Assembly (NCBI GenBank): GCA_030373145.1
Contig: JAUCZK010000022.1
Location: 1-44,579 of the forward strand
DNA from: Cyanobium sp. CZS48M
GTDB taxonomy: Bacteria > Cyanobacteriota > Cyanobacteriia > PCC-6307 > Cyanobiaceae
Direction of reading: 5' to 3'
Length of the DNA: 44,579 nucleotides
Positions within the stretch are counted from its first letter, which is position 1; the number at the start of each line of letters is the position of its first letter. This document shows, piece by piece, positions 1-44,579 of this stretch. Both the position numbers and the translations under genes were made by a program. The notes under the pieces were generated by a model that searched no databases, was not told the origin of the DNA, and saw only the letters and a list, made by a program, of their open reading frames with translations.

Positions 1-252
1 CCCGGTGCGCAGTTTGGGGATCAGCAGGTCGATGTCGCCCGCCTGGGTGGCCAGGGTGCGGGGCCGGTGGCCGTTGCGGTAGCCGAGGCGCTCATCAGTG
101 CGCTCATGGCGGTCGGCTCCGAGCACCGCAGCGACCTCCAGTTCGATCAGTTGCTGCAGGCCGTGGCGCACCAGCTCCGGGATCAGTTCCCCTGCAGTGC
201 TGCCATCCAGTAGCGGCGCCAGGGCTGAGGCGCCAGAATTCGTCGTGGGCAT
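1..252 (-). CDS. IS256-family (mutator-type) transposase, N-terminal 84 residues, partial
   Basis: An open frame of 84 codons runs from an ATG at 252 off the left edge. Its order of motifs is that of IS256/mutator transposase N-termini: a helix with ELVRHGLQQLIELE, then GADRHERTDERLGYRNGHR, then TLATQAGDIDLLIPKLRTG. In the family this part precedes the DDE catalytic domain, which is outside the window, so I cannot tell whether the element is intact. The frame has no stop and the motifs are well kept, which suggests a recent or still functional copy. Confidence 0.85.
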   Translation of the reverse strand, partial: MPTTNSGASALAPLLDGSTAGELIPELVRHGLQQLIELEVAAVLGADRHERTDERLGYRNGHRPRTLATQAGDIDLLIPKLRTG

Positions 253-337
253 GGTTCGTCTGGTTGAGGTAGTGCTCAAACCAGGGAAACGGGCCTGCCC
301 ACCCCTTGCAACGAGAAGCGTCTGAGGAGCGGCCTGC

Positions 338-360
338 CAGCCCCGGCTACGCCGGGGCTG
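338..360. terminator. GC-rich perfect hairpin in the IS leader
   Basis: CAGCCCCGGC (338-347) and GCCGGGGCTG (351-360) are perfect complements around a three-base loop. The hairpin lies between the IS end and the transposase start. Insertion sequences often carry structures here that limit read-through transcription or translation of the transposase. There is no T-run, so a classical intrinsic terminator is not shown. Confidence 0.5.
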
Positions 361-509
361 GGCACTCAGCTTTTACACCAACTGGTGGGACGCCACTCGA
401 AGGTCTCTTCGCAGCCTGAGATAAAGTCGGTCCCGTCCTGTCGTGCCCACAGCCTCGATACTGGCAATGGAGTATTCATCGAGAACCCAACCAGGCGCCT
501 AGCAAGCAA

Positions 510-527
510 GGCAGGGGATCACCTGCC
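510..527 (-). terminator. Hairpin at the end of the small membrane-protein gene
   Basis: GGCAGG (510-515) and CCTGCC (522-527) form a six-base-pair stem around GGATCA, overlapping the stop codon of the gene that ends at 519. On the minus strand it is followed by TTGCTTGC, a weak T-rich tail. It could be a terminator, but the stem is short. Confidence 0.35.
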
Positions 528-710
528 GACTCGTATGTTGCGAATGGAATCCATTAGGCCGAGCAAGTTGAGCAACCACACCACCACTGCCACAACCACA
601 ACAATATTTAAGATGCGCTTGATCTTAGAATCCATTGGTATGTAGTTGTTGACGAGCCACAGCAAGACTCCTACAACAATCAGCGTGATCACGAGCGAAA
701 CTAGTGACAT
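519..710 (-). CDS. Small two-helix membrane protein, Thivi_2564 family
   Basis: A 63-residue protein with two hydrophobic helices (about residues 3-22 and 33-50) joined by a short polar loop, NNYIPMDSKIKRI. This loop and the following NIVVVVAVVVWLLNLLGL are the signature of the small Thivi_2564-type membrane proteins found in many proteobacteria and cyanobacteria. Their function is not established. AAGGAG lies at good spacing before the ATG at 710 and supports this start. The gene stands alone between the IS end and an AraC-type regulator; the 280 bases upstream (711-990) hold no gene I can support and probably contain its promoter. Confidence 0.8.
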   Translation of the reverse strand: MSLVSLVITLIVVGVLLWLVNNYIPMDSKIKRILNIVVVVAVVVWLLNLLGLMDSIRNIRVGR

Positions 711-990
711 TGGCTATTCTCCTTATTGATCGATTGCATTTTAAAGTAGTGCGCAATAAGGCTTGTCGCAAGAGCCTCTTCAGGGTTATGTGGAGAGTCC
801 ACCGCAACGGTCTCTTTTGGTCTAGGTGTTCTTGAGGGTATTCAGCTTGCTGAGAGCACAATATGTCATGCGCTTTGTCAGTGTTTACAAGGCGCCAAGC
901 GCATGCGCTGCAGAAGTGGGGCAGATCTGCTCCTGGAGGTGGCTGAGAAAGCTGTTCGATGATGCAATTCACGCTGCAGCTGAAGCCTGG

Positions 991-2064
991 CTAGCGGGTA
1001 CGGGACGACGCGCGGGCCTCACGCAGGAGCTGGGAGGGCCTGACGTGAAAGCGCTGTTGAAAATCAACGCTGAACAAGCTCTGGGTTCGGTAACCGCACT
1101 CGGAAGAAATACTCGCCACAGTTTCCCCAGACGAAGGATTCTGGAGCCTGAGCCTGGCCAAATCAAGACGTTGATTGCGGATCCATTGTAATGGGGTACA
1201 GCCAAGCCGTTCACGAAACGTGTATTGCAGAGCTCGGCGTGAATAATGACTTTGCATCTCGAGTTGCGTCAGGTTCAGAGGCTCAGCAAGATTCGACTTG
1301 ATGAAGTCGAGCAGCTCATCGAAGGAGTCACGCCCTGCCTCGATCCTGTGGGTCAGGCGCTCGAACGAAGATTCCTCCCGCAGCTCCGGGAAGATCATGG
1401 CGGCAAGCAGCTGGTAGATCAGGGCATCCAGCTGTAGCCGGTCGAGCAGACTCTGACTCGAGCCAGCTTGCAACTCGGCCATGACGATGGCCTGCCTCAG
1501 CATGGCCTGAAGCGTGGCCAAGCCCGGTTCCCTCGATGGTTCCCATCCAGGCGTCTCATGCACCGATTTCACCCAGGCATCTGGTGTCTGGCTGAGGCCA
1601 GCCATGCCTGTGGCCGTTTGCAGGAGGCGTTGGCTATCGAGATGAAAGGCCAGACCACTGAACAGACTGGCCTCAATCGTGAGGGGCTTGCCAGGAAGAA
1701 TCAGGCAGGTGTTGGAACAGCAAGTCCAATGACGTGAATTCTGTTGAATGTCCTGTTCTCCTGCGAAGCCCAGAAAAACAGACAAGCCATACTGTTCCGC
1801 GACGACAATCTGCACCGGCGGAAGGATCCATGCCCCCAGGACGATGGAACCAAATCGCGAGGCAACGCCATAGTGCCACCAGGTCCTGTCAGGATCCATG
1901 GCCTTGAGCCGACTGACCGGCAGAACCCTGCGGAAGAGCTCTGCACTGGCATTGATGTCTCCAACCAGCCCTAAACGACGCTTGAAGGGATTGGCCAGGG
2001 CAGCAGCCTCCTGATGAGCATCAAACCCTTGATGGACATCAGCAGACGCGACAGAGAGAGACAC
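991..2064 (-). CDS. AraC-family transcriptional regulator
   Basis: A 357-residue protein starting at GTG. The C-terminal third (about residues 250-350) carries the two AraC helix-turn-helix motifs: NLTQLEMQSHYSRRALQYTFRERLG, then PLQWIRNQRLDLARLRL and VASISSECGYRTQSLFSVDFQQRFHVRPSQ. The N-terminal 230 residues are probably a ligand or partner domain that I do not recognise in detail. A second AraC protein lies at 41966-42967; the two differ clearly in their N-terminal halves and are not recent duplicates. The natural target is not evident: the gene points away from the CheB-CheR gene across a 405-base gap. No good ribosome site precedes the GTG, so a start a few codons downstream is possible. 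Confidence 0.85.
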   Translation of the reverse strand: MSLSVASADVHQGFDAHQEAAALANPFKRRLGLVGDINASAELFRRVLPVSRLKAMDPDRTWWHYGVASRFGSIVLGAWILPPVQIVVAEQYGLSVFLGFAGEQDIQQNSRHWTCCSNTCLILPGKPLTIEASLFSGLAFHLDSQRLLQTATGMAGLSQTPDAWVKSVHETPGWEPSREPGLATLQAMLRQAIVMAELQAGSSQSLLDRLQLDALIYQLLAAMIFPELREESSFERLTHRIEAGRDSFDELLDFIKSNLAEPLNLTQLEMQSHYSRRALQYTFRERLGCTPLQWIRNQRLDLARLRLQNPSSGETVASISSECGYRTQSLFSVDFQQRFHVRPSQLLREARASSRTR

Positions 2065-2347
2065 AGAATTGTTCAGAGGATGGACTCAAGATCAGTTCAG
2101 GCTGATCGTCAGGAGGGCGGACCGGCTGGAGACGCGCAAGGGAAAGTGGTGGGCAGCGACCGATGGCCAAAAAACAACACATTCAGGATCAACTCATTCA
2201 ACCACTCGCTTTGGCTCTACCTCTGGCGTCCAGCCATGGACGATTGCGTCATTCTAGTCAAGCTGCGTCATGTTGTCCCATGGCCCGGACCTTCAGTCGA
2301 TCTCAGCCCGTACCATAAAAATCCTTAGCCATGAATAACGCCTTGGA

Positions 2348-2367
2348 GATGAGTAGTCTTACTCATC
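2348..2367. promoter_or_regulatory. Perfect 8-bp inverted repeat upstream of the CheB-CheR gene
   Basis: GATGAGTA, a four-base spacer GTCT, and TACTCATC form a perfect dyad in the 405-base gap between the divergent AraC and CheB-CheR genes, about 100 bases before the latter. It may be an operator or a 5'-leader hairpin. It is followed by AAAATC, not a T-run, so a terminator is unlikely. The rest of the gap (2065-2469) has no supported gene. Confidence 0.45.
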
Positions 2368-2469
2368 AAAATCGGAACCGTGGTCGGCGCTGGCCCTCAG
2401 GGCAAGGCTCGCCTCAGGGGGAGTCAGCACGACTAGCGTTAGCCCAGGTGGTCAGAGAGGATCTGATTG

Positions 2470-5400
2470 GTGCACGGATCAAGCGATCAGCAGCCTGAGT
2501 CCTTGCCGGCAGAGCCCCAGGTGGAGAGCAGACCCGTCAACCCAGCCTCGGCAGGCGTCGACTATGTGGTGGGAATCGGTGCCTCGGCCGGGGGGCTTGA
2601 GGCCCTGCAGGAGTTGAGCAGGACTCTCACGAGCCTGGGCCGTGTGTCCTATGTGGTGGCCCAACACCTTTCGCCTGATCACCCCAGCCTGATTGTCGAC
2701 CTTCTGGCCCATTCCACCAAGCTGAGCGTGGTGACAGCCGTTGATGGTGAACCGCTCCAAGCCGATGTGATCGCGATCGCACCTCCCAACCATGATGTGG
2801 TGGTTGCGGGGCATCACCTGAAGCTCAGTGAACCAACTCCCCGGTTCGGTCCCAGTCCATGCATTGATCTGTTGTTTGAATCGATTGCCGAGCAGTGGGG
2901 TGATCACGGCCTGGCCATTGTGCTCTCGGGAACAGGAGCCGATGGGGCGCGAGGGGTGCGCGCGGTTCGAGCGGCCGCCGGCCTGACCATCGCGCAATCA
3001 CCGCAGAGTGCCAAGTTCGGTGCCATGCCCAGTGCCGCCATCAGCCTGGGCTGCGCGGATCTGGTCCTGGAGGCGAGCGCCATCGGGCCGAAGATCGGCG
3101 AATGGATCGCCACAGGTGGCGGGAACTGGGTCAGTGGAGCCCTGCCGGCAGCGGCACCTGCTTTGATCAGCAGTGTGATTACCCAGTTGAAGCATGCCAC
3201 TGGAATCGATTTTTCCCAGTACAAGGAGTCGACCCTGAATCGGCAACTCCAGCGTCGCATGCTGAGCCTGGAGATCAATACCCTCGACGACTATCTTTCG
3301 CTGTTGACCGGTAATGCTGCAGAGGCTCATGCCCTTGTGCAGAACCTGCTGGTCACCGTGACCTCGTTTTTTCGCGACCGTGAGGCCTTCGCGGCCCTTG
3401 GCGAACACTTGAAGGTGTATGTCAAGCAACACAGCAGCACTGAACCGTTGCGGGTGTGGGTGCCTGGATGTGCAACGGGAGAGGAAGTGTTCTCGATTGC
3501 CATGCTGCTCAGCCAGGTTCTGGGGCATCCCGCCCATCTGGCCTCCCACATCAAGATCTTTGGCACCGACCTCGACGAGGTCAGCCTATCGGTGTGTCGG
3601 CATGGTGTTTATCCGATTTCAGAAGCCAAGGCCATCCCCGATGACCTGCGTGAACGCTTCGTGATCGAGAGGGCGACGGAAATCGAGATGACGGAAGAGC
3701 TTCGTAGCTGCACCGTCTTCGCCCGTCATGATGTTGGAGCCGACCCACCCTTTCCCAGGCTGGATCTGGTTTCATGCCGCAACACGCTCATCTATTTCAC
3801 CGCTCCGATGCAGGAGCGTGTGTTGAATCTGTTCCGGTTTGGCCTGGTCCCCGGAGGCCTGCTCTTTCTGGGTTGCTCGGAGGCTCTGGCCAACCGCACA
3901 CCCGGCTTCAGGGTCGTCGATGCCGAGCAGCGGATATTCCTGCGAACAGCGGAGGGGATGCTGAAACCACGTCAGGCCCTGTCCTTACCAGCGCCACGGG
4001 GTCCCATGGCCTACGCCCCTCTGGAAAGGGTGGCCGTCATGCGGGAGTCGGTACCGGAGCAGCACGTGACTCTGCTGGAGTCGCTGATTCGCCTGATCAG
4101 CAAGCCCTGCCTGGTGCTGGATGAGAACCATGATCTCATCGAGGTGATCGGGGATGTCACACCCTTTTGCCGACTTCCTGAAGGTCGCATCAGCTCGTCG
4201 GCCACTTCATTTCTCCTACCAGAGCTTCAATCGGAAGCTAGAGCGCTGTTCCTACTGACACGGGCTGATGGCCTGGCGATCACCAGCTCGACCATACATC
4301 TTTCAGGCCACGACAAGCCCTTCCACATGGAAGTGAGGCCCTTTGATGTCGGTGATCGGAGGTTGTGGATTCTCACATTTCTTGAGGATGATGAGGGCTC
4401 CATTGATGTGGCCAGGGCCGATCAGGAGGGCCTTCGTGATCATGTTTTTGATCGGGAAATCAAACGGCTTGAGCAGGAGCTGCTGAGCAGTCAGAACACC
4501 TTACGTCGATCCCTCAGCGAACTCGAGCAAGCCAACGAAGAGCTGGAAGCTTCATCGGAAGAGCTCCAGGCTTCATCTGAAGAACTACAATCCTCGAACG
4601 AAGAGCTGGAAGCCTCGAACGAAGAGCTGCAGGCCACCAATGAGGAACTGGGCACCCTCAACCAACAGCTACGAGCCCGCAGTGATGAACTCGAAAAACT
4701 GAACACGGATCTGGAAAACATCCAGAACTCCCTGAGTCAGGGCATGGTCATCGTTGATCGCAATCTCTGCGTTCTCAGGTTCAGCCCCTTGGCCGTCAGG
4801 GTGTTCGGGCTCGTCCAGTCCGACCATGGCCAGCCACTGCTGGATGTGCCGACAACCCTCCCCCTTCCCCGCCTCCAGGAGGCGCTGATGGCGGTGATCA
4901 GGGGGGAGCTGCGTCAGACCCTCGAGGCGAGCAGCGAAGAGGTGTCCTATCTGGTCCAGATCCTGCCCTATCGGGAAAAAGATGGCCGGCGTCTGGGTGC
5001 CATTGTCACGCTCACGGACATCTCTGAACTGGTGGCGCTGCGCAGGGCGGCCGAGGCCTCACTCCATGAGTTCTCAAGTCTCACTGATGCACTCGAGCAG
5101 GCCGTCTTGAAATGGGATCCAACCATGCAGCACCTGCTCTATGCAAGCCAGAGGATTCAAGCCATCACAGGATGGAGCGCGGCTGAGCTGTGCGACCAGC
5201 CCAAGTTACTGGAGGCCGCCATTCATCCAGACGATCGAGTTCATGTGAGGCTGGCCCGCGACCTCAACCAACCCCGTTGGTCCGTGCGCTACCGCCTGAC
5301 CACACGCGATGGACGAAGCCTCTGGGTGGCCGAGTCATGCACGGTGGTGAATGATTGCGATGACGGATTCATCGTTGGCACACTGTTGGATGTCAGCGGC

Positions 5401-5832
5401 ATCGAGGTCCTCGAGAACAAAGCCAGGAACACCTCTGTCGTCTTCGAGACCGTCTTTGAGGCCCAGAGCGTTGGTGTGGCGGTGCTGGATGACCGCCTGC
5501 GCATCATCAGAGCCAATGCCACGTTCTGCCGCACCGCGGGCCACAACCAGGACTCCATCCTTGGGGCCCATGCCGATTGGCTCTCACGCCAGGATGATCC
5601 CCAGTCACTGAGTGCCCTGGCCGCGGCCGCCCTGGCAGGGTCAGGCAGCACGGGGGTGCTCTCGGCGCTGCGGCTGAAGCTGGCCGATGGATCCGATCGC
5701 ACCTTTGATGCCGAGATTCGCACCACCCAGGATCCCGCCGTCGGGACTTTGGTCACGGTGATTGTGCCCGTGAGTCCAGGGGAGCAGGAGCAGGCGATCA
5801 GCTCAGCTGACTGCGGAACCTCGACACGCTGA
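2470..5832 (+). CDS. CheB-CheR-PAS hybrid signalling protein without a kinase domain
   Basis: About 1120 residues. Residues 30-220 are a CheB-type methylesterase with the catalytic Ser in GIGASAGG (about 40), His in AQHLSP (about 67) and Asp in SGTGADG (about 159), but no receiver domain in front. Residues 235-490 are a CheR methyltransferase with the SAM loop GCATGEE (334-340) and RNTLIYF. A long coiled coil rich in EELQASSEEL-type repeats (about 660-758) leads to roughly three PAS-like domains ending at 1110. Proteins of this class often end in a histidine kinase or GGDEF domain; this one stops after the last PAS. GAGAGG precedes both TTG 2467 and GTG 2470; I chose GTG. The 3' end overlaps the convergent exporter gene by 35 bases. 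It probably passes a sensed signal to unlinked partners. Confidence 0.9.
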   Translation: MHGSSDQQPESLPAEPQVESRPVNPASAGVDYVVGIGASAGGLEALQELSRTLTSLGRVSYVVAQHLSPDHPSLIVDLLAHSTKLSVVTAVDGEPLQADVIAIAPPNHDVVVAGHHLKLSEPTPRFGPSPCIDLLFESIAEQWGDHGLAIVLSGTGADGARGVRAVRAAAGLTIAQSPQSAKFGAMPSAAISLGCADLVLEASAIGPKIGEWIATGGGNWVSGALPAAAPALISSVITQLKHATGIDFSQYKESTLNRQLQRRMLSLEINTLDDYLSLLTGNAAEAHALVQNLLVTVTSFFRDREAFAALGEHLKVYVKQHSSTEPLRVWVPGCATGEEVFSIAMLLSQVLGHPAHLASHIKIFGTDLDEVSLSVCRHGVYPISEAKAIPDDLRERFVIERATEIEMTEELRSCTVFARHDVGADPPFPRLDLVSCRNTLIYFTAPMQERVLNLFRFGLVPGGLLFLGCSEALANRTPGFRVVDAEQRIFLRTAEGMLKPRQALSLPAPRGPMAYAPLERVAVMRESVPEQHVTLLESLIRLISKPCLVLDENHDLIEVIGDVTPFCRLPEGRISSSATSFLLPELQSEARALFLLTRADGLAITSSTIHLSGHDKPFHMEVRPFDVGDRRLWILTFLEDDEGSIDVARADQEGLRDHVFDREIKRLEQELLSSQNTLRRSLSELEQANEELEASSEELQASSEELQSSNEELEASNEELQATNEELGTLNQQLRARSDELEKLNTDLENIQNSLSQGMVIVDRNLCVLRFSPLAVRVFGLVQSDHGQPLLDVPTTLPLPRLQEALMAVIRGELRQTLEASSEEVSYLVQILPYREKDGRRLGAIVTLTDISELVALRRAAEASLHEFSSLTDALEQAVLKWDPTMQHLLYASQRIQAITGWSAAELCDQPKLLEAAIHPDDRVHVRLARDLNQPRWSVRYRLTTRDGRSLWVAESCTVVNDCDDGFIVGTLLDVSGIEVLENKARNTSVVFETVFEAQSVGVAVLDDRLRIIRANATFCRTAGHNQDSILGAHADWLSRQDDPQSLSALAAAALAGSGSTGVLSALRLKLADGSDRTFDAEIRTTQDPAVGTLVTVIVPVSPGEQEQAISSADCGTSTR

Positions 5833-6934
5833 TGGCCATCAGCAGCGGCGCCATCACCAGCAGGGCCAGGGCATGGGGCCAGAGGGCCTCAAGGCCGACA
5901 CCCTTGAGCAGCAGCCCCCGCAGGATGGTGATGAAGTGGCGCAGGGGGTTGAGCAGGGAGAGGACCTGAAAAAAGGCCGGCATGCTCTCGATCGGCGCGA
6001 TCGCCCCGGAGGTCTGAACCATCGGCAGGGTGATGAAGAAGGCCGTGAGCATCACCTGCTGCTGGGAGCGGCAGACCGTGGCCAGCATGATCCCCACACC
6101 GATCCCGACGAACAGATAGAGGCCCGACAGGGTCAGCAGCAGCAGCGGATTCCCCCGGATCGGCAGGCCGAACACCAGCCGGCCGAGCAGCAATGCCAGC
6201 AGCACATCCCCCATCAGCAGCACCACCAGGGGCAGGATCTTCGCCAGCAGGATCTCCCAGGCGGCGGCCGGGGTCATCAGCAGCTGCTCCAGGGTGCCGG
6301 TGTCCTTCTCGCGCACCAGCGTCACCGCCGACACCAGGGTGGCGATCAGGGTGAGCACCAGGCCGATCACCCCCGGTACGAAGAACCAACTGCTGGTGAG
6401 ACCAGGGTTATAGAGAAATCTCACCTGGGTGCGCAGGGGTGGTGTGGGCGGCGAAGCCCCAGCTTCCGGGCGAAACCGGCGCAGGATCTGCTGGATGTAG
6501 CCGCTGGCAATCCCGGCGCTGTTGGCGTCGACCCCATCGATGAACACCTGCACCTGGGCGGTGTCGCCGGCGGCCAGCCGCATGTTGAAATTGGGCGGGA
6601 TCACCAGGCCCGCCGTGAGCTCACCCCGCTCCACCTGCCGCGCCAGCTCCCGCTCGCTGCGGGGATAGGAGGAAGCCAGGAAGATCCGGTTGGCGGTGAG
6701 GGCCGACACCAGCTCCCGGCTGGCCGAAACCTGGGCGTAATCCACCACCCCCAGCCTGAGGTTGTGCACCTCGGGGTTGAGGGCGAAGCCATAGATCAGC
6801 AGCTGCAGGGTGGGGGGGATGATCAGCAACTTGATCAGCTGACGGTCGCGCAGGATCTGCTGGACCTCCTTGCGCAGCAGGGCCCAGAGGCGGCTGGCCG
6901 AGAGCCGCCGCCACCAGTGGCGCAGGACCCTCAT
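5798..6934 (-). CDS. ABC-2 type permease (YbhR-like), last gene of exporter operon
   Basis: A 378-residue inner-membrane subunit with the ABC-2 layout: an N-terminal helix after RKEVQQILRDRQLIKLL, a large extracytoplasmic domain (about residues 45-175), then five or so membrane helices with VTLVREKDTGTLEQLLMTPA between the first two, a hallmark of the YhgE/YbhR/DrrB-like permease family. The ATG at 6934 overlaps the stop of the upstream permease as ATGA, which decides the start over a longer frame beginning at 6985. It should pair with the 6931-8064 permease and the tandem ATPase to form an efflux or lipid/drug exporter. Substrate unknown. Confidence 0.88.
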   Translation of the reverse strand: MRVLRHWWRRLSASRLWALLRKEVQQILRDRQLIKLLIIPPTLQLLIYGFALNPEVHNLRLGVVDYAQVSASRELVSALTANRIFLASSYPRSERELARQVERGELTAGLVIPPNFNMRLAAGDTAQVQVFIDGVDANSAGIASGYIQQILRRFRPEAGASPPTPPLRTQVRFLYNPGLTSSWFFVPGVIGLVLTLIATLVSAVTLVREKDTGTLEQLLMTPAAAWEILLAKILPLVVLLMGDVLLALLLGRLVFGLPIRGNPLLLLTLSGLYLFVGIGVGIMLATVCRSQQQVMLTAFFITLPMVQTSGAIAPIESMPAFFQVLSLLNPLRHFITILRGLLLKGVGLEALWPHALALLVMAPLLMAISVSRFRSQLS

Positions 6935-8064
6935 GGCCCGCCCTCGCCACCATCGGCCAGCTGCAGGGAACCCAGTGAACGCCACGTGGCTCCGACCAGC
7001 AGCGCCCCCAGCACCAGGATCATCAGCACATCCAGCCAGACGCCGGCCCAGCCCGTTCCCCTCACGAAGGCATCACGGCTGATCACGATGAAGTAGCGCG
7101 CCGGGATCAGCGCCGACACCAGCGACAGCGGCGGGGGAATGTTGCTGAGGGGATAGATGAAGCCCGAGAGCAGCAGGGCCGAGAGAAAGCCCACCAGGGA
7201 CACCCCCTGCACCGCCGCATTCTGGCTGGCGCTGCGCACCCCCAGCAGCAGCCCGAACAGCACCGCCGCCGCCAGGTACAGCGTGGTGCCCACCAGCAGG
7301 GGCGTCGGATCGCCGGCGAAGCTGAGCCGGAAGATCAGCCCGCCCATCCCCATCACCACAACGGCCTCGCTCCCCCCCACCAGCAGGTAGGCCAGGGCCT
7401 TGCCCAGCAGCAGCTCCGGCGCGCTGATGCCCGAGGCATAGACCTGCAGGATCGTGCCCTTGTCCTTCTCCTTCACCATGGCGATGGCAGCCAGCAGGGA
7501 GGGAAAGATCCAGAGGACCACGGCATAGACCCCGGGCACGATGTACAGCGACTCCTTGCGGCCGGGGTTGAACCACAGCCGCGTCAGTGCCCGCACCGGC
7601 GGCGGGTCGTTGAGCAACTCCTTCTCGGCGAGGAAGAAGGCCGTGGTGCCCTGGATGCTGTTGCGGATCACCCGGGCGTTGTTGGCGTCAGTGCCATCCA
7701 CGAGCACCTGCACCTCCACCGGCTGGCCGGCCTTGAGGCGGCGGCTGAACTCCGGCGGGATGATCACCGCCGCCTTGGCCAGGCCCCGATCGATCGCACC
7801 GGCCACCGGGTCGCCACTGCCCCGCCAGGGGGCGGGCTGGAACTGGTCGGTGGCGAAGAGCCGATCGGTGTAGGCGGCGCTGAGGGGGCTGCGGTCGAAG
7901 TCCTGCACCACGATCGGGATCACCTTGGTTTCGAGGCGAATGGCGAAACCGAAGATGAGCAGGGTCAGCAGCGGCAGCAGAAAGGCCAGACCAAGCGTGA
8001 GCCGGTCGCGGCGGAACTGCAGCAGCTCCTTGCGGCACTGGGCCAGGATTCGGACTCGTCTCAC
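6931..8064 (-). CDS. ABC-2 type permease (YbhS-like)
   Basis: A 377-residue homologue of the next gene: N-terminal RILAQCRKELLQFRRDRLTLGLAFLLPLL helix, a periplasmic domain with VQVLVDGTDANNARV, then the membrane block containing MVKEKDKGTILQVYAS. The two permeases are related but clearly diverged, as in ybhS/ybhR, so a heterodimeric channel is likely. It starts at GTG, overlapping the stop of the ATPase gene as GTGA, which indicates translational coupling. There is no sign of damage. Confidence 0.88.
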   Translation of the reverse strand: MRRVRILAQCRKELLQFRRDRLTLGLAFLLPLLTLLIFGFAIRLETKVIPIVVQDFDRSPLSAAYTDRLFATDQFQPAPWRGSGDPVAGAIDRGLAKAAVIIPPEFSRRLKAGQPVEVQVLVDGTDANNARVIRNSIQGTTAFFLAEKELLNDPPPVRALTRLWFNPGRKESLYIVPGVYAVVLWIFPSLLAAIAMVKEKDKGTILQVYASGISAPELLLGKALAYLLVGGSEAVVVMGMGGLIFRLSFAGDPTPLLVGTTLYLAAAVLFGLLLGVRSASQNAAVQGVSLVGFLSALLLSGFIYPLSNIPPPLSLVSALIPARYFIVISRDAFVRGTGWAGVWLDVLMILVLGALLVGATWRSLGSLQLADGGEGGP

Positions 8065-10001
8065 GGGCGCTCCCCCTGCCGCGCCCGGGCCCGCTGCACG
8101 GTGCCGATGAAGGCGTCCTCCAGCGATGGGGGCACCCGGCGTAGCCCCTCCAGGCTGAGTTGCGCCTGGGCCAGCAGCGGCCGCAGACCCTCGATCTCCC
8201 GCTCGGGATCATCCAGCACCAGATGGAGCCGGTCTCCGAAACGGCTCACCCGCCAGGGCTGCCAGTGGCGGCGCAGCAGGAGGGTGGCGCTCTGCAGCTG
8301 ATCCGGCGGCAGCACCAGCTCGAGCACCTGGCCCGGCTGGGCGGCCTTGATCGCTCCGGGGCTGCCCTCGATCACGTTCTCGCCAGCCACCATGAAGCAG
8401 AGCCGGTTGCACTGCTCTGCTTCCTCCAGGTAGTGGGTGGTCACCAGGATGGCGGTGCCCCGGCGGGCGAAGTCGTTGATCAGGCTCCAGAACTGACGCC
8501 GCGCCAGGGGATCCACCCCGGAGGTGGGTTCATCGAGAAAGAGCACCTCGGGGTCGTGCAGCACCGCGGCGCCGAAGGCCACTCGCTGCTTCCAGCCACC
8601 GGGCAGCTGGGCGGTGAGCAACTGCTCCTGGCCCTGCAGGCCGCAGCTGGCGATCACCCAGTCGATGCGGGCCTGCCGCAGGGATGCCGGGATGCCGTAG
8701 ACCCCGGCGTAGAACTCCAGATTCTCGCGGATCGAGAGATCGTCGTAGAGGGTGAATTTCTGGCTCATGTAGCCGATCCGCCGCAGCAGATCCGGCCCGC
8801 GCAGCCGCTCCGACTCCCCCGCCAGCACGATCTCGCCGGAGCTGGGGGCCAGCAGGCCGCAGAGCATCTTGATCGTGGTGGTCTTGCCGGCGCCGTTGGC
8901 CCCCAGCAGCCCGAAGATCTCGCCGTAGCGGATCTCCAGCGTCAGCTCACGCACGGCCTCGAAGGCCCCGAAGCGGCGGCTGAGCTGGCGGGCGTCAATG
9001 GCGAGGTCGGAGCGCTGGTGGCGGCAGCCCGTCGGGTGGGGGAAGGGCAGCAGCGGCAGCTCCCCGGCCTGGCGGCGCTGGCGGATCACCACCACGTTCT
9101 CGAGGGTGGGGCCGCTGTGGCGCAGCTCCAGCAGCGGCAACCCCTGGCGGCGGAACAGCTCCCGCACCTGGGCTTCACCCGCCACCGCATCGTTGACGAT
9201 CACATCGAGCCGGTCGCCGAAGGTCTGCACATCCACGATCGCGCCACCGCGCAGCAGCGGTTCGGCGGCCGCCGGGGCGGCGCCCTGCAGCTCCAGCCGG
9301 CTGAGGCCCAGCTCCCGCTTCAGCTCGGCCGGGCTGCCCAGGCTCTCGAGGCGCCCCTGCTGCACCAGGGCGATGCGGTGGCAGCGCTCAGCCTCCACCA
9401 GATCGGGGGTGGCGACCACGATCGTGACCCCCTCCTCCGCCAGGGTGGTGAGCACGTCCCAGAAGTCGCGGCGCGACACCGGATCCACGCCGGTGGTGGG
9501 TTCATCGAGCAGCAGCAACCGGGGTCTGTCGATCAGGGCGCAGCAAAGGGCCAGCTTCTGCTTCATGCCGCCGGAGAGCTGGCTGGCCAGACGATCGGCG
9601 AAGGGCTCCAGGCCCAGGCGCCGGAGCAGGGGACCGCGCCGCTCCCGCCAGAGCTCGGGGGGCACAAGCCGCAGGCCGGCCACATAGCGCAGGTTCTCCT
9701 CGACGCTGAGGTCGGGGTACTGGGAAAACTGCTGCGTGAGGTAGCCGACCCGCTCGCGGGCCTCACGGGGAGGCTGGCCCAGCACCCGCACCTGGCCGTC
9801 GCTGGGCTCGCTCACCCCGGCGAGGATGTGAAAGGTGCTGGTTTTGCCGGCGCCATCGGGGCCGATCAGGCCGAAGATCTCGCCGGCCCGCACGCTGAAC
9901 TCCAGACCGGCCACAGCCGCGCGGCTGCCATAGCGCTTGTGCAGCCCCTCCACGCTCACCACCAGGGCGGCGGCGGGATCAGGGGGTGAGGATCTCGGCA
10001 T
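8061..10001 (-). CDS. Tandem ABC transporter ATPase (YbhF-like, two nucleotide-binding domains)
   Basis: A 646-residue protein with two complete ABC ATPase domains. Domain 1 has Walker A GPDGAGKT (47-54), signature LSGGMKQK and Walker B LLLLDEPTTGVD. Domain 2 has Walker A GANGAGKT, a degenerate signature LPGGWKQR and Walker B VLFLDEPTSGVD. One canonical and one altered signature suggests the two ATP sites are not equivalent. The frame stays open further upstream (to 10235), but that part is a shadow of the adaptor gene. The ATG at 9999-10001, which overlaps the adaptor's 3' end by 23 bases, gives a normal N-terminus. It energises the two ABC-2 permeases downstream. Confidence 0.9.
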   Translation of the reverse strand: MPRSSPPDPAAALVVSVEGLHKRYGSRAAVAGLEFSVRAGEIFGLIGPDGAGKTSTFHILAGVSEPSDGQVRVLGQPPREARERVGYLTQQFSQYPDLSVEENLRYVAGLRLVPPELWRERRGPLLRRLGLEPFADRLASQLSGGMKQKLALCCALIDRPRLLLLDEPTTGVDPVSRRDFWDVLTTLAEEGVTIVVATPDLVEAERCHRIALVQQGRLESLGSPAELKRELGLSRLELQGAAPAAAEPLLRGGAIVDVQTFGDRLDVIVNDAVAGEAQVRELFRRQGLPLLELRHSGPTLENVVVIRQRRQAGELPLLPFPHPTGCRHQRSDLAIDARQLSRRFGAFEAVRELTLEIRYGEIFGLLGANGAGKTTTIKMLCGLLAPSSGEIVLAGESERLRGPDLLRRIGYMSQKFTLYDDLSIRENLEFYAGVYGIPASLRQARIDWVIASCGLQGQEQLLTAQLPGGWKQRVAFGAAVLHDPEVLFLDEPTSGVDPLARRQFWSLINDFARRGTAILVTTHYLEEAEQCNRLCFMVAGENVIEGSPGAIKAAQPGQVLELVLPPDQLQSATLLLRRHWQPWRVSRFGDRLHLVLDDPEREIEGLRPLLAQAQLSLEGLRRVPPSLEDAFIGTVQRARARQGERP

Positions 10002-11151
10002 CGGCGGGCATGCCCGGTTTGGCGTCACCGGCCGGATTGTCGATGGCCAGCTTGAGGCCGAACACCTGGCGCACCCGGTCGCGCTGGAAGTAGATGGTCT
10101 CGGGGGTGAAGGAGGCCTGGGCATCGACCTCCGCCACCCGCGCCGCCAGCGACCGGCTGGGGTCGGAATCGAGGAAGATCCTGGCCCGCTGGCCCAGACG
10201 CACCCGGCCGATCTCCCCCTGGGGAATGAAACCACGCAGGTACACCGTGGCTGGATCGAGCAGGGTGAGCAGGATGCGGCCGCTGGCCACCACGGCCCCA
10301 GGTTCCACGCTGCGGGAGATCACCACGGCGGCCAGGGGCGAGCGGATGGTCAGGTAGGCGGCTTCCGCCTTCACCTGCTGCTCAGCCGCCTGGGCACTGC
10401 GCACATCACTCTCGGCAGCCCGCATCCCGGCCAGGGCACGCTGGCGCTGCTCGCCCAGGGCCTGCAGCTGGGCCGAGCGGATGGAGGGATTCAGGCCCGT
10501 CGAGGCCGCCAGCGCCACAGCGCCGCGGGCCGCCTCCACCTGGCGCCGCTGGGCGTTGACCACAGCCTCGGCGGTCTCCAGGGCTGTGCGGTCCTGATCA
10601 AGCGACTGGGGTGAGGCCGCACCCTCGCGCACCAGCGATTCGGTGCGGCCCAGGGTGACCTTCGCCAGCCGCTGCTGGGCCTCGGCCTGGACCAGCTGAG
10701 CTTCGGCGCTGGCCAGATTGGCTCTGGCCTGCTCCACGCGCCCCAGGTTGTCCTGCTCGGCCTGGGCCACGGTCAGGCGGGATTCGCGGATCTGGCTGTC
10801 GAGCACATCGATCTGGGCGCGGTCCTGGTTGAGCTGCTGGCGGGCGGAGGCCAGCCGGGCCTGGGCACCACGCAGGCGGGCACGCACCTCATCGTCGTCG
10901 AGGCGCACCAGCAGCTGCCCGGCCTTGACCCGCTCCCCTTCTCGGACCGTGACCTCAGCCACACGGCCACCGATCCTGGCGCCGAGATCGGTTTCGTAGC
11001 CCTCGATCCGCCCGCTCAGCCTCAGGGGGCCGGTGCCAGTTCGCCCCAGCCAGAGCCAGCCCGCCAGGCCAGCGGCCGCCAGGGCCACACCAGCACCGGC
11101 CAACAGCTGCTGACGCCGGGACCAGGCCAGGGGCCGCAGCTTCAGGCGCAC
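9979..11151 (-). CDS. HlyD-family membrane-fusion (adaptor) protein, YbhG-like
   Basis: A 390-residue periplasmic adaptor. It has one N-terminal membrane anchor (about residues 17-34), a lipoyl/barrel half beginning GARIGGRVAEVTVREGERVKAGQLLVRLD, a long alanine- and glutamine-rich coiled-coil hairpin (about 100-260), then the second lipoyl half with IRSPLAAVVISRSVEPGAVV and a beta-barrel. Such proteins link an inner-membrane ABC exporter to the cell envelope. It starts at GTG inside the last ten bases of the pentapeptide gene, so it belongs to the same message. Confidence 0.9.
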   Translation of the reverse strand: MRLKLRPLAWSRRQQLLAGAGVALAAAGLAGWLWLGRTGTGPLRLSGRIEGYETDLGARIGGRVAEVTVREGERVKAGQLLVRLDDDEVRARLRGAQARLASARQQLNQDRAQIDVLDSQIRESRLTVAQAEQDNLGRVEQARANLASAEAQLVQAEAQQRLAKVTLGRTESLVREGAASPQSLDQDRTALETAEAVVNAQRRQVEAARGAVALAASTGLNPSIRSAQLQALGEQRQRALAGMRAAESDVRSAQAAEQQVKAEAAYLTIRSPLAAVVISRSVEPGAVVASGRILLTLLDPATVYLRGFIPQGEIGRVRLGQRARIFLDSDPSRSLAARVAEVDAQASFTPETIYFQRDRVRQVFGLKLAIDNPAGDAKPGMPADAEILTP

Positions 11152-11825
11152 CCCGAGTTGCCCGCGGGCAGACGGGCTCCCTCCAGGCAGGCGCCGCCCA
11201 GATCGCTGCCTCCCAGCTGGCAGTCGCGCAGGTCACAGCCGCTGAGATCGGCGCCGGTCAGATCGGCATCGCGCAGGTTGGCGCCATAGAGGCAGGCCCC
11301 GCGCAAGCTGGCACCGCGCAGCTGGGCGCCCAGGAACTGGGTGTAGCTGAGGTCAGCCCCTTCGAAGTCGGCACCGCCCAGATCGGTGTGCTGATCGAGC
11401 CCGGAGCGGAAATCGGCCTCCACCAGCCGGGCCCCGCGCCAGTGGCTGTTGGCGGCCACCACGCCGCGCAGGCAGCAGCGGTGCATCAGGGCACGACTGA
11501 AATCGGCCCGCTGCAGGCGGGATCCCGAGAGATCGGCCTCCTGCCAGCTGGAGCCTGCGGCCTGCAGACCAGAGAGGTCTGCGCCCCAGATCAGGGCCTG
11601 CTGGAAGCTGGCGCCTTCGACGCAGGCCTCGCGCAGACAGGCATGGCCGAAGCGCGCCTCACGGAAGCAGCCCAGGCTCAGGTCGCAACCGGAGAGATCG
11701 AGATGGAGGCCGTCGGCATCGGGCAGGCGGAGGCCGACGAAACTGCGGCGGCCGCTGACGAGGGCCTGGCGCAGCTCATCGATCGAAGCGGGCAGGGGCG
11801 GCGGCGGGGTGGCTGCTGTGGCCAT
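11142..11825 (-). CDS. Pentapeptide-repeat protein
   Basis: A 227-residue protein; about residues 30-220 are made of A(D/N/C)LxX-type five-residue repeats, for example GADLSGCDLRDCQLGGSDLGGACLEGARL, predicted to form a right-handed quadrilateral beta helix. No signal peptide or membrane helix is seen, so it is probably cytoplasmic. It sits between the ArsR-type repressor and the exporter genes, with overlaps of one base and ten bases, so it is co-expressed with both. Known pentapeptide proteins include DNA-mimic gyrase protectors (Qnr, MfpA, AlbG) but also many proteins of unknown role. A self-protection role beside an exporter is an inference only. Confidence 0.85.
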   Translation of the reverse strand: MATAATPPPPLPASIDELRQALVSGRRSFVGLRLPDADGLHLDLSGCDLSLGCFREARFGHACLREACVEGASFQQALIWGADLSGLQAAGSSWQEADLSGSRLQRADFSRALMHRCCLRGVVAANSHWRGARLVEADFRSGLDQHTDLGGADFEGADLSYTQFLGAQLRGASLRGACLYGANLRDADLTGADLSGCDLRDCQLGGSDLGGACLEGARLPAGNSGCA

Positions 11826-12130
11826 CAGAAGATCGCCGCCAGATCATCGAGTTGCTGGCGGCGGGCGGCCATCAGCAGCTTCTCGGCCTGGGCCATCAGC
11901 CGGAACACCCCCTTGTCGATCACTTCATAGAACACGAGGCTGCCCTCGGGGCGGCGGCGCACCACACCGGCGATCATCAGCAGCTTGAGGTGCTTCGAGA
12001 CCAGCGCCTGGCTGAGGCCGGTCTTCTCCACCACGGCAGTGACGTTGAGGGCGCCGGAGCGCAGGGCCTCCAGCACCGTGAGGCGGTTGGGCTCGGAGAA
12101 CACCTTGAAGTAGTCGGCAAGGGCTTCCAT
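11825..12130 (-). CDS. ArsR/SmtB-type repressor lacking cysteines
   Basis: A 101-residue winged-helix protein with the ArsR opening FKVFSEPNRLTVLEAL and recognition helix SQALVSKHLKLL, then the wing RRRPEGSLVFYEV. It has no cysteine at all, and the usual metal motif ELCVCDL is replaced by ALNVTAVVEKT, so an SmtB/ArsR thiol metal site is absent; another ligand is likely. I chose the ATG at 12130 because homologues begin just before the LADYFKVFSEPNR helix; a longer frame (to 12193) would run into the divergent promoter region. It is the first gene of the exporter operon and is divergent from the acsF2-like gene, so it may control both. Confidence 0.85.
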   Translation of the reverse strand: MEALADYFKVFSEPNRLTVLEALRSGALNVTAVVEKTGLSQALVSKHLKLLMIAGVVRRRPEGSLVFYEVIDKGVFRLMAQAEKLLMAARRQQLDDLAAIF

Positions 12131-12156
12131 GGCGGTGAAATGACGCGGGAGCACAG

Positions 12157-12175
12157 GCTTAAACAAAACTTTAGC
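12157..12175. promoter_or_regulatory. Imperfect dyad between the ArsR-type gene and the cyclase gene
   Basis: GCTTAAAC, AAAAC and TTTAGC form an AT-rich imperfect inverted repeat (arms GCTTAAA and TTTAGC, one base bulged) 27 bases upstream of the repressor start. AT-rich dyads in this position are usual autoregulatory operators of ArsR-family proteins. The assignment rests on position and symmetry only. Confidence 0.3.
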
Positions 12176-12216
12176 GCGCTGCCGCGGCAACACCGGAATG
12201 CAAAGACGGAGTTTCG

Positions 12217-12240
12217 CGGTATCATGCTGTCGTTATGCAT
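12217..12240 (+). promoter_or_regulatory. Sequence element shared with the HO-HemN promoter region
   Basis: This stretch begins CGGTAT and ends ATGCAT, 26 bases before the cyclase start codon. A similar element lies in inverted orientation at 20567-20591, upstream of the HO-HemN gene. With one gap I count 18 identical positions out of 24, including both six-base ends and an internal CGT. It may be a common operator or activator site of low-oxygen tetrapyrrole genes. The regulator is unknown. Confidence 0.4.
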
Positions 12241-12265
12241 TTCGCGTCAGAGCGCAACTCCGCCG

Positions 12266-13294
12266 ATGACCACCGCCACTGCAGCCCTGGCCACCACCCC
12301 GCACCTGCGCGAGGACCTGCTGACGCCCCGCTTCTACACCACCGAGATCGAGAAGGCGGCCCGCACCGACCTCAACGGCCAGCGGCCGGCATTCGAGGCG
12401 ATGCTCAACGAAATGGAGACCGACTACAACCGCGACCACTTCGATCGCAAGGTGCCGCTGGATCGACTCAAAGGCCTCAGCCCCGAGGAGAAGGAGGCCT
12501 ACGAGAGCTACCTGGTCCGCTCCTGCGTCTCGGAGTTCTCTGGCTTCCTGCTCTTCAAGGAACTCTCCAGGCGCCTGCTTCAGGCGGAGCGCCCCGAGCT
12601 CGGACGGCTGTTCCAGCTGATGGCCCGCGATGAGGCCCGCCATGCCGGCTTCCTCAACCGGGCTCTGGTGGCCGAGGGCATCACGCTCGATCTGCCCAAA
12701 CTGAGCACCAGAAGGCCGATCACCTGGTTCCCACTCAGCTGGGTGCTCTACAGCGTGTTTCTCTCCGAGAAGATCGGCTACTGGCGCTACATCCTGATCG
12801 ATCGCCATCTCAAGGCCAGCCCCGACAACAACTTCGCGCCGCTGTTCGATTTCTTCGAGCCCTGGTGCCAGGACGAGAACCGCCACGGCGACATCTTCAA
12901 CGTGCTGATCCGCTGCTGGCCATCCCTGCGCCAGGGTCTGCGCGGACGGCTGCTCAGCCGCTTCTTCCTCTGGAGCGTGTTCCTCACCCACAGCCTGACG
13001 GTGTGTGAGCGGGGTGACTTCTACCGGATCCTGGGCATGGATCCCGCCAGCTTCGATGCTGAGGTGATGCGCCAGACCAACCGCACCGCACGCCGTGCCT
13101 TCCCCTGGGTGTTCGATCTCGAGGGCAGCCGCTACCTCGAGCTGCGAGACCGGATGGTGGCCTGCCACCGCGAATTGCAGGCCGGCAAGGCCGAGGGCGC
13201 CGGTCCCCTGCGGCAGCTGGGGAGGCGGCTGCGTTTCGGCCGGTTGCTGCTCGAGCAGTTCCTGCAACCGATGGTTCCGGCTTCGGCAGGATGA
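12266..13294 (+). CDS. acsF: Mg-protoporphyrin IX monomethyl ester oxidative cyclase, ChlA2-like
   Basis: A 342-residue diiron enzyme that uses oxygen to close the isocyclic ring of (proto)chlorophyllide. It has LLTPRFYTT near the N-terminus, the iron-ligand segments SEFSGFLLFKEL (about 89-100), ARDEARHAGF (about 120-129) and CQDENRHGDIF. As far as I recall the two Synechocystis enzymes, the segments SEFSGFLLFKEL, SEKIGYWRYIL and FLTHSLTVCERGDFY are closer to ChlA2, the micro-oxic isoform, than to ChlA1. The frame is open further upstream, but ATG 12266 matches the family's length. The stop overlaps the next gene's ATG as ATGA. Divergent from the ArsR-type gene. Confidence 0.93.
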   Translation: MTTATAALATTPHLREDLLTPRFYTTEIEKAARTDLNGQRPAFEAMLNEMETDYNRDHFDRKVPLDRLKGLSPEEKEAYESYLVRSCVSEFSGFLLFKELSRRLLQAERPELGRLFQLMARDEARHAGFLNRALVAEGITLDLPKLSTRRPITWFPLSWVLYSVFLSEKIGYWRYILIDRHLKASPDNNFAPLFDFFEPWCQDENRHGDIFNVLIRCWPSLRQGLRGRLLSRFFLWSVFLTHSLTVCERGDFYRILGMDPASFDAEVMRQTNRTARRAFPWVFDLEGSRYLELRDRMVACHRELQAGKAEGAGPLRQLGRRLRFGRLLLEQFLQPMVPASAG

Positions 13295-14178
13295 GCAGCA
13301 CAGCATCGGTGGCACGCATGACGACAGGCGTTCCTTCCAGGCTTGAGGGCATCCCGGTGCGGCCGGCGACGCTGCGCCCCCAGTGGAAGATCGTGCTGTT
13401 CATGGCGGCGATCCATGCGCTGGCGCTGGTGGCCCTGCTGCCGCGCTTCTGGAGCCCCACTGCCGTGGCGGTGCTGCTGCTGCTCTACTGGCTCACCGGC
13501 TGTGTGGGGGTGACCCTGGGCTACCACCGCCTCCTCAGCCACCGGGCGTTCCGGGTGCCTGGCTGGCTGGAGGGGTTGATCACCACCTGCGGTGCCCTGA
13601 GCTGTCAGCAGGGTCCGATCGACTGGGTGGGGCTGCACCGCCATCACCATCTCCATTCCGACGAGCCCGCCGATCACCACAACAGCCATCTGGGCTTCTG
13701 GTGGAGCCACATGGGCTGGATGCTGCGGGAGGTTCCGGCGGCCCGCAGCGTCCACCAGCTCACGCCCGACCTGCAGGGCAACGGCTACTACCAGTGGCTG
13801 AACCGCCACTTCCTGCTGCTGCAGCTGCCCCTGGGCCTGCTCCTCTACGGGCTGGGGGAGTGGAGCGGCGCGGGCGGCTGGGCCCTGGTGCTCTGGGGCA
13901 TCCCCCTGCGGCTAGTGCTCGTCTATCACGCCACCTGGCTGGTGAATTCGGCCACCCACCGCTGGGGCTACGTGAGCCACCCGAGCGACGACTGCTCGCG
14001 CAACTCGTGGTGGGTGGCCCTGCTCACCTTCGGCGAGGGCTGGCACAACAATCACCACGCCCAACCCAGCAGCGCCCGCATGGGCTGGGCCTGGTGGGAG
14101 TTCGATCTCACCTGGTGGCACATCCTGCTGCTGCACCGGCTGGGACTGGCCGACCGAATCCGTCTGGCCCGGTTCTGA
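13291..14178 (+). CDS. Fatty-acid (acyl-lipid/acyl-CoA) desaturase, DesC-like
   Basis: A 295-residue membrane di-iron desaturase with all three histidine boxes: HRLLSH (79-84), HRHHH (116-120) and HNNHH (about 254-258), between four or so hydrophobic segments. This arrangement is that of delta-9 desaturases that put the first double bond into stearoyl or palmitoyl chains. The ATG overlaps the cyclase stop, so the two are translationally coupled. Both enzymes consume oxygen, and pairing them suggests a desaturase isoform for the same (perhaps low-oxygen) condition. An internal ATG at about 13318 could be an alternative start. Confidence 0.92.
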   Translation: MSSTASVARMTTGVPSRLEGIPVRPATLRPQWKIVLFMAAIHALALVALLPRFWSPTAVAVLLLLYWLTGCVGVTLGYHRLLSHRAFRVPGWLEGLITTCGALSCQQGPIDWVGLHRHHHLHSDEPADHHNSHLGFWWSHMGWMLREVPAARSVHQLTPDLQGNGYYQWLNRHFLLLQLPLGLLLYGLGEWSGAGGWALVLWGIPLRLVLVYHATWLVNSATHRWGYVSHPSDDCSRNSWWVALLTFGEGWHNNHHAQPSSARMGWAWWEFDLTWWHILLLHRLGLADRIRLARF

Positions 14179-14233
14179 GCGCAGCGACACCGCTTCTCCC
14201 TTCGCCTTTCGATCGACACGACGCTCCTCTCCC

Positions 14234-14939
14234 ATGACCTCAGACCCCCACGGCTGCCAGCCGGCGCGTGTGTTCATCGGCTACGACCCCCGTGAGGAGG
14301 TTGCCGTGAACGTGCTCACCGCGTCGTTCCAGGCCCACGCCAGCATCCCGGTACAGATCGCCCAGGTGCGGCTCGATCAGCTGAGGGGCGTGTACACCCG
14401 CGAGCATGACCCGAAGCAGAGCACCGCATTCTCCTTCAGCCGCTTCCTGGTGCCCTGGCTGGCCGGCTACCAGGGCTGGGCCCTGTTCATCGACGCCGAC
14501 ATGCTCTGCCTGGGCGACATCGCCGAGCTCTGGGCCCTGCGCGACGAGCACACGGCGGTGCAGGTGGTGAAGCACCGGCACGAGTGCGAGCCGGGGCTGA
14601 AATTCCAGGGCATGCCCCAGACGCCCTATGGCCGCAAGAACTGGTCGTCGGTGATGTTGTTCAACTGCGAGCGCTGCCGGGCCCTGACCCCGGAGTACGT
14701 GAACACGGCCACGGGGCTGGAGCTGCACCAGTTCCGCTGGCTGGCGGATGAGGAGATCGGCGAACTCCCGCCGGAGTGGAACGTGCTGGTGGGGGTGCAG
14801 GAGCTGCCACCCGAACCCAGGGTGCTGCACTACACCCTGGGCGGCCCCTGGTTCGACGACTGCCGCACCATGCCCGAATCAGGGCGCTGGCTCGAGGCCC
14901 GCGCCGCGATGAACCAGCCCCTGCCGGTGGACCAGCCCC

Positions 14940-14968
<29 letters not shown>
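14234..14968 (+). CDS. Glycosyltransferase-like protein (GT8-type fold)
   Basis: A 244-residue cytoplasmic protein beginning RVFIGYDPREEVAVNVL. It contains LFIDADMLCLGDIAELW, with the DAD metal/nucleotide-binding triad typical of GT-A glycosyltransferases, and a C-terminal LHYTLGGPWFDDC like the HYxGxxKPW motif of GT8 enzymes. Sugar donor and acceptor cannot be told. It follows the desaturase by 55 bases on the same strand and may share its transcript. Its last 29 bases overlap the convergent transketolase-like gene. Confidence 0.75.
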
Positions 14969-16853
<1,885 letters not shown>

Positions 16854-16946
16854 GGGGGGAGGGGCCAGGCGCTGGACCCAGGATGCCCCCGCCGCCGCAC
16901 CTGGGCACAGCGCCGGTGCGGATGAACACCCTTTCTCGCAGGTCCT

Positions 16947-17642
16947 TCAGCGGATCTGGCCGCCGACAGACTGTGGTTGATCGGCGATGATCCGGCCGTC
17001 CTGGAGCTGGATGATCCGTTCACTGTTCTGGGCCACCGAAGGGTCGTGGGTGACCAGCACGATCGTGAGGCCACTGGCGTGGAGCCCCGAGATCAGCTCG
17101 ATCACCTCCCCGCCGGTGCGTGTATCGAGCGCCCCTGTGGGTTCATCGGCCAGCAGCAGCTCAGGCTGGTTCACGAGAGCTCGGGCGATCGCCACCCGCT
17201 GCTGCTGCCCTCCGGACAGTTGGTAGGGGCGATTGGCCAGGCGATCAGCGAGCCCCACCTGCTCCAGCATCGCTTCGGCACGCTCGCGCCGCTCAGCCCG
17301 TGCGTAGCCCGCATAGACCATCGGCAGCATCACGTTCTGGAGAGCGGTGAGACGGGGCAGCAGATTGAATTGCTGGAACACAAACCCGATCTGGATGTTG
17401 CGGATGTCGGTGCGTTCGTTGTCGCTCAGCCGGGTGATGTCACGAGCATCGAAGTAGTACTGGCCACTGGTGGGCTGCTCCAGGCAGCCCAGAATGTTCA
17501 TCAAGGTGGACTTCCCCGAGCCGGAGGTTCCCACGATCGCCGCATACTCTCCGCGCAGCACCGTGAGATCAATGCCGTGCAGAATCGGCACGTCCACGTC
17601 GCCCATCCGATACGCCTTGGTGATCCTGCGCAGTTGCAGCAT
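16947..17642 (-). CDS. ABC transporter ATPase, MacB/LolD type
   Basis: A 231-residue ATPase with Walker [10 protein letters not shown], signature [15 protein letters not shown], Walker [13 protein letters not shown] and the H-loop [21 protein letters not shown] is characteristic of the MacB/LolD/FtsE group. It is the last gene of a three-gene operon, starting three bases after the permease stop. In E. coli MacB this domain is fused to the permease; here the parts are separate. Confidence 0.9.
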
Positions 17643-17645
17643 GGT

Positions 17646-18923
17646 TCAGTCGCTGCGTAGAGCTGTCATCGGGTCGAGCTGGGCGGCTCTGTTGGCGGGA
17701 TAGGCCCCGAAGAACACCCCGATCACCAGGCAGAAGGCCAGCGACCAACCCACCGCATCGACGGCGATTCCGCTGCTCCAGCCGAAAGCCGCATTGATCG
17801 CCAGCGACGCCACCACTCCGAGCAGGACCCCCAGCAGTCCGCCTGCCAACGACAGCACGGTGGACTCGATCAGGAACTGGCGCAGGATGTCACTGCAGCG
17901 GGCACCGATGGCACGGCGGATGCCGATCTCCCGGGTGCGCTCGGTGACCGAGACCAGCATGATGTTCATGATCCCGATCCCCCCGACCAGCAGGGAGATG
18001 GCGGCCGATCCCCCCAACAACGCCGTGAACACATTGGCCACGGCGTTGGAGGCACTGACCAGATCGGCCTGGTTGCGGATGAAGAAATCGTCGTCCCGCG
18101 GCGGCACGATCCGGTGGCGAAGCCGCAGAAGATTGGTGATCTGATATTCGGCCGCCTCCATGCTCTCGGCCGAGCGCGCCGAAACGGCGATGCTGTCCAC
18201 CGACACGCCTGCCGTGGTGTTCACCCCAACGATGCGCGAGGCCATCGTGGTGAGGGGGATCAACACCTGATCATCCTGATCGCGGAAGCCGGTGCTGCCC
18301 TTGAACTCCAGGGTGCCGATCACCGTGAAGGTCTCGCCGCGGATGCGGATCGTGCGATCGAGCGCGCTGCTGGCTGTCAGCCCCAGGCTGTCGACCACGG
18401 TCTGCCCCAGCACCGCCACCCGGGCAGCCTGATTGAGTTCGGCCTCGTTGAAAAACCGCCCGCTCAGGGGCAGGAAGTCGCGCACCCTCACGTAGGACGG
18501 AGTGCTGCCCACGACCGTGGTGTTGGTGTTGCGCTCAGCCAGCACGACCTGCGTGCGCTGACTCAGGTTCGGGGCCACATCCGCCACGGCCGGAATGGAC
18601 GCGGCGATCGCTTTGGCGTCCTCCCAGATCAACGTGGTGGCCGAGCCTGCTCCCCGCGAGGCAGGGCCGCCGCCGGCCGCCACGCCGCTCTGAACAAAGA
18701 TCAGGTTCGAACCCAGTGATTTCAGCTGGTTCTCGGTCTGGAGCTGGGCGCCGCGTCCAATCGTCACCATGCTGATCACAGCGCCGATGCCGATGATCAC
18801 CCCCAGCATCGTGAGCGCCGAGCGCATCCGGTTGGCCAGAAGCGACGACCAGGCCAGCGCGATCGTTTCGGCCAGATCACTGCCTCTGCGCGGGCGCGGG
18901 TGACCCTGGAGGGGTGTTCGCAT
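17646..18923 (-). CDS. MacB/FtsX-like ABC permease
   Basis: A 425-residue permease. The N-terminal helix (about residues 29-55) follows ETIALAWSSLLANRMRSALTMLGVIIGIGAVISMVTIG, the MacB_PCD signature. A large periplasmic domain spans about 60-290, and three C-terminal helices form the FtsX domain, with VTERTREIGIRRAIGA between the first two. This fold works by mechanotransmission in the MacAB-TolC class rather than by moving substrate through the membrane. It overlaps the adaptor stop by one base. Substrate unknown. Confidence 0.9.
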   Translation of the reverse strand: MRTPLQGHPRPRRGSDLAETIALAWSSLLANRMRSALTMLGVIIGIGAVISMVTIGRGAQLQTENQLKSLGSNLIFVQSGVAAGGGPASRGAGSATTLIWEDAKAIAASIPAVADVAPNLSQRTQVVLAERNTNTTVVGSTPSYVRVRDFLPLSGRFFNEAELNQAARVAVLGQTVVDSLGLTASSALDRTIRIRGETFTVIGTLEFKGSTGFRDQDDQVLIPLTTMASRIVGVNTTAGVSVDSIAVSARSAESMEAAEYQITNLLRLRHRIVPPRDDDFFIRNQADLVSASNAVANVFTALLGGSAAISLLVGGIGIMNIMLVSVTERTREIGIRRAIGARCSDILRQFLIESTVLSLAGGLLGVLLGVVASLAINAAFGWSSGIAVDAVGWSLAFCLVIGVFFGAYPANRAAQLDPMTALRSD

Positions 18924-20320
18924 CAGCGTGGCGTCCGGCCCTGGCCGCGGGGCTGCTGGAAGGGCGAGGAGCCGGTCACCGGCCGGCTGTTGGGCCGGCG
19001 CCCTCCCGGCGCTGAGACATAGACCCGATCGCCTTCCTTCAGGCCGCTCACCACTTCCGTGCGGGTACCAATCGTGGCTCCCACCTGCACGGGGCGGAAC
19101 CTGGGGCGGCCGTCGCCGCCGGGCACCATCACCCCGGTGCCGCTCCGTTCGCTGACGATGGCTGGTGTGGGGATCAGCAGAGCACTGGGCCGCTGGCCCA
19201 CCAGCACATTGGCCGTGAGGTTCATGCCAGAGCGGAGCTTGCGGTGGGCGTCATCGGCCAGGGCGATCCGCACCTGGAAGCTGGTCACGTTCTGCTCCAC
19301 CACCGCTTCCGGTGCCACCAGCCGCACCGTTCCACGGAACACCTGGCGAGGGAAGGCGTCCACCTGCAGCTCCACCTTCTGGCCGGGCCGGATCGCACCC
19401 ACGTCCACTTCCGCCACGTTGGCCACCGCCTCCAATGTGCTGGCCAGGGCCAGGATCGATGAGGAGGTGGCCGAACTGGTGGCGCTGGCCGAGGTGGTGG
19501 GGGTCACGAAGGCCCCGACGTCGGCGTACTTCTGGGTGATCACCCCCGTGAAGGGGGCGCGGATCACGGCGTCCTCCAGCTGAGCCTGGATCGAGGTGAG
19601 ATCACCCCGTGCCTGCTGCAGCTGGGCCCGGGCAGCCGCGATGTCCTCGGCTCGGCTGCCTGCCTCGATCAGATCCAGGTGTGCCTTCAGGGCACTCACC
19701 CGTGCCTCACTGGCGAGAAACGCCGAGCGGCTGGCATCGAACGTCACCCGGGCGATCGCCCCGGAGCCATAGAGCTGAAGATTGCTGCGGTAGGTGGAGC
19801 CCACGGCGATCTGCTCGGCCACGGCCACCTGCAGATTGCGCCGGGCCTCCTCGATCTCCTGGGGCCGGTTGCCGGCTTGCAGCTTATTGAGGTTGGCCAC
19901 CGCCGCCGCCACCGTTCCCTGGGCCCTGAGCAAGGTGCCGCGCAGGTTGCTGTCATCCATCCGCGCCAGGATCTGACCGGCGCGGACCTGATCCCCCTGA
20001 TCCACGCCCAATGCCGCAATGCGTCCGGGTTGCTTCGGACTGATGTTCACCGGTGTGGTGGGGCGGATCGAGCCGGCGGCCGTCACCTTCAGGATCACCT
20101 CACGGCGCTCCACCGGCGCGGTCTGAGCCGCCAGCTCGGCCTGCCTGGCCTGCGTCTGACGCTGCTGCCAGATCAACCAGCCGCCGCCGGCCAAGCCCAG
20201 CGTGATCAGCACGGCCGCAGCAATCAGCCAGCGGGGGGGCGGCGAGCGCAGCGACACCTGCGGTTGCGCCGGATCATCAGCTGGCGGCGCGGAAGGTCGC
20301 AGCACTGGAATCCGGCGCAT
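18923..20320 (-). CDS. MacA-like periplasmic adaptor (HlyD family)
   Basis: A 465-residue adaptor: short proline-rich cytoplasmic N-terminus, membrane anchor at about residues 32-50, lipoyl half with GSIRPTTPVNISPKQPGRIAALGV, a coiled-coil hairpin, VIRAPFTGVITQKYADVGAFV in the second lipoyl half, then barrel and membrane-proximal domains ending in a basic, proline-rich tail. It is the first gene of the MacA-permease-ATPase operon. A serine/threonine-rich stretch (TTSASATSSATSSS) is inserted after the second lipoyl half, which is unusual for the family. The operon is divergent from the HO-HemN gene. Confidence 0.9.
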   Translation of the reverse strand: MRRIPVLRPSAPPADDPAQPQVSLRSPPPRWLIAAAVLITLGLAGGGWLIWQQRQTQARQAELAAQTAPVERREVILKVTAAGSIRPTTPVNISPKQPGRIAALGVDQGDQVRAGQILARMDDSNLRGTLLRAQGTVAAAVANLNKLQAGNRPQEIEEARRNLQVAVAEQIAVGSTYRSNLQLYGSGAIARVTFDASRSAFLASEARVSALKAHLDLIEAGSRAEDIAAARAQLQQARGDLTSIQAQLEDAVIRAPFTGVITQKYADVGAFVTPTTSASATSSATSSSILALASTLEAVANVAEVDVGAIRPGQKVELQVDAFPRQVFRGTVRLVAPEAVVEQNVTSFQVRIALADDAHRKLRSGMNLTANVLVGQRPSALLIPTPAIVSERSGTGVMVPGGDGRPRFRPVQVGATIGTRTEVVSGLKEGDRVYVSAPGGRRPNSRPVTGSSPFQQPRGQGRTPR

Positions 20321-20566
20321 GACGGCCTGGAGCTTTCCGGGAGGCTTCGCGGCGATTGAGCGCGGTTGTACCTCTACACCATGGCTCCAATCTGTGCCTG
20401 TGGGATGACGCCCAGGTGCTCAGCTGTGATCAGGTGTGAGCGGCGCCGAGGGCTTCAACGAGGTGCACCCAGGGGCGCCAGCAGCAGGGGAGCAGCCAGC
20501 CGCCTGAGGGGGCTTGACGGATCCGGACATCGCAACGGAAACGTCACACGGAATTTAAACGGCTCC

Positions 20567-20591
20567 ATGCATCTACGTTAGTGTTATACCG
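20567..20591 (-). promoter_or_regulatory. Element shared with the cyclase promoter region (inverted orientation)
   Basis: Read on the minus strand it begins CGGTAT and ends ATGCAT, like the element at 12217-12240 but in opposite orientation to its gene. It lies 62 bases before the HO-HemN start and 247 bases from the macA-like start. The rest of the 332-base divergent gap (20321-20652) shows no gene; a GTG at 20581 could extend the HO-HemN frame but falls inside this element, so I treat that stretch as untranslated. Confidence 0.4.
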
Positions 20592-20652
20592 TAAGTCCAG
20601 CGGCGTCCGCTCCACTCCAGGGGCCATCGCCGCCCCACCGGCAGCGTTCGAC

Positions 20653-22755
20653 ATGAGCACCACCCTCCCCAACGCCCTCTCAGGTCAACACGGCTCAGGC
20701 CAGGCCATCTCCGACCACGCCAGTGCCGCTGATGCCGCGGCCCGCCGAGGCTTCGGTCCCAGAGTCCGGCGTCTGCATGGCCGCATCGGCGCCGCCCATC
20801 ATCGGGCCGAGGGCATGACCTTCTCCAGGGCCCTGCTCGAGGGCCAGGCCAACCCCCTGCAGCTGGCGGCCCTGATCCGCGCCCTCGGACCGGCCTACGC
20901 GCTGATCGAGGAACGCGGTCCCGAACTGGCCGCCGCCCTCGGTGCGGCAGACCTTCCCTGGAATGCCCTGGGCCGCAGCGAGGCCCTGCGCCACGACGTG
21001 GCCCTGGTGGCTGGCATCGAAGCCAGCCGGCCCTCGGCCGCGGCCCGGGCCTGGCTGGAGCACCTGGGCACCCTCGCCCGGGAGCAGCCGCACCGCTTCC
21101 TGGCCCATGTGTACGTGCGCTACGGCGGCGATCTCTCCGGCGGGCAGCAGCTCGCCCAGCAGGCCAACGCGATCCTGGCCGCCCATGGTCTGCCCTCCCT
21201 GCGCTTCTGGAGGTTCGAGCGCCCGATTCCGGAACTGAAGCAGGCCCTCCACGACGCCATGGAGCAACTCGAGCTCAGCGAAACCGAGGAGGCGGAGCTG
21301 CTGGATGAAGCGGTGGTCGCCTTCCACGACACCCAGCGCCTGCTGGCCGAACTGGGAGAACTCGCCAACCCCACGGCGCTGGCCCCCACCAGGTCCCAGC
21401 CCGAGCTGCTCCCCCTGCTGGTCAAGTACGACAAGCCCGTTCCCCGATACACCAGCTATCCCACCGCCGCCGCCTTTCACACCGGTGTCGGCCCGGCCGA
21501 TCTGGAGAGCCAGCTGCGGCAAGCGACCACGGCGGATCTTTCGCTGTACGTGCACGTCCCCTTCTGTCGCCATGCCTGCTGGTACTGCGGCTGCAACCGC
21601 ATCACCACCCAGGCCGGCTCGACAGTGGTGGGGCCTTACCTGCAGGCCCTGGCCCGGGAGCTGGCCCTGGTGACCCAGGCCTCGGGCCGGCGGCGACGGC
21701 TGGGACAGCTGCACTGGGGCGGCGGCACACCCAACTACCTCAACCCCCAGGAGCAGGGCCAGCTTTGGGAACTGATCGGGGAGCACTTCGATCTCGCCCC
21801 TGAACTGGAAGCCTCGATCGAGGTGAACCCGGAGTTCCTCAGCCGCGATCAGGTGCTGAACCTGCGCCGGCTCGGCTTCAACCGCATCAGTTTCGGGATC
21901 CAGGATGCCGACCCGCAGGTGCAGGCCGCTGTGAACCGGATCGTGCCGGTGGATCAACTCCGCCGGGCGATGGAATGGATGCGGGAGGCGGCCTTCGAGA
22001 GCGTCAACGTCGATCTGATCTGCGGGCTGCCGCTGCAGACCCCCGAGCGGTTCGCCAGCACCATCGCCCTGGTGCAGGAGCTGCGGCCGGAGCGGGTGTC
22101 ACTGTTCAGCTTCGCCTATCTGCCCGAGCAACTGCCCCTGCAACGCAGGATCGCCGCCGACGACCTGCCCAGCCAGCGGGAGCGGATCCGGATGCTGCAG
22201 CACGCCTACGCCACCTTCACCGGCAATGGCTACGACGCCATCGGCATGGACCACTTCGCACGTTCAAGCGACAGCCTGGCGCTGGCGGCGCGGCAAGGGA
22301 AGCTGCACCGCAATTTCCAGGGCTACACCACCGGCGGCGAGCGTGATCTGCTCGGCATCGGCGTCACGGCGATCAGCCAGTTCCAGACTCTCTTCAGCCA
22401 GAACCAGCGCACGCTGAAGGCCTATGTGCAGGCCCTTGACGAGGGCCATCTGCCGGTGGAGCGGGGCCTGGTGGTGCGGGATCCGGCGGTGCTGCTGCGA
22501 CGCTCGATCATCCAGAGCCTGATGTGCCGCTTCGCGGTGGATTTCGACACCATCGCCCTGGGGCAGCCCCTCGAGGCCCGGCGCCAGTTCGCCAGCGAGT
22601 GGGCCGATCTTCAGGCCCTCGAAGCCGACGGACTGGTGCGCCTGGGGGCCAACAGCCTGGAGGTGACGGAGGTGGGCCGCTGGCTGATCCGCACGATCGC
22701 AGCGGTGTTCGACCCCAGCCAGCGCCGTCAGGCCAGCGGGTCGCGGCTGATCTGA
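20653..22755 (+). CDS. Fused heme oxygenase - oxygen-independent coproporphyrinogen III dehydrogenase (HO-HemN)
   Basis: A continuous 700-residue frame. Residues 35-237 are a heme oxygenase: AHHRAEGMTF with the proximal heme ligand His49, and YVRYGGDLSGGQ (154-165) on the distal helix. After a linker of about 20 residues, residues 256-700 are HemN: PVPRYTSYPTAAAF, then the radical-SAM cluster motif CRHACWYCGC (Cys305, 309, 312, with Cys314), HWGGGTPNYL, and a HemN C-terminal domain. Heme oxygenase opens heme to biliverdin (using O2) while HemN makes protoporphyrinogen without O2. In Synechocystis ho2 and hemN are separate genes in the chlA2-ho2-hemN micro-oxic operon; here they are one polypeptide with no stop or shift between them. 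All key residues of both halves are present. Confidence 0.93.
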   Translation: MSTTLPNALSGQHGSGQAISDHASAADAAARRGFGPRVRRLHGRIGAAHHRAEGMTFSRALLEGQANPLQLAALIRALGPAYALIEERGPELAAALGAADLPWNALGRSEALRHDVALVAGIEASRPSAAARAWLEHLGTLAREQPHRFLAHVYVRYGGDLSGGQQLAQQANAILAAHGLPSLRFWRFERPIPELKQALHDAMEQLELSETEEAELLDEAVVAFHDTQRLLAELGELANPTALAPTRSQPELLPLLVKYDKPVPRYTSYPTAAAFHTGVGPADLESQLRQATTADLSLYVHVPFCRHACWYCGCNRITTQAGSTVVGPYLQALARELALVTQASGRRRRLGQLHWGGGTPNYLNPQEQGQLWELIGEHFDLAPELEASIEVNPEFLSRDQVLNLRRLGFNRISFGIQDADPQVQAAVNRIVPVDQLRRAMEWMREAAFESVNVDLICGLPLQTPERFASTIALVQELRPERVSLFSFAYLPEQLPLQRRIAADDLPSQRERIRMLQHAYATFTGNGYDAIGMDHFARSSDSLALAARQGKLHRNFQGYTTGGERDLLGIGVTAISQFQTLFSQNQRTLKAYVQALDEGHLPVERGLVVRDPAVLLRRSIIQSLMCRFAVDFDTIALGQPLEARRQFASEWADLQALEADGLVRLGANSLEVTEVGRWLIRTIAAVFDPSQRRQASGSRLI

Positions 22756-22786
22756 GCGCTGATGCTGGCGCTGGTCTGGGTGCTGC

Positions 22787-24694
22787 TCAGAGGTAGAAGC
22801 CCACGGTGGTCACCACCCGTGTGCCCTCCCGTCGCAGGGCCTGGCGCAGAAAGTAGGTCGACTGGTTGTGCAGCAGGTTCTGCCAGCGCTGCCGGGTCAC
22901 GAACACCGGCAGCACCACGGTGCAGAAGCGCTCGCCGCCCTGGCGCTGCTCGCGCTCGAACTGCTGGATGAACTCCTTGACCGGCTCGATCAAGGAGCGG
23001 TAGGGGGAGGGCAGGATCACCAGCTCCACCTCCGGCAGCTGGCGCTGCCATTGCTCCTGGAAGGCGGCGGCCCGGCCATCGCCGAGATCCACGTGGACCG
23101 CCACCAGCCTGTCGGCAATGGAGCGGGCGTAGCACAGGGCCTCGTAGCTTCCCCGATGCAACTGACCCACCAGGACCACCACTGGAGATCCGCCCACTTC
23201 CAACGGCTTCGGCAGGTGGAGCTTCTCCTCGGGTGCCAGGCGCAGGCGTCGTGCCACCAGGCGGTAGTGGCTCTTGATGGTGAGCAGAAAGGCCACCAGC
23301 AGCGGCACCGCCACCACGATCACCCAGGCCCCCAGGCGGAACTTGCTGTACAGCAGCACGGCGCAGACCACCGCCGTGACCAGGGAGCCGAACCCATTGA
23401 TCAGGGCCATGCCCAGCCAGCCCGGCCGCCGCTCCTTCCACCAGTGCACAACCATGCCCGCCTGGGAGAGGGTGAAGCTGGTGAACACCCCCACGGCATA
23501 CAGGGGGATGAGGCGTGTGACGCTGCCATCAAACACCAGCAACAGCACCGTGGCGAAACCGCTCAGCAGGGCGATGCCGTTGCTGAACACCAGGCGGTCA
23601 CCCAGGGAGGCCAGCTGCCGGGGCATGTATCCGTCCTGGGCCAGGAAGGCCGACAGGCGGGGGAAATCGGCGTAGGCGGTGTTGGCCGCCAGCAGCAGGA
23701 TCAGCAGGGTGCTCAGCTGCAGCACCGAGAGCAGCAGGCCGTTCGCGAAGATGCGCTCCCCCAGCTGGTAGAGCAGCGTGGGGCCGTTCTCCACGTACAC
23801 CAGGCCCAGCTGGCTGGCCAGCACGCTGATGCCGCTGAACATCACCGCCAGCACGATCACCATCCCGGTGAGCACCAGGCGCGCGTTGCGCCATTCCACT
23901 GGCTTGAACACCATCACGCTGTCGCTGATGGCCTCGATGCCCGTGAGGGCCGCGCAACCGGAGCTGAAGGCACGCATCAGCAGCACCGGCCCCAGAACCG
24001 CCAGCTCGCCCCCCTGAACCTGAGCCAGCTGGCGGGCCTGATCAGCGGCGTCGAGAGGCGGCAGCAGGCCGAGCCTGAGCTTCGCCAGCCCCAGCACCAC
24101 CAGGGTGAGCACGAGGCCCATGAACAGGAAGGTGGGCAGGCTGAGCAGGCGAGCACTGGAGCGCACGCCGCGCAGGTTCACCAGCATCAGCAGCGCCACC
24201 GCCAGCAGGCAGAGCGGTATCCGCTCCGCAGCCAGCTGCGGCAGCAGGGAAGTGATCGCGGCGATGCCGGCCGCGACGCTCACCGACACGGTCAACACGT
24301 AGTCGATCGCCAGGGAAGCCCCGGCAACCAGGCCTGGCACCACCCCCAGGTTGTCGTGGGAGACCCGATAGGACCCTCCCCCATGGGGGTAGGCCTTGAT
24401 CGTCTGGCGATAGCTGATCGCCACCACCAGCATCAGTGCCACGATCAGAGCGGTGATCGGCACGGTGAGGCTGAGGGCGGCGGCACCGGCCAGGCTCAGC
24501 ACCAGCAGGATCTCCTGGCTGGCGTAGGCCACCGAAGAGAGGGCATCGGAGCTGAGGATCGCCAGGGCTTCGCCGTTGCTCAGCCGCTCCTCAGCGTGGG
24601 CACTGGTGGGCAGGGGTTCGCCGATCAACCAGCGGCGCAGGCCTGAACGGCCCGTGCTGCCCGCGGAGCCAGGGGTCACAGCTGGAGAGGCCAT
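22787..24694 (-). CDS. APC-superfamily transporter, KimA-like
   Basis: A 635-residue membrane protein with about twelve helices and a soluble C-terminal domain of about 150 residues (VVVLVGQLHRGSYEALCYARSIADRLVAVHVDL). The N-terminal SSDALSSVAYASQEILLVLS, SYRQTIKAYPHGGGSYRVSHDNLG and AIDYVLTVSVSVAAGIAAI are signatures of the KimA/YdaO-like branch, in which B. subtilis KimA is a potassium importer. Potassium as substrate is inferred from family only; other amino-acid permeases share the fold. It follows the frameshifted small gene on the same strand and is convergent with HO-HemN (31-base gap). Confidence 0.85.
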   Translation of the reverse strand: MASPAVTPGSAGSTGRSGLRRWLIGEPLPTSAHAEERLSNGEALAILSSDALSSVAYASQEILLVLSLAGAAALSLTVPITALIVALMLVVAISYRQTIKAYPHGGGSYRVSHDNLGVVPGLVAGASLAIDYVLTVSVSVAAGIAAITSLLPQLAAERIPLCLLAVALLMLVNLRGVRSSARLLSLPTFLFMGLVLTLVVLGLAKLRLGLLPPLDAADQARQLAQVQGGELAVLGPVLLMRAFSSGCAALTGIEAISDSVMVFKPVEWRNARLVLTGMVIVLAVMFSGISVLASQLGLVYVENGPTLLYQLGERIFANGLLLSVLQLSTLLILLLAANTAYADFPRLSAFLAQDGYMPRQLASLGDRLVFSNGIALLSGFATVLLLVFDGSVTRLIPLYAVGVFTSFTLSQAGMVVHWWKERRPGWLGMALINGFGSLVTAVVCAVLLYSKFRLGAWVIVVAVPLLVAFLLTIKSHYRLVARRLRLAPEEKLHLPKPLEVGGSPVVVLVGQLHRGSYEALCYARSIADRLVAVHVDLGDGRAAAFQEQWQRQLPEVELVILPSPYRSLIEPVKEFIQQFEREQRQGGERFCTVVLPVFVTRQRWQNLLHNQSTYFLRQALRREGTRVVTTVGFYL

Positions 24695-24727
24695 GGGAGG
24701 GCATCAACTTAGGCAGCGCGCTGCCGC

Positions 24728-25334
24728 TCAGACCACCACCTGCAACCGGGCCCGGTTGTTCTCCCACAGGGCCTGGGGTTCGAGCACCTGGCGCTCCGGA
24801 TCCGCCAGCACCAGCAGTTCATGGGCTCCGGGCGCCAGTTCGAGCGCCAGGGCGAAGGATTCCTCGGCGCCGGCGGCCAGCCGGGGCAGCCGCAGATAGC
24901 AGATGGGCGTCCACCGCCGGCACGGTGACGCGTCCGCTCTCGGGCCGGGTGTCCCAGAAGCCGCAGCACTCCCACTCCAGGCTCCGGCCGAGGTAGTGGA
25001 TCGGATCGGCCGGATCGCCGGGATCCTGCGCCGCCAGGCGGTAGTGCTGAAGGCTGGAGTAGAGGCTCACGGCCGCGTCTGGATCCACGGCGTCCGTGTT
25101 GCGACGTCGCTGGCCCATGCAGAGCTTGGACGCCACCGTGATCACCAGGCTGCTCCAGGTGGCCCGAAGCCGGACCCCCACGAGGAACTGGCATTTGTAG
25201 AGGTGGGTGCGGGCGGCACCGGGCTGATGCAGGAAGGTGAGCTCGCCGTTGTCGAGGCTGGTGGTGGTGCCAAGACCGAGCACATCTCCCTGGATCAGGT
25301 CGCTGACGGTGTTGGCGATCGAGAGGCTCACCAT
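24728..25334 (-). pseudogene. Conserved hypothetical gene broken by a frameshift
   Basis: The frame from ATG 25334 encodes MVSLSIANTVSDLIQGDVLG and a region around ECCGFWDTRPESGRVTVPAVDA. At about 24895-24920 the coding signal moves to another frame that continues LRLPRLAAGAEESFALALEL...ALWENNRARLQVVV and stops at 24728. The second part looks like the end of a CARDB-type (Ig-like) domain. Without the shift the original frame runs on into arginine-rich, unlikely sequence to 24819. Joined, the product would be about 200 residues, function unknown. A sequencing error is an equally good explanation. Its start overlaps the end of the YciI-like gene. Confidence 0.6.
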
Positions 25335-25675
25335 GGGACAGGAGCCTGCGATGGGCCGGGAGCCTGAGACGGAGCGACCTCCTGCATCACACCAGCCACC
25401 ACCCGCCACTCGTGCAGAACCCAGCTGACGCAACCGGAGCGGATCAGGGGATCGCTCTGGACAATCGCCTCGGCCTCCTGCCAGTCGCGGGCCTGGAACA
25501 GCAACATGCCACCGGCACCGTCGCCGTTCATGCCCTTGCGCTCGCGCCAGTAACCACTGCTGGCCTGGTGGCCTCGCCGCTGCAGATCAGCCACCCAGTC
25601 GAGGTGGTCACGCAGATGCGCATCGAAATGGGCACGGTCGACCAGACCCTGCTCGAGCTTCACGAACCAGGGCAA
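25328..25675 (-). CDS. YciI-like domain protein
   Basis: About 115 residues starting PWFVKLEQGLVDRAHFDAHL, with DHLDWVADLQRRGHQASSGYW, GGMLLFQARDWQEAEAIVQSDPLIRSG and a final HEWRVV, the ferredoxin-like alpha+beta order of YciI-related proteins. The His in the first helix region and the central Asp (QSDPLIRSG) are kept. No member's reaction is clear. The start is a TTG at 25675 chosen from homologue length; the frame stays open to 25915 but that part is not protein-like. It overlaps the next gene by seven bases. Confidence 0.7.
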   Translation of the reverse strand: MPWFVKLEQGLVDRAHFDAHLRDHLDWVADLQRRGHQASSGYWRERKGMNGDGAGGMLLFQARDWQEAEAIVQSDPLIRSGCVSWVLHEWRVVAGVMQEVAPSQAPGPSQAPVPW

Positions 25676-25814
25676 GGCGAGCCCCCGAAGCAACCGCCCC
25701 AACCTAGGCCTGATGCCAGGTGAGAACCCTTGCGCTGGAGCACGTCGACAGGCAGGGCCGGAAAATTGAGCACAAATGCCCATAGTGAAATCCACGCTGA
25801 ACCCGCTGGAGACG

Positions 25815-26378
25815 TTACATTTTGTAAGACGTTCCGAGGGGCGGGCTGTGGTAGGCCCTCCTCTTTTTTTTGCACTCCGGCAGGGCCCGCAGGGCCGGCA
25901 CCACGTCGCCCCCAAGGGTCAGCCCGATGCTCTCTCCATCCGCCAGGGGCAACTCCAGCCGCAAGGGAGCCACCGCGCTGGGCCTGGGATCGAGACCGGC
26001 GGCATCGAACTGGGCCGACCCAGCTGGCACCGGCACCCCACCGTCCGCATCCCCAGGCGGCACCAGCTCGTTACTGCGGTTGGCCAGCGACCAGGCGCCG
26101 CCGAGGCCATCGCCCAGGCGCAGGGGCCGCCCGTGGTCGGCCGCCACGCCGGGGACATGGGCCGTGAGGCGTAGGCGCCAACCCGTCGGGTAAGCGGGAT
26201 CGGGCTGCTCAAACAGGCTCAGGCCCCAGCTGTGGCCGGCGTCATCGACGACCCGCCAGCTGCCGATCAGCTCAGCGGCCGGAGCTGGAGCGGGCAGGCC
26301 AAGGGCCAGCAGCAGAGTCAGCAGCAGAGCCAGACCTGCTCCGAGCAGGCGCCGGGAAGCCCGGAGATCGAAGCGCAT
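25815..26378 (-). CDS. Exported DUF3122 protein
   Basis: A 187-residue protein with a signal peptide (basic start, hydrophobic core, cleavage near APAPAAE, about residues 27-32). The mature part has GHSWGLSLFEQPDPAYPTGWRLRLTAH, LRLGDGLGGAWSLANRSNELVPPGD and GSAQFDAAGLDPRP, the conserved blocks of the cyanobacterial DUF3122 family, of unknown function. A shorter, weaker paralogue is at 31757-32263. The last 20 or so residues (KKKRRAYHSPPLG) look like read-through past the normal family end. I chose ATG 26378 because the signal peptide begins there. Confidence 0.8.
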   Translation of the reverse strand: MRFDLRASRRLLGAGLALLLTLLLALGLPAPAPAAELIGSWRVVDDAGHSWGLSLFEQPDPAYPTGWRLRLTAHVPGVAADHGRPLRLGDGLGGAWSLANRSNELVPPGDADGGVPVPAGSAQFDAAGLDPRPSAVAPLRLELPLADGESIGLTLGGDVVPALRALPECKKKRRAYHSPPLGTSYKM

Positions 26379-26650
26379 CGCAAGCTCGAATGGATAAGCT
26401 TTTACAACGATAGCGTCATAAAGGGATTCAGGCACAACCTGCACTGAGGAAGTGCCCGAGCAGATCCCGGATCCATCCGCAGCAGTGCCATTGCCTTGCT
26501 CCGCAACCTCGCGCGGGAGGCATGATCAGACAATGGGAAAACCCCTCTAAAACAAAGATTGCTGGGCTCGATGTCAACGGAGGACTTGGCTGCGAAGAAG
26601 CCGACTACGCAGATCCTCTTCTGGGGCAACGATGTGGGCCAGTAGTGGCA

Positions 26651-27595
26651 CTAAAGGCGGCTGAGCAGCTCGGCTTTTTTGGCGGCGAATTCCTCTTCCG
26701 TGAGGATGCCCTTCTGCATGAGGTCACCGAGACGCTCGAGGGTGGCGAAGACATCGGTGGCAGCAACGGCCGGCTCAGCTCTGGCCGGAACCACGGGAGC
26801 CGAAGGGGCCTGGAGCTTGGGCTGAGGCACCGGCACCGGAGTAGCGGCCACTGGCGCTGGCGTTGGAGTGGCGCTCACCGCTGGCAGGTGGGTGAGGCTG
26901 ATGCTGCCGGCGCCGGTGCTGAACGTCACCCCGCCGCCTGACGACTGCTGCTGAGAGGAGAATCCGGCGATCTGGTGGCCGCTGGTGTCGTAGAGGCTGA
27001 CCTTGCCGTTGACATTCACCGCCAGACGCCCGGCGGACGGGAAATAGGCGTAGCGCACCTCATTCTGGGAGCCGCTGGAGCTGGGGCTGCCGAGTTCCGC
27101 AGGCCACCAGCTGTCCTGGGGATCAGGGGTGAACAGGGGCCCTGAGCCGAAGTTCATCGGTGCCATCGACATCATTGGCGCCATCGGTGTCATCGGCGCC
27201 ATGCCGACCGCGCTCTGCATCTGCTGGCCGCCACCACTGGACTGCTGGAGACCGCCGCCGCCGACCTGCATCTGCTGCCCACCGCCGCTCTGGCTCTGCG
27301 ACTGGAAGCTGCCAAGGGGAAAGAGATCGGGCTGGCTGGAGATTGCCGCGGCCAGCCCCTGGCAGAGCCCATCAACGCGGGCCTTGAGCCCCTGGTTGAA
27401 CATGTCGCCGAGCATCATCATTCCGCCGTTCATCCACTGGCCGGAGCCAGCGAATTCCGGATGGTTGAACTGGGCCATGCCGCCACGCCCTTTGAGCATG
27501 GCGAAGGTCATGTGCAGCACGGCGTCCTGGCTGAAGCCATACCGCTGGGCCAGGTCGTTGACGACCTCAAGCCCTTCGGCCGTGAGTTGTTGCAT
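26651..27595 (-). CDS. Low-complexity protein with C-terminal SHOCT domain
   Basis: A 314-residue protein. Residues 1-85 are an alpha-helical domain with VVNDLAQRYGFSQDAVLHM; 95-170 are rich in Gln, Ser, Gly and Met (QSQSQSGGGQQMQ, MAPMTPMAPMMSMAPM); 180-245 are a beta-rich part (VRYAYFPSAGRLAVNVNGKVSLYD); a proline-rich linker leads to a SHOCT helix pair at about 282-314 (LERLGDLMQKGILTEEEFAAKKAELL). SHOCT is a short oligomerisation or targeting module at many protein ends. No signal peptide is seen. An AGGA lies before ATG 27595. The role is unknown. Confidence 0.8.
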   Translation of the reverse strand: MQQLTAEGLEVVNDLAQRYGFSQDAVLHMTFAMLKGRGGMAQFNHPEFAGSGQWMNGGMMMLGDMFNQGLKARVDGLCQGLAAAISSQPDLFPLGSFQSQSQSGGGQQMQVGGGGLQQSSGGGQQMQSAVGMAPMTPMAPMMSMAPMNFGSGPLFTPDPQDSWWPAELGSPSSSGSQNEVRYAYFPSAGRLAVNVNGKVSLYDTSGHQIAGFSSQQQSSGGGVTFSTGAGSISLTHLPAVSATPTPAPVAATPVPVPQPKLQAPSAPVVPARAEPAVAATDVFATLERLGDLMQKGILTEEEFAAKKAELLSRL

Positions 27596-27853
27596 TGCTG
27601 ATGTCCTGGCTGAGCCGATGCCGGTGCGAAGCCGGACTGAAAAACTGAAGCGATCTATAAAGCTACCACCATCACCTGGCCAAAACCGCAGGGATGCATC
27701 AAAGGCTGGCGGGATTGGACGAGCCGCACGGGCCTCATGAGCCCACGCGCCTAAGCCGATTCAACGCTAATGCCTTAAAAGGATGAAGGCAAAGCATCGG
27801 ACCCACGGGCCCCGGCCGCCATCGCCCCATCCCTGTCGAGTCGTTGTCATCCC

Positions 27854-28787
27854 ATGACCACCACCTCCCTCAGCCGCAGGCGCGGCCAGCCCTGGGAGTC
27901 CTTCAAGGACTGGGTCACCAGCACCGAGAACCGCCTTTACGTGGGCTGGTTCGGTGTGCTGATGATCCCCACCCTGCTCGCCGCCACCTGCTGCTTCCTG
28001 ATCGCCTTCGTCGGCGCTCCACCCGTCGACATCGACGGCATCCGTGAGCCGGTCTCCGGCGGACTGCTCTACGGCAACAACATCATCACCGCCGCGGTTG
28101 TTCCCTCCAGCAACGCCGTCGGCCTGCACTTCGAGCCGATCTGGGCGGCCGCCTCCAGCCTCGATGAGTGGCTCAACAACGGCGGCCCCTACCAGCTGAT
28201 CATCTTCCACGTCCTGATCGGCATCTTCTGCTGGATGGGCCGGGAATGGGAACTCAGCTACCGCCTGGGGATGCGCCCCTGGATCGCCGTGGCCTAGTCC
28301 GCACCGGTGGCCGGCGTCTTCGGTGGTGCCCTGTTCGCCGCCATGCACGGCTCGCTCGTCACCAGTTCACTGGTGCGGGAATCCACGGAAACCGAATCCC
28401 TCAACAAGGGCTACAAGTTCGGCCAGGAAGAGGAGACCTACAACATCGTGGCCGCCCACGGCTACTTCGGCCGTCTGATCTTCCAGTGCGCCTCGTTCAA
28501 CATCAGCCGCAGCCTGCACTTTGTCCTGGCCGCCTGGCCGGTGGTGGGCATCTGGTTCGCGGCCCTGGCGGTGGCCAGCTTCTCGTTCAACCTCAACGGC
28601 CTCAACTTCAACCACTCGATCGTGGATCACCAGGGCCGGGTGGTGAACACCTGGGCCGATGTGCTCAACCGCGGTGGTCTGGGCATCGAGGCGATGCACG
28701 AGCGCAACGTGCACAACTTCCCGCTCGATCTTGCGGCGGTTGATCTTTGATCTGACCCCTGTGGCGCTGATCGCGCCGGCAATCGGT
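27854..28787 (+). pseudogene. psbA: psbA pseudogene, photosystem II D1 of the D1' (micro-oxic) type
   Basis: D1 sequence is clear from [19 protein letters not shown] to [10 protein letters not shown]. Three lesions are visible: Tyr147 is a TAG stop (28295-28297); 51 codons are missing in frame, joined at a repeated GTGGCC near 28307, taking out residues 153-203 with Tyr161 (TyrZ), Asp170, Glu189, His190 and His198; and a frameshift after Ala344 throws the cleavable tail (PVALIAPAIG) out of frame. Two of the three residues that mark D1' are present, Ala80 and Ala286 (Gly and Thr in normal D1); the third site, 158, is deleted. Glu130, the high-light form, is kept, and Tyr126 is Trp. It cannot make a working D1. 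Confidence 0.92.
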
Positions 28788-28823
28788 TATTGGGCCTTTG
28801 GCCCCCGCCCAGCCGCTTCGCTG

Positions 28824-29178
28824 ATGACTGTCCTTTCTCCTCCCCTTCCATGCGCTGCGGCTCCCCCCGCTGCCATGGCCGCCCAGAGTGAGCAGGCCGG
28901 CCTCCCGAAAGCGGTGGCCAAGATGGAGCAAATCCACCGGATGCGGGTCTCGCTGGCCTCCACCCTTGAGGGCCGCAGCGAGGAGCCCACCATGGAAACG
29001 ATGAAGGAGGTCTGCAAGCCGGTGGGGATGCAGGCGATGGCCATCGGCAAGGAGAACGGCCTTCGTGACGGAGAACTACCCCGATGACAAGGCCTTCGAC
29101 TTCAAGGTGGGCGATCTGCGCGGCATGTACGCCGTGTTCATCCCCGAGCTGCAGCAGGCGCTGGTGCAGGCGGGCTGA
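28824..29178 (+). pseudogene. Possible remnant of a DUF3365/Tll0287-like gene
   Basis: From ATG 28824 the frame gives AVAKMEQIHRMRVSLASTLEG and TMETMKEVCKPVGMQAMAIGKENGL before stopping at 29087. From about 29065 another frame gives VTENYPDDKAFDFKVGDLRGMYAVFIPELQQALVQAG, stopping at 29178. The segments resemble the helix before the VCxPVG motif and the C-terminal part of Tll0287-like (DUF3365) heme proteins, with the middle missing. The family call is from memory and weak; that the gene is interrupted is better supported. It follows the dead psbA on the same strand. Confidence 0.4.
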
Positions 29179-29238
29179 GTCGTTCGCTGAGGGGCTCGGC
29201 CCGGAGCTGGATCAGGGTTGCCATGCGGGCCGCTTCGC

Positions 29239-29661
29239 TCAGGCCGAATGCCAGGGGTTGATCAGATCGATCCCGATCCCCTCGAAGTCGGCCACGTTGC
29301 GGGTGGCCAGTCCGGCGCCCAGGGCCAGGGTGGTGGCAGCGATCACCGCATCGGCCGTGGTCATCGGCCGGCCCAGACGTTCCCTCTGCCGCAGCAACTG
29401 CGCGTACCAATGCGCGGCCTCTCGATCGAACGCCAACACGCGCTCGCTGAAGAGGGCTGGCAGCAGCACATCCCAGCATCGCTGCAGCTCCTCCCGCCGA
29501 CGGCCCTCAGGCAGGCGGGCGATGCCATGCAGGATCTCCGCCTCGCTCATCGTGGTGATGCCCACCGTCGCCGGAGCCAGGCGATCTGCCCAGGCCAGCA
29601 CCTTGGGCTCGGGGCGAGGCCGCATCAGCTCCGCGATCACATTGGTGTCAAGCACAATCAA
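29239..29661 (-). CDS. PIN-domain toxin (VapC/FitB type)
   Basis: A 140-residue PIN-fold ribonuclease with the acidic residues of the family: Asp5 in VLDTNVI, Glu in ITTMSEAEILHGIARLPEG, Asp in MTTADAVIAATTLALGAGLATRNVADFEGIG. ITTMSEAEILHGIARLPEGRRR is typical of the FitB branch. Such toxins cut RNA unless bound by their antitoxin. It starts at TTG, overlapping the antitoxin stop as TTGA, so its synthesis depends on antitoxin translation. It looks intact. Confidence 0.92.
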   Translation of the reverse strand: MIVLDTNVIAELMRPRPEPKVLAWADRLAPATVGITTMSEAEILHGIARLPEGRRREELQRCWDVLLPALFSERVLAFDREAAHWYAQLLRQRERLGRPMTTADAVIAATTLALGAGLATRNVADFEGIGIDLINPWHSA

Positions 29662-29927
29662 GACTGCTCCTGGTCCTCAGCGAAGCGTGCGGCTTCCGCG
29701 ATCGACGCGCGGACCTGCAGATCGAGTTCCACTCCGCCGAGGGCGGCGAAGTGTGCCTGAATGCGGCTGCCCAGGCCAGGGCCAGCCGCAACGTCAGGCG
29801 ACGCTGCCACCGCATGCCTGAGAATCGTGCGCGCCTCTTCCTCCATCGAGTGACCGTGGCGCGCCGCCTGAAGCCGCAGTCGGGCCTTGGTGGCGTCATC
29901 GAGGTTTCGGATCGTGAGACTGGCCAT
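29658..29927 (-). CDS. FitA-type ribbon-helix-helix antitoxin
   Basis: An 89-residue protein with the ribbon-helix-helix sequence ASLTIRNLDDATKARLRLQAARHGHSMEEEARTILRHAV, the standard FitA N-terminus that binds DNA as a dimer. The C-terminal tail (VELDLQVRASIAEAARF) would wrap the PIN toxin encoded next. The pair is expected to repress its own promoter, which lies in the gap 29928-30040. Confidence 0.9.
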   Translation of the reverse strand: MASLTIRNLDDATKARLRLQAARHGHSMEEEARTILRHAVAASPDVAAGPGLGSRIQAHFAALGGVELDLQVRASIAEAARFAEDQEQS

Positions 29928-30040
29928 GATCCCAACCCTACTGGCAGTGCAATCGATGCCATCAACGCTAGCGACTGGTGCATGCTCAGCCGCGCCAAGC
30001 TGGTGCCGAACCCAACGCTGCCGGAGACGGCTTCACGCCG

Positions 30041-30736
30041 ATGTGCTTCTCCAGCAGCGCCAGCTTCGTGGTGGCGGCCGCTCTGTTGCCCCTGGGAATC
30101 GGCGCCGTGCGCTATTGCCAGGCTCAGCAGCGCAGCGACCTGCTGCCCCTGGCCCTCTCGCCGTTGTTCTTCTCGGCGCAACAGGCCCTGGAGGGTGTGG
30201 TCTGGCTTGGCCTGGCGCCCGGCGGCATCGGCTGGCTGGTGCACCCCGCCGCGCTCAGCTATCTGTTCTTCGCCTATGCCTTCTGGCTGGCCTGGTTTCC
30301 CTGGTGCGTGTTGCGTCTGAACCGACAGGCGCCGCCTGGTCTGCGGCGACGCCTCCTTCAGATCTTGCTGGTGCTGGGCCTGCTCGTGGGCGCAGGTCTC
30401 TGGTTGCCGCTGCTGCTGGATGGTTCCGTGCTCCAACCCGCCGTGGTGCACGGATCACTCAACTACACCACCAGCTTGCTGGCGAATGGTTGGATCAACC
30501 TGGGGGTCGGCAGCACGGTGTATGGGCTGCTCATCACCGCGCCTTTGCTGCTCAGCGGCTCTGGGAGGCTGTGCTGGTTCGGCGGATGCATTCTCGGCGC
30601 TTTCCTGATCACCCACCTGGCCTACAGCTACGCCTTCACCTCAGTGTGGTGCTTGTTCAGCGCACTGTTGTCGGGTTCCCTTTATTGGATTCTGCGGGAT
30701 CCGGAGCCTGTGCTGCTGCCCTCTGCCCAGCCCTAG
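30041..30736 (+). CDS. Integral membrane protein, DUF6629 family
   Basis: A 231-residue protein with about seven hydrophobic helices. It begins [20 protein letters not shown] and has [18 protein letters not shown], both typical of DUF6629 proteins, whose function is unknown. I chose ATG 30041 over upstream starts because the family begins MCFSxxASF. It follows the toxin-antitoxin promoter region in the opposite direction. Confidence 0.8.
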
Positions 30737-30830
30737 GACCAGCACCCACAATCTCCGTGGTGAGCTTGTCCGCCATCAGGCGATGGGGAACCGTCAGGCT
30801 GAGGCGAGCAGGGTCCCATCCAGAGCCAGC

Positions 30831-31502
30831 ATGACCTCGATCTCGGATCCAGCCACGCCCGATCCCTCCCAGCTGCGCCGCAACTACCGCCTTGCCGCCC
30901 TGCGGCGGACCGATCTGGCGGCCGAACCGGTGGCGCAGTTCCGCCGCTGGTTTGACCAGGCGCTGGAGGCGGAGCTGAGCGAGCCCAACGCCATGGTGCT
31001 GGGCACCAGCGATGGCACCCGCCCCAGCGCCCGCACCGTGCTGCTCAAGGCCTTCGACGCGCGGGGCTTCGTGTTCTTCACCCACTACGAAAGCCGCAAG
31101 GCCACCGAGATCGCCGGCCATCCCGAGGTGAGCCTGCTGTTTCCCTGGTATGGGCTCGAGCGGCAGGTGGCGATCCTGGGCCGGGCCGAGCGGATCAGCG
31201 CCGCCGAATCGCTGGCCTACTTCCTCTCGCGCCCGATCGGCAGCCGGCTCGGGGCCTGGGTGTCGCAGCAGAGCGCCGTGATCGGCTCCCGCTCGATCCT
31301 GGAGGCCCAGTGGCAGGCGATGCAGCGCCGCTTCGCCGTCGGTGAGGTGCCGCTGCCGCCGGCCTGGGGTGGTCTGCGGGTGGTGCCCTTCGAGTTCGAA
31401 TTCTGGCAGGGGCGCGAGAACCGCCTGCACGATCGCTTCCGCTACCGGCCCAACGGTGATGGTGAGGCAGGCCTCTGGAGCATCGATCGGCTGGCGCCCT
31501 GA
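30831..31502 (+). CDS. pdxH: Pyridoxamine 5'-phosphate oxidase
   Basis: A 223-residue FMN enzyme that oxidises pyridoxamine or pyridoxine 5'-phosphate to pyridoxal 5'-phosphate with O2. Present are [55 protein letters not shown] (FMN site), [28 protein letters not shown] and the C-terminal [15 protein letters not shown] with the substrate-binding RLHDR. Length is normal. ATG 30831 is preferred to a GTG/ATG further upstream because the extra residues are not family-like. It is a single-gene unit followed by a 254-base gap with a strong hairpin. Confidence 0.95.
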
Positions 31503-31671
31503 ATGGAATTCATGGAACGGCTTCGCAACAATCGCCCCAGCCTCAGTGGCCGAAGACTCCGTGGAGACAGCCGTTGCCACGATCAAGGGGTCGTTGTGTA
31601 CTGATCGACGGGCTATCGATCAGCGATGGCACTGATGGCCCTTCAGGTGCAGGGTTTTGATCGCGTCAAAG

Positions 31672-31702
31672 GCTTTCCACCTGGCTTCGCAGCCTGGAAA
31701 GC
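31672..31702. terminator. Long hairpin between convergent genes pdxH and DUF3122
   Basis: GCTTTCCA (31672-31679) pairs perfectly with TGGAAAGC (31695-31702); inside, GGCT and AGCC pair around a TCGC loop, with a three-base bulge on one side. It lies between two converging genes, the place of a two-way terminator, but there is no T-run on either side. A dispersed REP-like element is an alternative. Confidence 0.45.
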
Positions 31703-31756
31703 AGCAGGAGAAGCGGTGGATCGGCAGACGCGGCACGTCAATCCAGCTCCATCCGT

Positions 31757-32263
31757 TCAGGTCTGATCGCTGCGACGCTGCACAGATCCCATGGCGTGGA
31801 GCTCCATCACCTGCTCTGGCCTGAGGTTGAAATCCAGGACGCCTTGGCTGCTGGGGACCGCCAAGTGGAGGGGAAGCGCTTCACTGGGCCGTGGCATCAA
31901 GGCATCGAGATCGAACTGGGCCGTTCGAGGCGGAACCACTGAGCCATCCCTGGGAACAATCTCCTCGCTGCGATTGGGCAAGCTCCACTCCTGACCCATC
32001 GAATCGCTCAACAGGAGATCAGCGCTGTGATCCAGGGTCGTTTTGGCATCCAGGGCAGTGAGGCGGATACGCAGGCCTGAGGGGTACTCCGGGAAGGGCT
32101 GCTCGAAGACCTGGGCACTGAGGCGATGGCCTGCCCGATCGTTGAGAGACCAGCTGTCCGACGCCAGAGCTGGGGCTGCTCCCAGCAGGAACGCCAATAA
32201 CAGCGGCAGAACGCCGAGCAACCCTCGCTTCAGCCGAGCTTGAACGCGGATACTGGAAGCCAT
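31757..32263 (-). CDS. Exported DUF3122-like protein (second copy)
   Basis: A 168-residue protein with a signal peptide (RVQARLKRGLLGVLPLLLAFLLGAAPALAS, cleavage after about residue 35). The mature part matches the copy at 25815-26378 in AGHRLSAQVFEQPFPEYPSGLRIRLTA, LSDSMGQEWSLPNRSEEIVP and RTAQFDLDALMPRPSEALPL, so the two are paralogues of moderate similarity. Function unknown. Its start lies eight bases from a perfect palindrome (32271-32285) and it is divergent from the persulfide operon, so the two may be controlled together. Confidence 0.8.
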   Translation of the reverse strand: MASSIRVQARLKRGLLGVLPLLLAFLLGAAPALASDSWSLNDRAGHRLSAQVFEQPFPEYPSGLRIRLTALDAKTTLDHSADLLLSDSMGQEWSLPNRSEEIVPRDGSVVPPRTAQFDLDALMPRPSEALPLHLAVPSSQGVLDFNLRPEQVMELHAMGSVQRRSDQT

Positions 32264-32270
32264 GACTCAA

Positions 32271-32285
32271 AAGGCATAATGCCTT
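32271..32285. promoter_or_regulatory. Perfect palindrome AAGGCATAATGCCTT in a divergent promoter
   Basis: Seven-base arms AAGGCAT and ATGCCTT surround a single A. It sits between the start of the DUF3122 copy (32263) and the small frame and persulfide operon on the other strand. On the minus strand TTGCAC, 17 bases and TATGCC would make a possible promoter whose -10 falls in the palindrome. Position and symmetry suggest a repressor site. The GGCATAAT core recurs near the ArsR-type gene start at 36443-36453 on the opposite strand. Confidence 0.55.
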
Positions 32286-32311
32286 AGTTATTCTAGTGCA
32301 ACAACGGAGAC

Positions 32312-32398
32312 ATGGCCGCCGCCCTTGAGCCAGAGGCCCGCTGCGGGATCGAAACCCGTCTGCTCGGCAACCCGATCGAAGTGCGCGTTCTGCCCTGA
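32312..32398 (+). CDS. Possible 28-residue leader peptide
   Basis: ATG 32312, preceded by CGGAG at normal spacing, opens a 28-codon frame encoding MAAALEPEARCGIETRLLGN and eight further residues, stopping at 32398. It has one cysteine. It lies between the palindrome and the persulfide dioxygenase gene, 59 bases ahead of the latter. It could be a leader peptide, the start of a lost gene, or chance; I do not recognise it. Confidence 0.3.
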   Translation: MAAALEPEARCGIETRLLGNPIEVRVLP

Positions 32399-32415
32399 AA
32401 TCCGTGCCTAACCAT

Positions 32416-32431
32416 GCTTATGCGGCTATGC
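32416..32431 (+). promoter_or_regulatory. GCTTATGC / GCTATGC repeats before the persulfide operon
   Basis: GCTTATGC (32416-32423) and GCTATGC (32425-32431) lie about 30 bases before the dioxygenase start. On the opposite strand the first reads GCATAAGC, related to the GCATAAT cores at 32274 and 36444. It could be a binding site of the nearby ArsR-type regulator. Weak by itself. Confidence 0.3.
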
Positions 32432-32457
32432 TCATACAAGTTGTCGATCCAGGCCCC

Positions 32458-33585
32458 ATGGCCGTCGCTCCCGCCAGTTCCTTCTCCCTCGCTGCCGCTG
32501 CCGGCGGGAGCCCCTTGCTCTTCCGCCAGCTCTTCGATGCCGACACCGGCACCTTCACCTACCTGATCGCCGAGGTGACCAGCGGCCAGGCCCTGCTGGT
32601 CGATTCGGTCTTCGAGCAGCACGTCCGTGATCTCGCCCTGGTTCAGGAGCTGGGCCTCCAGATGGTGGCCTGCCTCGACACCCACGCCCACGCCGACCAC
32701 GTGACCGGCAGCTGGCTGATGCACGCCGCCACAGGCAGCGCGATCGCCCTGGCCGCCGGCGTCGGCGCCGAGAACGTGACCCTGCCCCTGCGGCACGGCG
32801 ATCGGGTGGCCTTCGGCGGACGCGCGCTGGAGGTGCGCGCCACCCCCGGCCACACCGATGGCTGCCTCACCTTCGTGCTCGACGACCACAGCCTGGCCTT
32901 CACCGGCGATGCCCTGCTGGTGAGGGGCTGCGGCCGCTGCGATTTCCAGCAGGGCAATGCCCAGGCCCTCTACCGCTCGATCACCGGGCAGATCCTCTCG
33001 CTGCCCGAGTCCTGCCTGCTGTACCCCGCCCACGACTACACCGGCCGCAGCGTCACCTCCGTGACCGAGGAGAAGGCCTACAACGCCCGGCTCGGCGGCG
33101 GCGCCGATGAGCGCGACTTCGTGATCTACATGCAGACCATGAAGCTGCCCCATCCCCACAGGATCGCCGAGGCCCTGCCGGCCAACATGCGCAGCGGCAG
33201 ACCCAGGGAGGACGCAAGCCATGCGGCAGCGGCCTGGGCACCGACCCGGCGCAGCTATGCCGGCCTGCCGGAACTGACCCCGGCCTGGGTTGCCGCCCAC
33301 CGCGATGAGATCACCCTGGTGGATGTGCGCTCGGCCGAGGAGTTTCACGGCCCGGATGGCCACATCGCCGGCAGCCTGCTGATTCCGCTTCCCGAGCTGG
33401 AGGAGCGGGCCGGCGAGATCCCATCGGGCACCCCCACGGTGGTGCTCTGTCATTCCGGCAGCCGCTCGGCTCTGGCCACCCAGCAGCTGCTCCGGACTGG
33501 TCACCAGCAGGTGGCCAATCTGCGCGGCGGGCTGCTGAGCTGGCGCGCCGCCGGGTATCCGCTAGTCACCGTCACCCAGGACTGA
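32458..33585 (+). CDS. Persulfide dioxygenase - rhodanese fusion (ETHE1/CstB-like)
   Basis: A 375-residue protein. Residues 20-250 are a metallo-beta-lactamase-fold persulfide dioxygenase: DTHAHADHVTG with His76, His78, Asp80 and His81, then TPGHTDGCLTFVL, FTGDALLVRGCGRCDFQQG and LYPAHDYTGR. The single-iron enzymes of this group oxidise glutathione or other persulfides to sulfite with O2. Residues 262-372 are a rhodanese domain with VDVRSAEEFHGPDGHIAGS and active-site Cys331 in LCHSGSRSA. ATG 32458 gives the family N-terminus; a GTG frame from 32404 would run through the promoter repeats. It is the first gene of an operon with two more sulfur-transfer steps. Confidence 0.92.
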   Translation: MAVAPASSFSLAAAAGGSPLLFRQLFDADTGTFTYLIAEVTSGQALLVDSVFEQHVRDLALVQELGLQMVACLDTHAHADHVTGSWLMHAATGSAIALAAGVGAENVTLPLRHGDRVAFGGRALEVRATPGHTDGCLTFVLDDHSLAFTGDALLVRGCGRCDFQQGNAQALYRSITGQILSLPESCLLYPAHDYTGRSVTSVTEEKAYNARLGGGADERDFVIYMQTMKLPHPHRIAEALPANMRSGRPREDASHAAAAWAPTRRSYAGLPELTPAWVAAHRDEITLVDVRSAEEFHGPDGHIAGSLLIPLPELEERAGEIPSGTPTVVLCHSGSRSALATQQLLRTGHQQVANLRGGLLSWRAAGYPLVTVTQD

Positions 33586-33588
33586 ATC

Positions 33589-34116
33589 ATGTCTTCCACC
33601 ACCACCCCACGCTTCAGCCCCAGGGAACTCGCCGCCCGGGTCGAGAGCGGCCAGATCAGCGTTATCGATGTGCGCGAGCCGATGGAATACGTGGGCGGCC
33701 ACATTCCCGGCAGCCACAACATCCCCCTCTCCCGCCTCGGCAGCACCAGCCTCCCCGAGGGGCCGCTGGTGCTGGTCTGCCAGAGCGGCAAACGCAGTGA
33801 GAAGGGCCTGGCCGCCCTGCTGCGCGAGGGCCATCCCCATCCCCTCGCCGACCTCGAAGGCGGCATGGGCGCCTGGCAGCAGGCGGGGCTGCCCATGAAG
33901 CGCCGCCAGGGCGCCCCCCTGCCGCTGATGCGTCAGGTGCAGATCGCCGCCGGCAGCCTGGTGCTGCTCGGGGTGATCCTCAGCCAGACCCTCGCCCCGG
34001 GCTGGATCTGGCTGGCTGGCTTCGTGGGGGCTGGCCTCACCTTTGCCGGTGTCAGCGGCTTCTGCGGCATGGCCCGCCTGCTGGCGGTCATGCCCTGGAA
34101 CCGGGTGCAGGAGTGA
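33589..34116 (+). CDS. Membrane-anchored rhodanese (rhodanese + DUF2892)
   Basis: A 175-residue protein. Residues 8-102 are a rhodanese domain with IDVREPMEYVGGHIPGSHNIPL and active-site Cys64 in VCQSGKRSEKG, followed by two C-terminal helices (about 115-165) ending FCGMARLLAVMPWNR, the DUF2892 signature. It would hold sulfane sulfur on its cysteine at the inner face of the membrane. It starts three bases after the dioxygenase stop and overlaps the exporter start as GTGA. Confidence 0.9.
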   Translation: MSSTTTPRFSPRELAARVESGQISVIDVREPMEYVGGHIPGSHNIPLSRLGSTSLPEGPLVLVCQSGKRSEKGLAALLREGHPHPLADLEGGMGAWQQAGLPMKRRQGAPLPLMRQVQIAAGSLVLLGVILSQTLAPGWIWLAGFVGAGLTFAGVSGFCGMARLLAVMPWNRVQE

Positions 34117-34991
34117 TCATCGGCCTCGGTCTTGGCACGGCGGTGCTGCTGCTCAGTGGCGGGATCCTGATCGGAGTTCTGCTGGCCGTGCTGGGGGCCG
34201 GTGGCTCGATCCTGCTCATGCCCCTGCTGGTGAGCGGAGCGGGCCTGCCCACCCGCGAGGCCGTTCCGCTCTCACTGCTGGTGGTGACCCTGCTGGCCCT
34301 GGCCAATGTGGGGCCCTACATCCGCCGCGGCCAGGTGGCCCTGCGGCCGGCACTGATCCTGGGGGTGCCGGCCCTGGCGGGCGCCTGGATCGGCGGCAGC
34401 CTGGTGAAGGCCGAACTGATCCCCGAGGCGGTTCAACTTGGGGTGTTCACCGTGGCGGCCCTGGTGGCCTCCTGGCTGCTGACACGACCGACCAAGCACG
34501 CCCAGGGCGGTGAGGGACGGCCCAGCCCAAAGCCGGCTGGATCGCCCCAGGCCCTCGCGGCCCAGGGGGTGCTGGTGGGTCTGCTCACCGGCATTGCCGG
34601 CGTGGGCGGCGGCTTTGCGATCGTGCCCGCCCTGGTGCTGCTGGCCGGCCTGCCGATGCACCTGGCCAGCGGCACCAGCCTGCTGCTGATCAGCACCAAC
34701 AGCCTGGTGGCCCTGCTGGCGCTGGGCCACTGGCCCGCCGCCAGCCTCGGGATGATGCTGCCCCTGGTGGCCGGCGGCGCCGTCGGTGCCGTACTGGGCC
34801 AGCGTCTGGCCCCCCACCTCAGTGAGCGCAAACTGCGGCTCGGCTTCGCCGGCCTGTTGATCGGCTCGGCCCTGCTCACCGGCTTCGAGGCCCTTCGGCG
34901 CCAGCACCAACCGCCGCTGGGACGCAGCACGACCCCCCACGCCGTACTCGGCCAGCACTCACCCCATCAACCCAGCAGCGAGAAGCGATGA
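34113..34991 (+). CDS. TauE/SafE-family sulfite (anion) exporter
   Basis: A 292-residue protein of about eight helices in two repeats: LLAVLGAGGSILLMPLLVSGAGLPTREAVPLSLLVV and LLTGIAGVGGGFAIVPALVLLAGLPMHLASGTSLLLI, the duplicated TauE motif. In this setting it should remove the sulfite made by the dioxygenase. Starts at GTG overlapping the rhodanese stop and itself overlaps the next gene's ATG by four bases. Confidence 0.9.
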   Translation: MIIGLGLGTAVLLLSGGILIGVLLAVLGAGGSILLMPLLVSGAGLPTREAVPLSLLVVTLLALANVGPYIRRGQVALRPALILGVPALAGAWIGGSLVKAELIPEAVQLGVFTVAALVASWLLTRPTKHAQGGEGRPSPKPAGSPQALAAQGVLVGLLTGIAGVGGGFAIVPALVLLAGLPMHLASGTSLLLISTNSLVALLALGHWPAASLGMMLPLVAGGAVGAVLGQRLAPHLSERKLRLGFAGLLIGSALLTGFEALRRQHQPPLGRSTTPHAVLGQHSPHQPSSEKR

Positions 34992-35434
34992 GCCAACGCA
35001 CCTTCCAGTTCCGCCTGCACAGCAACCACGGCAGTCCAGATCGCGCCACCCAGTCCCTTGTGGTGGAGTTCCTGGCTGAATCGGGGCAATGGGAGCCTCA
35101 GCACCCCAGCCTCACCACCCCGGGGTTCCGGCTTTACCTGTTGTCGCTGCTGCTCTGCCAGCACACCTATCTGGTGGTCAATGCCCAGGAGCGCTCCATT
35201 CCTCTCCAGCGGGTGGAGGGATCCTTCACCGTACTCACCAGCACTGAGTGGATCATCGAGCAGCTCGAGGGCACCTTCGTGATGCACCTGGATCCGGCCG
35301 CCGCGGCGGCGGAGCGCTCGCGGGCCGACGCGGACGCCATCGCGTTCATCAGCGAACGAATGAAGCTCTGTCCGGTCTCGCGCAACCTGCCGGCCACGGT
35401 GATCAAAACGATCGGCCTGCGCCTGGGCGCCTGA
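34988..35434 (+). CDS. OsmC-like thiol protein
   Basis: A 148-residue protein with two cysteines in OsmC-like positions: Cys57 in LLSLLLCQHTYLVV and Cys128 in SERMKLCPVSRNLP (the family has Cys near 59 and 125, the second in CPVS). OsmC/Ohr proteins reduce organic peroxides, and some reduce persulfides and polysulfides. The N-terminal sheet is atypical, so the fold call is tentative. Its ATG overlaps the exporter stop, so it is the fourth gene of the persulfide operon, which favours a sulfur-reducing role. Confidence 0.6.
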   Translation: MSQRTFQFRLHSNHGSPDRATQSLVVEFLAESGQWEPQHPSLTTPGFRLYLLSLLLCQHTYLVVNAQERSIPLQRVEGSFTVLTSTEWIIEQLEGTFVMHLDPAAAAAERSRADADAIAFISERMKLCPVSRNLPATVIKTIGLRLGA

Positions 35435-35439
35435 GCCCC

Positions 35440-36003
35440 TCAGACCGGCTCTGGATCGATGGGGCCGCTGCGCCAGTCGAGCCAGGGAAGGTGGGGCACG
35501 ATCGCCGGCGTTGCGGTTCGGTAGGCGGGGTAATCCGCATGGACGGCGCAGAGGCGCACCTCCTCTCGGCGGGCCTTGCTGCCCAGCACCAGCGCCAGGG
35601 CCAGCAACAGAGCCAGGTGCAGCAGGCTTCCCCGCGCCAGCGTCACGCCCAGGGAGCAGACCAGCAGGGACTGGTAGAGGGGATGGCGGCAGCGGCCGTA
35701 GGCCCCGGCCATCACCAGAGGCGCTCCGGGCATGGGCTCAGGCAGGGGGCTGAGGCTGTCACCCAGGTTGAGCGCTCCCTGGCCAGCCAGCAGCAGACCG
35801 GCGGTGAACAGGACCAGACCCAGCACCCGCAACAAGGGCGGCCAGCTGAGGCCGAGAGAGGCGGGGCTGGGGTAGGCCGGCAGCAGATGGGCCGTGATCA
35901 GTGCCATCTGGGCCATCACCCACCATTCGCCGTGGCGGTTGTCGAGCAGACCACCCCAGCTGAAGCCCCAGTCCTGAAGGCGTTGCGGCAACGACCTCTC
36001 CAT
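35440..36003 (-). CDS. Isoprenylcysteine/phospholipid methyltransferase-like membrane protein
   Basis: A 187-residue protein with four or five helices and the ICMT/PEMT-type C-terminal motif GAYGRCRHPLYQSLLVCSLG followed by KARREEVRLCAVHADYPAYR. This is the SAM-binding part of small integral methyltransferases; bacterial substrates are mostly unknown. ATG 36003 is used instead of a TTG three codons upstream. It is convergent with the persulfide operon (five-base gap) and follows the ArsR-type gene on its strand. Confidence 0.8.
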   Translation of the reverse strand: MERSLPQRLQDWGFSWGGLLDNRHGEWWVMAQMALITAHLLPAYPSPASLGLSWPPLLRVLGLVLFTAGLLLAGQGALNLGDSLSPLPEPMPGAPLVMAGAYGRCRHPLYQSLLVCSLGVTLARGSLLHLALLLALALVLGSKARREEVRLCAVHADYPAYRTATPAIVPHLPWLDWRSGPIDPEPV

Positions 36004-36076
36004 GGGCTCCAAGGGCGGTGGATGGGCTCAGTCTGGCCATGGCAGGACTGGGCGACCGCCGGCCGCGATCAGCGGC

Positions 36077-36421
36077 TCAGGCGGCCTGCAGCTGCAGAAG
36101 CTGGGCTTCGAGCCGCTGCCTCAGGCGTCCCTGCACCAGGGCGCAGAGTTCTTCCACCAGCTCGTCATCGGCGGCATAGATCAGGCGGGAGCCATCGCGC
36201 TGGCAGCGCACCAGACCAGCCCGCTGCAGCTGCCCCAGCTGGCGGCTGATGTGCGACTGACTGAACCCGGTGGCCTGAATCAGGCTGGAGACATCCAGAG
36301 GCTCCGAGCGCAGCAGGCAGAGCAGCTGCAGACGTGCCGGTTCGCTCAGCAGCCGGAAGAAGCGGCTGATTTCCTCCATCAGCTCAGGGCTGGGCTTGGC
36401 TCCATCTACAAAGGCGCCCAT
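36077..36421 (-). CDS. ArsR-family repressor with cysteines, possible persulfide sensor
   Basis: A 114-residue winged-helix protein: FFRLLSEPARLQLLCLLRSEPLDV, recognition helix SQSHISRQLGQL, wing VRCQRDGSRLIYAA. It lacks the ELCVCDL metal motif but has Cys35 in the second helix, Cys73 at the wing and Cys93 in the last helix. In the sulfide sensors BigR and SqrR a disulfide or polysulfide bridge joins a cysteine in an equivalent second-helix position with one in the last helix; here the second is about two helical turns earlier, so the match is partial. Being next to a persulfide operon makes control of that operon the simplest guess. Confidence 0.85.
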   Translation of the reverse strand: MGAFVDGAKPSPELMEEISRFFRLLSEPARLQLLCLLRSEPLDVSSLIQATGFSQSHISRQLGQLQRAGLVRCQRDGSRLIYAADDELVEELCALVQGRLRQRLEAQLLQLQAA

Positions 36422-36450
36422 AACGGCAAGGAGATAACCCCTTGATTATG
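36419..36450. promoter_or_regulatory. Inverted repeat over the ArsR-type gene start
   Basis: The left arm reads CATAA, three bases, CAAGG; the right arm CCTTG, one base, TTATG, with eight bases between. The left CAT is the start codon of the ArsR-type gene on the minus strand, so a bound repressor would cover the translation start. Just beyond, CGGCATAAT resembles the palindrome core at 32271-32285. Confidence 0.45.
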
Positions 36451-36563
36451 CCGCGTCACGCATGACGTGGGTAAGCCCATGGCGTGCTGCCCCACCATCT
36501 GGCAGTTGGAGCCCAGGGGCGCCCAGCAGGAGGCAAACGCAGCCGCACCCCCAAGACCAGGCC

Positions 36564-36854
36564 TCAACGACCGCAAGAGCCCGACTGGTTCATCTGGGAC
36601 TGGACCGCGCAGACCAGCGTGGCCACCGCACCCGCCTCAAAGCCCACGACCTGCTCCCGGCGCGTTGACTCCGGAAGGGCATGAAGCCGTTCGCGAACAT
36701 GGGCCAGAGCCGCGAGCACGGAAACCTCCTGCTGGAGCACATCGTGAGCACACCAATCGGCAAGGCGATCGGCGGCGCTTCCGACGTACACCGGGCAGTC
36801 CACCGCGACCTCTTCACTATCTGAAGACAACAGTCCTGGGGATGAGCTGGCCAT
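36564..36854 (-). CDS. Hypothetical protein, doubtful
   Basis: A 96-residue frame with a plausible helical composition (QQEVSVLAALAHVRERLHALPESTRREQVVGFEAGAVATLVCAVQSQM) and three other cysteines in its length. It follows the Nif11-type gene on the same strand by 27 bases and could be co-transcribed. I do not recognise it and see no good ribosome site. It may be part of a decayed gene, since other frames in the same stretch are also open. Confidence 0.35.
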   Translation of the reverse strand: MASSSPGLLSSDSEEVAVDCPVYVGSAADRLADWCAHDVLQQEVSVLAALAHVRERLHALPESTRREQVVGFEAGAVATLVCAVQSQMNQSGSCGR

Positions 36855-36881
36855 GGAACTTCAGCGACGGGATACGGCTCA

Positions 36882-37136
36882 TCAACCACGCCAGGTCGGC
36901 AGGCCATGGCGACCGCGATTGCGCCAGAGAGCCTCCGCGCTCACGTGCAGACCGTGCTCGCGGGCCAAGCTGGCGGCCGCGTGGGTGGAGCCGGTGCGCT
37001 TCAGGGCCCGGGCGAAGGCTGGATCACGACTGGCCAAGTCCTGCAGGGCGTGGAGGGCTTCCATCGCCTCATGAACCTGACCCGATGCAGCCGCCATGCT
37101 GACGGCCGCCGGGGAAGCCATAGGGGTCGTACTCAT
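36882..37136 (-). CDS. Nif11-domain protein
   Basis: An 84-residue protein whose central part LHALQDLASRDPAFARALKRTGSTHAAASLAREHGLHVSAEALW is a Nif11 domain (helix, DPA..L, AxxIAxExGxxVSxEEL pattern). In cyanobacteria this domain serves as the leader of many ribosomal peptide (RiPP) precursors, but also occurs as a free protein. Here the double-glycine cleavage site and a Cys/Ser/Thr-rich core are missing; the chain ends GRHGLPTWRG. So it is more likely a stand-alone Nif11 protein. GAGG precedes the ATG at 37136. No modifying enzyme is seen nearby. Confidence 0.7.
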   Translation of the reverse strand: MSTTPMASPAAVSMAAASGQVHEAMEALHALQDLASRDPAFARALKRTGSTHAAASLAREHGLHVSAEALWRNRGRHGLPTWRG

Positions 37137-37280
37137 CTTGTGTGTCCTCTGCTGGTTGATGCCTTCAGGCTAATCACAAAACGGGGCACTCAAGCCAGCA
37201 ATCATGCTTATCTTTGGAGCAGATCAGCTCAATCCAGCCAGAATCAGAACTAGCTCAGGCGCATGGGCATGACTTTGCTG

Positions 37281-37302
37281 TTACAGGCAGGATTGCCTGT
37301 AA
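37281..37302. promoter_or_regulatory. Perfect 9-bp inverted repeat in a divergent gap
   Basis: TTACAGGCA and TGCCTGTAA flank a four-base spacer GGAT, in the 339-base gap (37137-37475) between the Nif11-type gene and the next plus-strand gene. The gap is less GC-rich than its surroundings and has no supported gene. The dyad may be an operator or a leader hairpin; without a T-run it is a poor terminator. Confidence 0.5.
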
Positions 37303-37475
37303 AACGAATGTCATGTTCCATGTTCAAATGTTAATCGAAGCGGCCTTGATCATCCCGCTGATCGGCTGATTCTTGACCTCGGGCGCCCGGCGCCTGCCAA
37401 GCCCCGGGGCACGCCCCCTCTGGCAGCAGCTCCCGGAGTGGAGCAAGCTGGGATCCACTGGATCAGACCTCAGCG

Positions 37476-37997
37476 ATGACCCGTGAACGTGACCCCTTCC
37501 GCATTCCCCGCGCCGGCTGGGAAGCCGCTCCCCTGGCGGGGCTGGCCTCGATCGACCTCAACCAGAACGGCGGGGCCTTCAGCGGCAGGGAGTTCTTCTC
37601 CGAGTCCACCGTGGGCGGAATCGTCTGCTATGCCGCCTACCAGGCTCTGCTCACGGCCCTGCGCACCGAAGCCCTGCGCAAGCGGGGCGAACTCGACCGG
37701 CTCACCCAGGTGCGCCTGGTGCTGAGCACCAGCCTGGAATCGGCCAAGGCCGGTGTGGCCGTTGGAGCCGTGCTCTCGGTGGTGCTGCTGGTGTTCCCCT
37801 GGCTCACGGTCCCTCTTTCGCTGATGGGGGTGGTTGGCACCGCCAAAGCTTCCCTTGATCTCTTCCACGCCTTCTGGGATGGCCTCGACGACGAGCAGAA
37901 ACTGCAGGTCACGGTGGCGGCCCACGAGGCCGGCGTCAGCCTCAGCGGCTTCTTCCGCAACGACGGCGAGGGCCTCGGCAGCTCCGCCGTGGGCTGA
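37476..37997 (+). CDS. Hypothetical protein with two membrane segments
   Basis: A 173-residue protein starting at ATG 37476. It has GREFFSESTVGGIVCYAAYQALL near the N-terminus, a basic amphipathic region, then two adjacent hydrophobic stretches at about residues 93-108 and 110-122 (AGVAVGAVLSVVLLVFPWLTVPLSLMGVVG) and an acidic C-terminus. I do not recognise a family. Codon use and length look like a real gene. No operon partner: the next plus-strand unit is a pseudogene. Confidence 0.65.
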   Translation: MTRERDPFRIPRAGWEAAPLAGLASIDLNQNGGAFSGREFFSESTVGGIVCYAAYQALLTALRTEALRKRGELDRLTQVRLVLSTSLESAKAGVAVGAVLSVVLLVFPWLTVPLSLMGVVGTAKASLDLFHAFWDGLDDEQKLQVTVAAHEAGVSLSGFFRNDGEGLGSSAVG

Positions 37998-38074
37998 GGG
38001 AGGCTCCCCCGGCAGCGGTCTGCGAGTACGCCCTGGCGGATACGGGCGCAGGCCACCAAGCTCCGGCGACAAGG

Positions 38075-38370
38075 ATGAAACAACCGTTTGCTTCTTTCGC
38101 TCTTGCCTCGGCTCTTCTGATCGGGATGTCCCGGCCAGCGACCAGGGCCCAGATGTCAGCCCCCGTGCAGTTCAAGCCCGGCCATCTACAACGGCCACAA
38201 GGATTCAGATCACTCTGCATTGATCAGACTGCCTTCCAGTGGGATCTACTCGATTCGCGTCTACCTCATGGCAAAGACAAAGACGCCGCCAAAACAGTTG
38301 GCTAGAAACTGGACCTCTCGATTCAATAGGCTGACCTCCTCAGACTCTTTCCTTTGGCGGTCAGTCCGGG
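38075..38370 (+). pseudogene. Remnant of a small secreted protein gene (PliG-like)
   Basis: The frame starts with a signal peptide, MKQPFASFALASALLIGMS, and a mature start SAPVQFKPG, then loses sense. In the next frame, from about 38180, come NGHKDSDHSALI and LPSSGIYSIRVYLMAKTKTP. The two pieces resemble the beginning and end of small exported proteins of the PliG-like type (xVxFKxG ... RLPxSGxYxIRVYLMR), with the middle deleted and the frame shifted. Family assignment is by pattern memory. The 620 bases between 37998 and 38618 contain nothing else I can support. Confidence 0.5.
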
Positions 38371-38618
38371 GGCGCTCTGGACGGGGGGTGGGCGATCAGG
38401 ACGTGCCCTTGGAATCAGTCGCCAAGGCCAGAACGAGACCATCGTCAACGGTGGCCTCATGATTGACGGTGTGCGCTTCGCGTGCGCACGATGGAGTGAA
38501 CCGGACGAAAACATCCGAGTTGTAAGGAGCTCCATACCCAAAGGCGGGCAACTTTGCACTTTCAGGCCATTGCCCTCCGCTTGGGGGGCTTAAAAGGTTC
38601 GGAAGACTGCGCCCATGC

Positions 38619-40436
38619 ATGCCGAAACCACGATTGCTGACCCTCCTGCTGGTTGCAGGTCTGCTTCAGCTGCTGTTAGGGACCCCGCCGGCTGGTGCAG
38701 CCGAACCGACAACCCGCCGTCAGCGACCCAACGTGTTGCTGGTGGTGTCTGACGATGCCGCCTTCGGCGATGTCCCCTGGGGAGGCGGCAATGCCGCCAT
38801 GCCCAATCTGGAGGAACTGGCTCGCGAAGGGGTGGCCTTCGGCAATTTCCACACCTCACCGGTGTGCTCGCCCACCCGCGCCTCCATGCTTACCGGCAAT
38901 GACCCCATCGATGTGGGGCTCGGGGCCTTCGACTACGCGATCTATCCACCGACCAAGGGCAAACCTGGCCACGAGGGCTACCTCACGCGCAACACGGTGA
39001 CCGTCGCCGAGTTGCTGCGCGATGCTGGCTACCGCACCCTGATGGTGGGCAAGTGGCACCTGGGCGGACCGGGCCACGGCGGCTGGGGCCCAAATGAATG
39101 GGGCTTTGATCGTTCCTACGGCATCCTCAGCGGTGGGTCCAACCACTGGAACCAGAAGGTTTTTCTGCCCAACCCGAAGAAGCCCGAGCACAGGGAGCTG
39201 ATGGCCCGCCGGGTGGTGCCCACCGAACCCTGGTTCGAGAACGGTCAGCCCGTGCAACGACCGATCGGCATCCACTCCGATGATCTGTTCACCAGCAAGC
39301 TGCTCACCTATCTCGAGGAAAGCAAAGACAGTGGCCAGCCATTTTTCGCTTACCTGGCCTTCACCTCCCCCCATTCTCCGCTGCAGGCTCCAGCCCAGCT
39401 GATCAGCCAATACACCGACTACTTCTACAAGCACGGCTATCACGGCCTGAAGAAGTTGCGCTACGAGGCGCAGAAGAACTCCGGCCTGATCCCGGCCACC
39501 TCCCCCTTCCCCGATCAAAGCCACAACTGGCTCCTGCAGAGCTGGTCGTCTCTGAGTGACGAGCAGAAACGCAGCGAAGCCCGGGCCATGGCCACCTACA
39601 CGGCGATGCTCGATCATCAGGACCAGAGCCTGGGCAAGCTGCTGAGTTATCTGAAGGAAAGCGGTCAGCTCGACAACACGCTGATCATCTACCTCTCCGA
39701 CAATGGTCCCGAGGGTATGGACGATGACGGCCCGGGGGCCAATCCAGCCCTGAGCCGCTGGGTGCGCGAGAACTTCAGCCAGGATCCTGCCGATCTCGGC
39801 AAGGGCAACACCTTCATCGAGATGGGCAGGCACTGGGCCAATGCCTCCACCGGCGCCTTGCAGTGGTGGAAGTGGTATCTGGCAGAAGGGGGTGTGCGCA
39901 CGCCAATGGTGCTGCGATTACCCGCCGGCAGCAGCCAGAGGCAGAAGGGCTCGATCAGCACGACCTACGTGAACGTGAAAGATCTGCCGCTCACCATTCT
40001 CGACTACGCCCAGGTGTCGGCTCCCTCCGGGCGCTATGGGGAGCGCAACATCGTGAAGCCGACCGGCGTCTCGATGCGCCCCTACCTGGAAGGCACGGCC
40101 GACGTTGTGCGCACCCCTGAACAATGGGTGGTGAGCGACATCTTCGGCAACAGCTCGATCGTCTCGGGACGCTTCAAGGCGTTGCGCCAGAGCAAGGCCA
40201 TGTTCGGCGATGGCCACTGGCGCCTGTACGACATCGAAGCTGATCCAGGTGAAACACGGCCTCTCAATGCCCAGCAGCCCGCCAGGCTTCAGCAGTTGGT
40301 CGCCCTCTATGAGAGCTACGCCAAGGAGAAAGGCATCGTGCCCGTTGCCGAGAACTGGAGCCCATGGCAGGGCGATCTAAAGCAGCTGCCCAGGCCGGCT
40401 GTTGCACCCCTTCCCGCTCCCGCTGAGTTGCCGTGA
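38619..40436 (+). CDS. Exported arylsulfatase (type I, formylglycine)
   Basis: A 605-residue sulfatase with a signal peptide (cleavage near GAAE, about residue 28). Metal-binding NVLLVVSDDAAFGD leads to the activation motif VCSPTRASMLTG, where Cys83 would be oxidised to formylglycine; then MVGKWHLGG, TSPHSPL, YLSDNGPEG and GGVRTPMVLRLP. All parts of an alkaline-phosphatase-like sulfatase are present. It would release sulfate from esters outside the cytoplasm and serve sulfur supply; substrate unknown. The stop overlaps the hydrolase start as GTGA. No formylglycine-generating enzyme is in the window. Confidence 0.93.
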   Translation: MPKPRLLTLLLVAGLLQLLLGTPPAGAAEPTTRRQRPNVLLVVSDDAAFGDVPWGGGNAAMPNLEELAREGVAFGNFHTSPVCSPTRASMLTGNDPIDVGLGAFDYAIYPPTKGKPGHEGYLTRNTVTVAELLRDAGYRTLMVGKWHLGGPGHGGWGPNEWGFDRSYGILSGGSNHWNQKVFLPNPKKPEHRELMARRVVPTEPWFENGQPVQRPIGIHSDDLFTSKLLTYLEESKDSGQPFFAYLAFTSPHSPLQAPAQLISQYTDYFYKHGYHGLKKLRYEAQKNSGLIPATSPFPDQSHNWLLQSWSSLSDEQKRSEARAMATYTAMLDHQDQSLGKLLSYLKESGQLDNTLIIYLSDNGPEGMDDDGPGANPALSRWVRENFSQDPADLGKGNTFIEMGRHWANASTGALQWWKWYLAEGGVRTPMVLRLPAGSSQRQKGSISTTYVNVKDLPLTILDYAQVSAPSGRYGERNIVKPTGVSMRPYLEGTADVVRTPEQWVVSDIFGNSSIVSGRFKALRQSKAMFGDGHWRLYDIEADPGETRPLNAQQPARLQQLVALYESYAKEKGIVPVAENWSPWQGDLKQLPRPAVAPLPAPAELP

Positions 40437-41410
40437 CATCCACCAACCCTCTCCGTCGCCCCTCATGGCTGGATCATGCGATCGCCTCGGCGCTGCTGTT
40501 GATCACGCCGGAATATCGGCGCGTGCGCAGGGCCCAGCGTCAGCTGGGTCGTGGCAGCACTCCCAGCCTGAGCACCCCACCGGCGATGGCGCTGGACACC
40601 ATCTCCCTGCTGGGGGAGCAGGTCCGCATCGCGCGTCACCGCAAACCGGGCGTCCCCACGCTGCTGCTGATCTGTCCACTGCCCCAGAGCCTGCTGGCCT
40701 TTGCACCGATCTGGCCCCAGCTGAGTGAGCGTTTCGATCTGGTGGCGGTGGATCTGCCTGGCTTTGGCCGCAGCAGCGGCGGGGTGGAGTGGATGAGCTT
40801 CGAGGCCCAGGGGCGCTTCCTGGCCGAGCTGATCGATCACCTGCAACTGCAGCGGCCACACCTGGTGGGCCCAGACGTCGGGATGGCAGCCGCGGTGGCC
40901 TGTGTGCGGCAGCATCCCGGCATCGCTGCAAGCCTGGTGATCGGCGATGGTCCGGCTCTTGCCCCCTCGCTCAATGGCAGCATCATCAACAAGCTGGTGG
41001 ATTCGGGGTTCTGGCGCTTCATGGTGGCCATGGCCGGATCCGGCACCTTTGTGGAGGCGGCCAACCGGCTGGCCTATGTGAGTTACGTGCCCAATGCTGT
41101 GGAGGTGGATGACTACATCCGCTCCTACGCGGGGCGGCTGGGACCCATCTGTCGTTGGTTCCGCGACTATCCCACCAGCCTGGCCTTCACCGATCCGGCC
41201 CTGTCGGAGCTCGACCTGCCGGTGCAAGTGTTCTGGGGCCGCCACGACGCCCTGCTGCTCGCCGAGAACGCCCAGAGCCTGGAGCAGCGGCTGCCCCGAT
41301 GCCAGCTGCAGGTGTTGGAGAACGGCGGCCACTTCAGCTATCAGGACTGCGCCCAGGAGTTCAGTTCCATGCTGATCCGTTGGGTGGAGAGCGATCACCT
41401 CAGGATCTGA
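40433..41410 (+). CDS. Alpha/beta hydrolase with an Asp nucleophile (dehalogenase/epoxide-hydrolase-like)
   Basis: A 325-residue hydrolase. The nucleophile elbow reads LVGPDVGMA with Asp148 instead of Ser, as in haloalkane/fluoroacetate dehalogenases and epoxide hydrolases. The oxyanion part is not the usual HGxP (ICPLPQS). A cap domain of about residues 175-245 follows, then the acid in FWGRHDALL and the His in NGGHFSYQD. It starts at GTG inside the sulfatase stop codon, so it is made together with the sulfatase. A role on an alcohol released by the sulfatase is a guess. Confidence 0.85.
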   Translation: MTSTNPLRRPSWLDHAIASALLLITPEYRRVRRAQRQLGRGSTPSLSTPPAMALDTISLLGEQVRIARHRKPGVPTLLLICPLPQSLLAFAPIWPQLSERFDLVAVDLPGFGRSSGGVEWMSFEAQGRFLAELIDHLQLQRPHLVGPDVGMAAAVACVRQHPGIAASLVIGDGPALAPSLNGSIINKLVDSGFWRFMVAMAGSGTFVEAANRLAYVSYVPNAVEVDDYIRSYAGRLGPICRWFRDYPTSLAFTDPALSELDLPVQVFWGRHDALLLAENAQSLEQRLPRCQLQVLENGGHFSYQDCAQEFSSMLIRWVESDHLRI

Positions 41411-41468
41411 ACGATCTGAGCAGGCAGCTCATGGCATACGCACACGAACGCTCCATCACGACCATCCG

Positions 41469-42005
41469 ATGAACTACAACCTTAACTTCGGGACATCAGT
41501 CATTCTGAATGTGCCTCTCGAGAAGTTCGACCTGGCCGACTGGATCGTTAACTTCACCTGCGAGGAGTATGTGTCGTGCACACCGGCCTCGCGCTCACAC
41601 AGGTATTCCGGCCTGTACAGAGATGCCGATGGCGACATCGTGATCCGCAATGATGAATACTGCGGCGGCTTCATGATGACCCAGTTCTATCGCCCCCGGG
41701 TGATGGAGCCAGATCATGTGCGGCTGGAAAGTCGCACCAAGGCCCGATTTCTACAGGTGTGGCCGATCATCTTCCCTCTGTACTGGGATCTCCGGCTCGA
41801 GTCCGTCAACGCCGGCCAGACGCTGTTCCACTGCCGCATCGGTGCCAGCCTGCCCTGGATCTATTTCCTGGCCAGCAAGCTGACCCGTCTCCTGTTCTGG
41901 TCGCAGCAGCATGCCGATGAGGAGACCCCCCATTTCGCCCACTACGCCGCCCGCTGGGCCACGCGTCAGGATGCCGACCAGCCCACCCGTTTCTGGCTGC
42001 CGTGA
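41469..42005 (+). CDS. Hypothetical protein
   Basis: A 178-residue protein: NVPLEKFDLADWIVNFTCEEYVSC, a middle beta-rich part (YRDADGDIVIRNDEYCGGFMMTQFY) and WIYFLASKLTRLLFW near the end. I do not recognise a family; the order of strands and a late helix would fit a lipid- or ligand-binding fold, but this is not shown. It follows the hydrolase by 58 bases and its 3' end overlaps the convergent AraC gene by 40 bases. Confidence 0.6.
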   Translation: MNYNLNFGTSVILNVPLEKFDLADWIVNFTCEEYVSCTPASRSHRYSGLYRDADGDIVIRNDEYCGGFMMTQFYRPRVMEPDHVRLESRTKARFLQVWPIIFPLYWDLRLESVNAGQTLFHCRIGASLPWIYFLASKLTRLLFWSQQHADEETPHFAHYAARWATRQDADQPTRFWLP

Positions 42006-42967
42006 AGAGTTTCCAGCGGTGATTCGCCGAAGTGCTGGCGGTAGACACGGCTGAAATGACTGCCGCTGCTGAACCCGAAGCGATGGGCTGTGGCCGCGAT
42101 GGATGTCTGATCCGGTTGAGAGCGGCTCAGCTCACGCCTGGCCGCATGCAGGCGCTGCAGCCGCAGAAACCGCATCGGCGGCAGGCCGAACAGTTCATTG
42201 AAGGCATACACCAGGGTTCGCCGGGAGGTGGGGATGGCCTGGTAGAGATCGCAGAGATGGAGAGGATCCGTGAGGCGTTCGGCCATCACCCGCCCGGCAG
42301 CCTGGGCGATCAGCAAGCGCTCACTGCGGTTGCTGGTCAGGCCGTGATGCGAGTGATTTCTGGCGATCGAATCAATCAGCAGAGGCACCAGGTCCCGCTC
42401 CAGGCGCTGTCGAAGCGACGGGCCTGTCTGTGCCTGCACCGCCGCCGGCCAGCGGGGAACGGCGAAGGCAGCATGCAGCAGCTGTCGCAGCCCGAAGCAG
42501 TTGGCCGGAGCAATCCTGAAGGAATTCCGCTTCAGCTGATCGGGATCGAGGTCGATCCGACACATCGCGGTGGCTGTCTGCCAGAACAGCGGCGCATCGA
42601 TCAGCAGGGCCGCAAAGCGATGACCACCCGGTGCCTGAAAGTAAATCTCACGCCCGGCATCCAGTCCCACCAGCGTGTCGGGCGACAGATCGACCCCATG
42701 CGCCCGCGGCGGTTCCCGGACAGGCTGCAGCGTGAGGTTGCAGAAGATCCGACCTGCCGGCTTGGAACCTTCAACGAACGTGCGGCGGCTGAAGCGCAGT
42801 CGCACCAAGCTCACACTGCCGACATCCACCACCTCCATCCGGCTGGGGTTGGCGCCACTCTCCAGTTGCACCATGCGGCTGCAATAGCCCAGCAGGCCTG
42901 CCGCCTGCTCAAGAAACCCCAAATCGTCGTGCTCAAGGCAGAGCCGCCTCACCGCCGGGATCGACAC
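41966..42967 (-). CDS. AraC-family transcriptional regulator
   Basis: A 333-residue protein. The C-terminal 110 residues carry both AraC helix-turn-helix motifs: LHLCDLYQAIPTSRRTLVYAFNELFGLPPMRFLRLQRLHAARREL and SIAATAHRFGFSSGSHFSRVYRQHFGESP. The N-terminal 220 residues include RLRFSRRTFVEGSKPAGRIFCNLTL and a beta-rich segment, resembling effector domains of AraC-type proteins that respond to small organic compounds. It converges on the sulfatase-hydrolase gene set and is its likeliest local regulator, though that is only from position. Confidence 0.9.
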   Translation of the reverse strand: MSIPAVRRLCLEHDDLGFLEQAAGLLGYCSRMVQLESGANPSRMEVVDVGSVSLVRLRFSRRTFVEGSKPAGRIFCNLTLQPVREPPRAHGVDLSPDTLVGLDAGREIYFQAPGGHRFAALLIDAPLFWQTATAMCRIDLDPDQLKRNSFRIAPANCFGLRQLLHAAFAVPRWPAAVQAQTGPSLRQRLERDLVPLLIDSIARNHSHHGLTSNRSERLLIAQAAGRVMAERLTDPLHLCDLYQAIPTSRRTLVYAFNELFGLPPMRFLRLQRLHAARRELSRSQPDQTSIAATAHRFGFSSGSHFSRVYRQHFGESPLETLHGSQKRVGWSAS

Positions 42968-43496
42968 CAGTGCTTGTTCAGAGCTTGGAACTTTCGTATT
43001 GCCCCCTGCCCTCTCGGCACCGAAATGAAGCGCTCGCTTTGATCAAGGTGGCTTGTTGCCAAGGCTGAATCTACCCCCCCCTGTGAGAAAGAGCCAGAAG
43101 CCGCCACCAGCGTGGTCAACCCCACCAACTGCACCGAGCCCGGCAAGAAACAGGCAGGCAGGACACACCTTGCCGTTGGGCAGCTTAAGCAAACCATAGA
43201 AGGAAATAATGATATGAGGGTCCAACCGGTGAGGGCCGGGACACACTGAGAGCAGAGATCTGATAGTGGCCTGAAGAAAGATCTCCACGGCTGGCACAGT
43301 ATCCTGCAGATTCACTACAATACAGTGGGCACTCTTTTCGCCCTTGACAAAGAGAAAGATATCATACGAGATATGAAGAAGCAGTTGGCAGTATCAACAA
43401 TTCCAACTAGAAAACAGGTAGGAAGCATTGGCACCATAGGCGCAGTCCTATGATGTGCATTAGCTGACGCTCATGACTTAATTAAGGGGTAATACC
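42968..43496. other. 529-base intergenic region with no supported gene
   Basis: The composition falls in GC relative to the genes to the left, with AT-rich stretches from about 43190 on. Two short minus-strand frames (42949-43197 and 43043-43315) overlap each other and match nothing I know. The right part includes an inverted repeat (43435-43452) and should hold the promoter of the baeRF-type gene. Confidence 0.6.
43435..43452. promoter_or_regulatory. Inverted repeat CATAGG-N6-CCTATG
   Basis: Perfect six-base arms with a six-base spacer (CGCAGT), 44 bases before the GTG start of the baeRF-type gene. It is placed well for an operator of that gene, or could be a leader hairpin. Confidence 0.4.
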
Positions 43497-44531
43497 GTGA
43501 ACAGGTTCGACAAGGACTACGCAGATGGGCTCCTGGACAGCTGTGATCCCCCTTGCCTGACGCTTTATCAGACGACGCATCGGCACTATCCTGAAAATCA
43601 GCAAGATCCGATCCGCTTTGGGAATCTTGTCAAGGCGCTTGAGGAGTCCCTCCTTAAACGATATCAGGAGAATGAGGTACGGCCTTTACTGGAACCATTC
43701 CTGGCATTAGCTGTCGACCACGGCTTCTGGAATCACACCCTCGACGGTCTGGCAGTATTTGCTGCAAGGAGCATGTTTCGGGTTTACAAGCTCCAACGTC
43801 CAGTCGCCGAATTGACTGTCGTTGCCGATAATTTTCACATCAAACCCCTGATGCGGATCCTGCAGTCGGCCGACCGTTATCACATTCTCGGATTAAGCCG
43901 AAATGAGATCAAGCTCTTCGAGGGCAACCGTGATGTTTTGGATGAGATCGAACCGGCCCAGGGCATCCCACGAACGATGAGAGAAGCACTGGGGGAAGAA
44001 GTAACCGAGCCACACCAGACAGTCGCCTCTTACGGAGGCGTAGGTGTCGGGCACTCGCCCATGCATCACGGACACGGCGGCAGAGAGCCTGAAGTGGACA
44101 TCGATACGGAGCGCTTCTTCCGCGCGATCGACCGTGCGGTCTTGGAGCAGCACTCCCGACCATCTGGCTTGCCGCTGATTCTCGCTGCGCTACCAGAGCA
44201 TCATCATCTGTTTCACGATGTCAGCCACAATCCATTTCTGATGCAAGAAAGCATCGATATCTACCCAGATGGCCTGTCGTCGGTGGAAGAACTACGCCAG
44301 CGCGCCTGGAAACTTATGGAGCCTCACTATCTAGCTCGCCTGGCCACGCTGGTTGAAGAGTTCGGCAGCGCAAATTCTGACGGACTTGGTGACGATGATC
44401 TAGTGCAGGTCGCCAAGGCGGTCATGGGTGGGCGGGTCGCCAAGCTCTTGATCGAAGCCCAGCGCGAAATCCCAGGCCGGATCAATCCCGCAACCGGCGA
44501 CATCGAATTAGATCAACTAAAAGATCCGTAA
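43497..44531 (+). CDS. baeRF-type (bacterial release-factor-domain) protein, short at the C-terminus
   Basis: A 344-residue protein starting at GTG behind a good ribosome site (AAGGGG). DGLAVFAARSMFRVYKLQRPVAELTVVADNFHIKPLMRIL and the following YHILGLSRNEIKLFEG match the fold shared with archaeal/eukaryotic release factor 1; a histidine-rich loop (HSPMHHGHGG) and GLPLILAALPEHHHLF follow. These proteins are thought to act on stalled ribosomes. The chain stops at INPATGDIELDQLKDP, where I expect roughly 40-50 more residues ending the last domain; the sequence after the stop does not supply them in any obvious frame. Codon use is less GC-biased than most neighbours. Confidence 0.75.
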   Translation: MNRFDKDYADGLLDSCDPPCLTLYQTTHRHYPENQQDPIRFGNLVKALEESLLKRYQENEVRPLLEPFLALAVDHGFWNHTLDGLAVFAARSMFRVYKLQRPVAELTVVADNFHIKPLMRILQSADRYHILGLSRNEIKLFEGNRDVLDEIEPAQGIPRTMREALGEEVTEPHQTVASYGGVGVGHSPMHHGHGGREPEVDIDTERFFRAIDRAVLEQHSRPSGLPLILAALPEHHHLFHDVSHNPFLMQESIDIYPDGLSSVEELRQRAWKLMEPHYLARLATLVEEFGSANSDGLGDDDLVQVAKAVMGGRVAKLLIEAQREIPGRINPATGDIELDQLKDP

Positions 44532-44579
44532 CCATTCATTCATAGTCGGTTCAACCCATCAGGCCCGTTGCTGAGCTTG

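Follow-up and report, generated by a model that had tools for sequence, protein, structure and literature searches.

The window, that is, the whole stretch of 44,579 nucleotides that was analysed, contains a single long frame in which a heme oxygenase (HO) domain is followed by a HemN domain. The features of this gene are given below; HO-N is our own label for the HO branch to which the first half belongs.

20653..22755 (+), HO::HemN fusion gene, 700 aa; uninterrupted frame, open in nine genomes altogether
20776..20799 (+), residues 42-49: His42, seven residues before the proximal His, and the proximal His49
20791..21342 (+), heme oxygenase domain of the HO-N type, residues 47-230 (Pfam PF01126)
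21124..21147 (+), GGDLSGGQ, residues 158-165, distal helix
21250..21252 (+), His200, in the alignment column of the HmuO YREK Arg
21361..21408 (+), linker, approximately residues 237-252
21415..22731 (+), HemN domain, residues 255-693 (TIGR00538; 1olt)
21565..21588 (+), radical-SAM cluster, Cys305, Cys309 and Cys312

The Pfam profile PF01126 (Heme_oxygenase) matched residues 47-230 with 81.9 bits against a cut-off of 23, and phmmer aligned residues 45-236 with the bacterial HO 1iw0. The HO half shares with cyanobacterial HO1 and HO2 (1WE1, 1WOV) the HO family profile, the proximal His and the distal GDLSGGQ sequence. Residues 255-693 matched the NCBIfam hemN profile TIGR00538 (506.4 bits, cut-off 324.95; profile positions 7-445 of 454), while residues 253-694 aligned with E. 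coli HemN, 1olt, with 370 bits (phmmer). Pfam's Radical_SAM match spans residues 299-473, and HemN_C (residues 611-678) scored 22.4 bits, slightly below its cut-off of 24. The likeness to E. coli HemN (1OLT, TIGR00538) is full-length and includes the cluster cysteines and the N-terminal PRYTSYP region; the difference lies in the N-terminus, which is free in the E. coli protein and joined to HO in the fusion protein. Thus, with 700 residues free of stops and both profiles above their curated cut-offs, the earlier note was right in placing both enzymes on one polypeptide, and the positions it gave for His49, GDLSGGQ and Cys305/309/312 are correct.

The ATG at 20653 lines up in each of the six sequences compared from clade A (the group of the HO+HemN tree that includes the window; see below). 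The linker shows neither a stop nor a frameshift, either of which the earlier note had named as fatal to its proposal, and eight further distinct genomes carry the same open fusion. An assembly or sequencing artefact would have to recur in nine genomes, from different strains and bins, and to produce linkers whose lengths differ in frame; we regard its probability as negligible. A separate HemN start near the joint is unlikely, since residues 225-262 of the window gene contain no in-frame ATG, GTG or TTG and such codons are missing near the joint in six of the nine fused genes, a possible start codon being present in the other three. The chain might also be cut after synthesis into two ordinary enzymes, for which the short, sequence-variable linker would be a suitable place. 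However, the nine linkers, compared by eye, have no motif in common except for the HemN start region, and we hold cutting to be highly improbable.

Among five pairs of fused genes, dN/dS was 0.23-0.35 for HO and 0.11-0.25 for HemN, ratios by which purifying selection is judged to act on the HO half and the HemN half. All nine fused proteins retain the catalytic residues checked as well as the CX3CX2C cluster motif formed by Cys305/309/312. HO and HemN distances were correlated (0.85 over 62 loci), which joint inheritance would lead one to expect.

Of 400 genomes surveyed in the family, judged by its record names to be that of Synechococcus and Cyanobium, 88 gave a match (threshold E<=1e-40), and in nine of these HO and HemN are fused. 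Besides the window, the fused set comprises the named strains Synechococcus sp. CS-1329, 1G10, J7-Johnson and Cruz-7E5 and four metagenome-assembled genomes (MAGs), represented by loci L028, L029 (WB4_1_0192), L039 and L041 (WB8_1B_136), the contig of the last starting within the fusion gene. The other 79 genomes were called unfused from the survey rows, by an internal stop or by separate HO and HemN matches; eight family loci, in most of which the HO row reported no stop, were retrieved individually for checking and proved to be split. Some of the survey matches run off contig ends, and the match in one genome (G006) is limited to the C-terminal part of HemN. Fused and split strains coexist within one genus. 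In a single-contig genome (G227), an integrase-core transposase insert cuts hemN (L155:1201-3971, minus strand) and the HO-N frame upstream is open, so the two halves can live apart. Since this genome keeps HO without an intact hemN, and since most of the 88 genomes are unfused, coupling of HO to HemN is not essential.

The survey shows the HO/HemN pair in the Synechococcus-Cyanobium group; among the rows listed in a 2015 table, in the part of PMC4500134 available to us, marine Prochlorococcus and Synechococcus have neither hemN nor ho2. In a survey of 388 genomes of the class, at least 144 genomes outside the family had a match at E<=1e-60, and no HO::HemN fusion occurred among the matches listed. 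The 17 loci with an open frame >700 among these matches were all read: none is HO::HemN, and one is a HemN::BchE fusion (see below). A search for viral carriers returned one pattern match and zero confirmed cases, and no record in the plasmid collection covered 80% of the query.

Three records deserve separate mention. MAG WB8_1B_136 contains the fused locus L041 together with a split locus, L048, that falls in a different clade; it has either two copies or a mixed bin. One record with this cyanobacterial locus (L071) is titled as a Bifidobacterium breve MAG and is either mislabelled or a mixed bin. Synechococcus sp. RedBA-s carries a decayed hemN remnant (L094:5001-5400) with no HO match in the locus.

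The history of the joint was examined on a tree built from HO and HemN combined (64 rows and 670 columns, with residues 241-252 excluded). Fused rows occupy four to five places: clade A, with the window, CS-1329, 1G10, J7-Johnson and Cruz-7E5; L028; L029; and L039 with L041. Each of them has split relatives nearby. One split strain, BSA11S (L008/L031), lies inside clade A, where it groups with the window and CS-1329 (support 93/93). Five changes between the fused and split states are needed (bootstrap range five to five), and the branches starred on the tree force at least four; a single fusion event for all carriers was thus rejected. We claim at least four changes and give five as the shortest count, because a single fusion for clade A, which costs 11.1 log-likelihood units, is not rejected (p-AU 0.214). 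Grouping L028 and L029 into one clade was tried as well and set aside on a borderline, post-hoc test (p-AU 0.0268). The change count itself is blind to direction; we infer that fusion is the gained state since the majority of relatives are split.

In the split relatives read, HO and hemN adjoin with a short spacer. In four split relatives of clade A, the HO frame ends in a stop codon, a spacer of 46, 62, 55 or 70 nt follows, and hemN then opens with an ATG; in the fused genes the stop, the spacer and the ATG are all missing. Apparently, the fusion arose repeatedly through loss of the spacer together with the HO stop and the hemN start. Join points differ between the 1G10 group and the window group, and linkers of equal length are found in 1G10, J7-Johnson, Cruz-7E5, L028, L039 and L041, which belong to three lineages.

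Spacers of only 46-70 nt, fused rows placed at tips or in small clades, and the presence of both arrangements in one genus are what one would expect if the fusion were a neutral by-product, an in-frame deletion between adjacent genes that leaves a joined protein no better than the pair. Other neighbours at the same loci argue against this. The genes for AcsF and aldehyde-deformylating oxygenase (ADO), with a median gap of 42 nt, are fused in 0/16 cases versus 9/63 for HO and HemN, counts that are small and come from relatives that are not independent. ADO and HO are likewise fused in 0/15, but with a median gap of 453 nt they are a poor control. To this can be added the 0/17 score for HO::HemN in the long-frame loci outside the family, among the matches listed. 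These comparisons hint that the joining is not due to nearness alone, and we find a purely neutral origin of the fused protein rather unlikely.

A quick HO tree of 44 sequences (43 different), including ten HO-N rows and evaluated by SH-aLRT only, placed HO-N on a branch of its own, apart from cyanobacterial HO1 and HO2; the stems around the midpoint measure 3.57 and 2.81 changes per column, with a support of 100. This tree did not support membership of the HO half in the HO2 clade and gave it the separate long branch instead. Precisely because that branch is long, HO-N may nevertheless be an extreme, fast-evolved derivative of HO2. Identity with HO1 and HO2 (1WE1, 1WOV) is about 26-31% over the aligned part. 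An HO-N profile matched 2/194 genomes of the phylum (E<=1e-30), both from the window's family.

A further difference from HO1 and HO2 concerns the two slots that anchor heme. Position 200 is His in 64/64 HO-N rows and falls in a slot that we take to be Arg177 of HmuO and Arg183 of human HO-1. Position 42 is His in 63/63 filled rows (of 64), and cyanobacterial HO1 and HO2 have Arg at both slots in 34/34 rows. According to the part of PMC7948506 available to us, the residue seven upstream of the proximal His matches Lys18 of mammalian HO-1; this mapping, combined with the HmuO alignment, identifies position 42 as the Lys18 slot. HO-N thus has no Lys or Arg at either heme-propionate slot, His being found instead. 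The same part of that paper suggests that the orientation of heme in all HOs may depend crucially on a Tyr and two basic residues that are conserved. The His/His pair counts, as far as alignment can tell, against a standard seat for heme and not against membership in the HO fold family. Ordinary HO activity of HO-N is not certain, because both Arg of the propionate site are missing.

An HO half with His42 and His200 might seat heme differently and so yield another biliverdin isomer, or serve heme breakdown rather than the making of antenna pigment. Besides the exclusive His at both slots and the orienting role suggested for the basic residues and Tyr in the accessible part of PMC7948506, this is in line with titles in the reference list of that paper that deal with altered regiospecificity (an R183E mutant; unseating of heme). 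On the other hand, a protonated His can bind propionate too, and HO-N retains the proximal His, Tyr154 (62/64), Arg156, Asp160, Lys196 (63/64) and the GGQ motif. We regard an altered product or role as doubtful. In the literature searched, no description of a His/His heme site in an HO was found.

The genome (2.77 Mb, 37 contigs) also encodes HemF, a separate HO and another AcsF. The window contains three further features of interest upstream of the fusion gene.

12299..13294 (+), second AcsF (Mg-protoporphyrin monomethyl ester cyclase); tblastn coordinates, start codon not fixed
13291..14178 (+), fatty acid desaturase whose frame overlaps the stop of acsF (PF00487, 63.7 bits)
20575..20592 (+), upstream block ACnnTAnnGTTATnnCGT, conserved in clade A (six sequences aligned), about 60-80 nt before the ATG

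The second AcsF scored 355.7 bits with TIGR02029 (cut-off 192.5) and the other AcsF of the genome, on contig C21, 507.7 bits. By context, the former is of the low-oxygen type, and by context only the desaturase is desF-like. Many split relatives have acsF, and often an ADO gene as well, preceding HO and hemN; in many carriers the ADO gene lies between acsF and HO, and at one split locus with this order (L054:3810-4538, plus strand) it scored 231.1 bits with TIGR04059. The upstream block ACnnTAnnGTTATnnCGT is a possible promoter element, a candidate put forward for its conservation. A sigma-70 consensus scan and a terminator scan found nothing, and neither strand of the window matches the ChlR motif TTMCC-N3/4-GGWAA in the form given in the accessible part of PMC5295598.

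Available portions of two papers describe comparable gene sets. The cluster chlAII-ho2-hemN-desF (acsFII-ho2-hemN-desF) of Synechocystis 6803 and Synechococcus 7002 is controlled by ChlR at low oxygen (PMC4500134), and acsF, HO and hemN of Acaryochloris are strongly induced at low oxygen (PMC5295598). In common with the ChlR-controlled cluster as described there, the window has a second AcsF, an HO, a HemN and a desaturase, with HO directly upstream of HemN. It differs in that HO and HemN form one protein, the HO branches apart from HO2 on the HO tree, 6.5-7.4 kb separate the fusion gene from acsF and the desaturase upstream of it, and the window lacks a ChlR motif. The earlier note had compared the fusion with the neighbouring ho2 and hemN genes in the low-oxygen operon of known cyanobacteria. 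Descent from neighbouring genes of a low-oxygen set is supported, given the split relatives and the AcsF2/desaturase context; an ho2 identity is not, in view of the HO tree and the altered propionate site. Elsewhere in the window, a copy of psbA (D1) at 27854-28750 (plus strand) is present in two pieces, corresponding to TIGR01151 positions 1-146 and 202-347, with an in-frame stop at about 28295-28297 and about 55 residues missing; it is probably a pseudogene. In Synechocystis psbA1 is a ChlR target, according to the portion of PMC4500134 at hand.

We think it probable that the fusion protein is two-headed and serves at low oxygen, with independent active sites for an HO and an O2-independent coproporphyrinogen III oxidase, an explanation built on comparison of sequences. 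The protein would be made at low oxygen, where the HO half would open heme with the scarce remaining O2 and the HemN half would stand in for the O2-needing HemF. Both halves would be active and independent, with no hand-over of substrate. The earlier note suggested that the fusion may tie bilin output to precursor supply; however, the HemN and HO reactions do not follow directly on one another. Protoporphyrinogen oxidase and ferrochelatase lie between them in the pathway, and because of these two intervening enzymes the product of one half would not pass to the other. Presumably the joint is kept for a fixed 1:1 ratio, and because it places an enzyme that consumes O2 next to an O2-labile Fe-S enzyme, from whose surroundings O2 would be removed. 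HO and HemN both need low-potential electrons, and shared access to these could be a further gain.

It is also conceivable, although we think it unlikely, that a complex of HO-N with HemN is already present in every carrier and that the fusions merely lock it. HO-N would then be a new kind of HO in which a His/His propionate clamp gives heme a different seat; it would work when O2 is very low, perhaps yielding another cleavage isomer, and would clear O2 around the HemN cluster.

A fusion that recurs between these two low-oxygen enzymes points to a gain from being together, one that is testable given that fused and split strains exist in one genus. The His/His heme site, for its part, offers a direct test of a pattern described, in the part of PMC7948506 available, as common to all HOs. 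The earlier note knew of no described HO::HemN fusion, and none was found in the literature searched, subscription papers aside; the parts examined of PMC10151467, PMC5295598, PMC4500134 and PMC7948506 contain none. What is new is the joining of known enzymes from a known low-oxygen set, with an unusual HO.

The HemN::BchE fusion found outside the family (L132:582-4166, minus strand; genome G665, matching Kovacikia minuta CCNUW1, NZ_CP083583.1) is a protein of 1195 aa that ends in a response-receiver domain. It scored 722.9 bits with TIGR00538, 774.4 bits with TIGR02026 and 36.8 bits with PF00072. Like HO::HemN, it joins neighbouring low-oxygen tetrapyrrole genes; it differs in having BchE as the partner and represents a separate event, the HO2 of that genome remaining in a frame of its own. 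In four relatives of this genome that were read, hemN and bchE are not joined but occupy separate frames. At another locus (L125, genome G573), the HO2 gene beside hemN matches in two frames, of 156 and 109 aa, and looks broken.
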